Made by a program: the position numbers and the translations under genes. Under the pieces are notes generated by a model. It ran no database searches. It saw nothing but the letters and a program-made list of their open reading frames with translations, and was not told the origin of the DNA. Below, in pieces: positions 1-54,408 of a stretch of DNA of 54,408 bases. Source of the stretch: a virus. Each line of letters opens with the position of its first letter. Positions within the stretch are counted from its first letter, which is position 1. The DNA is taken from positions 1-54,408 of IMG/VR virus record IMGVR_UViG_3300002835_000252. The stretch is one strand, 5' to 3'.

Positions 1-725
1 GAAACCTTCCCGTGTGCAGGTTCAAATCGTTGAATCCTCTTTTTCATTGCAGCAAACTCTGCATCTTCATTTATCTTTCTTTTAAGAATAATATATTCAA
101 CTTCAATATTGTCGGGGTTGGTTTTATACTGCCGTGCATAATATGTCTTATACAAAACAAGTTGAGATACTTTTGTTTTATCTCCCTTAGCATACTTACC
201 CCAGCCATTTGTTGATGTCTTAAAATCATAGATATGTATTTTCCCGGTCTTAACATTTCTCATAACCAAATCAAGAAATCCAACAAGACGAACCGTCGGG
301 TGTGTTTCAAGTGGAACAATGTTAATCGGAGATTCAATTCCAACAAGTTCCCACCCTTTCTTCATAAAAAATTCCTCGCGGTGTGCTCTAAACCATTGTA
401 AGATTTGAACACCATCGAGAAGATGCTCTACCATGCTTTCTTTGTTTGCAAAGTGAACATTGTTGTTTTCTACCAACATTTCTTTATATTCTTCTTGCAT
501 TTTTTCTTTAAGTAATTCTTCAAGAGGAAGAGCATTTGCCTCCGATATAGAAGATTTATAAAGAACTTCAATGTACGATTGTAAAACTTCGTGCATCGCC
601 GTTCCAAACACAAGAGAAATAGAAGGTGACGGGATTGACTTTTTATCAATGTAATTTAATTTCCATCGATGATTACATCCTTTCCACATTTGATATTGTG
701 AAAAAGAAATTTTAACGTTTTGCAT
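1..725 (-). CDS. PD-(D/E)XK nuclease, RecB/Cas4-like (3' end cut by window edge)
   Basis: The frame is open from the ATG at 725 to the window edge, so about 241 N-terminal residues are seen. They look like the RecB-type PD-(D/E)XK superfamily: an N-terminal SFSQYQMWKGCNHRWKLNY segment, FGTAMHEVLQ with the conserved His, then GFLDLV and IYDFKTS, which supply the metal-binding Asp residues and the Lys. Phage enzymes of this type act as DNA exonucleases in recombination, replication or host DNA breakdown. The start overlaps the end of the preceding gene by 14 bases, so it belongs to the metK operon. The exact partner or substrate cannot be told from sequence. Confidence 0.72.
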   Translation of the reverse strand, partial: MQNVKISFSQYQMWKGCNHRWKLNYIDKKSIPSPSISLVFGTAMHEVLQSYIEVLYKSSISEANALPLEELLKEKMQEEYKEMLVENNNVHFANKESMVEHLLDGVQILQWFRAHREEFFMKKGWELVGIESPINIVPLETHPTVRLVGFLDLVMRNVKTGKIHIYDFKTSTNGWGKYAKGDKTKVSQLVLYKTYYARQYKTNPDNIEVEYIILKRKINEDAEFAAMKKRIQRFEPAHGKV

Positions 726-1206
726 TTTTAGTTACTTCCAATGGAACAAATAAATTAACAATAGGCAAATTTCCTTTATCGTAGTATATTCCTTTAAAAT
801 ATTTTGCCGCCTTTTTAAACATTGCATCCCAATTTTTGCCGTCGCGGAGAAGGGCATCCGCCACTTCCCATGATTGTTTACTATCAGATTTAAATTTTTG
901 AGAATCTTCGGTGTACAGCTGAACACTCTTAGTTAAATTTAAAATTTCAGCACCATTTACTTTACCAGAATAAAGATGTGGAGAAGAAATCCATTTTTCA
1001 ATTTTATTTAAATCTGTGTAGTAAAAAACTCTTGGAAATGTAGATAAGTTATAATCGTTCGCCGAATAATATGAACGGTTTTTCTTAGATTTCTTTGGGT
1101 CTAAAACAAACTTTTCACCTTCATCTTCTTTGGTGAAATGATATAACGTTATTGTACCTCGTAATGAAATTTCTTCTTCGATTACAAGTAATTCTTTTAA
1201 TCTCAT
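712..1206 (-). CDS. Leader-bearing protein, possible ADP-ribosyltransferase-like fold
   Basis: A 164-residue protein. The ATG at 1206 is preferred: it overlaps the metK stop as ATGA and has GGGAG nine bases upstream. It opens with MRLKELLVIEEE, one of a set of similar short leaders in this window. The body begins LYHFT and later has PRVFYYTD, a spacing seen in many phage and toxin proteins of the H-Y-E ADP-ribosyltransferase type, but the third catalytic residue cannot be placed with confidence. If the leader works like a T4 capsid-targeting sequence, the protein would be packaged and injected. The function is an inference; it may be an unrelated structural protein. Confidence 0.5.
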   Translation of the reverse strand: MRLKELLVIEEEISLRGTITLYHFTKEDEGEKFVLDPKKSKKNRSYYSANDYNLSTFPRVFYYTDLNKIEKWISSPHLYSGKVNGAEILNLTKSVQLYTEDSQKFKSDSKQSWEVADALLRDGKNWDAMFKKAAKYFKGIYYDKGNLPIVNLFVPLEVTKNAKR

Positions 1207-2348
1207 TGTATTCTCTCCCATTCATAAAATTTAGTTCCTTCTACTTCTTTTGGGGAAATTCCAAAGTGACCCCAACGAGCAGTTTCTTTATAAATAGGAT
1301 TATCCAATTCAAATTTAGAAATAATGCCACTTGGTGTTAATTCTTCCATACTTCCGTCCCCCCACGAATATTCATTGCCCGTGTAAGGACTATAAATACG
1401 AAGTGACACAGGATATTTTTGTCCGATAGAATATCCTAATTGAACTTGGATAGTTTCTGCTTCGGGATTCTTTGCCAAGGTATTTAACGCAATATGACGT
1501 GCCATGTATGCACCACTACGGTCAACCTTACTTGGGTCTTTACCGGAGAATGCCCCACCACCGATAGGGCAGTCTGCACCGTATTGGTCAACTACAATTT
1601 TACGTCCTGTGAGACCACAATCGGCGACTGGACCACCGATGTTCCAAGTGCCTGCGGGGTTTACGTACCACTTTGTGTTTTTAGTGAATAGTTTACTTAT
1701 GTGTTCGGGGGTTTCACGGATTACTGTTGTTTTGATTACATCGTGGAAGTATTGTCTTAACATTTCCAATTCGATGGATTCATCGTGACAAGAGGATAGA
1801 ATAACGTTATCCACTTCAACAGGGGTTCCGTTTTCATATCGAATCGAAACCTGACTCTTCATATCCGGCCGAAGTTGGTAATTATCCTTACGTTCGTATG
1901 CCGTTGATATAAAATACTTCGCAAGATAGATAGGTAAAGGCATACCGTTTGGGGTTGTATTCGTTGCATATCCAAACATAATGCCCTGATCACCGGCGGT
2001 AATATCTTCACCACCAACTACGGCTTTATTTATTTCGGGAGATTGACAAGAAATATCAAGATGAACAGAACAATTATTACCGTTGAATTTTAATTCGTCT
2101 CGGTCATAACCTATTTCACAAATTGTTTCCCGTACAATTTCCTGAATCTTTGAATCGGGTATTTCTACTATTGATGTTATTTCACCGCCAATATAAACAT
2201 TATTATTTTTAACCATCGTCTCACAGGCAACCTTTGCATTTCTATCTAATGAAAGATAAGCATCGAGAATTGCATCGGAAATCTGGTCTGCAATCTTATC
2301 AGGATGGCCGGGTGAAACATATTCTGAAGTCCAAATATAATTACTCAT
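1203..2348 (-). CDS. metK: S-adenosylmethionine synthase (methionine adenosyltransferase)
   Basis: A full-length MetK of 381 residues that makes S-adenosylmethionine from ATP and methionine in the cytoplasm. Signature motifs are present in order: SEYVSPGHPDKIADQ near the start, GGEITS, VVGGEDITAGDQGIMFGYA, then GGPVADCGLTGRKIVVD and GGGAFSGKDPSKVDRSGAY in the C-terminal third. I chose the ATG at 2348 (MSNYIW) because AAGGAAAAAAGTT lies just before it; the longer frame adds only eight residues from the leader. It is followed with ATGA overlap by a small leader-bearing gene. A phage-borne MetK is uncommon, and here it sits a few kilobases from three SAM-dependent methyltransferase paralogues, so it probably feeds them. 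Confidence 0.96.
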   Translation of the reverse strand: MSNYIWTSEYVSPGHPDKIADQISDAILDAYLSLDRNAKVACETMVKNNNVYIGGEITSIVEIPDSKIQEIVRETICEIGYDRDELKFNGNNCSVHLDISCQSPEINKAVVGGEDITAGDQGIMFGYATNTTPNGMPLPIYLAKYFISTAYERKDNYQLRPDMKSQVSIRYENGTPVEVDNVILSSCHDESIELEMLRQYFHDVIKTTVIRETPEHISKLFTKNTKWYVNPAGTWNIGGPVADCGLTGRKIVVDQYGADCPIGGGAFSGKDPSKVDRSGAYMARHIALNTLAKNPEAETIQVQLGYSIGQKYPVSLRIYSPYTGNEYSWGDGSMEELTPSGIISKFELDNPIYKETARWGHFGISPKEVEGTKFYEWERIQ

Positions 2349-2362
2349 AACTTTTTTCCTTT

Positions 2363-2749
2363 CTATTTCCATTTACCACGTTCAACTATCTGCGATATGA
2401 TACCATATACAGACATATCTATAAAGGTATCAGATACACTTTCATTTTCCAACGGATTTGTTATACCCTTTAATACTAAATTCAACAAACGTTGCATCTT
2501 ATCATTAAGACGAATGGTGATACCACGGATGGCAGCAATCCTATCTTCATCAATATCTATATCACCGCCAAGCATGATATTTCCCTTACCATACGCCATT
2601 TGCTTTTGTGCAAACAGTTCGTATTGTTCTTGTTGTATCTTTTTAAATTCCGTCATCAAAATCGGATGACGTTCTTCCATAATACGGATAACGTCTGATG
2701 CCTTAGGCGTTTCAGACTTCTTACCCAAATCAATTTCTTTAATTCCCAT
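2363..2749 (-). CDS. DUF1599-like protein (nucleotide modification associated domain 1)
   Basis: A 128-residue protein. The pattern of an FAQKQMAYGKGNI segment in the middle, then RLNDKMQRL, and a C-terminal ESVSDTFIDMSVYGIIS resembles DUF1599/Nmad1 proteins, which recur beside DNA-modification genes in phages. The ATG at 2749 is preferred because AGGAA lies nine bases upstream; an ATG at 2764 overlapping the previous stop is the alternative. It lies directly before metK in the same operon and after the clamp loader small subunit. Family assignment is from motif memory, not from a search. A role in making or handling modified nucleotides would fit the methyltransferases nearby, but the reaction is unknown. 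Confidence 0.55.
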   Translation of the reverse strand: MGIKEIDLGKKSETPKASDVIRIMEERHPILMTEFKKIQQEQYELFAQKQMAYGKGNIMLGGDIDIDEDRIAAIRGITIRLNDKMQRLLNLVLKGITNPLENESVSDTFIDMSVYGIISQIVERGKWK

Positions 2750-2760
2750 TTTTATATTCC

Positions 2761-3213
2761 TCATGGTATAGTCTTTAATTGTTTTTCAAATAGTTTAATA
2801 TCTTCTTCACGTGACCCATATTTTTTTAATATGGTAGTTAATTCACCTGGATTAGTTTTTTTAAGAATACTAATATACTCATAAATGTTTGATTTTCCAA
2901 GTGCAAAATGATTACAGAATAATTCTATAAACTTTTGGTCTATTTCAATCTTTGATTTCTTCTTCGTGTACTTCAGATAAAATGAAGATTTAGGTAAAGC
3001 ATGGTAAAGGCATTTGTAGTAATCTTTTGAAGTTAATATTCCGTTTGAATATTGTTGCATCATATTGATGTACTCCACCAATTCCATATCCATAGAAAGC
3101 CATCTTGAAATAATAAAGTTACTCCATGATTTTTTATCTTCTTCACCGAGAGAATCCCAAGAAATTTTATCTTTGGTTATACCCTTTATGTGTTCAAATA
3201 AATTTCTAGCCAT
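2761..3213 (-). CDS. 62: Clamp loader small subunit, T4 gp62-like
   Basis: A 150-residue protein from the ATG at 3213 (MARNLFEHIKG). The longer frame upstream only shadows the zinc-ribbon gene. It is weakly similar to T4 gp62: a charged N-terminal helix region, ALPKSSFYLKYTKKK matching gp62's AVPRGKRYGKWAK position, and YEYISIL matching YKSIL. In T4, one gp62 joins four gp44 subunits to load the sliding clamp at primer ends. Gene order supports the call, since gp44 lies two genes upstream in the same operon. The alignment is by eye and the family diverges fast, so confidence is moderate. Confidence 0.68.
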   Translation of the reverse strand: MARNLFEHIKGITKDKISWDSLGEEDKKSWSNFIISRWLSMDMELVEYINMMQQYSNGILTSKDYYKCLYHALPKSSFYLKYTKKKSKIEIDQKFIELFCNHFALGKSNIYEYISILKKTNPGELTTILKKYGSREEDIKLFEKQLKTIP

Positions 3214-3460
3214 TTGTCTGTGCCTTTGGTAGTAATTCCGGCGGAATAGTTCCACATTCAATACATGAAAATGTTTCAATCGGTATGATAGATTCTCGAC
3301 CATTGGGTGAAACAAGTGCTGAAATTTTCTTGAACATATAAACGGTGTTAAAGAAATGACTTCCACAATTATTACACGTTAGGTCTTGTGCATCGTTTAG
3401 GTTTATATTAACCTTTTGTTGGGGTGGTGTTGGTGCACCAGGATTGATTATATTACTCAT
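3206..3460 (-). CDS. Small zinc-ribbon protein
   Basis: An 84-residue protein with two CxxC pairs: CNNCGSHFF near residue 30 and CIECGTIPPEL near residue 67, enough for one zinc ribbon. The N-terminal 20 residues are Pro/Gln-rich and probably disordered. It overlaps the clamp loader gene (4 bases) on one side and the gp62-like gene (8 bases) on the other, so it is translated with them. Many T4-like marine phages carry a small zinc protein at this place. Its job is unknown; a nucleic acid or protein contact at the replisome is a guess. Confidence 0.75.
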   Translation of the reverse strand: MSNIINPGAPTPPQQKVNINLNDAQDLTCNNCGSHFFNTVYMFKKISALVSPNGRESIIPIETFSCIECGTIPPELLPKAQTNG

Positions 3461-4401
3461 AGTGTTTTCCTTTGGTCAATTTCCATAATAATTTGAATAA
3501 ACATTGCCATCGCATTAATTTCGTGGTCAACGACGAGAGAATCTTTGTACTGTGAATCTGCGATGATTAGAATAACAGTTGATACAAATCCGGCGGCATA
3601 ATCTTCAACATTATCATAAAGATAACGGAAGAGTGGGGTGTAATCCTTTACACTATTATCCGCGATAATTTGACGAATCTCTGTGAATTTTTCTTTTTTG
3701 TTTTTGGAAGATTTTAAAATATCTGTAATACTCGAATAAAAATTATTCTGAACAATCGTTGATTTATCGAGTTGTAACTTGCTATCAAGTACACAACGTT
3801 GAACGGTATTTAGAACACGACGAATATCAGGATATGTCATGTTGATGATTTGTGCCAAGTCTTCTTTTGAAAATTCAACACTCTCTGTTTCGAGAATCTT
3901 CATAACATGAATTGCAACTTCTTTTTTCGATGGTGGTGTGATATTGAAGATTTGACACCGAGATTGAATCGGGTCAATAATCTTGTCCACGTAATTACAC
4001 GTTAGGATAAATCGTGTTGTTTTACTAAACGTCTCCATGATATTACGGAGAGCCGCTTGTGCGTTTGGGGTGAGATAATCGGACTCGTCAAGAATGATAA
4101 TCTTCAAACCACCGAAACCGATTGATGATGCAAACTGCTTGATTTTGTCTCGGACGGTATCAATAGAGTTCTCATCGGATGCGTTAATATAAATGTAGTT
4201 ATCTTTTGCTATTGTATTTGCTACAATTTTAGCGAGAGTTGTTTTACCACTACCGGCATCACCATAAAGAAGAAGGTGTGGTACATCGTTATTTTGAATG
4301 TATCGTTTAAATGTCTCGATGATAGTTTCATTACCAATATAACTATCAAGAGAATTTGGACGATATTTTTCTACGTATAGAGTGTGTTCAGTATTAAACA
4401 T
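3457..4401 (-). CDS. 44: Clamp loader ATPase subunit, T4 gp44-like (AAA+)
   Basis: A 314-residue AAA+ ATPase. It has the N-terminal EKYRPNSLDSYIGN box of clamp loaders, Walker A GDAGSGKTTLA near residue 48, Walker B IIILDESD near residue 105, a sensor 1 FILTCNY, and SRCQIF, the SRC motif typical of RFC/gp44. It drives opening and loading of the gp45 clamp with the gp62-like subunit. It is the first gene of an operon behind a host-type promoter (4431-4462), which itself follows a hairpin terminator. AAGGACACT precedes the ATG. The downstream zinc-ribbon, gp62-like, DUF1599-like and metK genes are closely packed behind it. Confidence 0.95.
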   Translation of the reverse strand: MFNTEHTLYVEKYRPNSLDSYIGNETIIETFKRYIQNNDVPHLLLYGDAGSGKTTLAKIVANTIAKDNYIYINASDENSIDTVRDKIKQFASSIGFGGLKIIILDESDYLTPNAQAALRNIMETFSKTTRFILTCNYVDKIIDPIQSRCQIFNITPPSKKEVAIHVMKILETESVEFSKEDLAQIINMTYPDIRRVLNTVQRCVLDSKLQLDKSTIVQNNFYSSITDILKSSKNKKEKFTEIRQIIADNSVKDYTPLFRYLYDNVEDYAAGFVSTVILIIADSQYKDSLVVDHEINAMAMFIQIIMEIDQRKTL

Positions 4402-4430
4402 AGTGTCCTTTTGTTATTAATAGATGAATA

Positions 4431-4462
4431 CAAATATACGAAATCTTTTGGACATATACAAA
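4431..4462 (-). promoter_or_regulatory. Bacteroidota-type promoter before gp44
   Basis: On the minus strand: TTTG (-33), 20-base spacer, TATATTTG (-7). Transcription would begin near 4425, giving a leader of about 25 bases before the gp44 ATG. It lies directly downstream of the terminator at 4463-4490. Confidence 0.8.
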
Positions 4463-4490
4463 TAAAAAAAGGAACCGAAGTTCCCTTTTT
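4463..4490 (-). terminator. Hairpin terminator between the 4533 gene and gp44
   Basis: Minus strand GGAAC-TTCG-GTTCC stem-loop followed by seven T. The flanking A run makes it look bidirectional. The same hairpin with the same following promoter recurs at 37624-37650. Confidence 0.85.
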
Positions 4491-4532
4491 AAATTACTTA
4501 TCCAAAAGTTTTTCTTTTTTTAAAATTTATAA

Positions 4533-5036
4533 TTAAATGAGTTGAATATTTTGATATTCGTCAATCGAGACTCTCAACGATTCCTCGCCGCCATCAGATA
4601 ATTCCATTTTAATTATAACCGAGGGTAAGAGTGTAAAGTCAAGTTTGCCATTAGAATAAAACTCAAATTTCCCGAAAGGACTTAAGTGTATCTCTGCTTT
4701 AATTATTTTAGCATCAGATAACTTATTAGGAATAAAGACCCTCGGCCGCGCTATTTCTGAATATTTTTTTCCAATTATTTCTTTACAAAATGGTTTAAAT
4801 TTATTCTTAGCATCTTTTAATAATGACTTATAAAGGTTCATCACATCTGCATCAAACTTCTTACGGTTCGTTGTAATCCATTGTTCAGCCGTATTGAAAA
4901 AATTAGACCGCCATTTTTTACCATCAATATTTGATGAATCTTCATTTAAGGATTCTTCATTTAAGGATTTCTTGAACTTTTCTTGAATTGCTTTACCTTC
5001 TATTACGAGGTCTTTTGTTTTTATTTGTTTTGCCAT
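4533..5036 (-). CDS. Hypothetical protein, probably late-expressed
   Basis: A 167-residue protein I do not recognise. The N-terminal 40 residues are charged and carry a short tandem repeat (SLNEESLNED), the kind of L-x-E sites that T4-type head protease cuts. The rest looks folded, with beta-strand-like stretches near the end. GGAG precedes the ATG, and 35 bases upstream lies the TATTTATA motif within a block almost identical to the one before the leader-bearing gene at 37996-38454. It is closed by the terminator at 4463-4490. A virion or head-interior role is a guess from leader and promoter. Confidence 0.7.
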   Translation of the reverse strand: MAKQIKTKDLVIEGKAIQEKFKKSLNEESLNEDSSNIDGKKWRSNFFNTAEQWITTNRKKFDADVMNLYKSLLKDAKNKFKPFCKEIIGKKYSEIARPRVFIPNKLSDAKIIKAEIHLSPFGKFEFYSNGKLDFTLLPSVIIKMELSDGGEESLRVSIDEYQNIQLI

Positions 5037-5070
5037 TTGTTACTCCAAAAAAAAATACTTTGGTTATAGA

Positions 5071-5078
5071 TATAAATA
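5071..5078 (-). promoter_or_regulatory. Candidate late promoter motif (TATTTATA)
   Basis: Minus strand CATATTTATATCTATAACC, 35 bases before the ATG of the 4533-5036 gene. The stretch 5044-5080 is nearly identical to 38463-38501. Confidence 0.5.
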
Positions 5079-5080
5079 TG

Positions 5081-6148
5081 CTAGATTTTAGAAAAAACAA
5101 AAACTGGTTCATATTTGTGACCGGCACCCATAACAGCAGAAAGAATTAACTGCAAAGTTTCAGTATGAACAAAGCCAACTTCTGTTGCATATTTAATTGT
5201 CATTTCTTCTAAGTCTTTGTACTTTGGTGTATTGGCAATGTTTATTAACATATATCCACCGGGTTTAAGACCATGATAACAATTAGAAAACGTTTTACGA
5301 AGGAAACCTGAACCCCATTCATTTTTCGTTGGAAACTTATTATAGGATTGTGTTTCCTCATCTGCATACTTCTCGGTATCAAAATACGGCGGTGATGTAA
5401 AACACAGGTCTAAACTTTCTTTGGGTGGTAGGAAATCCTCCGACCCCATACAATGAAGTTGAATATCTTTTTTAAGATAAGAAAAATCATCACGTAGTTT
5501 ACAAAGACCTTCAAATGTTTTCGTAGATGGTTCTGTTCCAATATAAGTTTTGATGTATGGTGATGCAAGGGCACCAACCAATCTACCACCCCAACCACAA
5601 GACATATCCCACATAACACCATCACCACCATAATTTTTATAGATAACACCGGCGGCAGTTGGTCTGAAATTAGAAACACCCTGAACACCTGAATAGATTT
5701 TGAGTGATTGACGTAAACGGTTTTCTTGAAACGAACTACCCCAATGTTTTGATAACCATTTCAAACATTTACGAATAGTCATTTTGAATGTTTGGTCATT
5801 CAGAAAATTATCCATAGGAGACATTTTAGAATTGCCACACTTTACTTCCATTGCATGAGGAAAGTATGACCACGCCAATCGAAGTCCGTTCATGGCTTGA
5901 ATTATATCACCATCTTTGAAAATAGAATCATAATCAAACTGTTGAAGTTTTCTCATGTGTTCATGTTTTTCTTGTTCGGTGATTTTCATATACGGATAAC
6001 CCCATTTCCGGTAATACTGAAAAACACAATCAATGGTATCATCCAAGTCACGTTTACCCTCAAAAAATTCATCTGTTTCTTTTTTCAAACGAACTTCAAG
6101 TGGGTCAACATCAAAAAACTTTATTAAACTTTCAGAATTTACTTTCAT
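5081..6148 (-). CDS. SAM-dependent SPPY-type DNA methyltransferase paralogue A
   Basis: A 355-residue protein of the Rossmann methyltransferase class. Motif I is MWDMSCGWGGRLVGA near residue 181 and the catalytic motif IV is FTSPPYFDTEKY near residue 250; motif I comes before IV. SPPY is the catalytic signature of N4-cytosine and some N6-adenine DNA methyltransferases. Shared with its three paralogues are the GWG(G/D)R turn, SPPYF(N/D)xExY and an ETQS sequence just after. There is no separate target-recognition domain, so specificity would rest in the N-terminal 150 residues. Its start overlaps the stop of paralogue B as ATGA, so the two are co-translated. The modified base and whether the target is DNA or RNA are unknown. 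Confidence 0.8.
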   Translation of the reverse strand: MKVNSESLIKFFDVDPLEVRLKKETDEFFEGKRDLDDTIDCVFQYYRKWGYPYMKITEQEKHEHMRKLQQFDYDSIFKDGDIIQAMNGLRLAWSYFPHAMEVKCGNSKMSPMDNFLNDQTFKMTIRKCLKWLSKHWGSSFQENRLRQSLKIYSGVQGVSNFRPTAAGVIYKNYGGDGVMWDMSCGWGGRLVGALASPYIKTYIGTEPSTKTFEGLCKLRDDFSYLKKDIQLHCMGSEDFLPPKESLDLCFTSPPYFDTEKYADEETQSYNKFPTKNEWGSGFLRKTFSNCYHGLKPGGYMLINIANTPKYKDLEEMTIKYATEVGFVHTETLQLILSAVMGAGHKYEPVFVFSKI

Positions 6149-7767
6149 GGTTTATAGAAAATAAAAATCGGTTCGATTTTCCAGTATTCACCCTTAAACC
6201 AAACTTTATTTGTAAGGGCTTCTATATCAGAGTTACCAATCATTTTTGCCATTAACATACCTATTTTACCTTTATATTCCATACCAAGTTCCTTGAGAAT
6301 CTGGATAGAATCTTCTTCCAAATGTATAACTTTATTAGATGATACACGAATGTTTGCAATATTCCAACAGAGGTATCTATCGTGTTTTAGATATTCCACC
6401 GCCGTTGTTAATGTTGGACGAAGAAAGTTATCTCTCCAATCAGAATATTGTGAGTATGCCTTAAATGATTGTGTTTCATCTTCAGAGTATTGTTCTCGGT
6501 TAAAATACGGCGGTGAAGTAAAAACAAAATCTAACTTACCACGATATTTTTGAAACTTTGGATTGTTCCCAATCAATTCAGAACCATCTTGAAAAACTTC
6601 ATACGTATGATTCTCTTCGGTTTGGAAAAATTTATTTGAGATTGAATTTCCTTTTTCACCAATAGACCGAAGATAAAAATCAGCAAGATATTCATATCTC
6701 GAAATACCAAGTTCCGGAATGAGGTTGTCTGTATTTGGGTCTGTTCCTACATAATGTATAGGACGAGATACAGACATAGCCCCAAGTATTCTACCACCCC
6801 ACCCCGAACTTGGATCATATACGTTTACCTTTTGTGACGCCGGAATATGTTTTGTAAAGTGTTCATATAGAAACTTGGCAGTCATAGGCGGGAAATTTAC
6901 TGCCGGTTGACCAAGAGAAAGACGAAACGTTTGTAATGCACTTGGGAATATTCTCTTGTTCTTCTCATACGCCTTAATAAGGTAAACGTTTATTCTTGGT
7001 TCCGATGAATCTTTCTTTATGTAGTATGTATCTACTAATTCATTCATATCACCAAGATAGGTAATCATTTCAGATGTAACCAACCCTTCTTCAAAAAACT
7101 GGCGTATTTGGTCTGCCTTAATTGTAAGGTACTTTGTATATTCACGATTGTATTCGTCCAACGTACAGGATATTTTAGATATACGTAATCCTTGCCCATC
7201 AAATCTACCATCACCATTTTTGTATGCAAGAAAGAAATCGTGTAATGTTTCTCCCTGACAAAAATATGGATTCTTTAATTGAGTTGAAAGTATTGACTTT
7301 GAATATGAATACATAGAATCATTATACAATGTTCGTTTCATTGTATGATGAAATTTATCTTTTAATTTATCCGTGAAGTGGTCATAGATAGAAAGTGCAT
7401 TATCACTTGATATTCCGGCAGATATTTTTGTTTTCAACATCGTTGGGAAGAATTGATTACAGGCAGTTGCATTCTTTGTAAAGTTAGCAACCACACCAAC
7501 AACACTAGGGTCATTTGGTGTAATTAACGTATGATACAGAGAACCTGCATCAAGTTGACGAAGACGAGAGAATGAACGAATTATTTCCCCCTCATCTTTA
7601 CCAACCAAAGGTGGTTGACCATTCTCGTCCCAGTCTGTAATTACTCGTGTACGTAAATCTTCCAACCATTCATAAACCTGGTCGGAGTTATACGTCATCA
7701 ATTCCCCATACGTTATATTCGTAGGCCATTCACGAATATTACTTTTCTCGTAAAAGTATTTTTTCAT
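6145..7767 (-). CDS. SAM-dependent SPPY-type DNA methyltransferase paralogue B (long form)
   Basis: At 540 residues this is the longest of the four paralogues. The extra length is an N-terminal region of about 280 residues without motifs I know. The catalytic part has NVYDPSSGWGGRILGAM (motif I, near residue 318) and FVFTSPPYFNREQYSEDETQS (motif IV, near residue 415). The segment before motif I, QPAVNFPPMTAKFLYEHF, matches SNFRPTAAGVIYKNY in paralogue A, so A and B form one pair. No good ribosome binding site precedes the ATG. It lies between the sliding clamp and paralogue A and may act on replicating phage DNA. Confidence 0.78.
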   Translation of the reverse strand: MKKYFYEKSNIREWPTNITYGELMTYNSDQVYEWLEDLRTRVITDWDENGQPPLVGKDEGEIIRSFSRLRQLDAGSLYHTLITPNDPSVVGVVANFTKNATACNQFFPTMLKTKISAGISSDNALSIYDHFTDKLKDKFHHTMKRTLYNDSMYSYSKSILSTQLKNPYFCQGETLHDFFLAYKNGDGRFDGQGLRISKISCTLDEYNREYTKYLTIKADQIRQFFEEGLVTSEMITYLGDMNELVDTYYIKKDSSEPRINVYLIKAYEKNKRIFPSALQTFRLSLGQPAVNFPPMTAKFLYEHFTKHIPASQKVNVYDPSSGWGGRILGAMSVSRPIHYVGTDPNTDNLIPELGISRYEYLADFYLRSIGEKGNSISNKFFQTEENHTYEVFQDGSELIGNNPKFQKYRGKLDFVFTSPPYFNREQYSEDETQSFKAYSQYSDWRDNFLRPTLTTAVEYLKHDRYLCWNIANIRVSSNKVIHLEEDSIQILKELGMEYKGKIGMLMAKMIGNSDIEALTNKVWFKGEYWKIEPIFIFYKP

Positions 7768-7786
7768 TTATAGATTCCCCACAATC

Positions 7787-8506
7787 TTAGTTGTTTTCCA
7801 ATTTAACAAGGAAGTATCGTGATTCATAATCGTCAATATCAAATTCAATTTTTGCAAGTCCTTCGGAAGAAACCAACATCGTTCCACCATTCAAATCTTT
7901 ATTTGACGCGAGAATCTCACGGAAATACTTTGCAGAAAATGAAATCGGTTCAATATCACTTTGGGCTGAACATTCAACGTCAATAGAAATTCTATTTGAG
8001 TTGGCATTAGAATGTCCAATTACAATTTGATATTTGTTAAGTTTCTTATTCTTAACAACCGCAAATGTTTCAATATCAGACAAAGCAGATTTTGCTTTAA
8101 TAAACTTATCGATAAAATCCTTTGTGATATTAATCGTTAATTCAAACGGAGGAAGTTCCTTCAATTCGGGAGTCGGTGGAATAACTGCCAAGTCTGCCAA
8201 CATATAATTCACCGTAGTTGACTTATCATCGAGGGTAAGTGCAAATGCCTTATCGCCGGTAGAGTTAATTACGAAGTTTACATCGTTACCCAAAACACCT
8301 AAAAACTTCAACAACAAATCTGTATTATAGACGCCAAACTTTGAAGCGTCTGAATTAAACTTATCCAACGAAATTTCACCAACAACATTCTTATCATCTG
8401 ATATGAAACGTGTAGAAAGTTTACCATTAGAGTTCCAAGCAACCGATTGTACTAATCCACCCAAGTGATACTTATTGATAAAATTTATCAATCTTGCCTT
8501 TTCCAT
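7787..8506 (-). CDS. 45: Sliding clamp, T4 gp45-like
   Basis: A 239-residue protein, close to the 228 of T4 gp45. Sequence identity is low but the layout fits a PCNA-like clamp: two domains of alternating strands, a central PPFELTINITKDFIDKFIKA segment that starts the second domain as in gp45, and a C-terminal strand series ending SRYFLVKLENN. It forms the trimeric ring that tethers gp43 and, in T4, activates late transcription. AAAGGAG lies before the ATG. Its place between the methyltransferases and polymerase, with gp44 close by, supports the call. Confidence 0.82.
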   Translation of the reverse strand: MEKARLINFINKYHLGGLVQSVAWNSNGKLSTRFISDDKNVVGEISLDKFNSDASKFGVYNTDLLLKFLGVLGNDVNFVINSTGDKAFALTLDDKSTTVNYMLADLAVIPPTPELKELPPFELTINITKDFIDKFIKAKSALSDIETFAVVKNKKLNKYQIVIGHSNANSNRISIDVECSAQSDIEPISFSAKYFREILASNKDLNGGTMLVSSEGLAKIEFDIDDYESRYFLVKLENN

Positions 8507-8556
8507 ATACTCTCCTTTAATTTATTTAAAACTTATTATACAATATACAAAATTTT

Positions 8557-9408
8557 TTAGAAAGAAAAAAACTTTTGTGCAACTTTTTTACTCTCCGAAG
8601 GAAATTCCCACGCAAGTGCATTGTAAAAGGCACGGAGTTTACCATCGAGTTCAGAGTTAAACAATTCATTTGCATCAAAGTATTCTTTTATAAACGTAAT
8701 TATTTCTTCTGGATCGGAATCTCCTCTGAAGGCAAGTTCCTCTAATCCATAACGGTTGTTCTTCAAATATGCTATCTTTACCTTATCCCCGTTTTTTATT
8801 GGTGGAAATTTAGGCGGACACTTGAATAACTTTAGTAACTTATTATAGTTAATAGACGCCTTAACATGAGACGGAGTTCCTTTTGCAAATGTTCCAAGAA
8901 CAGCATCCTTTATCGGGTCTTGATATTTTTTAATGTCTTTTATGGAAGAGTTCTTTGCAACTTCCGCGAATAGAACTTCACCCAATAATCGTTTGAACGT
9001 TAAAATATTTTCGTCAATTTGATCTTTTGATTTCGATTTCAAAATATCTATAAGAACTTCCTTCATAAACTTTTGAAATGATTTCGGGAATGAAGAACGA
9101 ACAACGTCAAGTCCTTTAACTTCTAACTTATCCATAGGAACTCCGTTGTCTGAAATAATCCATAGGGCATACCTCTTCTTCTTTACCCAAAAGCCAGTAC
9201 GTCCAATCATTTCCTGTTTGATTTCAAGTCGGTGTTTCTCCGTGTTGAATATCTTTTTAGCAAATACATCATAGAATCCATTAACATAATTCTGAACTTC
9301 TGTTGCAATCTCGTAAATCTTGCCTGTCATCAACTCGACGTTGTTTGTATCGATTTCTGGGAAACGATTTTTTACAAGTGGTAGGCATGAAACAAATACG
9401 GAATCCAT
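8557..9408 (-). CDS. 43: DNA polymerase family B, C-terminal part (gp43B: end of motif C and thumb)
   Basis: A 283-residue C-terminal piece of a T4-type family B polymerase. It opens MDSVFVS, so residue 2 is the second Asp of motif C (YxDTDS), a metal ligand needed for catalysis. KKKRYALWI matches the KxY motif, and GLDVVRSSFPKSFQKFMKEVL matches the thumb of gp43. The upstream residues of motif C (AYVDT) are encoded just before it in another frame, ending in a TAA that overlaps this ATG as TAATG. The catalytic site can be complete only if gp43A and gp43B associate, or if the break is bridged in translation. Seen directly: the split. Inferred: that the pieces work together. Confidence 0.88.
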   Translation of the reverse strand: MDSVFVSCLPLVKNRFPEIDTNNVELMTGKIYEIATEVQNYVNGFYDVFAKKIFNTEKHRLEIKQEMIGRTGFWVKKKRYALWIISDNGVPMDKLEVKGLDVVRSSFPKSFQKFMKEVLIDILKSKSKDQIDENILTFKRLLGEVLFAEVAKNSSIKDIKKYQDPIKDAVLGTFAKGTPSHVKASINYNKLLKLFKCPPKFPPIKNGDKVKIAYLKNNRYGLEELAFRGDSDPEEIITFIKEYFDANELFNSELDGKLRAFYNALAWEFPSESKKVAQKFFSF

Positions 9409-9476
9409 TACGTGTCCACGTAGGCAACATGATCTACGTGGACATTCTCCTTTCTAATAATTTGTTTGATTTTCAT
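9408..9476 (-). CDS. 22-residue linker ORF carrying the first half of polymerase motif C
   Basis: AAAAGGATTTAT precedes an ATG at 9476; the frame reads MKIKQIIRKENVHVDHVAYV then DT and stops. AYVDT joined to DSVFVS of the next ORF would restore an intact motif C, YVDTDS, with only the five bases TAATG out of place. The N-terminal MKIKQIIRKE resembles the start of the C-terminal half of split inteins, but the usual His-Asn end is missing. It may be a remnant of a fracture event, a real peptide, or the signpost of a recoding event. No promoter is evident. Confidence 0.5.
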   Translation of the reverse strand: MKIKQIIRKENVHVDHVAYVDT

Positions 9477-9503
9477 ATAAATCCTTTTTATTTAAATATA
9501 CTA

Positions 9504-10439
9504 TTATTCCTGTGAATAGTCAAATTCTGTTATAGTTCCGTCTTCTTCATAGATACGGATGAATTTACATTTTAGAATTTCTCCAATTTTGTCTTGACGC
9601 CATTTGTCAATGTGTGGGTTTCTACCCATTCGGTGACGCCTTTCGTCAAATTCTATAACAACATTATTTTTCTCGTCATACCCATCTACAAAGAAGCTCG
9701 TATTTGGAACTTTATACTCTCCACCATTTTCGGCATGGAGGGATGTATATCCTTTTTCTTTTCCATAACTTTCAATTATTGGAATCGAAATTGGATTATA
9801 CGGTGGATGGAACGGAAGTCCTACTCTTTTTATTCGTTCTATCGCCTTTTCTCTCATTTTTTGTATTGATTCCGTATTATGTTTTTTTCCTAGCCACGGG
9901 TGCTTAAATTTGTTGTAGTGTTCTTTGTGACTAATTGACATCTTTTTTTTAGATTCATCTGTATGATGTTTACCCTTGAATGGATTTTCATTGTATTTGT
10001 ACCACTCCTTTGACCTCTTGGATAATAATTCACGGACGGATTCATCTTCCATTCTTTTTTTAGTAATCCCACTCAAAGTATTCTTTGTCTCATCCGAATG
10101 TGTTTTTCCTTTGAATGGGTTATCGTGATTTTTGTGATATTCTTTTTGTCTTTCTGATATTACTTTTCTCACTTCTTCCGATGAAAGTTGTTCTTTCTTT
10201 GTAATAGAAATCTTCTTCTTTGTTTCATCTGAATGTTTCTTTTTATAGAATGGGTTTTTTTCACCGCATATATCCGCGTGATTTTGTTTTAGTTTTTCTC
10301 GATGTTCTTCACTAAAAGTTCTCCCAATCAAAGAACAAGATATACACGGTGAGTTTGATAATACTGCTTTATTGAAGTAATACTTATTTGTTGTTTTCAG
10401 TTCCTTATTGCATTTTGGGCAGTTACGAATGTATTCCAT
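9504..10439 (-). CDS. Homing endonuclease with NUMOD3 repeats and a Vsr/EDxHD-like nuclease domain
   Basis: A 311-residue protein lodged between the two halves of gene 43. The N-terminus has a CPKCNKEL...CISC zinc finger, followed by at least four NUMOD3-type DNA-binding repeats (NPFYKKKHSDETKKKIS, NPFKGKTHSDETKN, NPFKGKHHTDESKKKMS and HPWLGKKHNTESIQKM). The C-terminal about 90 residues, with FFVDGYDEKNNVVIEFDERR, a following H and DKWRQDKI, look like the Vsr-type endonuclease fold of fractured-gene homing endonucleases. GGAG precedes the chosen ATG at 10439, and a TATTTATA motif lies 35 bases upstream. It probably cuts uninterrupted polymerase genes and caused the fracture. Confidence 0.85.
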   Translation of the reverse strand: MEYIRNCPKCNKELKTTNKYYFNKAVLSNSPCISCSLIGRTFSEEHREKLKQNHADICGEKNPFYKKKHSDETKKKISITKKEQLSSEEVRKVISERQKEYHKNHDNPFKGKTHSDETKNTLSGITKKRMEDESVRELLSKRSKEWYKYNENPFKGKHHTDESKKKMSISHKEHYNKFKHPWLGKKHNTESIQKMREKAIERIKRVGLPFHPPYNPISIPIIESYGKEKGYTSLHAENGGEYKVPNTSFFVDGYDEKNNVVIEFDERRHRMGRNPHIDKWRQDKIGEILKCKFIRIYEEDGTITEFDYSQE

Positions 10440-10473
10440 ATAATCTCCATAGTTGTTCAAATTCATTCTTACA

Positions 10474-10481
10474 TATAAATA
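10474..10481 (-). promoter_or_regulatory. Candidate late promoter motif (TATTTATA)
   Basis: Minus strand ACATATATTTATATGTAAG, about 35 bases before the ATG of the gene 43 homing endonuclease. Confidence 0.5.
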
Positions 10482-10508
10482 TATGTAATTTAAAAAAAGT
10501 GTACGGAG

Positions 10509-12287
10509 TTATTTGAGACTATCTATTATTTCATCGGTTTCCAAAAGTTCGGAACCCTTTATTGCAATAAGAACGCCATTTCTCAAAATAGGGATGATGT
10601 TGTTTTCATAGTAAATTCGTTTGGAATCATCTTCCATAACAACTTCTATTTGATAACCCAACTCCTTATTATACTTCATATTGATGGCGGCTTCTGTCTT
10701 TTTGATAACCGTTTGACCGGAAAGAGTTACGGCCTCTGCATTATCAATATCGTGCCATCGAAATGCCGGAAGCCCAAGTGTTCCGTAGAGTGAATTGAGT
10801 AGAATCTTTTGAACCAACTGACGCTTCTTATAGAACTCGTACTTCTCAGTATTCCCTTCTTTACCCCATTTTTTCATTTCATCTTTATATTCAACTCGTT
10901 TATCAAACCATTCGTTCAACACCGCCGGAATAAGTCCTACGAAATCTGTACTATACATTACACCATTTGACGCAACTGTATATTTATACTTCTCCAAAAA
11001 ATTCTGCAACTTCTCCCTGCCTATACGTTCTCCATTGATTATGTATTCATTTTTTTCCCCACGAATATACTTATCGACATCCCAATCCAATATCTTCGCG
11101 ACTTTTGTTTCAGGTGAAATATTCAAAGTCATAATGATTGACGGATATAGTGAAGTTAAGTCCAAGTCATAAATCCAATCATATCTACCGGGGATAGGGT
11201 CTTTAACAAACGCACCGATAAATCCATCTTGGCCAGACTCCTTTAATTCTTCCATTCGTTCTCTTCTATCCGCCGGTTTATTTGGTGCAACAATATCGCC
11301 TGCACGTTTTAAGTAAGTCAACAACGCACCCTCAAGGTATTTTGAAGAATATACAAAGTCTTCGTAGGGAACATGACCAACATGACAAATACCACGAATG
11401 AGGTCTATGTATTGTAATTTCTTATCTAATTCGATAACAAGTTCCACGTCAGTTATATTATACTCGATGAATTGTTCAATATCATTTTCCATCAAGTCAT
11501 CGAGATTTCCTTCGTATTCAATCTTACCACGACCAAGTTCTTTTAAAGAAATTGCATTTAGTGCGTATGAAGGGAGTTCTGTATAGGAAAATTTCTTGTA
11601 CATCACCATGTAATCTAAAACAGATACACCGGCAATAGTATAACGATTCCGGTATGGTGAGTAAAACAATTCACCAATCGCAGATAATTTACTTGCAACC
11701 TTTTTCCCAAGTACCCGTTTAATTCTATTGTAGATATAAGGTATATCGAACGCATCACAATTCCACCCCGTTATAACGTGTGGTTGAATTGATTGAATTG
11801 CATCTACAAATTTAAGTAGAAGAGTTTTTTCGTCGGAACATGGAACTATAATTCTGTTACCAACCTTTTTACTTTGTACACGATTTCTCTTATCTAAAAT
11901 AAGTACCGTATATTCATCTAATCCAGAATCGTGATATGCTATAGAAGTGATTTCATTGTTACCTAATTGTGGGTCAGGTATTCCTGTAATCATTTCCACC
12001 TCAATATCCAACGTCATTGTAACAATACCATTTGAAGGTAAGTCTGAATCACTATACAAATCTACAAGAAGTCTTGTAGTTTCAGGGACATCGGATTCAA
12101 AAAGACTTGGGTCATTCTTAACAAAATGTGTTATCTTTGATAATTTATCCCCATAGATAGAACGAAATTTGCCGTTGGGGTCTTTTTTATAGGCGTATGG
12201 TGTATAATTAAAATGAGTAAGACCTTTCTTATCATCCCATACCCACGCCTCATTTGTAGTTGTTTTTACGAAAATATTTTGGTACAT
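10509..12287 (-). CDS. 43: DNA polymerase family B, N-terminal part (gp43A: exonuclease, fingers, motifs A and B)
   Basis: A 592-residue N-terminal piece of T4-type polymerase. The proofreading exonuclease is intact: TLDIEVE (Exo I, D94 and E96), NCDAFD (Exo II, near 176) and YNITD (Exo III, near 276). Polymerase motif A is DLTSLYPSII near 376 and motif B is KILLNSLYGTLG near 494. Similarity to gp43 stops after NMKYNKELG near residue 544. The last 48 residues (YQIEVVMEDD...IIPILRNG...SELLETDEI) are foreign and look like part of an intein Hint fold, without the starting Cys or Ser. Motif C lies in gp43B. It begins three bases after the preceding small gene. Confidence 0.93.
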   Translation of the reverse strand: MYQNIFVKTTTNEAWVWDDKKGLTHFNYTPYAYKKDPNGKFRSIYGDKLSKITHFVKNDPSLFESDVPETTRLLVDLYSDSDLPSNGIVTMTLDIEVEMITGIPDPQLGNNEITSIAYHDSGLDEYTVLILDKRNRVQSKKVGNRIIVPCSDEKTLLLKFVDAIQSIQPHVITGWNCDAFDIPYIYNRIKRVLGKKVASKLSAIGELFYSPYRNRYTIAGVSVLDYMVMYKKFSYTELPSYALNAISLKELGRGKIEYEGNLDDLMENDIEQFIEYNITDVELVIELDKKLQYIDLIRGICHVGHVPYEDFVYSSKYLEGALLTYLKRAGDIVAPNKPADRRERMEELKESGQDGFIGAFVKDPIPGRYDWIYDLDLTSLYPSIIMTLNISPETKVAKILDWDVDKYIRGEKNEYIINGERIGREKLQNFLEKYKYTVASNGVMYSTDFVGLIPAVLNEWFDKRVEYKDEMKKWGKEGNTEKYEFYKKRQLVQKILLNSLYGTLGLPAFRWHDIDNAEAVTLSGQTVIKKTEAAINMKYNKELGYQIEVVMEDDSKRIYYENNIIPILRNGVLIAIKGSELLETDEIIDSLK

Positions 12288-12288
12288 A

Positions 12289-12588
12289 TTACGATGCCAT
12301 TAATTTGTCTAAATCATATCGGTCGCGGGATTGACGTATGATTGAGAATGTTGAATAAAATTTTTCTTTAGTATAAGTCTTAAAGGCATCACCATCTTTT
12401 ACGAGGTAAGAATCTTTACATAATAATTCACCCAAAGAAGTTCTTACACAAAATTGAGTTGGGTAAATCTTATCCCTAATATAAGAAAAATTCCACATAT
12501 TACAAAATTCTTTTGCCTGTTGTTCAGAACCATCGAACTCGTAGGCAATAAATTTAGTTTTAATCAATTCTACATTTAATATGTTCAT
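12289..12588 (-). CDS. Hypothetical protein upstream of DNA polymerase
   Basis: A 99-residue protein I do not recognise. It looks like a small alpha/beta fold (FIAYEFDGSEQQAKEFCNMW near the start; FKTYTKEKFYSTF near the end), with three Cys that do not form a metal site pattern. GGAG precedes the ATG, and the stop is followed after one base by the gp43A start, so translation of the two is coupled. It may regulate or accompany the polymerase, but nothing in the sequence shows this. Confidence 0.75.
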   Translation of the reverse strand: MNILNVELIKTKFIAYEFDGSEQQAKEFCNMWNFSYIRDKIYPTQFCVRTSLGELLCKDSYLVKDGDAFKTYTKEKFYSTFSIIRQSRDRYDLDKLMAS

Positions 12589-12600
12589 CTATAACTCCGA

Positions 12601-13758
12601 TTATTTCTTTTTAAAAATCCAGCAAGGTTCCGCAAATTTTGATTTATCGTTTTCATCAATTCCCGGATCTGCCGGTCTTACTGAAAGTTCCATTCCGATT
12701 GCACCTTCAAATATACAATCTTGTTTCTGTTTCATATAGTCAACCATAGGTTCACATATTTTAACATACGATTGTTTTGAACGGTCGTATATGTCTGCTA
12801 TGTTTACCACCATGTACCCGCCGGATTTTAACGTACCCCAAACATTATCGAGTGCCTTATGTAAGAAGTTTTCATTCCAAGAATTTATATCTTTGTAACG
12901 AACCCAACTTTGAGTCTCATCGTAAGAATAACGCTCGGTATTAAAATATGGCGGGGATGTAAACACAAGGTCAACCTTATTTACCCATTCAGAATTATCC
13001 CAATCTTCGGCAGGACTTTCATATAAATATACGGATTTTTTTTCTTCAAACCAACCTAAATTTTTATCGTAGAAATTTATCTGTTCCCGATATATGGGAT
13101 GATTTTCTTTTCGAGGGTCTATACCAATATACGTTTTTGCATTAGATGCATAAAATCCAGCAAGTCTATCTCCCCAACCGGCAGAGAAATCTAATATAAC
13201 TTTTGCACCCATCATTTCATATAACGCCTTTGCAACATTAGGTTTGAATTGTGAGCAGATATATTTACGAAGACCCATAGCGCCACGAACAACCGACTTA
13301 TCAATCATAGGATATTTTAAAGTATAGAATGCCTTTGCTATAGATTTCATGGAACGAAGTAGTGTCCAAGACCTAGCAGGTCCGGGTGATTGGGTTGCAT
13401 CAACTTCCCATCGATTTTTCTGTTGAAAGAAATTTGAGGCGGAATTACCAACGTTGTTTCTTGAAAAGTACAGAGACTTGCCATTCCAAGTAAATGGAAA
13501 TGGATATTCGTGACGGGCCTTCCAATCACCTTCAACTAATAATTCATTCCAACGTATTCCTTTTAACTTCATAAATTCAGACCTGGCATCTTCAATCGTA
13601 ATATCTGCATACGGAAGTGGATAGTCCATGAGAACCGTTCCGATTGATTCTAAAACATCCTCCTGATTGAAGGTTTCTTTAATGTATTTCCATTCCGTCT
13701 CATCGATAATAAAGTACGGCTTCATTCCACGGAATTTATCAAAATAATCTAAATACAT
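12601..13758 (-). CDS. SAM-dependent SPPY-type DNA methyltransferase paralogue C
   Basis: A 385-residue protein. Motif I is VILDFSAGWGDRLAGF near residue 190 and motif IV is LVFTSPPYFNTERYSYDETQS near residue 265. It is clearly closest to paralogue D (23242-24474). Both start with a (K/R)(F/Y)RGM(K/S)PY segment, share LLVEGDW and LRKYI-SQFKP, and use GWGDR where A and B use GWGGR. It lies between dUTPase and the polymerase block with no long gap. The N-terminal 180 residues are likely the target-recognition part. The base and sequence modified are not predictable by eye. Confidence 0.8.
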   Translation of the reverse strand: MYLDYFDKFRGMKPYFIIDETEWKYIKETFNQEDVLESIGTVLMDYPLPYADITIEDARSEFMKLKGIRWNELLVEGDWKARHEYPFPFTWNGKSLYFSRNNVGNSASNFFQQKNRWEVDATQSPGPARSWTLLRSMKSIAKAFYTLKYPMIDKSVVRGAMGLRKYICSQFKPNVAKALYEMMGAKVILDFSAGWGDRLAGFYASNAKTYIGIDPRKENHPIYREQINFYDKNLGWFEEKKSVYLYESPAEDWDNSEWVNKVDLVFTSPPYFNTERYSYDETQSWVRYKDINSWNENFLHKALDNVWGTLKSGGYMVVNIADIYDRSKQSYVKICEPMVDYMKQKQDCIFEGAIGMELSVRPADPGIDENDKSKFAEPCWIFKKK

Positions 13759-13772
13759 GGTTTAAGTCAAAA

Positions 13773-14279
13773 TTATTGTTTAGTTGAAGATACATCGGTA
13801 CTTCCAAACCCACCTATACCACGTTCACTATTAGAAAGAGTTGATACTTCATTTAAAGTAATCGTTGGATAAGGTAGGATTATAAGTTGTCCAATTTTTT
13901 CCCCAATATGATAGGAATCATCTGATTTATTGAATCGTAGTTTTATTTCCCCACGATATGATGAATCAATAACACCAACGGAATTTTTTAAATAAAAATT
14001 TTCTTTTTTCGATACTGAAGAACGTGGATATAGAAATCCAACGTAACCCTTCGGTATTTCAACTGCAATACCTGTACCATATTCAATGTAATTGGAGTTA
14101 TCATCTTTAGTCATAGATACCGATACTAAATCCAAACCGGCATCACCCTCGGTTGCATACGACGGTGTTACGGCATCGGGACTCAACTTCTTGAAGTTTA
14201 CTTCCAATCGATTAACATTTCCACGTACTTCATACTTTACACCTTCTGGTGTTGTCCATCGAACTACACTATTATTCAT
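13773..14279 (-). CDS. dut: dUTP diphosphatase (dUTPase)
   Basis: A 168-residue trimeric-type dUTPase that converts dUTP to dUMP, lowering uracil in DNA and feeding dTMP synthesis. All five motifs are seen: EGDAGLDL, PRSSVSKK, NSVGVIDSSYRGEIKLRF with the catalytic Asp, GEKIGQLIILP and the C-terminal RGIGGFGST arm. The family is usually 140-150 residues; the extra is an N-terminal 30-residue extension. AAGGAG precedes the ATG. It follows thioredoxin in an operon whose original promoter seems to be 15330-15361. Confidence 0.96.
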   Translation of the reverse strand: MNNSVVRWTTPEGVKYEVRGNVNRLEVNFKKLSPDAVTPSYATEGDAGLDLVSVSMTKDDNSNYIEYGTGIAVEIPKGYVGFLYPRSSVSKKENFYLKNSVGVIDSSYRGEIKLRFNKSDDSYHIGEKIGQLIILPYPTITLNEVSTLSNSERGIGGFGSTDVSSTKQ

Positions 14280-14289
14280 GTTTGACTCC

Positions 14290-14544
14290 TTATTTTATTG
14301 CTTGTTCGTAAACTGCACGGGGTTGGACACCAACGAAACGTGATGTTTCGATTCCGTTCTTGGTAACAATCACCGTTGGAACAGAACGAACACCGTTTTG
14401 TTGAGCATCTTCGGGGTGTTGGTCAACATCGATATATTGATAAGATACCGACGGATTTTGTGATATAATTTCCTGGATTACAGGTTTTAGAGCTCTGCAA
14501 GGGGCACACCATTGTTCTGCCCCGTAGTGTTTGATTATCGTCAT
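14290..14544 (-). CDS. Thioredoxin-like protein
   Basis: An 84-residue thioredoxin-fold protein with the WCAPC active site near residue 12 and the cis-Pro loop SVPT near residue 54. It is shorter than a full thioredoxin (about 105), like other phage forms. It could re-reduce the C-terminal Cys pair of the phage ribonucleotide reductase (32833-36078). The ATG overlaps the stop of the HNH endonuclease upstream as ATGA, which suggests that the endonuclease gene was inserted directly in front of it and now supplies translational coupling. Confidence 0.92.
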   Translation of the reverse strand: MTIIKHYGAEQWCAPCRALKPVIQEIISQNPSVSYQYIDVDQHPEDAQQNGVRSVPTVIVTKNGIETSRFVGVQPRAVYEQAIK

Positions 14545-15260
14545 TTCTTCTTCCTTTCTAATTTGATAACTTCATAATGTTTTTCTAGTATGTATGAACT
14601 AACTCCAAGTTTTTTTCTGGCATCGGCTATACTATCATAGTGGATTCCATTTACAATAACCGGTGTTGCGAATGGATTTTTACCACCAGACATTTTACCC
14701 ACCAATGATTTTGAGATATTTTTTTTTCTCTGTTCTTTTTGTTCATCTGACATATTCTCCCAACTCCTACGAACTCCGTCACGTCTCTTTTCTTTTTCTA
14801 TTGAACTATTCCGACCATATCGTTCTTCGTAAGATACATCAGTGAATAACTTTCTCGCGGACTCCCGTAAAATTTGACGTGTCTTTTCATTGTGTTTTTT
14901 TCCGTAAAACGGATTGTTTTTACCAACATACGTCTCTGTTATTTTATTCAACGTATGAACGTCATGTATTGATTTTCGATTCAATATACGAGCACTTCTC
15001 ATATTCATTATGTGTTCTATTGTATCTGAATCATATGCGTTTGCGTATAGGATATGTGCCGTCACATGGTCTTCAACCGATAATAGAACTAGGTTGGAAG
15101 GGTCATTCACAGACATATCTTTATCATCCCACAATTTTCGTGGAACTATATGATGTCTGTGCAAAACCAAATCCGAAGAATAAGATTTCTTCGAACATTC
15201 TTTTATGAAGTTCGAATATTCCAAGTATTTTTCTACATTTGATTCCGTTGCTCTTCTCAT
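14541..15260 (-). CDS. HNH homing endonuclease with NUMOD3 and C-terminal HTH region
   Basis: A 239-residue free-standing homing endonuclease. The HNH motif is LHRHHIVPRKLW with LVLLSVEDHVTAH downstream (residues about 33-70). It is followed by a NUMOD3 repeat (NPFYGKKHNEKTRQ), a basic linker and a C-terminal NUMOD1-like segment (YDSIADARKKLGVSSY) that binds DNA. No ribosome binding site precedes the ATG and the TATTTATA motif ends four bases upstream, so the mRNA may be almost leaderless. It sits between an older promoter (15330-15361) and thioredoxin. Confidence 0.9.
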   Translation of the reverse strand: MRRATESNVEKYLEYSNFIKECSKKSYSSDLVLHRHHIVPRKLWDDKDMSVNDPSNLVLLSVEDHVTAHILYANAYDSDTIEHIMNMRSARILNRKSIHDVHTLNKITETYVGKNNPFYGKKHNEKTRQILRESARKLFTDVSYEERYGRNSSIEKEKRRDGVRRSWENMSDEQKEQRKKNISKSLVGKMSGGKNPFATPVIVNGIHYDSIADARKKLGVSSYILEKHYEVIKLERKKK

Positions 15261-15263
15261 AAA

Positions 15264-15271
15264 TATAAATA
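15264..15271 (-). promoter_or_regulatory. Candidate late promoter motif (TATTTATA)
   Basis: Minus strand TTATATTTATATTTATG, ending just before the ATG of the HNH endonuclease. If it is a -10/-7 type element, the transcript would be leaderless or nearly so. Confidence 0.4.
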
Positions 15272-15329
15272 TAAGACCACACCAATTAGCAGTAAAATCT
15301 CATCGTACTTCCTTTTATTTTCTGATTCT

Positions 15330-15361
15330 GTAATATACGAAACTATTAGGACATATACAAG
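15330..15361 (-). promoter_or_regulatory. Bacteroidota-type promoter, now separated from thioredoxin/dut by an HNH gene
   Basis: Minus strand CTTG, 20-base spacer, TATATTAC. The spacer (TATATGTCCTAATAGTTTCG) closely matches that of the gp44 promoter. It is followed by AAAAGGAAGTACGATG, a good ribosome site and start that leads only to a five-codon ORF, as if the original gene start was cut off by the HNH insertion. Confidence 0.6.
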
Positions 15362-15849
15362 TATGGTTTCCACTTTTCGTGAAGTTTTGTTTTGTGTGCC
15401 ATAAAAAGTAAGTGGTTTGGTTGTTTTGGTTTAACACGTAATTTCAATCCAACTTCTTCGGGTGATTTATTATCCTTCTTGTTATTACACGTGTGGCAGG
15501 CAGTAACAACATTATCCCATGTTGTTTTGCCACCATAACATCGTGGGACAACATGGTCAACGGTTAGATTCTCGTTGGAACCACAATAGACACATCTATG
15601 GTCATCCCTCTTAAATAAGTTCCGGCGGTTTAATTGAACACGTTTCCACGAGTTCGATTTCAATTTTTCTTTCAAACGAATAATAAGTGGTCTATTTAAA
15701 GTTCTCGACGGAGAATGCATGAGGTAGTCCGAGTGTTCGATAAGTTCAACCTTATCCAACCATAATAGTGTTATTGCCTTTCTCACACTTGTTAGCGTGA
15801 CTGGCTGATACCACACATCTAAAACTAATACGTTCTTATTATATTGCAT
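15346..15849 (-). CDS. HNH endonuclease of the bacterial (McrA-like) type
   Basis: A 167-residue HNH protein: LVLDVWYQPVTLTSVRKAI at the start, RRNLFKRDDHRCVYCG with the first zinc Cys pair, LTVDHVVPRCYGGKTTW and CHTCNNKK with the second pair. This architecture is that of a widespread bacterial HNH family rather than of phage homing endonucleases, since there are no NUMOD modules. The role could be restriction-like or DNA processing. It has its own host-type promoter (15886-15917) and terminator upstream. It may have been acquired from a host. Confidence 0.88.
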   Translation of the reverse strand: MQYNKNVLVLDVWYQPVTLTSVRKAITLLWLDKVELIEHSDYLMHSPSRTLNRPLIIRLKEKLKSNSWKRVQLNRRNLFKRDDHRCVYCGSNENLTVDHVVPRCYGGKTTWDNVVTACHTCNNKKDNKSPEEVGLKLRVKPKQPNHLLFMAHKTKLHEKWKPYLYMS

Positions 15850-15885
15850 AGTTTGATTTCAAAAAATTATGAATAGCATCTGTAA

Positions 15886-15917
15886 CAAATATACTAAAAA
15901 TTTGTTACACGTACAAA
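15886..15917 (-). promoter_or_regulatory. Bacteroidota-type promoter before the HNH gene 15346-15849
   Basis: Minus strand TTTG, 20-base spacer, TATATTTG; expected start near 15880, leader about 31 bases. It follows directly after a terminator. Confidence 0.8.
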
Positions 15918-15950
15918 TAAAAACGGGGAGTCCCGAAAGAAACTCCCCGA
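15918..15950 (-). terminator. Strong hairpin terminator after the AbrB-like gene
   Basis: Minus strand CGGGGAGT and ACTCCCCG arms (8 bp) around a loop rich in CTTTCGGG, followed by five T. It is the most GC-rich hairpin in the window. Confidence 0.88.
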
Positions 15951-15975
15951 AGTATTGATAGTATTTATATTACAA

Positions 15976-16263
15976 TTACATTGTAACTACAACACTTCCC
16001 TTGTTTACATCGAGCATCATGTTCTTACGGCGACCCTTAACACCGAGGTCACGGAGAGAAGCACGATTTACACGAATACGGCCGTCTTGTTCAACCGAAT
16101 AACGGAGTGAATCGGTTCCCTTTGAAGTCTTAGTGGCAGACTGAATACGGAACGAATTTTGTCCTTCAGCGACCACGGCAATCTTTTGTCCGGGGCGGAA
16201 ACCTGCACCACGAGAAACTTCACGAGAAAAACGAATACGACCGGCAGCATCAACAGTAATCAT
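15976..16263 (-). CDS. AbrB/SpoVT-like double-hairpin DNA-binding protein (two repeats)
   Basis: A 95-residue protein built of two similar halves: VDAAGRIRFSREVSRGAGF with GQKIAVVAE, then VEQDGRIRVNRASLRDLGV with NMMLDVNKG. The (D/Q)(A/D)GRIR(F/V) turn resembles the swapped-hairpin AbrB fold, which normally dimerises; here both halves are in one chain. It is likely a DNA-binding regulator or architectural protein. Its codons look more GC-rich than its neighbours and it ends in a very strong terminator, which fits high expression or recent acquisition. No clear promoter is seen; the hairpin at 16297-16316 ends the gene before it. Confidence 0.6.
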   Translation of the reverse strand: MITVDAAGRIRFSREVSRGAGFRPGQKIAVVAEGQNSFRIQSATKTSKGTDSLRYSVEQDGRIRVNRASLRDLGVKGRRKNMMLDVNKGSVVVTM

Positions 16264-16296
16264 AAAACACCTATAAAAAATGATAAATTGGGTTAT

Positions 16297-16316
16297 AAAA
16301 AATCGGGTTATCCGAT
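16297..16316 (-). terminator. Hairpin terminator
   Basis: Minus strand ATCGG-ATAAC-CCGAT followed by six T. It ends the small acidic gene 16391-16552. The 74 bases between them hold no other signal I can name. Confidence 0.6.
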
Positions 16317-16390
16317 AGATTTTGTTTTAAAGTTTTGACATAATATATCTAACAAGATATTGTTTGATAGCGATGAATACAGATACTTCC

Positions 16391-16552
16391 TTATTCACTT
16401 TCATTAGCATAATCTTCTTTCAAGGTTTGTTTTACTTTTGAGAAAGATACCGCCTTAATGTTGGTAATATCTGCGTTGTTTTCTTGAATCCACTTATCAA
16501 TGAAATCTGTTTCATTGATTGAATCTTCATCGAACTCATCTAAGTATTGCAT
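16391..16552 (-). CDS. Small acidic protein, likely early
   Basis: A 53-residue acidic protein (MQYLDEFDEDSINETDFIDK at the start). I place the start at 16552 because the longer frame would begin inside the -7 box of its promoter (16574-16605); transcription should start near 16568. There is no Shine-Dalgarno sequence, as is common in Bacteroidota. No known family. Small acidic phage proteins expressed early often bind and block host enzymes or mimic DNA, but nothing here shows a target. Confidence 0.6.
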   Translation of the reverse strand: MQYLDEFDEDSINETDFIDKWIQENNADITNIKAVSFSKVKQTLKEDYANESE

Positions 16553-16573
16553 TTTTGTTTTGTAATTGTTATA

Positions 16574-16605
16574 CAAATATACTAAAAAAATCTGACGTTT
16601 CCAAG
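16574..16605 (-). promoter_or_regulatory. Bacteroidota-type promoter before the small acidic gene
   Basis: Minus strand CTTG, 20-base spacer, TATATTTG. The -7 box is perfect; the -33 box has one change. Confidence 0.7.
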
Positions 16606-16612
16606 CACTTTT

Positions 16613-16774
16613 TTACTCACCATCAATTTTTATTTGTTTGAATTTACGGCAAGCATTTTTCGTTGCTTTCTTTTTCTTGTCTTCTACCACATTAGTCTTG
16701 TACCGACCGTCATAGACACCCGCTTCAACTTGTGCCTGACGTTTTCGGGATTCAGTATTCCCTACGGTTTCCAT
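16613..16774 (-). CDS. Small basic protein
   Basis: A 53-residue, Lys-rich protein (METVGNTESRKRQAQVEAGV at the start, VVEDKKKKATKNACRKFKQI near the end). AAGGAG lies nine bases before the ATG, and the ORF overlaps the end of the SWIM gene by 13 bases, so it is probably translated with it. It is too short for a standard reading-frame cutoff. Function unknown; the charge suggests nucleic acid binding. Confidence 0.6.
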   Translation of the reverse strand: METVGNTESRKRQAQVEAGVYDGRYKTNVVEDKKKKATKNACRKFKQIKIDGE

Positions 16775-17115
16775 CCTGTTTTCTCCTTGATTTGTTTTAT
16801 GTGCCTACAATCTTTGTTTCTGTGATAAATATTGGAAGGACAAGAACAACTCCAATAATTACCATCATTTTTTACATTGTAGAACGAACCTTTCTTTGAT
16901 GATTCAACATTCCAAGTTTTACTTTCGGCTTTAATCTTCGGTGGTGGTGTCCATTGAACCCAACGACTTCTTGCATCTTCGTATGTAAAATCATCGGGAA
17001 CGTGATAGAACCCACTATCAGATTGACACATTCCGTATATTACGTGTTTTCTACCGGCCTCACCTAAAATTGCCGGTGGTAGAATACTAACTACTTTATC
17101 TGGAATATAGGTCAT
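16762..17115 (-). CDS. SWIM zinc-finger protein
   Basis: A 117-residue protein whose C-terminal third has WSCSCPSNIYHRNKDCRHIK, a CxCx(n)CxH SWIM zinc finger. SWIM domains bind DNA or proteins and occur in recombination and chromatin proteins. The N-terminal part has no known motif. It belongs to a closely spaced cassette of small genes (16.6-18 kb), each with AAGGA-type ribosome sites, likely expressed early. Possible roles are DNA binding or control of host functions; the sequence does not decide. Confidence 0.78.
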   Translation of the reverse strand: MTYIPDKVVSILPPAILGEAGRKHVIYGMCQSDSGFYHVPDDFTYEDARSRWVQWTPPPKIKAESKTWNVESSKKGSFYNVKNDGNYWSCSCPSNIYHRNKDCRHIKQIKEKTGWKP

Positions 17116-17120
17116 TGCTG

Positions 17121-17306
17121 TTATCCTTGTTCAATAGTCCACATTGTATCTCCCATCTTCACGTATTCACATTCGTTTTCGAGAATGAAATTGAACGCCC
17201 ACTTGTCATCGTCACCGAAGGTATCTAAGTTTAGGGATTCCTTTGATACGTGCCATCCATGTATTTCATCGTGGGTATGGATTGAATAGGTCATAGTCTT
17301 TTTCAT
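17121..17306 (-). CDS. Hypothetical small protein
   Basis: A 61-residue protein (MKKTMTYSIHTHDEIHGWHV at the start) with several His and Trp. AAGGACACGATA precedes the ATG. It sits between the receiver-like gene and the SWIM gene in the same run of genes. I do not recognise it. Confidence 0.65.
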   Translation of the reverse strand: MKKTMTYSIHTHDEIHGWHVSKESLNLDTFGDDDKWAFNFILENECEYVKMGDTMWTIEQG

Positions 17307-17318
17307 TATCGTGTCCTT

Positions 17319-17735
17319 TTACTTGTTGAGTGTTTGAAATCGGTTGTAATCGTTGATTGTTTGTTTGATTCGTTCTCTACCGATTGGGTTTTTACTGTGA
17401 ACCAAACATTCAGGAAGATTGATTGAGTTGTCAATACACCATTGAACCAAGAACTTTGCAGAATCATTACCCGTCTTTTCATCAACCTTACCACCAACGT
17501 CTGCCAAATCGTGGTCAAATGAAACCAATTCGGGAACTTCATTCTGTTTGAATCGGTCGGACAATGTACGAACGAACTCATCGTGGCTTCTTACAACAAC
17601 CCATTTGAGGTTGGTGTATCTTGAATCGTTCATCCAAGTACATTCGTTAGGTTGCCGTTCATCGTCAAGAAAGAGATTGTAGGTTTGAAACTGTTTGTCT
17701 TCAGTCATCAGTTGTTTGAGTTTTATCATCGTGGT
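17319..17735 (-). CDS. Cyclic-phosphate-processing receiver-like (cPRR) protein with MIKLK leader
   Basis: A 138-residue protein from the ATG at 17735, preceded by AAGGAG; the longer frame overlaps the upstream gene. After the leader MIKLKQLMTEDKQFQ comes NLFLDDERQP, then WVVVRSHDEFV and LVSFDHDLAD, a pattern of receiver-fold domains that bind a metal with DDE and DHD residues and that have been linked to processing cyclic phosphates in RNA repair. The phage also has polynucleotide kinase/phosphatase and RNA ligase, so a part in repairing cleaved tRNA is plausible. The domain call is from motif memory. Confidence 0.6.
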   Translation of the reverse strand, partial: TTMIKLKQLMTEDKQFQTYNLFLDDERQPNECTWMNDSRYTNLKWVVVRSHDEFVRTLSDRFKQNEVPELVSFDHDLADVGGKVDEKTGNDSAKFLVQWCIDNSINLPECLVHSKNPIGRERIKQTINDYNRFQTLNK

Positions 17736-17742
17736 CTCCTTG

Positions 17743-17949
17743 TTAGTAACCGTATGGGTTTTCTGCAATCTCACGTCCTTGTTGCCGTGACCAATAAGAA
17801 AGTTCTTCAACAAGAGAATAGTCCGTCAAACCTGAAAGTTCCTCTATCAGTTTACTCTTATCAGACGGATAATCCGTCTGATAGAAGAATTGCCTCTGAT
17901 AAACAATTTCATTGATTATCATTTCTCGTAGTTCTTGATACTTGTCCAT
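17743..17949 (-). CDS. Hypothetical small protein
   Basis: A 68-residue, probably all-helical protein (MDKYQELREMIINEIVYQRQ at the start). Its coding sequence contains a perfect 12-base inverted repeat with a one-base centre at 17859-17883, which gives the residues YQTDYPSDK. AAGGACAATAACA precedes the ATG. It lies downstream of the first pentapeptide-repeat gene. Function unknown. Confidence 0.65.
   Translation of the reverse strand: MDKYQELREMIINEIVYQRQFFYQTDYPSDKSKLIEELSGLTDYSLVEELSYWSRQQGREIAENPYGY
17859..17883. repeat. Perfect 12-bp inverted repeat inside a gene
   Basis: TATCAGACGGAT, one A, ATCCGTCTGATA. It could be a protein-binding operator or an RNA hairpin within the mRNA of the 17743-17949 gene. 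Confidence 0.7.
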
Positions 17950-17966
17950 TGTTATTGTCCTTAATG

Positions 17967-18257
17967 TTAAAACTTTGTGTAAGAATTTATTTGCACACCT
18001 TCCAAGTTTGCACCCGTCAAGTTTGCACCACTCAAGTTTGCACCACTCAAATCGGCTTCCTTTAAGTCTGCACCACTCAAGTTTGCACCTCTCAAGTTTG
18101 CACCTAACAAGTATGCGTAATACAAGTTTGCACCACTCAAGTCTGCACCACTCAAGTCCGCATCACACAATTCTTCACCTCTCAAGTCTGCACCTACCAA
18201 AGTATCTGCGTCAACCGTGTGAATTACTTCACCATCCATGTTCTTTATCTCAATCAT
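17967..18257 (-). CDS. Pentapeptide-repeat protein 1
   Basis: A 96-residue protein. After [20 protein letters not shown] come about 13 pentapeptide units of the A(D/N)LxG type (for example [20 protein letters not shown]), ending in NSYTKF. Such proteins form a right-handed square beta-helix; some mimic DNA and protect or inhibit gyrase. The first 20 and last 6 residues are almost identical in the paralogue at 19255-19530, so one arose from the other by duplication. Promoter at 18292-18323, ribosome site AAGGACAACAG. The target is unknown. Confidence 0.85.
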
Positions 18258-18291
18258 TCTGTTGTCCTTATTGTGTGTGAAACTTATAATA

Positions 18292-18323
18292 CAAAGATAC
18301 GGACTCTATTCTAAATCGGCAAT
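18292..18323 (-). promoter_or_regulatory. Bacteroidota-type promoter before pentapeptide gene 1
   Basis: Minus strand ATTG, 20-base spacer, TATCTTTG (fits TAnnTTTG). The flanks match the promoter at 19979-20010, so this is a duplicated control region. Confidence 0.65.
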
Positions 18324-18333
18324 GAACTAATGA

Positions 18334-18609
18334 TTAATTTTTGTTCATGTTTCTACCTGAAATTTCGTCATAACCTTGTTGATGGTTTATCCAAAATCTC
18401 GCAGGTATCTTTGTTGCTTTTTCTAATTTTTGAGCAATGATTGAATCAATACTACCATTGCCGTTGATTAGATTGATGATAGTTTGTTCTGATATACCGG
18501 AAAGATATGATAGTTTTAACGGTGTTACATTCATTTCGTCCATTTTCTCCGCGAGTGTTTCACCGGGATGAGGATGAAATTGTGGATGGTATTGATTGAC
18601 GATGTTCAT
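18334..18609 (-). CDS. HigA-like antitoxin / XRE-family regulator (no toxin partner)
   Basis: A 91-residue protein from the ATG at 18609; the longer frame starts at a TTG inside the ribosome site. HPHPGETLAEKMDEMNVTPL, then KLSYLSGISEQTIINLINGN (the helix-turn-helix) and IPARFWINHQQGYDE are classic HigA-family features. HigA antitoxins bind the HigB RNase and repress their own operon. No HigB-like toxin is next to it, so it may disarm a host HigB or act only as a regulator. It follows, after two bases, the 18611-18949 gene. Confidence 0.85.
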   Translation of the reverse strand: MNIVNQYHPQFHPHPGETLAEKMDEMNVTPLKLSYLSGISEQTIINLINGNGSIDSIIAQKLEKATKIPARFWINHQQGYDEISGRNMNKN

Positions 18610-18610
18610 A

Positions 18611-18949
18611 TTAAGCAACCTTTGTAAATGTTACAGGAAATTCGTTTTGAATACCACGTTCTTGTTCGTCAATGAGACAAAGGATTGACTTCAAAATTCC
18701 GTTCAAAAAGATATGACGAGCGTCAATAGAAAAATCATCAGATTGTTTAAGACGTTCCCCGTGAACAGTCATAATAAATGTATAGGGTTTATAGGTTTTA
18801 CCAAACTTACTGGCCGCGGACATTGCTCGTCCTACCGTCTTGTAAGACTTAACACACCAACGGTATGTTCCGAATGTAAGTGGGTTACTACGAAGTTTAT
18901 TATCTCCACAAAGCATCATATCTAATTTTGGAACGATGATGTAATTCAT
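18611..18949 (-). CDS. Hypothetical protein
   Basis: A 112-residue protein (MNYIIVPKLDMMLCGDNKLR at the start) with a TYRWCVKSYKTVGRAMSAAS stretch in the middle and IFLNGILKSILCLIDE later. I do not recognise it. It does not look like HigB, although it lies just upstream of the HigA-like gene where a toxin would be expected. AAGGACAACAACA precedes the ATG, the same leader as its neighbours. Confidence 0.65.
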   Translation of the reverse strand: MNYIIVPKLDMMLCGDNKLRSNPLTFGTYRWCVKSYKTVGRAMSAASKFGKTYKPYTFIMTVHGERLKQSDDFSIDARHIFLNGILKSILCLIDEQERGIQNEFPVTFTKVA

Positions 18950-18994
18950 TGTTGTTGTCCTTAGTGTGTGAATAAAAGTGTTTGTTTCAATTTT

Positions 18995-19237
18995 TTAGCG
19001 AAGGTAACTTTCAATAACGGTTTGTGAAACTGAACTTGCTTTTACACTACCCAACCATTTGTTAATGTGGCGTGTTGTTGTTCGTGAAAACTTTTGCTCT
19101 GTTCGTAGATACTCACCGTTTTTGTGGTCATATACCGCGACCGGTGTTTCATACGAGAAGAGAATATCGTTGCCATTTCGTTGAAGAAGGTTTACGTTTG
19201 AACCAATTTGTTTTAGACGAATAGGAAGACTAATCAT
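18995..19237 (-). CDS. Small conserved-type phage protein
   Basis: An 80-residue protein. NDILFSYETPVAVYD and RTEQKFSRTTTRHINKWLGS are features I associate with a short protein family frequent in tailed phages, of unknown function. AAGGACAACAACA precedes the ATG. It lies between pentapeptide gene 2 and the unknown 112-residue gene. Confidence 0.7.
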   Translation of the reverse strand: MISLPIRLKQIGSNVNLLQRNGNDILFSYETPVAVYDHKNGEYLRTEQKFSRTTTRHINKWLGSVKASSVSQTVIESYLR

Positions 19238-19254
19238 TGTTGTTGTCCTTAATG

Positions 19255-19530
19255 TTAAAACTTTGTGTAAGAATTTACTAGCATACCCCTCAAGTTTGCA
19301 CCACTCAAGTTTGCACCTTCCAAGTTTGCATCAATCAAGTTTGCATCAATCAAGTTTGCACCACTCAAGTCTGCACCAAACAAGTTTGCACTACTCAAGT
19401 TTGCACCTTCCAAGTCTGCACCAAACAGGTCTGCGCCTTCCAAGTTTGCACCATACAAGTTTCCACCTCTCAAAGTATCTGCGTCAACCGTGTGAATTAC
19501 TTCACCATCCATGTTCCTTATCTCAATCAT
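19255..19530 (-). CDS. Pentapeptide-repeat protein 2
   Basis: A 91-residue paralogue of the 17967-18257 product. The start ([20 protein letters not shown]) and end (NSYTKF) are almost unchanged, while the repeat core differs in unit order ([20 protein letters not shown]). This pattern fits duplication followed by loss and gain of repeat units. It overlaps the gene upstream by eight bases, so it is co-translated. Like its sister it may be a DNA mimic; no target is evident. Confidence 0.85.
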
Positions 19531-19705
19531 TCTGTTGTCCTTCTACGTCTTGAAGTGTTTTTTCTAATAGTTCGGTGATAATACGCCAATGGTATATGGA
19601 CATTGAGTGATCGTCATCGGCATTACCATAATATCCATTTACTGCCTCTTTGATGACATCCAACATCATTTGATTTTGTTTCTCCAACTTTTCGATTTCG
19701 GTCAT
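19523..19705 (-). CDS. Small coiled-coil-like protein
   Basis: A 60-residue protein. [19 protein letters not shown] at the start nearly repeats KKLEEQNQMMLDALKGL in the next gene upstream, so the two share a duplicated helical segment. The ATG overlaps the previous stop as TAATG. Function unknown. Confidence 0.65.
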
Positions 19706-19944
19706 TACTGTTGTCCTTCTACATTTGTGATTGCTGCATGGGCTTTATCCCATGCGGCCAGTTCTTCGTTTGACAACTCACAAGGGCAACCCCAATTCCC
19801 GTTGCACAATCCCTTCAACGCATCCAACATCATTTGATTTTGTTCCTCTAACTTCTTTACGTCTGCATCACGAACCCAATCGCCATAAGCAAGTGGGTAC
19901 TCACACCCATAGTCGTCCATGTCATATCTTTCTAGGGGTTTCAT
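19705..19944 (-). CDS. Hypothetical protein with the shared EQNQMMLD helix
   Basis: A 79-residue protein from the ATG at 19944 (MKPLERYDMDDYGCEYPLAY), preceded by AAGGACAACAAC. The longer frame runs into the promoter at 19979-20010. The centre has KKLEEQNQMMLDALKGL, shared with the downstream gene. Four Cys are present without a clear metal pattern. It is the first gene of the pentapeptide-2 operon. Function unknown. Confidence 0.65.
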   Translation of the reverse strand: MKPLERYDMDDYGCEYPLAYGDWVRDADVKKLEEQNQMMLDALKGLCNGNWGCPCELSNEELAAWDKAHAAITNVEGQQ

Positions 19945-19978
19945 GTTGTTGTCCTTATTGTGTGTGAAACTTATAGTA

Positions 19979-20010
19979 CAAAGATACGGCAAGTATTATG
20001 AACAGGCAAT
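19979..20010 (-). promoter_or_regulatory. Bacteroidota-type promoter at the head of the small-gene cassette
   Basis: Minus strand ATTG, 20-base spacer, TATCTTTG. It is a duplicate of 18292-18323, with a shared downstream GTTTCACACA sequence. Confidence 0.65.
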
Positions 20011-20074
20011 GACAAACAAATTAATTTTTGTTCATTTACCTCGAAATTTTCAAAATTTGAGGGGTATTGTAGGG

Positions 20075-20159
20075 CGGAAGGCACTGGAATCGAACCAGTT
20101 CATGTTCTACCACGGCTTCAGATTAGCAATCTGACCCCTTACCGGTCGGGCAGCCTTCC
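20075..20159 (-). tRNA. tRNA-Ser(GCT)
   Basis: Acceptor GGAAGGC pairs with GCCTTCC; anticodon arm TCAGA-TTGCTAA-TCTGA; long variable arm and G73, as expected for serine; T arm with GGTTCGATTCC. It is the last tRNA of the array. Confidence 0.93.
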
Positions 20160-20195
20160 AATGTGTTATCGTTCTTTGATTAGTTTGTTAATCGT

Positions 20196-20555
20196 TTAGT
20201 AGTTCTTTACTTCTTTGTAGCAGTTATCGAATAGTAGTTCTTTTTGAATTTTGTTGGTGTTATCTGTCATATACGTCTTACCTAAATGTTCTCGTTCCAA
20301 TCGGTCGATTCGATTCGTCATCTTATCAAATCGGGAATCTAAAACTCTTATCATATCCCTATTCTGGGATTCAATTTTATCATGTGTTGAATCGAATTTG
20401 TTGCTCGTCCAATTTGTAGTATCATTGATTATCTGATTGAACCCGTTAAGTTCTCTTTTTAATTTATAAACCATGACTAAATTGAAAACTGCACCTACAA
20501 GATTGAATGTAAATGCAACAGACAATATACCCAAAGTAAATGATGTAATATCCAT
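20196..20555 (-). CDS. Membrane-anchored coiled-coil protein
   Basis: A 119-residue protein with one N-terminal membrane segment (about residues 7-30, LGILSVAFTFNLVGAVFNLV) and then a long charged helix (residues 35-95) with coiled-coil character (FDSTHDKIESQNRDMIRVL, KMTNRIDRLEREH). This shape resembles inner-membrane spanins and some superinfection or lysis-control proteins, but no lysis genes are next to it. AAGGAG precedes the ATG. It lies inside the tRNA array between Ser and Arg tRNAs. Confidence 0.7.
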   Translation of the reverse strand: MDITSFTLGILSVAFTFNLVGAVFNLVMVYKLKRELNGFNQIINDTTNWTSNKFDSTHDKIESQNRDMIRVLDSRFDKMTNRIDRLEREHLGKTYMTDNTNKIQKELLFDNCYKEVKNY

Positions 20556-20596
20556 AATATTCTCCTTATTATTTCAAAGAACGATAACACGTTTTG

Positions 20597-20670
20597 TACA
20601 CTCGATTGGATTTGAACCAATGGCCCACAACTTAGAAGGTTGTTGCTCTATCCAGCTGAGCTACGAGTGC
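20597..20670 (-). tRNA. tRNA-Arg(TCT)
   Basis: Acceptor GCACTCG/CGAGTGT; anticodon arm ACAAC-CTTCTAA-GTTGT. It reads AGA, a codon used heavily in AT-rich phage genes. Confidence 0.93.
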
Positions 20671-20676
20671 GTTCTG

Positions 20677-20760
20677 TACCACCGACCGGAATTGAACCGG
20701 TACGTCCTTACGGACAACGGATTTTAAGTCCGTTGCGTCTGCCTGTTTCGCCACGGTGGC
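20677..20760 (-). tRNA. tRNA-Leu(TAA), first copy
   Basis: Acceptor GCCACCG/CGGTGGT; anticodon arm ACGGA-CTTAAAA-TCCGT; long variable arm; A73. A second TAA-anticodon tRNA lies at 21519-21601. Confidence 0.93.
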
Positions 20761-20764
20761 AAAT

Positions 20765-20801
20765 AAAAATCCCCCACAAATATAATAATACTCGTGAGGG
20801 A
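20765..20801 (-). terminator. Hairpin terminator after the outer-membrane protein gene
   Basis: Minus strand TCCCTCAC and GTGGGGGA arms (8 bp with one G-T) followed by five T, 21 bases after the stop of the beta-barrel gene. Confidence 0.7.
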
Positions 20802-20821
20802 GAGATTACCCCAGTTGTATT

Positions 20822-21427
20822 TTACCAAAGCATATTTACCAATACACGTGCACCATCCAAATAATTATCGGATGTGATGGACGGTGTTACACCCACCGAC
20901 ACGCCTACGGAAACATCATCGTTAAATTGATAATTGTAACCTACCCCAAGACGTGTAGATGCGTTTGCTTGAATCATAAAATCAGAATTAGCAACCGATA
21001 CGGCACTTACTTCAGGACCGATGCCGATTTCTGCAAAAATACCACTACGCCAAGTTTGGCTCAAGTAACCACGAGCAACAAAATATGCCGCTGTCTGATA
21101 TACTTGTGTAGTAGTTGCACCGGAACTATACAAAACATTTCCGGAAAGTGTTGCACCAATAGTGGCTGCATTTCCAATACGGTAATGACGACCGAATTGT
21201 AGACCGGAAGAAAGACCGCCAGTCAACGGTGTTGGTGTGATACTATTTGCCGCAAAGTAATCTCTAATACCCGAAGAGTTGGTCGGAACCAACAAACCTA
21301 CTTCGTTAACCCAATGTGAATCACGTGATGAAATTTCGGCGTAAATAGGTGAAGACTCTGCGAAAGAAGTTACACTTACACCAATAAGTGACATTCCGAG
21401 CAAAATTGAAAACAAAAATCTATTCAT
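20822..21427 (-). CDS. Outer-membrane beta-barrel protein with signal peptide
   Basis: A 201-residue exported protein. The N-terminus is a Sec signal peptide (NRFLFSILLGMSLIGVSVTS, likely cleaved after SFA). The mature part is made of alternating polar/hydrophobic strands rich in Gly, Tyr and Asn (for example RLGVGYNYQFNDDVSVGVSV) and ends VLVNMLW, a C-terminal aromatic beta-signal as used by the BAM machinery. It therefore should sit in the outer membrane of a Gram-negative host. Phage-made barrels such as Lom alter the infected cell surface; exclusion of other phages is a plausible role. It has its own terminator and AAAGG ribosome site, and lies inside the tRNA array. Confidence 0.83.
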   Translation of the reverse strand: MNRFLFSILLGMSLIGVSVTSFAESSPIYAEISSRDSHWVNEVGLLVPTNSSGIRDYFAANSITPTPLTGGLSSGLQFGRHYRIGNAATIGATLSGNVLYSSGATTTQVYQTAAYFVARGYLSQTWRSGIFAEIGIGPEVSAVSVANSDFMIQANASTRLGVGYNYQFNDDVSVGVSVGVTPSITSDNYLDGARVLVNMLW

Positions 21428-21518
21428 ATAAATCCTTTATAAATTATTAAAAAACAAGTAATGATTAACTAACGTTAATCCCCAATAACTCCCTCTTTAT
21501 ACTTCGGGGTAATTTTTG

Positions 21519-21601
21519 TACCACCGGTGGGACTCGACCCCACACAACCATACGGATAACAGATTTTAAATCTGTTGCGGCTACCATTACGCCACGGCGG
21601 C
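21519..21601 (-). tRNA. tRNA-Leu(TAA), second copy
   Basis: Acceptor GCCGCCG/CGGTGGT; anticodon arm ACAGA-TTTAAAA-TCTGT; long variable arm; A73. The body differs from the first TAA tRNA, so it is not a recent duplicate. Confidence 0.88.
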
Positions 21602-21620
21602 ATTTGTTTATTATATCAAA

Positions 21621-22277
21621 TTATTCTGAAAGATACAATCTTTTTAGTTTGTGACACCTATTGTAGTTTGCCCCCTTTGCCGCTAATCCGACCTGTATCA
21701 ATGATTGTCTCATATTAAAGTTGTTTTGTATAAGGACAATCAAAAGTTCATCATCAGTAATCAATACTTTCTGTTTACGTCCCTTTATATTTCTACCTCT
21801 AAATGTAGGTGTTTGACTATGACAATTTGGACATAATGCCTCTAAGTTATCTCTCAAATTATTATGATGATTTCCATCTTTATGTTCCAATTCCAGTGAT
21901 ATTGGTTTGCTCATCCATTCATCTATACCACAAGAATTACATTTCCCATCCTGTTCATATATCACGCGTTTTCTCAAACGCCCAAATGATAGAGTTTCAA
22001 AAGGCGCGGTCATTATATTTTCTTTTGCCTTTGCCTTTTGTTCATCGGTTATTTCACACATTCTCCTGATGAAATTTTCTCGATCTTCATTTGACATTCT
22101 ATTTAGACGTTCATTAAAAGATGGTATTCTACCGGAAAGAGTTCCACTTTTCATGGTGGAACTGATTTTTTGCTTGACTTCATCTGAACGTTCTCTTGAA
22201 TTTCTGCAACTCATAGAGCAGTAATTCAAAAGACCTTTTGACGGCTCAAATTCATTTCCACATTTTTTACAGTTCAT
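21621..22277 (-). CDS. HNH endonuclease with N-terminal zinc finger
   Basis: A 218-residue free-standing homing-type endonuclease from the ATG at 22277 (MNCKKCGNEFEPSKG), preceded by TTTGGAGATAAGT; the upstream part of the longer frame lies in noncoding sequence. Zinc residues: CKKC...CSMSC at the start, then CNSCGID, LELEHKDGNHHNN (the HNH core) and ALCPNCHS. The TATTTATA motif lies 28 bases upstream. It sits just downstream of the intron-bearing tRNA-Lys, so it may have helped move that intron or this part of the tRNA array. Confidence 0.87.
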   Translation of the reverse strand: MNCKKCGNEFEPSKGLLNYCSMSCRNSRERSDEVKQKISSTMKSGTLSGRIPSFNERLNRMSNEDRENFIRRMCEITDEQKAKAKENIMTAPFETLSFGRLRKRVIYEQDGKCNSCGIDEWMSKPISLELEHKDGNHHNNLRDNLEALCPNCHSQTPTFRGRNIKGRKQKVLITDDELLIVLIQNNFNMRQSLIQVGLAAKGANYNRCHKLKRLYLSE

Positions 22278-22304
22278 ACTTATCTCCAAATGTTCGACTC
22301 TACA

Positions 22305-22312
22305 TATAAATA
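22305..22312 (-). promoter_or_regulatory. Candidate late promoter motif (TATTTATA)
   Basis: Minus strand CCTATTTATATGTAGAG, 28 bases before the HNH gene 21621-22277. Confidence 0.5.
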
Positions 22313-22330
22313 GGGTCGAACCTAAAAAAG

Positions 22331-22636
22331 TGATTTCGGTGGGGCTCGAACCCACGACCCACAGATTAACTTACCACTCTTGGTTTCCCAAGCCATCTTT
22401 CGATGTTGTGGTCTGGACTATATCATCATCCAATATATTGGATGTTCGGCGTGTAGTCTCTGAGGATTCTATCTTACGATAGTCTTTCCTGCTGATTGTC
22501 CAATTCGTCAAATTGTTACACTTGGTATTGACGGCTCTAAGGAGTTTCCAGCATATAGCCAAATTCTACTTCTCACATTACTATGAGTGCACTCTTATTT
22601 CAAAGTCTGTTGCTCTACCAGCTGAGCTACGAAATC
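22331..22636 (-). tRNA. tRNA-Lys(TTT) interrupted by a group I intron
   Basis: The 5' exon 22603-22636 (34 bases, ending ACAGACTT) and 3' exon 22331-22369 (starting TTAATCTGT) join to a complete 73-base tRNA: acceptor GATTTCG/CGAAATC, anticodon arm ACAGA-CTTTTAA-TCTGT, A73. The break is between positions 34 and 35 of the anticodon loop, the same place used by introns in several bacterial tRNA genes. The spliced GACTTTTAATC loop is typical of lysine tRNAs. Confidence 0.9.
22370..22602 (-). ncRNA. Group I intron in tRNA-Lys (233 bases, no ORF)
   Basis: The 5' splice site follows U; exon ACUU can pair with intron GAGU to give a P1 with the required U-G pair, and the intron ends in G. Core elements are visible: GGACAATCAGCAGG (P3/P6 side), TCAGAGACTACACG (element R, with GACTA of P7) and GATATAGTCC (element S, with TAGTC of P7). 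The uvsX intron has the same core words, so the two are related. I see no reading frame of its own. Confidence 0.87.
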
Positions 22637-22643
22637 GTTGTTT

Positions 22644-22719
22644 TGGTGGGCCTCCCCGGACTTGAACCGAGAACCTACGCATTATGAGTGCGGCGCTCTT
22701 ACCATTGAGCTAGAAGCCC
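22644..22719 (-). tRNA. tRNA with CAT anticodon (elongator Met or Ile2)
   Basis: Acceptor GGGCTTC/GAGGCCC, A73 and an encoded CCA; anticodon arm CCGCA-CTCATAA-TGCGT. Sequence alone does not separate Met from lysidine-modified Ile; another CAT tRNA is at 25391-25461. Confidence 0.88.
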
Positions 22720-22728
22720 AATATAAAC

Positions 22729-23091
22729 TTACCAATCATCATTCCTAACCCAACCTAACTTATCCATTCTATCCAACTCATCCCATTCAATTAAATCACC
22801 AATATCAAAATGTTCTGTGTCAGATTCCCAATTATGTTTCTGATATAAATCATTTTCGGAAAAACATAAATCTTCCATAAATTTCTGTGGGTTATCCGAA
22901 ATTAAAAGTGGTAGTCCGTAAGAGTCACCAACCGAACCAGTCTTATCGGTTAGTATGGAATAAACTCTACCATTAAATAAAACTAGATTATCGATACCGG
23001 CGTTAATGCCAGGCTCACCCGTAACCGGATTAAAGTCAGTAGTATAAAATTGTAAAATTTTTCCTGATTCAAAAACTTCTTTGTTTGTCAT
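22729..23091 (-). CDS. Hypothetical protein, likely early
   Basis: A 120-residue acidic protein from the ATG at 23091 (MTNKEVFESGKILQFYTTDF). The longer frame would start inside the -7 box of the promoter at 23119-23150, so the shorter start is right. It appears to be mixed alpha/beta with a C-terminal DIGDLIEWDELDRMDKLGW. I do not recognise it. It lies between Met and Glu tRNAs, and transcripts from its promoter would also cover the Met and Lys tRNAs. Confidence 0.65.
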   Translation of the reverse strand: MTNKEVFESGKILQFYTTDFNPVTGEPGINAGIDNLVLFNGRVYSILTDKTGSVGDSYGLPLLISDNPQKFMEDLCFSENDLYQKHNWESDTEHFDIGDLIEWDELDRMDKLGWVRNDDW

Positions 23092-23118
23092 TTTTATATC
23101 TTCAGTTATTAGACAATA

Positions 23119-23150
23119 CAAATATACAAAATAATTTTGACATTTCCAAA
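23119..23150 (-). promoter_or_regulatory. Bacteroidota-type promoter
   Basis: Minus strand TTTG, 20-base spacer, TATATTTG; start expected near 23113, 22 bases before the 22729-23091 gene. Confidence 0.8.
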
Positions 23151-23164
23151 TTTATTTTTAGAAG

Positions 23165-23236
23165 TACAGCATACGGGAATTGAACCCGTGTTACCGCCGT
23201 GAAAGGGCGGTGTCCTAACCTCTAGACGAATGCTGC
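23165..23236 (-). tRNA. tRNA-Glu(TTC)
   Basis: Acceptor GCAGCAT/ATGCTGT, D arm TCGTCTAGAGG typical of glutamate tRNAs, anticodon arm CCGCC-CTTTCAC-GGCGG. Confidence 0.94.
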
Positions 23237-23241
23237 ATTAT

Positions 23242-24474
23242 TTATGTGGTTTTCTTCCATATCCAGATAGGTTCACCAAATGTAATTTTTTCGTTATCCT
23301 TTGCCTTTTGTAAAAGGGTATCGTCGAAATAATCACTTTTTGCTTTACCCGCTCCTCCGGAGTTTAATCTTTTTGACATTGCCATACCGATACACCCCTG
23401 ATATACCAAACCTTTAGATTGTATAAAATCATTCATTGCATTCGTAATATCAACATACCCATCTATCTTTGCGTTAAAAACGTCCGCTATATTTATTGCC
23501 AATATTCCATTTTCTTTTAATGTTGGAATAATTTTGTCTATTGTTTTATGAAGAAATTCTTTGTTCCAGCGGTCTATATCACCATATCTAACCCAACTTT
23601 GGGTATCATCCTGTGAATATTTTTCCGTATTAAAATATGGCGGTGATGTAAATATAGTATCAAAAAAATTTACATACTTTGAATAATCCACATCCTCTGC
23701 CGCCTGTGGTATCATTTCAGCAGTCTTTATCGTTTCAAAGAATGTTCTATGTTTAGAATAAAATTCTATTTGGTTTTTATACCCAACGTGGTTCGATATA
23801 TTTGGGTCGATTCCAACATAGTGTTGTCCATGATTAGACGTGAAGAATCCACACAATCTGTCTCCCCAACCGGCAGAGAAATCCAACACATTTTTACTTT
23901 GGAACATATCATACAGAGATTTCGCTATAACAGGTTTAAATTGAGATGCAATATACTTTCTTAATGTAGTTGCCATTCTCAAAGTTTCCTCATTTACTCC
24001 CAACAATACTTTATCTAATGTAAAAAAAGCACGAACTACTGTTTTTATGCCTTCTTTGGTTTGCCATGCCTTCCAACCACTAATCGACCTAATATGGTCA
24101 ACCTTCCATCTATTTTCAATATGAAACGGATTAGATGCATTGTTACCAATATTGACACGTTTAAAATACATTGGAATTTCTTGGTATGATAAACTATATC
24201 TAGATTTAGTATCATTTCTAGGAAACCAATCTCCTTCAACTAATACATCTTCCCAACGAACTTGTTTCAATTTTGTAAAGTTTATTTGTATTTCCTTCTC
24301 TGTTATATTCGGTATAGGCGCGCCATATTCCAATAATATTTCAGATATATCTTCGAGTATTACATCTTTTTCGTATGAAGTCATAATATCTTTCCATTCA
24401 TCTTCACCTATTTTTAGGTAAGGTGACATTCCACGATATTTTTCAAATATGTTTGAACGAACTATGTTAGACAT
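23242..24474 (-). CDS. SAM-dependent SPPY-type methyltransferase paralogue D (inside the tRNA array)
   Basis: A 410-residue protein, the sister of paralogue C. Motif I is NVLDFSAGWGDRLCGFF near residue 197 and motif IV is IFTSPPYFNTEKYSQDDTQS near residue 275. It shares with C the start (YRGMSPYLKIGEDEW), LVEGDWFPR and TLRKYIASQFKP. It has an extra C-terminal insert (SGGAGKAKSDYFDDTLLQKA). It stands alone between Glu and Gly tRNAs, 10 kb from the others, so it moved or was duplicated separately. DNA is the likely substrate from the SPPY motif, but the tRNA context keeps RNA open. Confidence 0.78.
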   Translation of the reverse strand: MSNIVRSNIFEKYRGMSPYLKIGEDEWKDIMTSYEKDVILEDISEILLEYGAPIPNITEKEIQINFTKLKQVRWEDVLVEGDWFPRNDTKSRYSLSYQEIPMYFKRVNIGNNASNPFHIENRWKVDHIRSISGWKAWQTKEGIKTVVRAFFTLDKVLLGVNEETLRMATTLRKYIASQFKPVIAKSLYDMFQSKNVLDFSAGWGDRLCGFFTSNHGQHYVGIDPNISNHVGYKNQIEFYSKHRTFFETIKTAEMIPQAAEDVDYSKYVNFFDTIFTSPPYFNTEKYSQDDTQSWVRYGDIDRWNKEFLHKTIDKIIPTLKENGILAINIADVFNAKIDGYVDITNAMNDFIQSKGLVYQGCIGMAMSKRLNSGGAGKAKSDYFDDTLLQKAKDNEKITFGEPIWIWKKTT

Positions 24475-24510
24475 AAAATAATATTATTAGTATGATTTAT
24501 TTGATATTTG

Positions 24511-24582
24511 AGCGGAAGACGAGGCTCGAACTCGCAACCAACTGCTTGGAAGGCAGTGACTCTACCATTGAGTTACTTCCGC
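24511..24582 (-). tRNA. tRNA-Gly(TCC)
   Basis: Acceptor GCGGAAG/CTTCCGC, T73; anticodon arm ACTGC-CTTCCAA-GCAGT. Confidence 0.94.
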
Positions 24583-24588
24583 ATTGTG

Positions 24589-24670
24589 TACCCGAAGAGG
24601 GACTTGAACCCCCACGCATTGCTGCACCGCGTTCTAAGCGCGGCGTGACTGCCAATTCCACCATTCGGGC
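24589..24670 (-). tRNA. tRNA-Leu(TAG)
   Basis: Acceptor GCCCGAA/TTCGGGT; anticodon arm CCGCG-CTTAGAA-CGCGG; long variable arm; A73. Confidence 0.93.
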
Positions 24671-24676
24671 ATTTGG

Positions 24677-24758
24677 CGGAGGAAGTAGGATTTGAACCCA
24701 CACAACCTTTCGGTCGGCTGATTTCAAGTCAGCTGCAATACCATTATGCGATTCCTCC
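24677..24758 (-). tRNA. tRNA-Ser(TGA)
   Basis: Acceptor GGAGGAA/TTCCTCC, G73; anticodon arm GCTGA-CTTGAAA-TCAGC; long variable arm with a GAAA loop. Confidence 0.93.
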
Positions 24759-24763
24759 GTTTG

Positions 24764-24836
24764 AGCCACTTACCGGAATTGAACCAGTAACCTTCCGATT
24801 ACAAATCGGATGCACTACCATTTGTGCTAAAGTGGC
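24764..24836 (-). tRNA. tRNA-Thr(TGT)
   Basis: Acceptor GCCACTT/AAGTGGC; anticodon arm TCCGA-TTTGTAA-TCGGA; T73. Confidence 0.93.
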
Positions 24837-24934
24837 AAATACAATCCAGCGTAAAGAGTACCCGTTGACTTTACATTCATAGGAACGTTCAGATTTGCTT
24901 CCTAACTGAATTGTTTGTAATATTCAAATTTATT

Positions 24935-25051
24935 TTAATCATTTAAGATTAATGTTCTCTGTGAGATGAGTTTTGATATTTCATTTTTAACCATATCCGA
25001 ATATTTTTTTGTATGTAACATCTGATGGTGGTTAGGACACAGAGGTATGAT
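24935..25051 (-). pseudogene. Remnant of an HNH endonuclease gene
   Basis: In one frame the minus strand reads IIPLCPNHHQMLHTKKYSDM and continues to KNEISKLI before a stop at 24935. This matches the C-terminal zinc/His segment IPLCPTHHQYMHSRFKSLID of the intact HNH gene at 28243-28794. An in-frame stop lies just upstream of the match, and no HNH core remains. It is the only recognisable content of the 324-base stretch 24837-25160 besides the promoter at 25119-25150. Confidence 0.7.
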
Positions 25052-25118
25052 TGCTCAAAAATTAGAAAAATCTGCCATAAACACTCACGAGCAATTCAAT
25101 GTTTGATTTTCAATACAC

Positions 25119-25150
25119 ACAATATACGAAATAATTTTGTAATAACCAAA
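25119..25150 (-). promoter_or_regulatory. Degenerate Bacteroidota-type promoter inside the tRNA array
   Basis: Minus strand TTTG, 20-base spacer, TATATTGT (one base off the -7 consensus). It reads toward the Thr, Ser, Leu and Gly tRNAs. Confidence 0.5.
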
Positions 25151-25160
25151 TTTATTTTTG

Positions 25161-25231
25161 AGCTAGATGGTGGATTTGCACCACCGTAAGAACTTTTGCA
25201 GAGTTCCGTCTGACTACTCGACCAATCTAGC
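25161..25231 (-). tRNA. tRNA-Cys(GCA)
   Basis: Acceptor GCTAGAT/ATCTAGC; anticodon arm GAACT-CTGCAAA-AGTTC; T73. Confidence 0.92.
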
Positions 25232-25236
25232 ATTTG

Positions 25237-25309
25237 TCCGCCTTTCCCGACTTGAACGGGAATCACTGCGTTATCAGCACAGCATTCTAACCATTTGAAC
25301 TAAAGGCGA
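25237..25309 (-). tRNA. tRNA-Ile(GAT)
   Basis: Acceptor TCGCCTT/AAGGCGG (T1-G72 wobble), A73; anticodon arm CTGTG-CTGATAA-CGCAG. Confidence 0.92.
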
Positions 25310-25315
25310 TTATTG

Positions 25316-25387
25316 CATAGGTGACAGGACTCGAACCTGCAACCAACGGTGTTGGAGACCGACGTTCTACCATTGAACTACACCTAT
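25316..25387 (-). tRNA. tRNA-Trp(CCA)
   Basis: Acceptor ATAGGTG/CACCTAT, G73; anticodon arm TCGGT-CTCCAAC-ACCGT with one mismatch at its base. Confidence 0.92.
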
Positions 25388-25390
25388 ATG

Positions 25391-25461
25391 TACCGATACG
25401 TGGAATCGAACCACGTCGTGTTCCTTATGAGAGAACCGTTCTACCATTGAACTATATCGGT
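25391..25461 (-). tRNA. tRNA with CAT anticodon (Ile2 or elongator Met)
   Basis: Acceptor ACCGATA/TATCGGT, A73; anticodon arm GTTCT-CTCATAA-GGAAC. With the copies at 22644 and 28023 the phage has three CAT tRNAs: one initiator and presumably one Met and one Ile2. Confidence 0.88.
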
Positions 25462-25465
25462 GTTG

Positions 25466-25541
25466 CGTTCTTGGAAGGACTCGAACCCTCAACCTCCTCG
25501 TTCGTAGCGAGGCACTCTAAATCCAGTTGAGCTACAAGAAC
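25466..25541 (-). tRNA. tRNA-Arg(ACG)
   Basis: Acceptor GTTCTTG/CAAGAAC, G73; anticodon arm CCTCG-CTACGAA-CGAGG. Confidence 0.93.
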
Positions 25542-25545
25542 ATTG

Positions 25546-25618
25546 GGTAACTAATGGGAATCGAACCCATATCTACTCGGTCACAGCGAGTGGTGTTTAC
25601 CATTACACCATAGTCACC
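25546..25618 (-). tRNA. tRNA-His(GTG)
   Basis: Acceptor GTGACTA/TAGTTAC with the extra G at position -1 opposite C73, the identity mark of bacterial histidine tRNAs; anticodon arm ACTCG-CTGTGAC-CGAGT. Confidence 0.95.
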
Positions 25619-25625
25619 ATAAAAG

Positions 25626-25698
25626 TTGTGGAGATAGGACTCGAACCTATAATTTTCTCATTCAAAGTGAGACGCCTTGCCAATTTGGCCACTCCACA
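25626..25698 (-). tRNA. tRNA-Gln(TTG)
   Basis: Acceptor TGTGGAG/CTCCACA, A73; anticodon arm TCTCA-CTTTGAA-TGAGA; D arm TGGCCAAATTGGCA typical of Gln. Confidence 0.94.
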
Positions 25699-25703
25699 AT
25701 AAT

Positions 25704-25721
25704 GCCCGACTTTCGTCGGGC
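25704..25721 (-). other. Perfect hairpin with GAAA tetraloop between pnk and the tRNAs
   Basis: Minus strand GCCCGAC-GAAA-GTCGGGC, 7 bp, six bases after the pnk stop. There is no T run after it, so it may be an RNA stability or processing element rather than a terminator. Confidence 0.7.
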
Positions 25722-25726
25722 GTACT

Positions 25727-26578
25727 TTAAAAGTCTCCCCAATCTACTTGCAAACAAGTCAAACCCAAATCATTTCTCCACATATCTACAACTTGGTCTC
25801 GGTCATCCAACACGAAGTCGATGTAAAACTTGTTACGAATATGAGTATCGAACAATTCACGTTTGACGATAGAATCTTTACGCATATCGCCTTCTGGACG
25901 CATGAACAAATGAAAGTGGGTCAAATGAACATTGTCCTTCAACCATACCAACGTTTGTTCTCGGCAAACAGAATCACGTCCTGACATAAAGATGATGTTG
26001 TGTGTAGTTGCAAACCTTTGAACAATATCAATGATTGGTGGATTCGGTTTGTCTTCACCGACTCTACCCCAATCAAAGGCACCACGCCCATCCATCTTTG
26101 CAACAGTACCGTCGATGTCAACAATGATTGCCTGTGCCAAAGACTTGTCTTGAATCATTCGAGTTACCTTTGGACGAATCCAATCGTTGAACATCTTACG
26201 AATAACACGTTCACCTACCGACCGATTTCGTTTCAGGTCTCGTTCGATTGCCGTGTCAACGTCAATGTGAAACCACTTGACTTCAACATTTGCATTAAAT
26301 TCCTTACCAATGGCTCGAATAGAGTCTTCGTGTTTTGGATTCAAGTTTGTATCATCTACAATAACATTGATTCCTTCACTCAACCATTGACGAATGAGAG
26401 TATCACGAGTTTTCAGAATTTGAAGTTCCATCTTACTGGACCAAGCGCCACTTTGAACCATAGAACGCAAATCATCTTTATTTACTCGTTTCCAATCTTG
26501 ATTTTGTTCAACGAAGTTAGAAGCCCACGTTGATTTACCCGAAGCGGGGAGTCCTTTACAAATTATGATTTTAGGCAT
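25727..26578 (-). CDS. pseT: Polynucleotide 5'-kinase / 3'-phosphatase, T4 Pnkp (PseT)-like
   Basis: A 283-residue bifunctional RNA-repair enzyme. The N-terminal kinase has the P-loop GLPASGKSTW near residue 8 and the lid RNRSVGERVI near 137. The C-terminal HAD phosphatase has IIVDIDGTVAK (nucleophile DxDGT) near residue 170, SGRD near 221 and VLDDRDQVVDMW near 265. It removes 2',3'-cyclic or 3' phosphates and adds a 5' phosphate so that RNA ligase can reseal broken tRNA. It overlaps the RNA ligase gene by eight bases and lies in the tRNA array. Confidence 0.96.
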   Translation of the reverse strand: MPKIIICKGLPASGKSTWASNFVEQNQDWKRVNKDDLRSMVQSGAWSSKMELQILKTRDTLIRQWLSEGINVIVDDTNLNPKHEDSIRAIGKEFNANVEVKWFHIDVDTAIERDLKRNRSVGERVIRKMFNDWIRPKVTRMIQDKSLAQAIIVDIDGTVAKMDGRGAFDWGRVGEDKPNPPIIDIVQRFATTHNIIFMSGRDSVCREQTLVWLKDNVHLTHFHLFMRPEGDMRKDSIVKRELFDTHIRNKFYIDFVLDDRDQVVDMWRNDLGLTCLQVDWGDF

Positions 26579-27656
26579 CGTTTCTATCTTTCTGATAAAA
26601 TGGTTTTTGATATTCTGGTTTAACCATGTCCCATATTATTTTCGAGTAATCTTTACCGTCCATTATAGAAAATAATATTGAAGACACACTCTTGTAGTTT
26701 TCCAACAAATATAACGCAATTTCTTTTCGTGTTGAATCTTTCATGTTGTAAACAATGTGATTGTTAACACCACAAACAGCAAATAAGATGTCATCATACT
26801 TCTTTTGAAGATCCGAGATAATTCCACCGACCCAAATGTAAAACTCGTCTGGAACATTCTGTAATATTTCTTCTAGGTTATCGCCGTTTTTCAGGGATTC
26901 CCAAATAGAAACATTCGAGACGTTCGTCAGAATACGGTGTAAACGTACATACTCGTCGAGTTTTACTTTTACACGGAAATCGTTTTGGAATCGAACAACG
27001 TAACCTTCAAAGTTTATTTCATCAGAGTTCTTCAGTTCATCAATAGATGAAACATCAAATCTCTTTGGTATAAACAATGATGGAATCATTTGTTTATAGT
27101 AGTCAGGAAAAACAAATTCGTTAGTTTCTTTGTGGTACGAACCCAACAAAACAAGTTTTTCTTCACCACCGTAATCCACAACAATTCGATTGCTCGGATA
27201 AATAATCTCAAACAGAAACGTGTAATCATCCGAATAAGAGTGAACAAGGTTATACAAATCTGAATTTGCATATAACATTTCAGTTGCCTTTATTGCCTGT
27301 TCGGATTCAAACGAACCACGAGTTGCAATATAAACCTCACCATCCTCACCCTTATAGGCGATACCGAGTGAACCATCCATCTTTTCAAAGACAGTATACG
27401 GTAAGTCGAACGGTATGTCCTTTACATCGTGTTCTTGTAAGTTAAAGAATTTTTGAAAAGGACGGGCGATTATGTTACCCATGCCGTCGAGAATCAACCC
27501 ACGAGAATCAATCGTTACTTCATCCCATAACTTTTGAAACTGAACAGTTTGTGAGTAATTGTAGATGTAGTAATCGAAGTTCTTGTGTTTTTGAACATTT
27601 ACATTTCCATCGGAAACGTGTTTGTTCAAAAGTTCTATGTTTTTGTACTTGAACAT
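26571..27656 (-). CDS. rnlA: RNA ligase 1, T4 RnlA-like
   Basis: A 361-residue ATP-dependent RNA ligase. The start is the ATG at 27656 (MFKYKNIELLNKHV), with AAAAGG upstream; the longer frame runs through a tRNA. Nucleotidyltransferase motifs are: I, FEKMDGSLGIAY (the Lys that takes AMP); RGSFESEQA; IIIa-type FEIIYPSNRIVVDYG; IV, EGYVVRF; V, KVKLDEYVRLH. With the kinase/phosphatase just downstream it forms the T4-type pathway that repairs tRNA cut by host anticodon nucleases. Confidence 0.93.
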   Translation of the reverse strand: MFKYKNIELLNKHVSDGNVNVQKHKNFDYYIYNYSQTVQFQKLWDEVTIDSRGLILDGMGNIIARPFQKFFNLQEHDVKDIPFDLPYTVFEKMDGSLGIAYKGEDGEVYIATRGSFESEQAIKATEMLYANSDLYNLVHSYSDDYTFLFEIIYPSNRIVVDYGGEEKLVLLGSYHKETNEFVFPDYYKQMIPSLFIPKRFDVSSIDELKNSDEINFEGYVVRFQNDFRVKVKLDEYVRLHRILTNVSNVSIWESLKNGDNLEEILQNVPDEFYIWVGGIISDLQKKYDDILFAVCGVNNHIVYNMKDSTRKEIALYLLENYKSVSSILFSIMDGKDYSKIIWDMVKPEYQKPFYQKDRNDA

Positions 27657-27679
27657 AAAATACCTTTTAGTTAATAAAG

Positions 27680-27753
27680 TCAGGGTGACAGGACTTGAAC
27701 CTGCATATTCTCCGCTCCAGACGGAGCCCGTAGCCAATTCCGGACACACCCTG
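27680..27753 (-). tRNA. tRNA-Pro(TGG) with an odd anticodon loop
   Basis: Acceptor CAGGGTG/CACCCTG with C1-G72 and A73, marks of bacterial proline tRNAs. The anticodon stem CTCCG/CGGAG holds the loop TCTGGAG, so TGG is at 34-36 but position 33 is C rather than the near-universal T. The function of this copy is therefore uncertain. Confidence 0.72.
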
Positions 27754-27761
27754 ATAATTTG

Positions 27762-27833
27762 CTTGGTATGTGGGCCTCGAACCCACGACTTCCGGATTCA
27801 CTCCGGACGCATTTCCAACGATGCTCATACCAA
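27762..27833 (-). tRNA. tRNA of undetermined isotype (TGA at the anticodon place)
   Basis: Full cloverleaf: acceptor TTGGTAT/ATACCAA, G73, D stem GCAT/ATGC, T arm GTGGG-TTCGAGG-CCCAC. The anticodon stem TCCGG/CCGGA holds the loop AGTGAAT, which puts TGA at 34-36 with G at 33. A serine anticodon on a short-variable-loop tRNA would be abnormal. Confidence 0.6.
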
Positions 27834-27850
27834 AACACCGATACCAATTT

Positions 27851-27919
27851 GCCAGAACCGATAACGGTGTGAACACAACAGAGACAAAAAGTTACTGGCA
27901 TAACGGGTTGCACTCTGGC
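27851..27919 (-). other. Possible degenerate tRNA-like element
   Basis: Between two tRNAs, GCCAGAG and TTCTGGC can form a 7-bp acceptor-like stem 55 bases apart, followed by A, but no T arm or anticodon arm can be drawn. It may be a decayed tRNA or chance. Confidence 0.25.
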
Positions 27920-27928
27920 CGTGTTTTG

Positions 27929-28015
27929 CTCAAGCGGCAGGATTTGAACCTGCGGTGGGGTATAAACCACGACGGATTAACAGTCCGTTACCATCGGCCT
28001 CTCGGTCACACTTGA
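27929..28015 (-). tRNA. tRNA with Asn anticodon (GTT) on a long-variable-arm body
   Basis: 87 bases. Acceptor TCAAGTG/CGCTTGA, G73; anticodon arm ACGGA-CTGTTAA-TCCGT gives GTT. The variable region is 18 bases and can fold GTGG-TTTATA-CCAC, and the D arm (ACC-GAGAGGCCGAT-GGT) is of the Ser/Leu kind. Asn tRNAs normally have a 5-base variable loop, so charging by SerRS cannot be excluded. Confidence 0.8.
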
Positions 28016-28022
28016 ATAATTG

Positions 28023-28095
28023 TAGCGGGGGCAGGACTCGAACCTGCAATCTTCGGGTTATGAGCCCGACGAGTTAACCGTTTCTCTACCCCGCA
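28023..28095 (-). tRNA. Initiator tRNA-fMet(CAT)
   Basis: T1 faces T72, an unpaired first position as needed for formylation, then GCGGGG/CCCCGC. The anticodon stem TCGGG-CTCATAA-CCCGA has the three G-C pairs that mark initiators, and the arm is nearly identical to that of E. coli fMet. Confidence 0.9.
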
Positions 28096-28102
28096 ATTTT
28101 TG

Positions 28103-28174
28103 TGCCGAAACGTGGAATCGAACCACGGCTACCAGTGCTTCAAACTGGCGCTCTACCAACTGAGCTATCTCGGC
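28103..28174 (-). tRNA. tRNA-Phe(GAA)
   Basis: Acceptor GCCGAGA/TTTCGGC, A73; anticodon arm CCAGT-TTGAAGC-ACTGG. Confidence 0.93.
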
Positions 28175-28178
28175 ATTA

Positions 28179-28254
28179 TGGTGGACCAGATGAGAATCGA
28201 ACTCACCACAGGTGCATTGCAAGTGCTCCTCGCCCCCTTGGATCATGCTGGCCC
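28179..28254 (-). tRNA. tRNA-Ala(TGC)
   Basis: Acceptor GGGCCAG/CTGGTCC contains G3-T70, the alanine identity pair; A73 with encoded CCA; anticodon arm GAGCA-CTTGCAA-TGCAC (one mismatch). Its 5' end overlaps the stop of the HNH gene by 12 bases. Confidence 0.88.
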
Positions 28255-28794
28255 GCTATTCAGAAAAGTGATTATGAATTCTTGCACTTTATCGTCTATC
28301 AATGATTTGAATCTACTGTGCATATACTGATGGTGAGTTGGACAAAGTGGAATCAAATTTTCCGGTCTATTATCATTATGATTCTCGTTATAGTGGTGTA
28401 CCGCAACAATTTTATTCTCATCACACACTACACATTTCTTTTCGTGGTATCTGAATGCTATTACTCTATAACTAACGTCATCGCTGTAGTATTTTTGACT
28501 TTTAGCTTTGCCACCAATTGAGTTGGCACATGATCTAGAGCAGTAATATTTTTCTCGTGTTGGAAATTGTTTTTCCCTCTCTTTCACACTAAAAGTGATA
28601 TTACACACGGAACACTCTACATCAAACACCATCAGTTCACCAAGTTTATCCTTCAATATAGAGTTCATTCTAATTGAAGAATCATTTTGATAATCTTTAC
28701 GTTTTGGATTCGATTGACACCACCGTGAATGATTACCTTTATCACTAACGGTTTCAAAATCAAATTCATTACCACAATGTTTACATATCCACAT
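28243..28794 (-). CDS. HNH endonuclease with zinc fingers, ending inside tRNA-Ala
   Basis: A 183-residue protein from the ATG at 28794 (MWICKHCGNEFDFETV), preceded by TATAGGAGTCCCGAA. It has a first zinc finger CKHC...WC, a second CSVCNITF...YYCSRSC, and the HNH part CVVCDENKIVAVHHYNENHN with NLIPLCPTHHQYMHS. The gene ends within the first 12 bases of tRNA-Ala, as expected for a mobile gene inserted beside a tRNA target. The TATTTATA motif is 35 bases upstream. A remnant of a related gene is at 24935-25051. Confidence 0.87.
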   Translation of the reverse strand: MWICKHCGNEFDFETVSDKGNHSRWCQSNPKRKDYQNDSSIRMNSILKDKLGELMVFDVECSVCNITFSVKEREKQFPTREKYYCSRSCANSIGGKAKSQKYYSDDVSYRVIAFRYHEKKCVVCDENKIVAVHHYNENHNDNRPENLIPLCPTHHQYMHSRFKSLIDDKVQEFIITFLNSGPA

Positions 28795-28828
28795 TTCGGG
28801 ACTCCTATACAATTGAACAATCTACAAT

Positions 28829-28836
28829 TATAAATA
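28829..28836 (-). promoter_or_regulatory. Candidate late promoter motif (TATTTATA)
   Basis: Minus strand GGGATATATTTATAATTG, 35 bases before the HNH gene 28243-28794. Confidence 0.5.
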
Positions 28837-28858
28837 TATCCCGAATAGATTTATTTTG

Positions 28859-28942
28859 TGCCGCGGGTAGGATTCGCACCTACTCACCAAAATAGGAAAA
28901 GTTTTACAGACTTCCGTACCTCTCTAACTGTACCGCCGCGGC
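28859..28942 (-). tRNA. tRNA-Tyr(GTA)
   Basis: Acceptor GCCGCGG/CCGCGGC, A73; anticodon arm GAAGT-CTGTAAA-ACTTT; long variable arm as in bacterial Tyr tRNAs. First tRNA after the promoter at 28989-29019. Confidence 0.9.
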
Positions 28943-28988
28943 TTGTTTTATAAGTTTTCAATGAACATTTCCCTCAAACGAAGGAATA

Positions 28989-29019
28989 CAAATCTACGAA
29001 ATAGTTTCGGGATTACAAA
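28989..29019 (-). promoter_or_regulatory. Bacteroidota-type promoter at the head of the tRNA array
   Basis: Minus strand TTTG, 19-base spacer, TAGATTTG. Transcription would start near 28983, about 40 bases before tRNA-Tyr. Confidence 0.75.
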
Positions 29020-29095
29020 TTAATTTTTGTTCATAATTTTGTTTTTTGGGTGTAAGTCATTTAATATCAAGAACTTAAAAAGTTTTCCACATAAC

Positions 29096-29133
29096 AAAAA
29101 AGACTTACAAATTTTACTCTGTAAGTCTTTTTT
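29096..29133 (-). terminator. Hairpin terminator after the 42-residue ORF
   Basis: Minus strand AGACTTACA and TGTAAGTCT arms (9 bp) followed by six T; the A run on the other side could let it work both ways. Confidence 0.85.
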
Positions 29134-29162
29134 GAAGGTATAGTATATCTGTACTACAATCT

Positions 29163-29291
29163 CTAACTCACAGAAGTTTGCCGATGAATGGCGCCAAAAT
29201 TCATCTGAACTCTATTTGACCAATAGGTGGCTGCCTCGAATTTAGTATTCGGGGTCAAACTATATGGTCGTGTATGTTGAAGTATTTTCAT
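29163..29291 (-). CDS. Small 42-residue ORF with its own promoter and terminator
   Basis: MKILQHTRPYSLTPNTKFEA is the start; the rest is a polar sequence ending RQTSVS. It is the only ORF between a perfect host-type promoter (29334-29365) and a strong terminator (29096-29133), so a dedicated short transcript is made here. No clear ribosome site is seen. The RNA itself may be the product; coding is likely but not proven. Confidence 0.5.
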   Translation of the reverse strand: MKILQHTRPYSLTPNTKFEAATYWSNRVQMNFGAIHRQTSVS

Positions 29292-29333
29292 AGAATTTTG
29301 AGATTTGATTATGTGATTGTTAATAACAATGTA

Positions 29334-29365
29334 CAAATATACGAAATAAATTTTACATTTCCAAA
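29334..29365 (-). promoter_or_regulatory. Bacteroidota-type promoter for the short 29.1-29.3 kb transcript
   Basis: Minus strand TTTG, 20-base spacer, TATATTTG. Expected start near 29328, 37 bases before the 42-residue ORF. Confidence 0.8.
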
Positions 29366-29370
29366 TTTTT

Positions 29371-29973
29371 TTAGGACTTAAAATAAAGAATGTTGTTTAT
29401 AGAGAATGCCATTCTTCCAAAGTTTGAAGTTGGTTGGAGTGAACCTTCAAAAACAAACGGGGTTTTATTTCCACTACGAAGTTGTGAATATGCCTGTGAA
29501 ATTTTACCAATAGATGTACCCTGCCCAATCTGGTCACTATCACCACTCTTATAATAAAGAAATATGCCCTTATCTTTAAGACCAACAATTACCGCATCTT
29601 GATTAAATTTATTGGCAATAGAAACACAAACTTCGATAAATTCTTCTCGTGAAACAGATTCTGGCTTAATAAACAAAACACTTTCTTCGGTAATATCTTG
29701 TAGTTGTTCAGGACTTGCATCTTTCCAATCTGTTCCATCGGGTGCTTCTTGCCAATGTGCAATCAGTACATATCCACCCATCTTCTTTGATTGTAGTACC
29801 GAGAATAACTCTTTGTTACGTTGACGATTTTGTTTCTTTGTAAAGTTTGAACGGAAGGCAGATGCAACACAGAAATCATTATTCTTAACTTTATCAACTA
29901 ATCTAGATAGACTTGCTTCATTTATCTGACCAAACTCTGTAAGAGACTCTGTTATTATATTTTTTAATTTCAT
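29371..29973 (-). CDS. Leader-bearing hypothetical protein (possible packaged protein)
   Basis: A 200-residue protein from the ATG at 29973; the longer frame would start upstream of the promoter's start point. It opens MKLKNIITESLTEFGQINEA, a leader with ITE-S and INE-A sites that fit the I/L-x-E cleavage rule of T4 prohead protease. The body has DFCVASAFRSNFTKKQNRQR, GGYVLIAHWQEAP and KFNQDAVIVGLKDKGIFLYY, an alpha/beta domain I do not recognise with certainty. Promoter at 30007-30038, AAGGAAA ribosome site. Confidence 0.72.
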   Translation of the reverse strand: MKLKNIITESLTEFGQINEASLSRLVDKVKNNDFCVASAFRSNFTKKQNRQRNKELFSVLQSKKMGGYVLIAHWQEAPDGTDWKDASPEQLQDITEESVLFIKPESVSREEFIEVCVSIANKFNQDAVIVGLKDKGIFLYYKSGDSDQIGQGTSIGKISQAYSQLRSGNKTPFVFEGSLQPTSNFGRMAFSINNILYFKS

Positions 29974-30006
29974 TTGTGTTTCCTTATTATACTTGGATTT
30001 CGTGTA

Positions 30007-30038
30007 CGAATATACAGAAAAAATCTTACACAAACAAA
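30007..30038 (-). promoter_or_regulatory. Bacteroidota-type promoter before the 29371-29973 gene
   Basis: Minus strand TTTG, 20-base spacer, TATATTCG (one base off). Confidence 0.65.
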
Positions 30039-30044
30039 TAAAAA

Positions 30045-30404
30045 TTATATCGCGGTATAAATGGCAGCAAATTCTTTGTTTGTTAACTTCTCTCTACAAA
30101 GTAAAGATAATTCTCTTCCAACTTCCTCACGATATTTTTCAATCATGTAAGGCATAGATTCTGTTTCCTTTGTAATATCTTGAATTGCCTTTAAGATATT
30201 TTCGTGTTTCTTTGACTTTAAGAGTTTAGCCAATTCGAGTAATGACTCGGTTAGATGACCTTCTTGTGAGAATTTCTGTATTTTACCGACGGCAGTACGA
30301 ACATCTTTACCGATGTCTTCTTGTTCTTCTTTGATTACGTCAATTATCTTTTTTAATACCAAATCAGATTGTTTTAGTAATTCTTTTCTTGTTGATAGTT
30401 TCAT
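30045..30404 (-). CDS. Leader-family helical protein
   Basis: A 119-residue, highly helical protein starting MKLSTRKELLKQSDLVLKK, the same start as the 37698 and 37996 genes. After the leader come charged helices (KEEQEDIGKDVRTAVGKIQK, HENILKAIQDITKETESM). TAGGAG precedes the ATG. Unlike its sisters it has no Glu in the expected cleavage position. A scaffold-like or internal head protein is a guess. Confidence 0.65.
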   Translation of the reverse strand: MKLSTRKELLKQSDLVLKKIIDVIKEEQEDIGKDVRTAVGKIQKFSQEGHLTESLLELAKLLKSKKHENILKAIQDITKETESMPYMIEKYREEVGRELSLLCREKLTNKEFAAIYTAI

Positions 30405-30421
30405 TTTATACTCCTATTGTA

Positions 30422-30817
30422 TTAGTCCCACCAAATTCGGTATAGACCTGGTTCTACTTGATGGAGTTCATCTGCCTTCAAAGAAGCCTTACTCAATTTT
30501 GTAGTTGTTTTTACATAAAGACAAACACTACCTTCACGAGCAATTTGAATCTTTGCATCGGCTGGCAACTTGTCAATCAATTCTGCCTTGAAGTCATTAT
30601 ATCCATCAGGAAGTGCTTGTTTCATAATGTTCATTGCATCTTTCTTGCTGAACATTGCTGTGTTTTTCCACTCAATGTTTGAACCATGTTTGTTCGATCC
30701 ATACGCCTTTGCGAAACTCTTTGGGTCTTTACCAAGATTTACTTCCTTTACTGCCTCATTGATAGATTCAGTCAAAAGACCAGCAAGTTTCATCATTCGT
30801 TTTTTATTCAGTTCCAT
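30422..30817 (-). CDS. Leader-bearing hypothetical protein
   Basis: A 131-residue protein from the ATG at 30817, preceded by TTGGAGGATAAG; the longer frame treats this ribosome site as a TTG start. It opens MELNKKRMMKLAGLLTESIN then EAVKE, with LTE-S and INE-A protease-like sites. The rest is mixed alpha/beta (EWKNTAMFSKKDAMNIMKQA; IQIAREGSVCLYVKTTTKL). A degenerate relative of the CATATTTATA motif lies about 35 bases upstream (30849-30860). Likely co-expressed with virion genes. Confidence 0.68.
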   Translation of the reverse strand: MELNKKRMMKLAGLLTESINEAVKEVNLGKDPKSFAKAYGSNKHGSNIEWKNTAMFSKKDAMNIMKQALPDGYNDFKAELIDKLPADAKIQIAREGSVCLYVKTTTKLSKASLKADELHQVEPGLYRIWWD

Positions 30818-30848
30818 CTTATCCTCCAAAAAATACTATGGTTATATT

Positions 30849-31076
30849 CTACAAATATGGTTCAGGTTTTGTTTTCTTACGAGATAATAAAAAATAGCAC
30901 CCAAAAAAGAACAGCGCTACCCCATAAAATATAATGTCTGTTAGAGCATAACTCCCTGTGAGTTTCGTAACAAACGCAAAAGCCGCGTCGAATCCAAGAG
31001 GGTTGAAGAATGCCCCCAAGATTAAACAAGTTTTTGCCAAATTTTCTTTGTATTTTTGTTTTATTAAGACTGCCAT
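30849..31076 (-). CDS. Small membrane protein with two transmembrane segments
   Basis: A 75-residue protein from the ATG at 31076 (MAVLIKQKYKENLAKTC). Two hydrophobic segments are clear: LILGAFFNPLGFDAAFAFVT and TDIIFYGVALFFFGCYFLLS, ending in a basic tail RKKTKPEP. This is the size and shape of a holin or of a small membrane accessory protein, but no lysin is beside it. An AATAAATA form of the late motif lies at 31142-31149. Confidence 0.68.
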   Translation of the reverse strand: MAVLIKQKYKENLAKTCLILGAFFNPLGFDAAFAFVTKLTGSYALTDIIFYGVALFFFGCYFLLSRKKTKPEPYL

Positions 31077-31141
31077 TTTTATTTCCCATTTATTAATACC
31101 CAATGTGAAACATTCTGCCACAATTAACAAAACTTACTAAG

Positions 31142-31149
31142 AATAAATA
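31142..31149 (-). promoter_or_regulatory. Weak late-motif variant
   Basis: Minus strand ATATATTTATTCTTAG, one base off TATTTATA, 66 bases before the small membrane protein gene. Confidence 0.3.
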
Positions 31150-31159
31150 TATGGAATCC

Positions 31160-31864
31160 TTAAAATAATTCATCTGCAATAGAAAATATTTTAGGACGTT
31201 TAGACCCAACAATAGAGTGTTGGTATATTGAATCGTTGATTGCTAGGTACACGGGATTCCTAAACTTTTTTCCAAAGTGTAATATCTCACTTTCATTGTA
31301 CCCAAAGATAACAGAAATTGCATCTTTGTTAAAAAGAAAATGATTATCTTGTTTAGTTATCAATACGGCATCACCACTAAAATTTTCTGAAATCTCTGGA
31401 ACATCCGTCCAACTTTGCACAGGTCTTTCGGGAATATATTCAACAGGTTTCGTGTAAATCCAATATATTCCATTATCATATTCTACATCTTTCCATTCGT
31501 GAATTTCGGTGTCTTTTATAGTTTCCCATAATTGGTCATTTAGATATTCCAACCCACGATAAAGTAATGTACCAACCTCGGTTTTAGGTGAAAAAATGCC
31601 GGGATATAATCTAGAAGACTTCTTAAAGAGTTTATAGTTATCATATAATTTCTCTGCAACATCATCGGTAGATGACATAACCCAACGTTGTAATAGTCTT
31701 AAAAAGTAATCTTCTTTCTGTGTATTCGGTTCTCCGGCTCTTTTATGTTGTAACATAGAGAGTTCGTCGGAGTATGGATATTTGGGATCACCGAATGCTA
31801 CCTTTTGAAATACGGTGTTCGGTGATTCATCGAACTCTTTTAATATGTTTTTTAGTTTAATCAT
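31160..31864 (-). CDS. Probable ADP-ribosyltransferase (R-S-E type) with a capsid-leader-like start
   Basis: A 234-residue protein. The leader is MIKLKNILKEFDES. The body has the three marks of arginine-type ADP-ribosyltransferases in order: GTLLYRGLEY (the Arg strand, near residue 88), PVQSWTDVPEISENFS (the S-T-S strand, near 153) and GYNESEILHFG (an ExE loop, near 190). T4 packages a similar enzyme, Alt, and injects it to modify host RNA polymerase at once after infection. The leader and late-type motif (31868-31875) fit such a role. The catalytic assignment is by eye and moderately sure; the target is unknown. Confidence 0.65.
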   Translation of the reverse strand: MIKLKNILKEFDESPNTVFQKVAFGDPKYPYSDELSMLQHKRAGEPNTQKEDYFLRLLQRWVMSSTDDVAEKLYDNYKLFKKSSRLYPGIFSPKTEVGTLLYRGLEYLNDQLWETIKDTEIHEWKDVEYDNGIYWIYTKPVEYIPERPVQSWTDVPEISENFSGDAVLITKQDNHFLFNKDAISVIFGYNESEILHFGKKFRNPVYLAINDSIYQHSIVGSKRPKIFSIADELF

Positions 31865-31867
31865 ACC

Positions 31868-31875
31868 TATAAATA
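31868..31875 (-). promoter_or_regulatory. Candidate late promoter motif (TATTTATA)
   Basis: Minus strand TTCATATTTATAGGTATG, ending four bases before the ATG of the ADP-ribosyltransferase-like gene. As at 15264, the transcript would be nearly leaderless. Confidence 0.45.
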
Positions 31876-31894
31876 TGAAAAAAATATATTTTTA

Positions 31895-32056
31895 TTATTT
31901 AGAAGGTTCGGTATTTGTAACTCCCTTTGTCCACTTTGGAATAAAAGGACAATTCTTACATTTGTTACCACAGCATTTACCACGACGAAGGTGATACTCC
32001 CGTAGAAATATCACCTTCCCTTCTTCGTTTATGTAGTAGTCGTTACTTGATTTCAT
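31895..32056 (-). CDS. Small Cys-rich protein, DUF5522-like
   Basis: A 53-residue protein from the ATG at 32056. FLREYHLRRGKCCGNKCKNC followed by PF is the pattern of short proteins (DUF5522-type) that are common in Bacteroidota genomes; four Cys could bind a metal. The gene overlaps the end of the GIY-YIG gene by 14 bases. Function is unknown in all members I know of. Its presence supports a Bacteroidota host. Confidence 0.7.
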   Translation of the reverse strand: MKSSNDYYINEEGKVIFLREYHLRRGKCCGNKCKNCPFIPKWTKGVTNTEPSK

Positions 32057-32819
32057 GTTCCCATTTAAAGAAGTTTCCTTTAATTCCTTTTTTGTATCGT
32101 TTACCATAAAGATGTAGTCTGAATCCACTAGAGTCCATGTTCAATATTTTTCCCCATTCCGTTGCGGTTTTTCTTTGTCCAATATAGTCGCCAACAATAC
32201 ATACGGAATACCCTTTAAAGTTTGGATTATTCTCCCCTTTAGAAATACTTCTTTCTATCCGAGTTTTACTAATTCTTGATTTTGTTTCTTCTGTGAAGAT
32301 TCTGCCTTTAAGTTTTTCACCTATTTTTCTTTTAGTGTCTTGCGTGTGTTTCCGACCAAAGGCAGGACTATCTTTACCACGTTTGCCATACATCGGATTT
32401 TTTTCACCAGACATTTTTCCAATCAAATTTTCTGATATTTTTATACGAGTTTCCTGTGAATGTTGTTTTCCCCACATGACATTGCCTTCACCACGTCTGG
32501 ATTCACTCATTTTTTTTCTAGTAACTTCAATATGTTTTCTTCCAAAAAATAGTGGACCACCATTTGAACAATTATTAGCATTGTAAAATATTGGATTATT
32601 ACCAACATCATAGTAGTTTAACCAATACTCTTCACGTTTTATCAACTCTTCGTAGGAAGAACATACTTCAAGTATTTCCTTCTTAAAAGAACTCTTACCA
32701 TATTTTTTTATTGCCTTTTTGAGTAACCGACCAGAACCGATATATTTTGGATTATTCTTACTATCTCTACCGATATATTTTTTACCATTTACAAGATTTG
32801 TGGTCATATAAATAATCAT
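32043..32819 (-). CDS. GIY-YIG homing endonuclease with NUMOD3 repeats
   Basis: A 258-residue protein. The GIY-YIG nuclease domain is at the N-terminus (MIIYMTTNLVNGKKYIGRDS, then YIGSGRLLKKAIKKYG and the catalytic Glu in KREEYWLNYY). Four or more NUMOD3 repeats follow (FFGRKHIEVTRKKMS, MWGKQHSQETRIKIS, MYGKRGKDSPAFGRKHTQDT), with a C-terminal DNA-binding tail (ATEWGKILNMDSSGFRLHLY). AAAAGG precedes the ATG. It is free-standing just after the reductase gene and probably cuts that gene or a neighbour in related phages. Confidence 0.92.
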   Translation of the reverse strand: MIIYMTTNLVNGKKYIGRDSKNNPKYIGSGRLLKKAIKKYGKSSFKKEILEVCSSYEELIKREEYWLNYYDVGNNPIFYNANNCSNGGPLFFGRKHIEVTRKKMSESRRGEGNVMWGKQHSQETRIKISENLIGKMSGEKNPMYGKRGKDSPAFGRKHTQDTKRKIGEKLKGRIFTEETKSRISKTRIERSISKGENNPNFKGYSVCIVGDYIGQRKTATEWGKILNMDSSGFRLHLYGKRYKKGIKGNFFKWEHEIK

Positions 32820-32832
32820 AACTTTTTACCTT

Positions 32833-35800
32833 TTATTTTATTTCACAACCCGATGCACCACACGCAATTTCACCAGTGAGATTTGTTTCATCTTCCATTT
32901 CTACAATTTCCGATAAATTAACATCTTTGAGAGTTTCCATTAACTGATGATATTTTTCTTCGGTAATGTCCTCGAAAGGTGCCTGGGTATAACTATGATC
33001 GTCGAAAGGCAACACAGATATACCGTTGTATGAATCACGATTTGACCATAACCATTCTCCGACCGCCGGCCATTCATTTTCTCTTATACTTACCGTTGCC
33101 GAAATATTGTGGGTGTTCATTCCGTTTCGGTGACCAGGACGAATCCATTGACTATTAAACCACTTTACACGTTCGAGAAGTTGGAGTGGTGATTCAGTAC
33201 GAAGAATAGAACCTTCCGGTGCCTTTTGTGGAATACCAATCACGGCAGTATCATGTGGACGGAAATATTCGTTTTCTACTAATTGTGGGTGTTTCTGTGC
33301 CAAGTAATCGTAAATTGCTTCGTTTTTACCAACACGAATACGACGAAGATAATAATCGTTATGCCAAGCATGAATACCCGATGAACAACCAAGTGTGAGA
33401 GATGATGTACCCGCGGGTTTAATTGTTGTTACACGTGCCGCTTTATTGATTCCAAGTATTTCGGACAATCTTTCATTTTCTTCTTTTGCAATTTTTGCAG
33501 CTGATTTTACATCTAACTTTTGTACTGCACCCGAACCAATTCCGGTCATACCAACGCCAAGAAGAGCATCCTTCTCCGTTGTTCTTTGCCAGATTGGACG
33601 AAGATAATGGAAGTCTGTGTATGTTGCCTGTAACGTTCCGATGAATGTTGCGGCCTTAACACGTGCTTCTAAATCTGCCTGGTCAACTACATCTGATACA
33701 TTTACTTCACAGAGATTGCAAAATTGGAATGGACGTAAGGCAATCTCACAACATTGGGTGATAAACACTCCACTCATCTGATTATTTGAATCATCGGTAA
33801 CTACACCTACTGTATGATTATTGTCAACCGTTATGTTATAAACATCATGCAATCCATCTAATTTTTCAACACGAAGAACTTTATGATTATATGTGGATGC
33901 CGTTTCTTTTAATTGGTCAAAAGTACGAAATACATATTCATTATCATAATCATTTGAAATTTCTGTTCTAATTCTTTTAGCGATACCACCGGTTTTACAC
34001 GCAACTTCCCACTCCTCTTTCTTCGGCTCTCTACCAAGAGAATCTTTCAAATCATTAAATATATTTATTTGTTTTTCAAATGTAATTTTTTGCTTGTTTA
34101 TTTTACCGGTTTTACTACGTTTAATAAACGATGATATACTTTCTTCGGTCGAATTTGCACAACTTTTTGAACAATAAACAACGTGTTTATCAGAGTGGTG
34201 TAAGTGCAATTTCTCACTACAATTTGGATTACCACAAGATTTTTTCACCCAAACAGAGTTGTCTTTAATGTATGCACTATAACCGTTTGATTCTAATTTC
34301 GCCAATGTACGGGAAACTCTTGGATCAACGTCATCATATCCAAGTTCACTTGCACACCATGAAAGTAAACTTGACGGAGAATTGAACCAATTATTTCTTC
34401 TCCACGATGAAAACATAATTGGCATTCCATTTTGTTTTACAGCAACTTCCCATTCACGGGATGATACCTTTCTACCATATAAACGAGTTAACTCTAATGC
34501 AAATTGTTCGATTTGATTATTTGTGTAACCGGAATATTTTGAATTATTTTCACCGGTATTATCATTCTGTGCGTGATATTCGGCGTGTTCTTTGAAAGTC
34601 ATTATTTGTAGATTTTCAGGATGGTTATTAAGTGGATTGTAGTCTTTGTGATGAACTACCAATGAACCTTTAATCCAACCATTTGATTTTGATTGATTAT
34701 ACATAGAAGACCAAACATCCGGTTGATAAAATTTTGTAATCAATCTGTGTTCAAATATTTTATCCAATTTGGTATTTCGAGTATCACAATACACACGCCA
34801 GTATTTATGAGGGTTTGTTTTTGAAACTTGTTCTTGTTTCTTTGTGAATCTGGAAAGAGAATCACCTTTCTTCAAATCTTTAGCTTCTACACGGGTCCCA
34901 TCACGCAATAACATACCGTGGTCAGGTGTAACATCTAAATGGGAACCGTCATCTAGATGAACACGAACCAATTCTACACCCTCTCGTGTTTTTCTTGGAC
35001 TACGTGCCCACTGGATAGAAACCTTACCATCAATTCTGTTTACAGAATAAACAGGTACATCTTCTCCAGATTTTGCTAATTCACCAATCGATACTGATCC
35101 ACGTCCATCTGCAACGGCAATCTTTGTGTCATGTGCCATGCAGGGATTTGTGCCCCAGTCCTTATCATTTGAAAAATAAATACCCGGCTCGCCTGCATTT
35201 GAAAGTTCTATCTTCTTCCATAATTCCTTGAAAAATTCTTCACTAACTTTACTACGGAGCAATACCGCCGAATTATTTGCACGTCCACGTTGAGGATTCA
35301 ATTCCCACCATGCACCAAACTTACATGAAATCATTTCATCATCATCGGCGGAAAATAAAGAAATAAGAGCAGCACGACGAATGCCACCGGCGAGAACTGC
35401 ATCTGCAATATGACAAACAATATCGTGAACTTCGATTGGAGTTAGTTTATCACCATCCTTTTTCAAATCTAAAATAGAACGAATCTTCTCAACACAAATA
35501 CGAAGTGGTTCTGGTCCTGGTGCCTTTCCGCCTGATGTAATAAGTCGAGAACCTTTTGGTCTAATATCCGAGTAATCAAATCGAAGGGATGAACCACCCA
35601 TGAAGTACGATTTAATTATTGCTTTAATTGTATCAGCCCAACCTTCAATAGAATCCGATACAAGGAATCTTCTTTCTCTATCTTGTTTTGGTTTACGAAT
35701 TTCAGGGAGTTTCTCAACGTGATGTTTCTGAACAGAATAACCTACACCGGTTCCACCGAGAAGGAGGAACATCACTTCACCGAAAGCACGCCAATCATCG

Positions 35801-36078
35801 ATAGGCATATAGGCACAATTATAAATTCGGTTTGGACTTATTTCGATTGGTTTACCGCCGAATTGAAGTGAACGCATTGAAGGGAGAACTTTCTTGTCAT
35901 ATACAAATTTATAGACGTTTTCAATTTCATCATGGAGTTGTGGATATTTTTTTTGGTGCATTTGTTTATTTCGTGTCACCAACTCTTCCCAAGTTTCCCG
36001 ACGATTTAATTCGGGTATGAAACGAGCGTATTTCATATACACGGTTATATCTGACAATATTCTATTACTGATTTCCAT
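32833..36078 (-). CDS. nrdJ: Class II (B12-dependent) ribonucleotide reductase with an intein
   Basis: A precursor of 1081 residues; without the 463-residue intein the enzyme is about 618. The true start is the ATG at 36078 (MEISNRILSD); the longer frame reads the ribosome site as TTG. Reductase features: LPSMRSLQFGGKPIE, NCAYMPIDDWRAFGEVMFLL, GGTGVGYS, GGIRRAALISLFS, the NPC-EIAL active-site region and a C-terminal CGASGC redox pair. These fit the monomeric adenosylcobalamin-dependent type, so it needs host B12 but no oxygen or second subunit. The phage thioredoxin may reduce it. No clear promoter is seen in the 128-base gap 36079-36206. Confidence 0.92.
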   Translation of the reverse strand: MEISNRILSDITVYMKYARFIPELNRRETWEELVTRNKQMHQKKYPQLHDEIENVYKFVYDKKVLPSMRSLQFGGKPIEISPNRIYNCAYMPIDDWRAFGEVMFLLLGGTGVGYSVQKHHVEKLPEIRKPKQDRERRFLVSDSIEGWADTIKAIIKSYFMGGSSLRFDYSDIRPKGSRLITSGGKAPGPEPLRICVEKIRSILDLKKDGDKLTPIEVHDIVCHIADAVLAGGIRRAALISLFSADDDEMISCKFGAWWELNPQRGRANNSAVLLRSKVSEEFFKELWKKIELSNAGEPGIYFSNDKDWGTNPCMAHDTKIAVADGRGSVSIGELAKSGEDVPVYSVNRIDGKVSIQWARSPRKTREGVELVRVHLDDGSHLDVTPDHGMLLRDGTRVEAKDLKKGDSLSRFTKKQEQVSKTNPHKYWRVYCDTRNTKLDKIFEHRLITKFYQPDVWSSMYNQSKSNGWIKGSLVVHHKDYNPLNNHPENLQIMTFKEHAEYHAQNDNTGENNSKYSGYTNNQIEQFALELTRLYGRKVSSREWEVAVKQNGMPIMFSSWRRNNWFNSPSSLLSWCASELGYDDVDPRVSRTLAKLESNGYSAYIKDNSVWVKKSCGNPNCSEKLHLHHSDKHVVYCSKSCANSTEESISSFIKRSKTGKINKQKITFEKQINIFNDLKDSLGREPKKEEWEVACKTGGIAKRIRTEISNDYDNEYVFRTFDQLKETASTYNHKVLRVEKLDGLHDVYNITVDNNHTVGVVTDDSNNQMSGVFITQCCEIALRPFQFCNLCEVNVSDVVDQADLEARVKAATFIGTLQATYTDFHYLRPIWQRTTEKDALLGVGMTGIGSGAVQKLDVKSAAKIAKEENERLSEILGINKAARVTTIKPAGTSSLTLGCSSGIHAWHNDYYLRRIRVGKNEAIYDYLAQKHPQLVENEYFRPHDTAVIGIPQKAPEGSILRTESPLQLLERVKWFNSQWIRPGHRNGMNTHNISATVSIRENEWPAVGEWLWSNRDSYNGISVLPFDDHSYTQAPFEDITEEKYHQLMETLKDVNLSEIVEMEDETNLTGEIACGASGCEIK
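33754..35142 (-). other. Intein with HNH endonuclease in ribonucleotide reductase
   Basis: 463 residues inserted just before the active-site Cys (GTNP then C-CEIAL). It starts CMAHDTKIAVADGRGSVSIG (block A) and has HLDVTPDHGMLLRDG (block B). In the middle lies an HNH nuclease (LVVHHKDYNPLNNHPENLQI) with two repeats of the GR-EW type and Cys zinc fingers. It ends VYNITVDNNHTVGVV (block F) and GVFITQ-C. The usual His-Asn end is Thr-Gln, which is rare but occurs in some active inteins. Confidence 0.88.
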
Positions 36079-36206
36079 ATAATTCTCCAACTTAATTTTT
36101 ATTAAAAACGACTATTTTCTTTTTGAAACCAACGGGGTGTAGAGATAAGTATGTAGTTTGAAAAGAAAAAACGTGGTTTTATAAAAAAAAATTTATACAC
36201 TAACTA

Positions 36207-37562
36207 TTAAAATCCTTCCAAATCCTTAAACTTTTGTGATAATGATTTTTTCAACAAACCATCACCTTTCATATTATCCGAGACAGATTTCCCCATATCA
36301 GAATTTGGTTCAAAGATTTCAATGTGTCCTGTCATTGTATTTATCTTACTTGGAAATGTCATACCGTCTGGACCGAATCGGTTCTTGATAATGTGCCATC
36401 TTCCTGTTCCACCAATCTTATCATTCAACTTACGAGAGAGGGACATAATGAAGTCACACACCATAACTTTATTATACGATTCTGAAACTTTATTGCCCTC
36501 GATAACATCTTCTTCAGTAGAACTTCTATTTGCCTGAGAGGCAGTCCAAACCGGAATATCGTATTCGCCGGCAAGTCCTCGTAGGTCTTCATAGATGTCA
36601 TTTAATTCTAATCTCTTATCACCGGCCTTCGATGGACGGATAAGGTCTGCATAATCAATAATAATCATATCAGGCGGTTTACCCTGTGATATACATTTCT
36701 CGATGTGTGAAGTAATTGTAGTAACCGATGCCGTTCTTGTGGGATAATACTTAATAATAAGTTGACCACTAAGTGATTCCATTATACCTTTAATTTTATC
36801 TTTTGCACCTTCTTCTTCTAAGTTTTGAAATGCTATGTTTGTAAGATAAGCATCTATACGACGACCAACGTAGTATGCGTTTAATTCAAGAGTATAATAA
36901 ATAACAGTCTTTCCTTGTTTTATGGCATTGGCCGCAATATTTATCAAACCCCACGATTTACCACCACCGGCGGGAGCAACAACAACTCCCAATTCACCAC
37001 CTGCGATTCCACCATTTGTTATATCGTTTATTACCGACCACCCTGTTGAAACACAATTTCTAGCGCCAACGGCATATCTTTCTTCTATCTGACTATTGTA
37101 TTCGTGACCAACGTCTTTATCGGCACCGGCTTTTAAGGCAGAATCGACTTTGCGTTTGATTTCGTCAAATTTACCCGCTTTTAATAAGTCAACCGATTCA
37201 AGAATGGCAACTTTCATCTTTTGATTTTTGCAGAACTCGATGACGGTATTCTTAACGTATTCTAAGTCTGTTGAATTTTGAAGCCGGTATGCCTCTTTAA
37301 GAGAATCAACAATAGAAGTTTTTGTTAATTTATCTTCAATAGATACAACTTCGGACTTAAATACTTCTTGGGTGGGTGGCGCCTTATACTTGTTATAGTA
37401 ATTTAATATTTTATTTACAATCCAAGAATTAGATTGTGATTCAAAATAATTCGATTCAATCAAATCGGAAACTTGTTGAAGGAATGCTCTATCCGAAATA
37501 AGTGATGATATTACTTTTGTTTGAAATGTATGTCCGAACTCTGCTAGATTATCGTGTTGCAT
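36207..37562 (-). CDS. 41: Replicative DNA helicase, T4 gp41-like (DnaB family)
   Basis: A 451-residue RecA-fold hexameric helicase. Walker A is VVVAPAGGGKSWG near residue 197; YYTLELNAYYVGRR is motif H1a; Walker B is MIIIDYADLIRPS near residue 300; QANRSS follows as motif H3; a C-terminal RWHIIKNRFG is H4, with the Arg that reaches the next subunit. It unwinds the fork ahead of gp43. Expression comes from the host-type promoter at 37591-37622, which follows the same terminator hairpin seen before gp44. No separate primase is seen in the window. Confidence 0.94.
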   Translation of the reverse strand: MQHDNLAEFGHTFQTKVISSLISDRAFLQQVSDLIESNYFESQSNSWIVNKILNYYNKYKAPPTQEVFKSEVVSIEDKLTKTSIVDSLKEAYRLQNSTDLEYVKNTVIEFCKNQKMKVAILESVDLLKAGKFDEIKRKVDSALKAGADKDVGHEYNSQIEERYAVGARNCVSTGWSVINDITNGGIAGGELGVVVAPAGGGKSWGLINIAANAIKQGKTVIYYTLELNAYYVGRRIDAYLTNIAFQNLEEEGAKDKIKGIMESLSGQLIIKYYPTRTASVTTITSHIEKCISQGKPPDMIIIDYADLIRPSKAGDKRLELNDIYEDLRGLAGEYDIPVWTASQANRSSTEEDVIEGNKVSESYNKVMVCDFIMSLSRKLNDKIGGTGRWHIIKNRFGPDGMTFPSKINTMTGHIEIFEPNSDMGKSVSDNMKGDGLLKKSLSQKFKDLEGF

Positions 37563-37590
37563 AGGTAGTATAAAGTTGTTTTAGCGAGGA

Positions 37591-37622
37591 CAAATATACG
37601 GAATGTTCAGGACATATCCAAA
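37591..37622 (-). promoter_or_regulatory. Bacteroidota-type promoter before gp41
   Basis: Minus strand TTTG, 20-base spacer, TATATTTG, with the same ATATGTCC start of spacer as the gp44 promoter. Confidence 0.8.
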
Positions 37623-37623
37623 T

Positions 37624-37650
37624 AAAAAAAGGAACCGAAGTTCCCTTTTG
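37624..37650 (-). terminator. Hairpin terminator, copy of 4463-4490
   Basis: Minus strand GGAAC-TTCG-GTTCC followed by seven T, 48 bases after the stop of the 37698 gene and directly before the gp41 promoter. Confidence 0.85.
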
Positions 37651-37697
37651 TTATTTCGTCTGATTACTATATTGGTTATGTACCATAATCATATCAA

Positions 37698-37982
37698 TCA
37701 GTTGAAACGGCTTCGTAGAGAATCACGTAGATCATTAACTGCAGTACGTAGATCATCAACTGCAGTAGTGGTTTCATAAGTGATTTCATAAAGCACTTTC
37801 ACTAATTTTTCCAAAAATTTTTTTGACCCTGGGTCTAGTTTTGAAAGTTCACCAATCATACGGTCTGCATTTGAGATTTCGTTTATCACGGCAACTTCTT
37901 CAATTTTTTTTGATTTACCACGAATCTTTTTCATTTCTTGTTCTGCTTCACGTAGCAGTTCTTTTCTACTTGATAATTTCAT
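37698..37982 (-). CDS. Leader-family protein 1 (MKLSSRKELL)
   Basis: A 94-residue helical protein from the ATG at 37982, with TTGGAG as ribosome site. It starts MKLSSRKELLREAEQEMKKI, the same 16-residue leader as the next gene upstream but for two or three changes; LRE-A fits a prohead-protease site. After it the two proteins differ. The C-terminal part (AVDDLRTAVNDLRDSLRSRF) is a short heptad-like repeat. Probably a small internal head or virion protein. Confidence 0.68.
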   Translation of the reverse strand: MKLSSRKELLREAEQEMKKIRGKSKKIEEVAVINEISNADRMIGELSKLDPGSKKFLEKLVKVLYEITYETTTAVDDLRTAVNDLRDSLRSRFN

Positions 37983-37995
37983 TTTAGACTCCAAG

Positions 37996-38454
37996 TTATC
38001 CCGATATTATAAATTTCTTTTTATAGAACTTCTTACCATCTGGTTTTGTTATTTCAACATCAGCAGTTATGTATTGAATTTTGTTGTCCATAATCTCAAA
38101 ATTCAAATTTTGAACTCTTGAATATGTCAATCCTGGTTGATTTTGCATATCATTTCTAGAAAGTCGAAGTCTTGTAATTTCTGCACCAACTAAATCTTGA
38201 CCAAAAGACTCCAATTCTGATTTATTTTGATTGAATACACTTTGAATTGTTTGTTTAGCAACAGATTCTATCTTCTTATTCATTTTCAAACGTAAAGAAG
38301 ATATAGAACGTTCAGCGTCACCGGCGGCAAGTGGGGTACTAGGTTTGTGTTTCCATTTCATTTTATTAGGAGGTGTTTCATTTACAGAGGTTTTGATTGA
38401 TTTGAGTTCTTGTTCTGCTTCGTTCAGAAGTTCTTTTCTACTTGACAATTTCAT
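37996..38454 (-). CDS. Leader-family protein 2 (MKLSSRKELL)
   Basis: A 152-residue protein from the ATG at 38454, with TTGGAG as ribosome site. The leader is MKLSSRKELLNEAEQELKSI with an LNE-A site. The body is unlike that of its neighbour: a helical centre (SSLRLKMNKKIESVAKQTIQ) and a C-terminal beta part (IQYITADVEITKPDGKKFYK). The upstream block 38463-38501, including TATTTATA, is nearly identical to that before the 4533-5036 gene. Leader sharing with unlike bodies suggests that the leader is an address tag. Confidence 0.7.
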   Translation of the reverse strand: MKLSSRKELLNEAEQELKSIKTSVNETPPNKMKWKHKPSTPLAAGDAERSISSLRLKMNKKIESVAKQTIQSVFNQNKSELESFGQDLVGAEITRLRLSRNDMQNQPGLTYSRVQNLNFEIMDNKIQYITADVEITKPDGKKFYKKKFIISG

Positions 38455-38491
38455 TTTGGACTCCAAAAAAAAAAAATACTTTGGTTATAGA

Positions 38492-38499
38492 TATAAATA
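38492..38499 (-). promoter_or_regulatory. Candidate late promoter motif (TATTTATA)
   Basis: Minus strand CCATATTTATATCTATAACC, 38 bases before leader-family gene 2. Confidence 0.5.
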
Positions 38500-38500
38500 T

Positions 38501-38525
38501 GGGGCAAAGTTTTTTTCTTCACCCC
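38501..38525 (-). terminator. Hairpin after uvsX
   Basis: Minus strand GGGGTGAAG and CTTTGCCCC arms (9 bp with two G-T) around seven A, 16 bases after the uvsX stop. It lacks a good T run, so termination is probable but not sure. Confidence 0.55.
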
Positions 38526-38540
38526 ATACTGAAAAAAAAA

Positions 38541-38990
38541 TCACACATCATCGATGAGTGAGTCTTCGGAAAGAACTACATCATCTATTCGTGCCCCATC
38601 TAACTGCTGATATTTCATAATTACCTTATCGGCAATTTCATCATAAATGATGTCAGCGAGTTCGGGAACATTGATGATTTTATCTACAAATTCCTTTGAT
38701 TGGAACTTTATAATTTCACCGGTACGTTTATCCGTCCAAGAATACCAAGCCCCCGATTGACCAACAAGACCATAGTCTTTCATTGTTGTCAACCAAGACG
38801 AGTAATCATCAATACCCGAATCAAAGTACACTTCATATTCACATTCCCGGAGAGGAGGTCCTACACGGTTTTTCACGAGTTTTGCCTTTACTCTCGAACC
38901 AATGATTGTATCTTGTCCATTCACCTTTGCTTTGATTGCACCGATGGATGATAGACGGATTCGTACCGAGGCGTGGAATGGGATTCCTTT
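38541..38990 (-). CDS. uvsX: UvsX recombinase, 3' exon
   Basis: 149 residues, starting K-GIPFHASVRIRLSSIG. Joining it to the 5' exon gives DPWTTPGG-KGIPFHASVRIRL, the unbroken loop found in T4-type UvsX, and keeps the frame exactly. The exon carries the second DNA-binding loop region and the C-terminal domain with an acidic tail (RIDDVVLSEDSLIDDV). The 3' splice site follows the G at 38991. The whole protein would be 381 residues, close to the 391 of T4 UvsX. Confidence 0.9.
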   Translation of the reverse strand, partial: KGIPFHASVRIRLSSIGAIKAKVNGQDTIIGSRVKAKLVKNRVGPPLRECEYEVYFDSGIDDYSSWLTTMKDYGLVGQSGAWYSWTDKRTGEIIKFQSKEFVDKIINVPELADIIYDEIADKVIMKYQQLDGARIDDVVLSEDSLIDDV

Positions 38991-39050
38991 CAATTTTGTT
39001 ATCGTGTGGATATTTACACCACACTTCTTACGATTTCTCGTAAGTTCGGA

Positions 39051-39161
39051 CTATATCTTTATCAGATGAGAATTTGTAATAGACTTCATTTGTTTACCAC
39101 AAATCTCGCATTTCAATAGTTCACTCTGATATTCGGCACTCGTGTTATTTTCTTCTTTCAT
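39051..39161 (-). CDS. 36-residue ORF inside the uvsX intron (endonuclease remnant)
   Basis: It starts after AAGGAGATACCT with MKEENNTSAEYQSELLKCEI and continues CGKQMKSITNSHL; CxxC plus a His looks like the N-terminal zinc finger of intron homing endonucleases. It stops inside the conserved S element of the intron, so no nuclease domain remains. It still has a ribosome site and the TATTTATA motif upstream (39178-39185). It is likely a decayed homing endonuclease gene. Confidence 0.55.
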   Translation of the reverse strand: MKEENNTSAEYQSELLKCEICGKQMKSITNSHLIKI

Positions 39162-39177
39162 AGGTATCTCCTTTACA

Positions 39178-39185
39178 TATAAATA
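39178..39185 (-). promoter_or_regulatory. Candidate late promoter motif inside the uvsX intron
   Basis: Minus strand ACATATTTATATGTAAAGG, 17 bases before the intron ORF. Confidence 0.5.
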
Positions 39186-39401
39186 TGTTTGTGAAATGGA
39201 AAAGTCTTACCCAATTTTGAAAGATTACTCATATTAGTCTCTGAACCTTCATCTCATCGCTGAGATGCTTGGATGCTGATTGTCCAATCTTTTACTTTTC
39301 AAACCATCACACTTATCGTTACCAATTATGTTGTGGTGTAAAAGCTCTAAGGATTTTCCAGCAATTCACCGAATTTTTTACTGGAGGCAAAGTTCCATTC
39401 T

Positions 39402-40097
39402 ACCACCAGGTGTTGTCCACGGGTCAGAGAATGCCGGTGCATTTAACTTTTGACGAAGTTGGTTTGTAAAGATAAGACAGATACGTTCACGACCAATCAA
39501 GTTCGTAATCTTTCTCATTGCCTTTGAGATAATGAGTGCCTTTGCAGTTGCATAACCATCTTTATCAAAGTCAGCCGCCATCTCTGTCTTTGTTGAAGCC
39601 CCTGCAATAGAGTCAACAACAATCGTTACGAGTCGGTTCTTATCTGATGAACGAACCTTCTCAACAATAGTTTCAACCGTTTCAAAGATGTCTTCTACCG
39701 TTTCAAGTGGTATGTATAACATCTCTTTTAGATTGAGACCGATGGCATTTAGAAACTCGGTTGACAGAGCATTTTCTGTATCAATATAAACGGCAAGACC
39801 ACCTTTCTTTTGTGTATTGAGAAGGGTGTGAGCGGCAAGTAGTGACTTACCGCTTTGTTCCAATCCCGTTATCTCACAAACACGTCCTACTGGAAATCCA
39901 CCCCATTTTCGATTTGAGATGGCAAGGTCGAGGATAGTTGACCCCGTAGATACCCATTCTTTTACAATAGTTGGAGCATCATCATCACCTTCCAAAAAAT
40001 AAGCAGTCTTTAAATTTTGTGATTTAAATTGCTTATTTATGGTTTCCGCGATTAAACCACCGAGTTCATCGGTTAGGTCATTTTTTGTTTTAGCCAT
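39402..40097 (-). CDS. uvsX: UvsX recombinase (RecA-like), 5' exon
   Basis: 232 residues of a T4-type RecA homologue that forms filaments on single-stranded DNA for recombination-dependent replication. Walker A is CEITGLEQSGKSLLAA near residue 77, GLAVYIDTENALS follows, Walker B is LVTIVVDSIAGAST near residue 148, and RICLIFTNQLRQKLN is the L2 region. The unspliced frame runs seven codons into the intron before a stop, so the gene looks truncated unless the intron is recognised. AATATTTGGAG precedes the ATG; gp32 lies directly upstream. Confidence 0.94.
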
Positions 40098-40112
40098 AAA
40101 TTACTCCAAATA

Positions 40113-40871
40113 TTAGTTAAACAGGTCGTCAAACGCCTTTTCAACTTCATTAGTAGTAACGGTATTCTTCGTTGAATTTGATTTTGTAACTTCTTCACCA
40201 CCGTCGGATTCCTCCGACTCATTTGAACCCATCCAAGTTTGGAGTTGAATCTTCAAATCATCATAAGTTGGTTCGGGATAAAGTTCGGTGATTTTTGGTT
40301 GTTCCTTAATCTTCGCAACAATATCAGGATTATCGGTCGCCGGTGTTTGCTTAGGTTTGATACGGATGGTTGTTTCTGCGTAATTTCTACCGGCTTCTTC
40401 TGCCGATTTAACGGTAACTACAACGTCTCTACCTTCCTTCAAGTCGGTAATATCACCGTAATCCGGGTCGGCGATGAATCCGAGAATAGACTCATAAACT
40501 TGCTTACCGAATCCCCAAAACTTTACACCTTCTTTTTCTTGTCCACGAACAAGAACGGGAACGTATGTACGCATCTTTGGTTCTAACTTACGACCTGCAA
40601 TCCAATCTTCCTTATCACCCGTTTGCTTCAACTTTTCAGCAAATTCAACAATAGGGTCAGGACGACCGAATGAAATAGGAGAAAGTGTTGACTTCTTACC
40701 TAAATTATAGTGGAAATAAAGTTCCAAGAAAGGATTTTCTGTATTGTGTACGTATGGAACAATACGAATTTGATGTTCACCCGGTTCTGGTTTCCAGATG
40801 TTTGAAGTGCGATTGTTTGCATTCTTCAATGTGTTAAGACGACCACGAATAGCATCTAAATTGATACCCAT
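40113..40871 (-). CDS. 32: Single-stranded DNA-binding protein, T4 gp32-like
   Basis: A 252-residue protein. The N-terminal basic region (GRLNTLKNANNRTSNIWKPE) would give cooperativity, the middle (RIVPYVHNTENPFLELYFHY, FWGFGKQVYESILGFI) is the OB fold with aromatic DNA-contact residues, and the C-terminus is acidic and ends EVEKAFDDLFN, like the protein-docking tail of gp32. The four zinc ligands of T4 gp32 are not present. It is followed by uvsX, its functional partner. Promoter at 40946-40977, with a hairpin in the leader at 40920-40931 and AAGGAG before the ATG. Confidence 0.9.
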   Translation of the reverse strand: MGINLDAIRGRLNTLKNANNRTSNIWKPEPGEHQIRIVPYVHNTENPFLELYFHYNLGKKSTLSPISFGRPDPIVEFAEKLKQTGDKEDWIAGRKLEPKMRTYVPVLVRGQEKEGVKFWGFGKQVYESILGFIADPDYGDITDLKEGRDVVVTVKSAEEAGRNYAETTIRIKPKQTPATDNPDIVAKIKEQPKITELYPEPTYDDLKIQLQTWMGSNESEESDGGEEVTKSNSTKNTVTTNEVEKAFDDLFN

Positions 40872-40910
40872 ATAATTACTCCTTAAAAATTAAATAATAA
40901 AATTGAACTG

Positions 40911-40939
40911 ATAACTTTTATCTGTTCAGATGTTAACTG
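40911..40939 (-). promoter_or_regulatory. Hairpin in the gp32 leader (possible autoregulatory operator)
   Basis: Minus strand ATCTG-AA-CAGAT, extended by TAAC/GTTA with a bulge of four A, about 50 bases before the gp32 ATG. T4 gp32 represses its own translation from a structured leader, so a like role is possible. Confidence 0.4.
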
Positions 40940-40945
40940 TCAATA

Positions 40946-40977
40946 CAAATATACGAAATTAAATGTTAATAGTCAAT
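40946..40977 (-). promoter_or_regulatory. Bacteroidota-type promoter before gp32-uvsX
   Basis: Minus strand ATTG, 20-base spacer, TATATTTG; leader about 69 bases. Confidence 0.72.
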
Positions 40978-40990
40978 AGTGTAGGAAAAA

Positions 40991-41806
40991 TTATTTTTTA
41001 GATGATTTCTTCATCTTACTAATTAAGATTTCCCGAACGATTCTTTCAATTCTTCTTTTTGCTTCTTCTGTGAAGAATGATTTAGATTCTTTTTTTGGTT
41101 CTTCTTCTGTTGGTTTTTCTTCTGCCGGCTTTTCCGTTGGTTTTTCGGTAGTAGTTTTTTCTGCAGGCTTTTCCGTTGGTTTTTCAGTAGTAGTTTTTTC
41201 TGCAGGCTTTTCCGTAGGGGTTTCCGCTGGTTTTTCCGTGGGAGTTTCCGCCGGTGTTTCGGCAGACTTTTCACCACCTTTATCTTCTGGTTTTTCTTCC
41301 GCTGGTTTTTCTGATGCCGGTTCCGCCGGTGTATTTATGGCAGAATCTAATTTACCAGCTATATTTGCAGAAATACCGTCCAAATAAGTTGATACCGATT
41401 GGAATAATTCTTTATCCTCTTCTGTTAGTTTTGAGGAAATTATACGACCTATTTTGTTTATAACAAGATTTAAATCTTTTTCAGATTGTGTTTTATCTTC
41501 CTCACTCGATCCTTTGCTTTTTATTTTGTTTAAAGCATTGTACATTGTTTTTAGAGAAGGCAACGATGAAAATCTAGAAGATATTGATTTAAACTGGTCA
41601 ACCTTTGATTTATATTCGTTAGATGTGGCAAGTTTTCTAAACCATTTTGAGATTTCAGGTCCAGTACCTGTACCAATTATATTAGTCATTAAACCATTTC
41701 CACGATTGATATATGATGCCGCATCTATGAATGCAATATATTTAATCGGAGAAGTAGAACCCGCTGAAATAGTTTCTTTTAATTTTTGTTTCTTTGCATT
41801 ACTCAT
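40991..41806 (-). CDS. Hypothetical protein with a long Glu/Lys/Pro/Thr repeat region
   Basis: A 271-residue protein. The N-terminal 150 residues look folded and mostly helical. Residues about 155-245 are low-complexity repeats built from AEKPTEKP and EKTTTEKP units (DNA 41090-41335). The last 30 residues return to a helix (KRRIERIVREILISKMKKSS). Such extended linkers occur in tail and head accessory proteins. It lies between the late genes and the gp32 promoter, at the end of the late operon. Function unknown. Confidence 0.7.
   Translation of the reverse strand: MSNAKKQKLKETISAGSTSPIKYIAFIDAASYINRGNGLMTNIIGTGTGPEISKWFRKLATSNEYKSKVDQFKSISSRFSSLPSLKTMYNALNKIKSKGSSEEDKTQSEKDLNLVINKIGRIISSKLTEEDKELFQSVSTYLDGISANIAGKLDSAINTPAEPASEKPAEEKPEDKGGEKSAETPAETPTEKPAETPTEKPAEKTTTEKPTEKPAEKTTTEKPTEKPAEEKPTEEEPKKESKSFFTEEAKRRIERIVREILISKMKKSSKK
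41090..41335 (-). repeat. Tandem repeats coding Glu/Lys/Pro/Thr units
   Basis: A 39-base unit (encoding about EKTTTEKPTEKPA) is repeated perfectly at least twice around 41138-41215, flanked by degenerate copies. Repeat number is likely to vary between isolates. Confidence 0.8.
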
Positions 41807-41818
41807 AAATTCTCTCAG

Positions 41819-42139
41819 TTATGGTTGTAGTGTTATTTGTTTTTTATCTTGACCGAGATATAAACTTATACTTGTTTTTCTGTTAAAGAAGTGAAGTTTC
41901 CTACCCATAGGTTTTTTATACTCATACCCAAGTTTACGCATACCATCAACTATTTCATGCTCTTGATATTTGGATGCATTTATAGTATTATCCGGCATCA
42001 TAGTTAATTTGTTCAAATACTTCTTGAGATTGCTAAAAATATCATCTATTGCACCGGCCTCGGTAACAATTTGAAATTCTTCTTTCAAAGCATTTATAAG
42101 ATAATCGGTATCTTGTATTATTTTATTGTAAGACTTCAT
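41819..42139 (-). CDS. Hypothetical protein with protease-site-like leader
   Basis: A 106-residue protein. The N-terminal helix (SYNKIIQDTDYLINALKEEF) ends QIVTE-AGAID, an x-T-E/A site like those cut by T4 prohead protease. The rest is mixed (EIVDGMRKLGYEYKKPMGRK, then strands SISLYLGQDKKQITL). The TATTTATA motif is 36 bases upstream. I do not recognise it; a virion component is a fair guess from context. Confidence 0.65.
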   Translation of the reverse strand: MKSYNKIIQDTDYLINALKEEFQIVTEAGAIDDIFSNLKKYLNKLTMMPDNTINASKYQEHEIVDGMRKLGYEYKKPMGRKLHFFNRKTSISLYLGQDKKQITLQP

Positions 42140-42174
42140 ATTTTAATTTAGTTCCAAACAGGTTCACAATATAC

Positions 42175-42182
42175 TATAAATA
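42175..42182 (-). promoter_or_regulatory. Candidate late promoter motif (TATTTATA)
   Basis: Minus strand GACATATTTATAGTATATTG, 36 bases before the 41819-42139 gene. Confidence 0.5.
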
Positions 42183-42198
42183 TGTCAAACTAAAAAAT

Positions 42199-42588
42199 TT
42201 AAACAGAATATATCTTAACAACTTCTGTTTTTATTAAATTCAACCCAGATGATTTCTTTAACATCATTGTATCTTGATACCTCTCCCATTCTATCGGATA
42301 TTTCTTATCAAGAATGCCATTATTTATATTGACAATGAGTTCATTTAATGCATTTATGGTGTATATTGTGTTTGTTTCTTTCTTACGATGTACTAATATG
42401 GATCCGGGTAAAAAATCTTTACGAGAATCTAAAACAATGTTATACGATAAAATAAGTTCATTATCAGATTGTGACGATTTTAACAAAAATATCTTACCGT
42501 TTAATAATTTAAAATTTTCGGTAATTTTATTTATTGTTTGGTCTATTTGATTTTTTCGGACAAATGTACATACAAGTTGTGTTTTCAA
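42199..42588 (-). CDS. Hypothetical protein in the late block, probable TTG start
   Basis: A 129-residue protein (KTQLVCTFVRKNQIDQTINK near the start) with alternating strands and helices. The frame begins with TTG, overlapping the upstream stop, after AGAGAGG; no ATG is available near the N-terminus, so a TTG start is the best reading. I do not recognise it. It is co-translated with the 63-residue gene and sits beside baseplate genes. Confidence 0.65.
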   Translation of the reverse strand: MKTQLVCTFVRKNQIDQTINKITENFKLLNGKIFLLKSSQSDNELILSYNIVLDSRKDFLPGSILVHRKKETNTIYTINALNELIVNINNGILDKKYPIEWERYQDTMMLKKSSGLNLIKTEVVKIYSV

Positions 42589-42776
42589 TTCCTCTCTCTC
42601 ATTAAATTGTTGTTTTTAATATTATCCATCCACTCCGACACGAGCCACCTATCTCCGATATATTCGTTCATAACTTGAAGCAATATAAACAGTTGTTCCT
42701 CATTTTTCATATCTATTATACCGGATGGTATTCTATTTGACCATTCCGATACCAATTCATTTATAACTTCATTCAT
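42585..42776 (-). CDS. Small conserved-type structural-region protein
   Basis: A 63-residue helical protein. ELVSEWSNRIPSGIIDMKNE is a pattern I associate with short proteins in the structural region of marine T4-like phages. It overlaps the next gene by four bases and is preceded by the TATTTATA motif at 42799-42806. Function unknown. Confidence 0.66.
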   Translation of the reverse strand: MNEVINELVSEWSNRIPSGIIDMKNEEQLFILLQVMNEYIGDRWLVSEWMDNIKNNNLMRERN

Positions 42777-42798
42777 AATTTACCCATTATTGTTTACA

Positions 42799-42806
42799 TA
42801 TAAATA
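42799..42806 (-). promoter_or_regulatory. Candidate late promoter motif (TATTTATA)
   Basis: Minus strand ACATATTTATATGTAAAC, 23 bases before the 42585-42776 gene. Confidence 0.5.
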
Positions 42807-42810
42807 TGTA

Positions 42811-44022
42811 TTATATTTCTTTAATATCATTTAAATCGTCACCAATGGATAATTTTATTGTCATATCATCCGTCTCAAAAACTTTAGTCAATACTGGTAT
42901 TATATCAAGTTCATCGGGGTGAATATCAAATATGAATGCATCATAGACATACATGGATAAGGTACTTTTCTTTTCATTAAGTAACTCTGAAATTAGTTTC
43001 ATCTTATGGACATTATACTCAGTTTCCAATGATTGTAGAAAGTAATTGAATATTTTATTAGGAGATTCGTCTTCAATATCTCTAAATCTCTTTTTATAGA
43101 AATATGATTCGATAAATCCATTTGTAGTGTATTCATTATAAAGTTCGTCAATCATTGCCTGTACACGTAGAAAGAACGGGTGCTGTAAAAACTTATCGGT
43201 TATGTTACCATAAATGTTTTTAAACACCAACGATTTAAATTCTTTATATGAAATTTCCAACCCCAATTCTTCTTTTATTTCTTCGTATGGGTGTTTAGTA
43301 AAGTTATACTGCAAAATCTTAGCGAGTAGTTTTACGTGAAATGCATCATAGTCAAACTGAATTAGTTTACCGCCATTAAATTTTGAAGTTATTTTACTCC
43401 GGGATCCATCTTTTTTATTTATCGCGGAGAAGTTAAAATTATTCCAAGAATTACTCGGTCTTGTAGTTGAGGTGTACCACATATAATTTTGTTTGTGGGG
43501 AACACCATCTACCATTATAGGAGTCTGTTCTATGTTCCGAAATACTTGGACAAAATCATCTGAGTATGAAATACATGACTCTGTAATTCTATCCGATTTA
43601 TAGTATGACATCACGAATAATATTATGTTTTCCGCAAACTCTATGTGTTTGGAAATTGGTATTATTTTACCGACGGAATTATCTTTGTAAAACTTAGAGT
43701 AAAAATACTCAAATGTTTTTGGGTAAAATTCACTTACATTTATAGTATCATCAACATAATACTGCATATACGAGTTCAAATCAACACCCGAATCGAAGCC
43801 ATTGTATGCTAACAATTTTTTATTGAATACCAGAGACTTCGGGTGAAGTTTAACGTCATTCAGTTGAATATCGGAAATAGGTTTGTCTGGATGTGAAAAA
43901 TTTACTAAATTGAACGTTCCATCTTCAAAATAAAGATATAGTGCCAAAATAGTGGTTTCACTCGGATGTAACTTATCGTTAGATACGAGTGGAATACATA
44001 TACATGGTATTTTTTCAAACAT
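42811..44022 (-). CDS. Divergent family A DNA polymerase-like protein in the late block
   Basis: A 403-residue protein that carries, in order, a PolA-like series: WYTSTTRPSNSWNNFNF near residue 180 (like the TGRLSS segment), KLIQFDYDAFHVKLLAKI near 219 (motif A, the Asp kept but the usual Glu replaced by His), KEFKSLVFKNIYGN near 260 (O helix, Lys and YG in the right spacing, Arg missing) and SMYVYDAFIFDI near 368 (motif C, HDE replaced by YDA). There is no exonuclease domain. It is surrounded by baseplate genes. It may be an inactive or specialised polymerase fold used in the virion or late in infection. Homology is by eye. Confidence 0.55.
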   Translation of the reverse strand: MFEKIPCICIPLVSNDKLHPSETTILALYLYFEDGTFNLVNFSHPDKPISDIQLNDVKLHPKSLVFNKKLLAYNGFDSGVDLNSYMQYYVDDTINVSEFYPKTFEYFYSKFYKDNSVGKIIPISKHIEFAENIILFVMSYYKSDRITESCISYSDDFVQVFRNIEQTPIMVDGVPHKQNYMWYTSTTRPSNSWNNFNFSAINKKDGSRSKITSKFNGGKLIQFDYDAFHVKLLAKILQYNFTKHPYEEIKEELGLEISYKEFKSLVFKNIYGNITDKFLQHPFFLRVQAMIDELYNEYTTNGFIESYFYKKRFRDIEDESPNKIFNYFLQSLETEYNVHKMKLISELLNEKKSTLSMYVYDAFIFDIHPDELDIIPVLTKVFETDDMTIKLSIGDDLNDIKEI

Positions 44023-44027
44023 AACGT

Positions 44028-44687
44028 TTATCTATCGTACTTTGTAAACTCTCTTGGGTTTGTAAGAATTGTACGTAATATAGGAAATTTTTTTGAATAT
44101 CTATCAATAATTCTTTGATTTGTGTTATAAATTCCTGAAATTTTTAATACATTGTCAGAATAAACATCAAATTCCGGCCCACTTAGTTTCCACGGTATAG
44201 TTATAAGTCCATACAAATACTGATTTATACCAGTTCTATCTACTTCATAATCAACAGTTTGTGGTTCATCTATTTCAAAAAACACTTTATCCGGTTCATT
44301 TCGTTTATAAATAAAGTACCGATTCATTACTCCATTTTTTTGATGTATTTCACTCGGTAATACTTTAACGGCACGAGGGGCAGAATAACTTGAAAGTTGT
44401 GTTAATCCAGATGTTCTTATAGTTTCTTTTTGACCACGAATTTCTTTGTAATGACGTATATCCAAATACTTAAAATAAGACTCACTCATATCTTTATACT
44501 TTGTTAATTTTAAAGATTTATTCGGATTCCAATCCTTTTCTGTAAATACCTCACCCGTTTCATATCTATGATAGAATCCGATATATTCTTTCCAATCACC
44601 AATAGTCATCCACTCTTTCCCCCGTGTGAAAAGATTTCGTTCAATTTGATTTTCAGGATAATATATTTTTTTTCTATTTGCAGCCAT
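44028..44687 (-). CDS. Conserved-type structural protein of the baseplate region
   Basis: A 219-residue protein. RGKEWMTIGDWKEYIGFYHR followed by YETGEVFTEKDWN is reminiscent of short virion proteins near the hub gene in T4-like marine phages, which use a G-EYIG-YH motif. The C-terminal half looks beta-rich and ends in a basic segment. It lies four bases downstream of the hub-like gene. The exact baseplate role cannot be named. Confidence 0.68.
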   Translation of the reverse strand: MAANRKKIYYPENQIERNLFTRGKEWMTIGDWKEYIGFYHRYETGEVFTEKDWNPNKSLKLTKYKDMSESYFKYLDIRHYKEIRGQKETIRTSGLTQLSSYSAPRAVKVLPSEIHQKNGVMNRYFIYKRNEPDKVFFEIDEPQTVDYEVDRTGINQYLYGLITIPWKLSGPEFDVYSDNVLKISGIYNTNQRIIDRYSKKFPILRTILTNPREFTKYDR

Positions 44688-44691
44688 ATAA

Positions 44692-46620
44692 TTATTCCAT
44701 GCTGATTCTAGATTTTGTAGTTAATGTTGTCTCCCATATTCCATCTTTAACGGTGTGATTAACCTTAACGACGGTAAACACCATATCATACGTTTGATTA
44801 TACTGATATGGGATCAGTGATGTTTTTATAACATCCCCAAACTTAAACCCGTTAATACCATCTATTGTTATACTTAAATCGATTGGATATATTGCCTTAG
44901 ATAACCATGACGCGTCTTTAACTTTATTTCTTTTATATTTTATCAAATTACCACGATATGTTTCGCCCCACGAAGAATTAAATCCGGCGGTAGAACCTAC
45001 CGAATTTATGGAGTTATTCATTTCTTTCTTGGCATCTTCAAATTCTTTATTAAATGCCGCCTCATCCTTTTCTTTTCTAGTTGTGGTGGAAACATCTCCA
45101 TTTCCAGGTTTTACTTTATTCGCATCATCACCACGTGCCTGTGTATATGCCGCGGCCGCCAAAGGTCCAGGCGGATGACATGATATTGAAACATTTTTTA
45201 TCAGAGGTTTAAATATAGTTGCATCAAACTTAAATTCATTAACCTTTATTGATTTGGGTATATTAGAATCTTCGATTGATAAAATCGCAGGACTATCGGG
45301 GGTTTTATAATTCTCATACATAACCGTACTTAGTTGATACATATCTCCCGATGCAAAATTTATTTTCTTTATGAGCGATTCAAACAAAGAGGTTATATTT
45401 TTAAAAGGAATATTGGTAGAATTATTTTCTATATGTTTGGTGTATGTGTCTATAATATAATCTGTACCCAATAGTATATTGCCAAGATTAATATGTCCTT
45501 GTGATTCATCTACCTCTTCCGATAAAACAGACGTTTGGAATGGATTACAACTTGCCCCGTAATTTCCCATATCTGGATCCGGAAAGTAAACATCAATAGG
45601 AAAAGCAGAACGCACTTCGGGTAATTTATCTGATATGTTTCCAAATACATTTATTCTATACAGATTTTGTAAAAACTTTTTCTGTGAATCTTTTTCGTAT
45701 CTTGCAATTAAATCATTTGCAAATTCAACTATTGATCCTAATTTGACATACCAAAAAACTTTCGGTGTTATTGCAGCCGATTTGTTTTTATTTTCCGCAT
45801 CACCCTCTTCTTGAAATGGAAGACCTATTGCATAATATTCTAACAAACCATTCTTAGTGGATTTTTTTGGATAATATTTACTCGAACCTACTGCTAATTT
45901 ATTTATAGCATTTAATGCTGCCAAATCATCTTTAATAACATTCACCAAATTGTTACCACTCATGGCAACACCCGCTGGATCCTTTGTCTCTGTGTCACCG
46001 TCTTGTTTTGGAACACTTTGGTCTCCAGATGCACCAATCGCGATTGATGCCTTTGAAACTATCGAAACGTCTGCGGTTACGGATAAATCTGGATTAAAAG
46101 ACCAATTAAAGTTATAAACGATTCCTGTAAAATTTAATTTACAAGCGGACGCCTCGGCGGCAAATACACTCCATCCAAACGATACGGAAACTTCTTTTCC
46201 AGGGGTGAAGAATGCCTTTTCAATGCCATCCATAACAAATCCGTTTGTTGTAATTTTTGGGTAAAATACAAAACTAAATTTACCTTTTAACAAAGAACCT
46301 ATCGTTCCTTCATTAGATAATTCTATCGAAGTCAATAATGGTTTGTTTGGAACATTTCTTTGTGCATTGTATAACGTCAACTTACCCTCACGGTCAGACA
46401 TAACATTCGTCCACGGAACTCCTAGGACAATACCGCCTTCGCCTTTTATTCGACCAAATGCAACTTTCTGATAAGACCATGCAACATTGCGTGGGTATGC
46501 CTTACCAACACCACGAACTCTCCTACCATAGTAATCGGCACGTGTATTTAATTCAATTCTAACTTCCGAATCAACTTCTCTGTAAAACGGGTTTACATAT
46601 TTCAATCCTTCTACCGGCAT
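44692..46620 (-). CDS. Baseplate hub-like protein
   Basis: A 642-residue protein. The N-terminal part has a strand-rich domain (SIELSNEGTIGSLLKGKFSF, then VSVSFGWSVF and NFNWSFNPDLSVTADVSIVS) of the tube-like fold of gp27/VgrG-type hubs, and the C-terminus ends MVFTVVKVNHTVKDGIWETT, typical of hub proteins that end in a repeated beta module. A long central insert (residues about 220-520) is unlike known hubs. It overlaps the LysM-like gene as TAATG. Assignment rests on shape, size and neighbours. Confidence 0.65.
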   Translation of the reverse strand: MPVEGLKYVNPFYREVDSEVRIELNTRADYYGRRVRGVGKAYPRNVAWSYQKVAFGRIKGEGGIVLGVPWTNVMSDREGKLTLYNAQRNVPNKPLLTSIELSNEGTIGSLLKGKFSFVFYPKITTNGFVMDGIEKAFFTPGKEVSVSFGWSVFAAEASACKLNFTGIVYNFNWSFNPDLSVTADVSIVSKASIAIGASGDQSVPKQDGDTETKDPAGVAMSGNNLVNVIKDDLAALNAINKLAVGSSKYYPKKSTKNGLLEYYAIGLPFQEEGDAENKNKSAAITPKVFWYVKLGSIVEFANDLIARYEKDSQKKFLQNLYRINVFGNISDKLPEVRSAFPIDVYFPDPDMGNYGASCNPFQTSVLSEEVDESQGHINLGNILLGTDYIIDTYTKHIENNSTNIPFKNITSLFESLIKKINFASGDMYQLSTVMYENYKTPDSPAILSIEDSNIPKSIKVNEFKFDATIFKPLIKNVSISCHPPGPLAAAAYTQARGDDANKVKPGNGDVSTTTRKEKDEAAFNKEFEDAKKEMNNSINSVGSTAGFNSSWGETYRGNLIKYKRNKVKDASWLSKAIYPIDLSITIDGINGFKFGDVIKTSLIPYQYNQTYDMVFTVVKVNHTVKDGIWETTLTTKSRISME

Positions 46621-46955
46621 TATCTTTCCTCGTTAAAGTTAGTTATAAGTGTTTGTATTCCACTATATTCGGTATAGTATGGTATTCTAATTATTTTACC
46701 CGGCGGTACACTCATACTGCCTTTTCCAAGAAAATTGGCTCTTGCTATAACAAACCAAAATGATTCATCACCATAATATTCTTTGGCAAGTAAATCCAAA
46801 CGGTCTCCCTCCTGTGAAATTATCATGGTATCATCCGGTGTACTAAAATCTGGATACATAACTGAAGATAATCTTCTAACTGTCTTAATTGTACCGTCGG
46901 ATTCTACCTTTCTTGCATTTGGGAATATGTGTCCGTAAGTATATCTGTTTCCCAT
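46620..46955 (-). CDS. LysM-like baseplate protein (T4 gp53-like)
   Basis: A 111-residue protein. The C-terminal half, ISQEGDRLDLLAKEYYGDES then FWFVIARANF and PGKIIRIP, is the LysM-like pattern found in baseplate wedge protein gp53 and in tail proteins that touch peptidoglycan. The N-terminal half is strand-rich. It overlaps the hub-like gene by one base. Its size is smaller than T4 gp53 (196), so it may be a related but distinct LysM baseplate protein. Confidence 0.74.
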   Translation of the reverse strand: MGNRYTYGHIFPNARKVESDGTIKTVRRLSSVMYPDFSTPDDTMIISQEGDRLDLLAKEYYGDESFWFVIARANFLGKGSMSVPPGKIIRIPYYTEYSGIQTLITNFNEER

Positions 46956-46973
46956 AATTATCTCCTATTTCTA

Positions 46974-49900
46974 TTAATTTTGACCAGGTGTACCGGGCAT
47001 AGATTGTGGTGAATCTTCAAACTTACCATCCAACGGTTTATTTTCATCACCGGGTGGTATAGTCAAATTGTATTTGTTTTGGTCGCCATCTATACCCATA
47101 TCATCAAATGTTTTAAAATAATTTACTTTAGTGTTATCTATTGGTATTAAACCATTTTCCAAACTATCTCCGTTTTTATCATCGTACAACGAATACATCA
47201 CACCTCTGAACTCTGGTCTGTACACACCAACCGGAACAAACTCACAAGAAACTTGAATATTTTTTGGTAATTGCAATGCACCCGGCGTGGATAAATCTTT
47301 ATTAGCGCCATCCATTCTTTGATCCTCATACAAATGTGCAGTTTCCCAATATCCATTTGAGTTATCAAATGTATATGATAAATTACTTATGTAACCAGGC
47401 ATTTTTCTATAAAGATTACCGATATTCAATCTAATCATAGGTGCCCGCATAAATCCGGCTTTCGTGTATTCTGGTGCCGTCCATGAGGATAGATAGTTCA
47501 ATTTTCTCCAACTTGCCTTCATTTCATCACGTGAACCGATATGAACCGTGAATCCAAACGATATTGAACGTTCATATCCCTGATATGTGTATAAAGGATC
47601 CGCCCGTCCCATATACTTAACAGAGTTCCAACTTGGTTTATGATTATCAGTTATACTATCAAACGTTGCACGGAATACTATAACTTCGGCAGGACAATAA
47701 TTATGTCCACTCAATACAAGACTTGAGAAATAAAATTCAACTAAATCTTTAGAACCTGGTAAAGAGTTGTCATTGTATGCTCCTTGTTCATATACCAAGT
47801 TGTGTGATATATCAAAATTTGCCCGTTTATAGTCTATGATATTTATACGGTCTCCCCTAAATTCAGAATCTGGTTTTAATTTAGGAACAGAATATGTCTG
47901 AAATTTCTTAGCCTCTGCGTCGTTGGTGGCACTTCCCGCTAATTTATTTATACCTTTCTCAGATTTACTATAAACAACATTACTATTATATGGGATATTA
48001 CGTTGTGCACCGGGTTTTCCATATTTACCCAACCCGAAATAATTTTCAAGATTTCTAGTATCATATCTTGCGATTCCAGGATGTGTTATAAATGATTCGG
48101 AACCACTTGATTCTAAATCATGTCTGAAATCATTAAATAGAGCCGATCTACCGGAGATTCCCGGCTTTACCTTTTGAAGTTTATTGTAAGCAAGTGTTCT
48201 ATATTTCTTTATAGGATCGGAATCCGAATCTATTATTTTACTGTCTGGACCACGATATAATTCACTTCCTTCCTTTTTTGCAGAGTAATTGTTTCGTACA
48301 CTTATTCTATCTACTATGTTCTCATATCTTGGTTCAAATGTACTCGAATTTACGATTCTGGTTTTTGTGTCTTTTTGTAATTCGAGGGTTTCGTTTAAAT
48401 CCGAAGGTGAAGTGTTAACCGCCGGATTTTCAGGTCCAGATTCTAGTAATCCAATTAAGGCCTCTAATATACCCTTATATTGTGAATTACTATCTATTAT
48501 ACTATCACGATAAGTACGTGATGCCGCGTAAAATGTATCTCTCTTAGCTGATTCTAAATAAGAGGTTTCACTTGATTCATTGAATAACATAGGACTTGTG
48601 GTATATGATCCCAAATAAGGATGTGATGCCCTATTGATTTTTGTCCCGCCAATTCCGAGAAATGAATTTGGTCCACCGAAATTTGAAGAAACTCGATTCA
48701 TCACCGAAGAACCTCGTAAGAAATTAAGAAGGTTCATTGAGCCAAAAAATTGGGGTTTCGGCCTAGTAGATGGTTTAAATGAACTTGGCAATAATTCTTT
48801 CATCAATCCAATCAATCTATTGTAACCACCTGGATCATTGTTTATAATACTTGGCGACGGTAGTCTATCAAAACTTGTATAATTTGGATCAGTAAATCTT
48901 TCTTTTAATTCCCTGTTTACAGTTGATGTTCCATACTTGTTTAAGTAATCAGAATCCAACGGATTTATACCATGTCTTGCGTAATGACCACCGGCACGTG
49001 CAGTTGCAACGTTTCCAATCAATGATAATGGATTGTATAACAAAGTAGAGGATATTCCCAAAACCCCGTTTGTAAATATTTTAGGGTCAACATCTACGAC
49101 CGGATTCATCGCCTGTAAACCGAGTTGTTTGATGTTGAATAATGCACCCTTTGCACTTAATGTGAATTTACCAATACGAACCACGTCTTGTAGTATTCTT
49201 TCCGCTTGAGTTGTTGTACCACCACGTATAATACCATCATCAAATGTTACACCAAATCCCCATCGTTGATTCTCAACTTCACCCACACGTTGAATACCAC
49301 GAACAACATACGGTTGATTGAATACAGCAACTTCTCTGTTAACCGATTCATCTTGTAGTTTATATTTGGAATACTGATCATCGAGTGGAGAAGGTGAACG
49401 ACGTGTGATTGCCCACTTTGTAAGATACCCAAGTTTTTCGGTGGTATCTTTCATTGAACGTTCATACTTGTTAGTGTATGACCCAGCTGGTGCCTTTGTT
49501 TTTAAATTAGGTATTTGTGAATCTAATGTTGAAAATAAAGTTCCATTTGCCCACGGTCTCTTTCCAAGAGAAAGTGGTGCATAATTTTCGAGTTCCCCTG
49601 TTTTTAAATTTGCAGGATTTTCTGAACGTACTATTGAAATTTGTGTTCGTGCATCCAGGTTGTAGTCAAACTTTAATTTTGGATTTATGATTGGAAATAA
49701 TGTACCATCAAATGTACTCATGTTCACCATAAATCCTGTACGTTCTTGTGGTCTATATCCAAAGAACGTGGTGTACGGAATATTTTTTACAGCAGACTTT
49801 TTGTTAGAACTTTCTGCAGATAGGCTCGATAATTTATCAGAATACTTCGTTGATGTCTTATCAATAAAGAATGTATCGAATCCGGATATACCCGATGAAT

Positions 49901-52889
49901 TTTGAGCCGGTATTTTAAAGAAATCCACAGATGGTGCATCACCCCTTGAACCAACCCATGTAAATTTACTTTGTTTTTCTGCATACTCCGTTTTTAAATG
50001 TTGCATCAAATTTACAAACCCGTTTGCATATTGATTGCCAATATAATCAACACTCGGTGCGGAAGAACGATTACCTTTAAATGTATATCTACTACTTTCA
50101 GTCTTATAGTTAGTTTCGTTTTTATTTACTTTAATAGTAAACCCGTCAACATTATTGTTTGTGAAAAAATCAACCGGATTTGGAGTTGTTCCTTTGAATG
50201 CAAATCTACTAATATCGCTCACATACTTAGATTCTAATATGGGTATTTTAATTGTAAATCCAGACGAATTTGTATTTGAAAAGAAATCCACAGGATCTGG
50301 TTGTGAACCTTTAAACGTAAATTCTGAAATATCACGGACATATTCGGATTTTAATTTTTGTGCAAATGTTTTAAATCCTGAGTTATATCTATCCTGAAAG
50401 AAATTAGTTGTTGGTGCAGATGTTGTTGTACCATCCCAATCAAATTTAGACGCACCCTTCACATACTTACTGTCATATAGTTCAGCCAGTTTATGAAATC
50501 CCTTTGTGGTAACTTTCCCACTAATATCGAAGTAATTTACTTCCGGTGCATTTGTTCTACCACCATCCCAATCAAATCTTGATGATTCCGGCACATACTT
50601 CGTATCATATAATTCGGCCAGTCTATGGAATCCGTTAGTAGTAAATTTCCCACTAATATCAAAGTAGTTTACTTCCGGAGATGAATTTCTGTTACCATCC
50701 CAATCAAATCTTGATGATTCCGGTACATACTTTGTATCATATATTTGAGCGAATGTATGAAACCCGATAGATGTGTTTTTACCACCAATATCGAAATAGT
50801 TTACAGATGGTGCGTCGTTTCGATTACCATCCCAATCAAAACGAGAAGACTCGTGGGCATATTTAGTATCATATATTTGAGCAAGTCTATGGAAACCAGC
50901 TGTTGTATTTTTTGCAGTTAAATCAAAGTAATTAACTTCGGGTGCAGATTCCCTATTACCATCCCAATCAAACAAGGATGATTCTGGTACATACTTTGTA
51001 TCATAGAGTTGTGCAAATCTATGGAAACCAGCTGTTGTATTTTTTGCAGTTAAATCAAAGTAATTAACTTCTGGTGCAGTTATTTTAGTACCATCCCAAT
51101 CCAACAGAGATGATTCTGGCACATACTTTGTATCGTAGAGTTGTGCAAATGTATGGAATCCCGTTGTTGTATTTTTTGCAGTTACGTCAAAATAATTAAC
51201 GTTTGGTGCAGATTCTCTATTACCATCCCAATCGAATAAAGACGATTCGGGGATAAATTTTGTGTCATATACTTGTGCAAATTTATGAAATCCCATATTA
51301 GTGTTTTTACCACTTATATCGAAGTAATTAACTTCTGGTGCAGATTCCCTACTACCGTCCCAGTTAAACAATGAAGAATCTGAAACGTACTTTGTATCGT
51401 ACATTTTAGCAAACTTATGAAATCCTATTGTTGTGTTTTTAGACTCTTTATCGAAATAGTTTGTTTCCGGTGCATTCGTTCTACCACCCGGCCATGTAAA
51501 TGTGGAGGCATCCGGTTGGTATGCAGTTTTCATTATTGTTGTAAACTTCTCAAATCCTTCCGATGTATATTTTTTAACAGAATCGAAAAAATCTACTTGT
51601 GGTGTAGATGTAAACCCAAATTTAGAACTATTTGTATTGTAAAGAGTTTCACCTATATTTGCAAATTTCGTAAACCCCTTTCCATTGACATCCACCATAA
51701 AATTTGTCACCGGTGCTGCATTTCCAGTTCCTTTCCATACGAAGGATGAACTTTCTTTATATTGTGATTCACCGCGTTTTGCATTCACAATAAAACCAGT
51801 TGCATTATCGTCTTTAAAGAAGTTTACCGATTGAGTACCAACGATAGATAATTTTGACTTATTGGGATTTTCATTTCTACCATACGGTATTGTTTTAATT
51901 ACAGAATCTAAATTTAATCTAGAATTATCTTTTAATTGACCCGAAGTGCCATCATATCGTTGGGTGTCTTTCTTTTCACGTATTTCTTTCTTCACCAGTT
52001 TAGATTCGGAAATAAATCTAATAGTTTTACCCGATGGATTTAATTTACTTTCATCTTCTAAATGAAATATTCCATTTTCTATTTTTATAATATCTGTGTT
52101 TGGGTTTACAACTAAACCCTGTTTAATAGTCTGTGTTGATATTATGGGAGATTGAGATGCCCTATCAAATGATAAAGATTTGCGTAATATATCAATATTT
52201 GGATTTTGAATATTATCACTTGTGTCATTTTTTTTAATAACAATCAAAGGACTGGATTTTTTTCTATCGAATGTTAACGGTATGGTATTAATGACAATAT
52301 TTGGATTTTCTACATTATCACTTGAATCGTTTAGATTTTTAGTTATAACCGGCGATGTTTTTGTTCTATCCAACGAAAGAGGTGGTGTAGTTATTGTTAT
52401 ATTTGGATTTTGTATATTGTCACTTGAATCGTTTGGATTTAAAACTATATCAACCGGGGATGTTGTATTTTTATCACCGGTTGGTTTTAAAATAACAACA
52501 TTAGATTTGTATAAGTTACTGACAAATTCTTTTTGTTGTATTTTATTAAAACGGGATTCAACTTCAGATGTTTGAACATTACGAAGAGAATCCTCTGAAT
52601 ATGACCGATTAATAGATGAATACTTAGAAACAGAATTTATTAGAAGATTTTGACGTGCAAAGTTTACTATATCATCCGTTTTAATTGATGATAGTTTTGT
52701 TTCCAGCGGTTTAACGGAGTCCAATTTTTTAATTGCAGGTGATAAGGAAGACACCCTTTCTGTTATAGGTTGGAATGTTGCAAAGTTTTTATTGTTCGTT
52801 GCCTTCGATGATTCCGGTGTATTTTTTTCTTCACGGGAAATTTGTGAACGAAATCTTGATAAGTCCGATGATAAGTCTAATAATGCCAT
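46974..52889 (-). CDS. Giant repeat-containing tail/baseplate protein (1971 residues)
   Basis: The largest gene here. The N-terminal 230 residues have four copies of a 33-35-residue unit around SSDNIQNPNITI. Residues about 370-1015 hold 15 copies of a 39-44-residue unit of the form DTKYVPESSLFDWDGNRESA then PEVNYFD. The middle is low in recognisable motifs. The C-terminal 300 residues (DPLYTYQGYERSISFGFTVH, KLNYLSSWTAPEYTKAGFMR, YISNLSYTFDNSNGYWETA) look like a folded tail domain that binds the hub or tube. It sits between the tape measure and LysM-like genes, so it is very probably virion. The repeat region may be a fibre or an adhesive stalk. Confidence 0.78.
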   Translation of the reverse strand: MALLDLSSDLSRFRSQISREEKNTPESSKATNNKNFATFQPITERVSSLSPAIKKLDSVKPLETKLSSIKTDDIVNFARQNLLINSVSKYSSINRSYSEDSLRNVQTSEVESRFNKIQQKEFVSNLYKSNVVILKPTGDKNTTSPVDIVLNPNDSSDNIQNPNITITTPPLSLDRTKTSPVITKNLNDSSDNVENPNIVINTIPLTFDRKKSSPLIVIKKNDTSDNIQNPNIDILRKSLSFDRASQSPIISTQTIKQGLVVNPNTDIIKIENGIFHLEDESKLNPSGKTIRFISESKLVKKEIREKKDTQRYDGTSGQLKDNSRLNLDSVIKTIPYGRNENPNKSKLSIVGTQSVNFFKDDNATGFIVNAKRGESQYKESSSFVWKGTGNAAPVTNFMVDVNGKGFTKFANIGETLYNTNSSKFGFTSTPQVDFFDSVKKYTSEGFEKFTTIMKTAYQPDASTFTWPGGRTNAPETNYFDKESKNTTIGFHKFAKMYDTKYVSDSSLFNWDGSRESAPEVNYFDISGKNTNMGFHKFAQVYDTKFIPESSLFDWDGNRESAPNVNYFDVTAKNTTTGFHTFAQLYDTKYVPESSLLDWDGTKITAPEVNYFDLTAKNTTAGFHRFAQLYDTKYVPESSLFDWDGNRESAPEVNYFDLTAKNTTAGFHRLAQIYDTKYAHESSRFDWDGNRNDAPSVNYFDIGGKNTSIGFHTFAQIYDTKYVPESSRFDWDGNRNSSPEVNYFDISGKFTTNGFHRLAELYDTKYVPESSRFDWDGGRTNAPEVNYFDISGKVTTKGFHKLAELYDSKYVKGASKFDWDGTTTSAPTTNFFQDRYNSGFKTFAQKLKSEYVRDISEFTFKGSQPDPVDFFSNTNSSGFTIKIPILESKYVSDISRFAFKGTTPNPVDFFTNNNVDGFTIKVNKNETNYKTESSRYTFKGNRSSAPSVDYIGNQYANGFVNLMQHLKTEYAEKQSKFTWVGSRGDAPSVDFFKIPAQNSSGISGFDTFFIDKTSTKYSDKLSSLSAESSNKKSAVKNIPYTTFFGYRPQERTGFMVNMSTFDGTLFPIINPKLKFDYNLDARTQISIVRSENPANLKTGELENYAPLSLGKRPWANGTLFSTLDSQIPNLKTKAPAGSYTNKYERSMKDTTEKLGYLTKWAITRRSPSPLDDQYSKYKLQDESVNREVAVFNQPYVVRGIQRVGEVENQRWGFGVTFDDGIIRGGTTTQAERILQDVVRIGKFTLSAKGALFNIKQLGLQAMNPVVDVDPKIFTNGVLGISSTLLYNPLSLIGNVATARAGGHYARHGINPLDSDYLNKYGTSTVNRELKERFTDPNYTSFDRLPSPSIINNDPGGYNRLIGLMKELLPSSFKPSTRPKPQFFGSMNLLNFLRGSSVMNRVSSNFGGPNSFLGIGGTKINRASHPYLGSYTTSPMLFNESSETSYLESAKRDTFYAASRTYRDSIIDSNSQYKGILEALIGLLESGPENPAVNTSPSDLNETLELQKDTKTRIVNSSTFEPRYENIVDRISVRNNYSAKKEGSELYRGPDSKIIDSDSDPIKKYRTLAYNKLQKVKPGISGRSALFNDFRHDLESSGSESFITHPGIARYDTRNLENYFGLGKYGKPGAQRNIPYNSNVVYSKSEKGINKLAGSATNDAEAKKFQTYSVPKLKPDSEFRGDRINIIDYKRANFDISHNLVYEQGAYNDNSLPGSKDLVEFYFSSLVLSGHNYCPAEVIVFRATFDSITDNHKPSWNSVKYMGRADPLYTYQGYERSISFGFTVHIGSRDEMKASWRKLNYLSSWTAPEYTKAGFMRAPMIRLNIGNLYRKMPGYISNLSYTFDNSNGYWETAHLYEDQRMDGANKDLSTPGALQLPKNIQVSCEFVPVGVYRPEFRGVMYSLYDDKNGDSLENGLIPIDNTKVNYFKTFDDMGIDGDQNKYNLTIPPGDENKPLDGKFEDSPQSMPGTPGQN
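49850..51780 (-). repeat. 15 coding repeats of 117-132 bases in the giant tail protein
   Basis: Seven central copies (about 50460-51410) are close to 132 bases and well conserved; copies toward both ends are shorter and degenerate, a pattern of expansion from the centre. Each encodes an SSxFxWDG turn, a VNYFD strand and a GFHxFAQ(L/I)Y strand. Confidence 0.85.
52180..52490 (-). repeat. Four N-terminal coding repeats of about 100 bases
   Basis: Each copy encodes SP(V/L/I) then a variable strand, NDSSDN(I/V)(Q/E)NPNI and a PL(S/T)(L/F)DR turn. Confidence 0.75.
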
Positions 52890-52909
52890 TGTAATTACCT
52901 ATTGTTTAC

Positions 52910-52917
52910 AATAAATA
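52910..52917 (-). promoter_or_regulatory. Late-motif variant before the giant tail gene
   Basis: Minus strand TTATATTTATTGTAAACAAT, one base off TATTTATA, 21 bases before the ATG. The following GTAAACAAT matches that after the motif at 42799. Confidence 0.4.
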
Positions 52918-52933
52918 TAAAAAAGTTGGATTA

Positions 52934-54408
52934 TTAGATGGATCTACCATACGTATTATCTATTCCAATATTATAAGCCTTTTTAAAATTTAATGCAGAT
53001 TTAAATTCCTCAACGGTTTTTTCTCCAAATTTAATAACAGTTGGTTGTGCCGCTGCCTGACTAAATAACGATATGAGGGTATCTAATTTTTTCTCAACAT
53101 TAGCCATATTAGTGCCGGAAGTTGCAGACGATACATTTACACTTGCAGGAGAAGATGTGACGGGTGAAGTGGATTGTTTTTCGTTTGAACCAAATATACT
53201 ACCAACAAAATTCGTCAACCCACCAACTACCGTTGTTCCTAAATCGGATATTGCAGAGGATGTTTGTGCTTCTTTCAATTTTTCTATCTTTGAAATCATC
53301 TCATCTATTTTATCCAAATTTAATCCACCAGAAATATTTGAGAATGTTTGTATTGCCTGTCCTAATGAAAGTATCGCCTTTGCAACAGAGTCAAGACCCT
53401 TTGCATCAATAGTGGCAAATCTATTAAATTTTGCCACAGGATCTTCATCAAATAATTTTCCAAGAGCACCACCGAGGCCTGCTATAAAACTACCACCACC
53501 AAATGTTGCAAGAGCACCTGATATTGCGGTTATTCCAAGTGCAACTCCCAATAAGGTAGTTGGATTTAGACTACCAAGTTTAACGAAAGAATCAATGATA
53601 GTTGTTATGCCACCTGTAAATGCACTTATTACATTTACTATTACCTGTCCGGCTGCGGCAATAATACCGACTACACCTTTAAATAATGTTTCAAAAACCG
53701 GTATGGCTATTACGGCGGCTTTTGCAAATTCTTGCATCGCCTTACCCATGACATACATCGCCCCTGATAATATCACCATGGCAGCGGCACCGGCAATAAT
53801 TGCAACCGTACCAACTCCCGATGACATTAGTGTTCCGAGACCAACTACTGCCAATACAAGTGCACCTAGCGTGACAATTCCCATCATCACACCTTCCCAA
53901 CTTACACCAGTTGAAAATTGTTGCATCGCCTTTGCAGCAACATATAGTGCCGCCGATACTATCAGTAGTGCGGCAGCACCGGCTAACATTTTCTTCGGAT
54001 CCATTTTTTCAAAAAAATCATTAAATCCACCGGCACGTTTTCCTGGACCATCCGGTATTGGTGCCTTATTCGCCACACCCAATCCTTTTTCGGTAAGACC
54101 ACTCCCGGCTTTTCCCCCAACTAATTTATTTGCAACATCACCGAGTGGTCCTTTAACTTTTGACACCAATGTTTTACCCAAATCAGCTGCCTTATCTTTC
54201 AGTAGATCCATTCCTTTTCCAAGTAAAGCTTTACCGGCGAATAACCCACCGATTGAGGTTACGATTCCAAGAAGACTTCCAAATCCAGAAAGTAACGGTT
54301 TAACTTTATCAGTTGTTTGTTCTACACCGTCTGTAACCTTACCCGTTGCGTTTGCAAGGTGTTCGGTTGATTCTCCGGTTGACGAAAATGCACCGGCTAT
54401 CCAAGATA
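52934..54408 (-). CDS. Tail tape measure protein, C-terminal part (start outside the window)
   Basis: The frame is open to the window edge (491 residues seen); the internal ATG at 54211 is not the start, because the same frame continues upstream (GLFAGKALLGKG just before it). The sequence is long, Ala/Gly-rich and helical with several hydrophobic stretches (AGAAALLIVSAALYVAAKAM, GTVAIIAGAAAMVILSGAMY), as in tape measure proteins that fill the tail tube and may insert in the host membrane. A coiled segment (NLDKIDEMISKIEKLKEAQT) and a linker rich in Ser/Thr precede the conserved-looking C-terminus. It would correspond to T4 gp29. Confidence 0.82.
   Translation of the reverse strand, partial: SWIAGAFSSTGESTEHLANATGKVTDGVEQTTDKVKPLLSGFGSLLGIVTSIGGLFAGKALLGKGMDLLKDKAADLGKTLVSKVKGPLGDVANKLVGGKAGSGLTEKGLGVANKAPIPDGPGKRAGGFNDFFEKMDPKKMLAGAAALLIVSAALYVAAKAMQQFSTGVSWEGVMMGIVTLGALVLAVVGLGTLMSSGVGTVAIIAGAAAMVILSGAMYVMGKAMQEFAKAAVIAIPVFETLFKGVVGIIAAAGQVIVNVISAFTGGITTIIDSFVKLGSLNPTTLLGVALGITAISGALATFGGGSFIAGLGGALGKLFDEDPVAKFNRFATIDAKGLDSVAKAILSLGQAIQTFSNISGGLNLDKIDEMISKIEKLKEAQTSSAISDLGTTVVGGLTNFVGSIFGSNEKQSTSPVTSSPASVNVSSATSGTNMANVEKKLDTLISLFSQAAAQPTVIKFGEKTVEEFKSALNFKKAYNIGIDNTYGRSI

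Follow-up and report, generated by a model that had tools for sequence, protein, structure and literature searches.

Dassa et al. (2009) reportedly described fractured genes that combine split inteins with EDxHD/Vsr-like endonucleases. In genes of this type the two halves surround a free-standing endonuclease gene and intein parts are found on both, an organization shared by the locus analyzed here, which differs in that its splicing residues are gone. Aeh1 NrdA, divided into NrdA-a and NrdA-b and reportedly studied by Crona et al. in 2011, is another enzyme and is said to carry a mobE (HNH) insertion, unlike the split-intein half found here. In DNA polymerase, the Aes123/Aes508 PolB1 split intein interrupts Aeromonas phage gp43 (PDB 9HTH; PMC11923092), and related cases are PTm5, MIJ3 and CP21. 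As in our locus, Aes123-type gp43 is T4-like and broken near motif C, with the N-intein part on the upstream half and the C-intein part on the downstream half, and in the Aes phages and PTm5 an endonuclease gene, there of the Vsr type, lies between the halves. The Aes123-type intein is complete, sits at DTD^S and retains Ser1, TxxH and His-Asn, whereas the present locus is without block A, TxxH and His-Asn, is fractured ~12 codons farther upstream, and carries the YVDTD strand on its downstream piece.

According to a review, phages 25 and 44RR have a split gp43 (43A/43B), a two-subunit polymerase that assembles without splicing (Petrov, Ratnayaka, Karam 2010; via PMC2988022); the halves are separated by a Seg-like endonuclease gene or an untranslated spacer, and the review describes no intein-derived tails. 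Of relevance to translation of the downstream half, a hairpin between the Shine-Dalgarno sequence and the AUG shortens the gap in T4 genes 25 and 38, in one of them from 22 to 5 nt and in the other from 27 to 11 nt (PMC3014915).

Layout of the gene 43 locus

The window, by which we mean the whole 54,408-nt stretch of viral DNA analyzed (IMG/VR record IMGVR_UViG_3300002835_000252), contains the following features, listed in the direction of transcription:

10509–12287, minus strand: gp43A, N-terminal part of a family B DNA polymerase plus a C-terminal tail, 592 aa; exonuclease, motif A DLTSLYPSI, motif B KILLNSLYG, then ~48 residues beyond NKELG
10512–10655, minus strand: gp43A tail YQIEVVMEDDSKRIYYENNIIPILRNGVLIAIKGSELLETDEIIDSLK, homologue of the N2 half of N-inteins (profile, fold model, Foldseek); pN/pS 0.29 against L044
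9504–10466, minus strand: homing endonuclease gene, 320 aa; four NUMOD3 motifs, C-terminal region possibly Vsr/EDxHD-like
9482–9486, minus strand: Shine-Dalgarno sequence of ORF22, AAGGA, 5 nt upstream of its ATG
9408–9476, minus strand: ORF22, MKIKQIIRKENVHVDHVAYVDT, stop codon TAA; detached gp43B head, composed of a C-intein-like strand followed by the first motif C strand with the first Asp
9450–9476, minus strand: MKIKQIIRK, a basic strand (net charge +4) of the putative clasp, resembling a C-intein start
9447–9453, minus strand: Shine-Dalgarno sequence AAAGGAG within ORF22, at a linear distance of 38 nt from the gp43B AUG
9413–9444, minus strand: perfect 11-bp stem TGTCCACGTAG/CTACGTGGACA with a 10-nt loop; when folded, the GGAG–AUG gap would be 6 nt
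9406–9410, minus strand: TAATG, the ORF22 stop overlapping the gp43B start, separating DT from DS in motif C
8557–9408, minus strand: gp43B, C-terminal part of the family B polymerase, 283 aa; begins ATG-DSVFVS, from the second motif C Asp
7787–8506, minus strand: putative sliding clamp gp45 gene, next downstream, named by position and sequence type across the loci compared

By Pfam and PHROGs, gp43A and gp43B are successive stretches of a single family B polymerase, which confirms the split proposed in an earlier, sequence-only reading of this DNA. When combined, the pieces contain the exonuclease domain, motifs A, B and C and the thumb, and the three Asp of the catalytic triad are all encoded, spread over three ORFs. 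The sequence-only reading was also right to place an endonuclease between the parts, to assign the two Asp of DTD to different ORFs (ORF22 and gp43B), and in all sequence details of the TAA stop of ORF22 overlapped by the ATG-DSVFVS start. Its suggestion that the phage relies on another polymerase found no support in the 54-kb record, itself a fragment, which has exactly two PF00136 matches and in which no further family A or B polymerase was seen. A scan of positions 8300–12700 on both strands gave zero Rfam matches to group I/II intron structures at E up to 5, and an intron reading was dropped on this basis.

The endonuclease is homologous to endonucleases in the same fracture of four related loci (L085, L087, L092 and L093), so that, as in other fractured genes, an endonuclease ORF lies between the halves and related ones occupy the equivalent site in relatives. 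In Pfam it matches NUMOD3 only, and its kinship to annotated VSR endonucleases runs through L092 and L087 only.

Two breaks in gp43 and the spread of the A/B fracture

There are two separate breaks in the gp43 of the window: the A/B fracture, ~12 codons upstream of motif C, and TAATG inside motif C. Eight other contigs, which represent seven distinct loci, have the A/B fracture as well; gene 43 is whole in 146 of the loci fetched. Fracture with both tail and head, as in the window, was found in L044, L092, L093 and LR756508 (L001), and the head alone in L083/L089, L085 and L087. The tail search of viral contigs returned L044 and L004 only; the remaining fractured loci came via head patterns. 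As the closest unsplit relatives read through ...NKELKTDDxDYVQYVDTDSVFVS in one continuous frame, the fracture is not due to chance. In L044 the head is still joined to gp43B (MKIKKIIKNENVEIDHVQYVDTDSVFVS); ORF22 is thus a detached gp43B head, a point missed by the sequence-only reading. Its claim of a break exactly within motif C consequently applies to the additional TAATG alone and fails for the recurrent A/B fracture.

The distribution is patchy, with at least six changes of the split state on the gp43B tree, corresponding to six or more gains or losses of the endonuclease cassette. A search of LR756508, a 484-kb phage, gave no family B polymerase besides the fractured gene. Compared with unsplit relatives, the gp43B of the window has a pN/pS of ~0.09 and a dN/dS of ~0.03, the latter being approximate because synonymous sites are near saturation. 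In cyanophages S-CREM2 and S-N03, gp43 is annotated in two parts, the first of only ~488 residues.

The gp43A tail resembles half of an N-intein

The 48-residue tail noted earlier as foreign is present, although it is not arbitrary foreign sequence. A profile of five tails, searched against 13,776 ORFs, retrieved behind the tails themselves seven matches that were all N-inteins (E 0.005 to 0.55), past which there was noise with E ≥3. The reverse search also worked, and hhalign returned a probability of 91%. The tail-intein E-values are individually weak, and the case stands on ranking and fold. The structure prediction, from which LR756508 rows were left out, gave four strands with a pLDDT of 86.7. 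Searching the PDB with this model using Foldseek revealed inteins at all of ranks 1 to 6, including 9HTH, with E-values >1, and in BFVD the best matches were split-intein DNA polymerases (probability 1.0). A tail-plus-head profile against the PDB gave a single weak intein match, again 9HTH (E 0.08), and the tail has no significant family match in Pfam. As judged from profile and predicted fold, the tail is the N2 half of an N-intein (Hint fold), aligning with the N2 region of Aes123-type inteins. The block A Ser/Cys1 nucleophile is absent, NKELG running directly into N2, and block B TxxH is missing from the tails, with Y..N, H..T, L..E and F..T in its place. A tblastn comparison with cyanophage polymerases had prompted the idea that the tail is a degenerate copy of motif C, which was rejected since the motif C strand belongs to the B half and inteins give the better match.

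A candidate non-covalent clasp

The gp43B head, which in the window is the MKIKQII start of ORF22, resembles C-intein beginnings and is too short for a homology statistic; the pattern M-x-x-K-K/Q-I at ORF starts retrieves the gp43B heads together with three genuine C-inteins and two further proteins. In the heads, MKIKKI.. is followed by the polymerase strand with no HN before it, and the C-terminal His-Asn and +1 Ser/Thr/Cys are absent. Tails and heads are complementary in net charge (−2 to −10 and +2 to +5, respectively). In split-intein assembly, an acidic N2 and a basic C-intein strand are the pair that performs the 'capture' step. As the N2-like tail is acidic and the C-intein-like head is basic, the two likely serve as a non-covalent clasp, and we infer that they dock and that the assembled polymerase is active.

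The TAATG break and its candidate start site

TAATG between DT and DS is found only in the window and in L004 (contig 3300002408_001176), which are identical over 12,695 bp including TAATG and possibly come from the same sample, so that the break is known from one strain. To our knowledge, it is the sharpest cut through a polymerase active site. Perfect stems of at least 11 bp number two in 54 kb, against 0.3 expected, and one of them is the hairpin that ends 4 nt ahead of the gp43B AUG. When folded, it would shift the Shine-Dalgarno sequence from 38 to 6 nt off the new AUG, forming a candidate hairpin-split ribosome binding site comparable to those of T4 genes 25 and 38, although here the hairpin is embedded in the coding part of the upstream ORF and reaches up to the overlapping stop/start. 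This placement suggests that TAATG provides a genuine start codon, with an active site made of three chains, and that it is not a site of recoding. Among the options offered by the sequence-only reading, assembly from several chains is the best supported.

The perfect hairpin could be a by-product of a template-switch mutation. It alters residues conserved in relatives, and ORF22 differs in them from all close relatives fetched (Q to A ahead of YVDT).

Proposed model

We propose, at a probability of roughly 0.62, that an intein-remnant clasp at the A/B fracture and a three-chain polymerase created by TAATG together explain the locus. Gene 43 would have been invaded by a mobile cassette, a split-intein derivative with its own Vsr-like homing endonuclease, in an arrangement of the same kind as the interruption of Aes123 gp43. 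The intein would now be splicing-dead, leaving the N2 half on the gp43A C-terminus and the first C-intein strand at the start of ORF22 here and of gp43B in relatives; this acidic N2 and basic strand most likely clasp gp43A to the motif C strand non-covalently. TAATG would then cut the clasp-plus-YVDT peptide off the rest of gp43B, whose AUG would be served by the hairpin-split ribosome binding site, by termination-reinitiation or by the two together. Three chains would make up the polymerase, and motif C would be pieced together from chain ends that meet at the tight turn linking its two strands.

Alternative explanations

The alternative that survives best, though we consider it unlikely, is that fracture and clasp are functional while TAATG is a recent disabling mutation, or that coexisting variants supply an intact head-fused gp43B. 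A search of 2.9 million viral contigs revealed TAATG in motif C in this lineage alone, none of the other fractured loci fetched has it, and ORF22 has lost its conserved Q, all of which would fit a recent mutation. Against this, two assemblies agree on TAATG, and the hairpin and Shine-Dalgarno sequence suit the new AUG and are both absent in L044; moreover, gp43B is 90% identical to that of the closest relatives, a divergence that left time for adaptation.

We think it less probable still that tail and head are neutral remains of an inactivated intein and that the halves pair through the polymerase fold alone. Such pairing has a precedent in phage 25, whose 43A is reported to co-purify with 43B in active form (PMC2988022). 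Debris would erode or vanish, however, whereas tail and head are both kept in 5/5 loci in which both were readable, and the tail has a pN/pS of 0.29 (pS 0.79) between the window and L044. This purifying selection extends even to L044, a locus without the endonuclease.

An assembly or sequencing artefact of five bases at the hairpin is improbable. The break comes from a single strain, a perfect hairpin adjoins it, and the re-joining described in the sequence-only reading yields the ancestral sequence; an in-frame stop overlapping an AUG with workable Shine-Dalgarno spacing would nevertheless be an odd error, and a second contig is identical. Ribosome bridging of TAATG by frameshift or bypass, restoring a continuous YVDT..DS, is more improbable again: the strong hairpin right before the stop superficially resembles recoding signals, but the sequence offers no workable slip or hop: a slippery heptamer is absent, shifting by −1 at the stop would put VM between DT and DS, a GAC-to-GAT hop would remove TD, no landing codon matches for a hop of 5 nt, and the hairpin-placed Shine-Dalgarno sequence serves the ATG. 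Active trans-splicing to one-chain gp43 is contradicted, despite homology with genuine split inteins of T4-like gp43, by the loss of block A Ser/Cys1, TxxH, the C-terminal His-Asn and the +1 nucleophile, and is barely credible.

Implications

Returning to the clasp and three-chain model, we tentatively see in these loci a mobile split-intein family that has lost splicing and may survive as the non-covalent clasp of a two-chain phage polymerase; in the window the clasp strand would be freed as a 22-residue peptide, giving an active site built from three chains with DTD split between two. The hairpin-split start site may have arrived together with the TAATG cut. The natural tail/head pairs are ready-made for testing whether the split-intein capture step works alone. 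If the halves are indeed held together by tail and head, a split intein has here exchanged its splicing role for that of a permanent assembly tag, and would show a route for a selfish fracture to become fixed as a subunit interface.

Two separable breaks in gp43

The family B DNA polymerase gene gp43 of the window carries two breaks that can be separated by comparison with relatives. By family assignment there is a single family B polymerase, with gp43A and gp43B as its successive parts, arranged as follows.

Gene order and pieces of gp43 in the window
12287..10509, minus strand: gp43A (exonuclease, motif A, motif B)
10466..9504, minus strand: endonuclease ORF
9476..9408, minus strand: ORF22, a 22-residue ORF with the C-terminal end AYVDT
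9408..8557, minus strand: gp43B, starting inside motif C
8506..7787, minus strand: gene in the position of clamp gp45, directly after gp43B in gene order

The sequence-only reading described this locus correctly: ORF22 ends in AYVDT, its TAA overlaps the ATG of gp43B (TAATG), and gp43B continues with DSVFVS. Its placing of the fracture in motif C holds for TAATG, but not for the common A/B fracture. Unsplit gp43 was found in 146 of the loci fetched, and close unsplit relatives read NKELKTDDIDYVQYVDTDSVFVS with the frame uninterrupted. In L044, a related 115-kb contig, gp43A ends NKELG-YEVIVKMEDNSTRTYYSNNFISIMRNGILTKVKASELLETDDIV and gp43B starts MKIKKIIKNENVEIDHVQYVDTDSVFVS, with YVDTDS intact inside gp43B; this C-terminal tail on A and N-terminal head on B place the common fracture just after NKELG. 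A different gene, not an endonuclease, separates the two parts there (7272-7918, glycosyltransferase-like by eye). The same tail and head occur in LR756508 (484 kb), L092 and L093, and the same head in L083 (with L089), L085 and L087, whose contigs end before gp43A. Among the loci and contigs compared, TAATG is restricted to the window and contig 3300002408_001176, which is identical to the window across 12,695 bp and possibly from the same sample.

Other rearrangements were seen. On the minus strand of L092 (contig 3300025122_000062, ~6113-4100), gp43 is in at least three pieces, with an additional break and second endonuclease-like ORF upstream of motif B, and the motif C cassette holds a second endonuclease and a head remnant (ATGAAGATTAAAAACATACAAAAAATAGAAGTC). 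In LR756508, gp43 (7986-11051 and 14048-15922) has been marked by mobile elements three times: besides the tail/head fracture, complete inteins sit at the motif B site and at YTD^TDS in motif C. In the window, the replication cluster is flanked by ORFs (6145-7767 and 12601-13758) in which the DNA-methyltransferase-type motif TSPPYFN was recognised by eye.

Intein remnants and their mobility

The five tails align well with one another, and their profile, searched against the 13,776 ORFs of all loci, ranked the tails first and then seven consecutive N-inteins (E 0.005 to 0.55), two from clamp loaders (L087 and L085) and five from phage PolB (Aes508, Aes123, CP21, PTm5 and MIJ3); unrelated ORFs appeared only from E = 3. 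In the reverse direction, the profile built from the N2 regions of four PolB inteins recovered the tails of the window (E 0.025), L044 (0.17) and L092 (0.43), ranked after other N-inteins, and the two profiles matched with 91% probability. The AlphaFold model of the tail (mean pLDDT 86.7) has four strands, a short helix and a strand; Foldseek ranks 1-6 in the PDB were all inteins, including the Aes123 PolB1 split intein (9HTH), albeit with E-values >1, and the best BFVD matches were phage split-intein polymerases (probability 1.0). The profile ranking and confident fold model thus identify the 48-residue tail, previously read as foreign, as the N2 half of an N-intein. The case for the head is weaker because it is short: its pattern, M-x-x-K-K/Q-I, at ORF starts across all loci is shared by the gp43B heads with three true C-inteins and with two further proteins. 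Genuine split inteins accompanied by endonuclease genes occur in the IMPDH and clamp loader genes of L087 (6593-11875), one split very near its N end, and in the clamp loader gene of L085 (5427-7576, reverse complement).

A phylogeny of 110 gp43B proteins requires six changes of split state, each forced by well-supported branches. The closest relatives of the window, L044 and L093 are unsplit (90, 93 and 90% identity), and homology (E 1e-21 to 1e-93) links the fracture endonucleases of the window, L085, L087, L092 and L093. On these results, tail, endonuclease and head act as a single mobile cassette. The fracture lies ~12 codons upstream of DTD^S, where the active inteins of Aes123, PTm5, MIJ3 and CP21 are inserted with Ser1, TxxH and a C-terminal His-Asn. 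Unlike these, the tails lack the first half of the N-intein and have TxxH replaced, and His-Asn is absent from every head of the fractured loci examined; judged by these motifs, the remnants therefore cannot splice.

What remains is an acidic N2 (net charge -2 to -10) and a basic first C strand (+2 to +5), regions of the kind to which first contact in split-intein assembly is attributed (PMC11766414). Purifying selection acts on the tail between window and L044 (pS 0.79, pN 0.23) even though L044 lacks an endonuclease, which argues for a role of the tail's own. We propose, with a probability of roughly 0.7, that tail and head form a non-covalent clasp between the gp43 pieces.

The TAATG break and polymerase function

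A perfect 11-bp stem with a loop of 10 nt separates the Shine-Dalgarno-like AAAGGAG of ORF22 from the AUG of gp43B, leaving 2 nt on the AAAGGAG side and 4 nt on the AUG side; the spacing is 38 nt linear and 6 nt if the hairpin folds. Perfect stems of 11 bp or more number two in the 54-kb window, versus 0.3 in shuffles (the other, 29095-29134, has 15 bp and a 10-nt loop and is terminator-like), and L044 lacks a comparable hairpin. Hairpins shorten this distance from 22 to 5 nt and 27 to 11 nt in T4 genes 38 and 25 (PMC3014915), and the same device is predicted from sequence here. Shine-Dalgarno-like sequences precede 28 of the 52 window ORFs examined; gp43B has none within 20 nt of its start. 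As the AUG is partly paired in the predicted fold (unpaired probability 0.4-0.5), the strength of a hairpin-assisted start is uncertain.

The hairpin (9413-9444) alters residues kept by all fetched close relatives (Q before YVDT is A here). This looks as though RNA structure took precedence over the protein sequence; alternatively, a single template-switch event could have produced the perfect stem. Ribosome bridging of TAATG, raised by the sequence-only reading, is improbable from the sequence. Strong conservation of gp43B against unsplit relatives (dN/dS about 0.03, with synonymous sites near saturation) speaks for function before TAATG without dating it.

No further family A or B polymerase was found in the 54-kb record, a fragment; in LR756508 the fractured gene is the sole family B polymerase, with one family A-like match below the curated cut-off. 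Provided that TAATG is real and the phage is viable, the polymerase would comprise gp43A, the 22-mer and gp43B, with the clasp holding the 22-mer to gp43A and its YVDT strand beside DSVFVS of gp43B; the corresponding Asp residues of RB69, D621 and D623, form a catalytic triad with D411 (PMC3792054). We hold this three-chain polymerase to be possible, at somewhat below even odds. Fractured genes and split gp43 are of a known kind; the splicing-dead variant is new.
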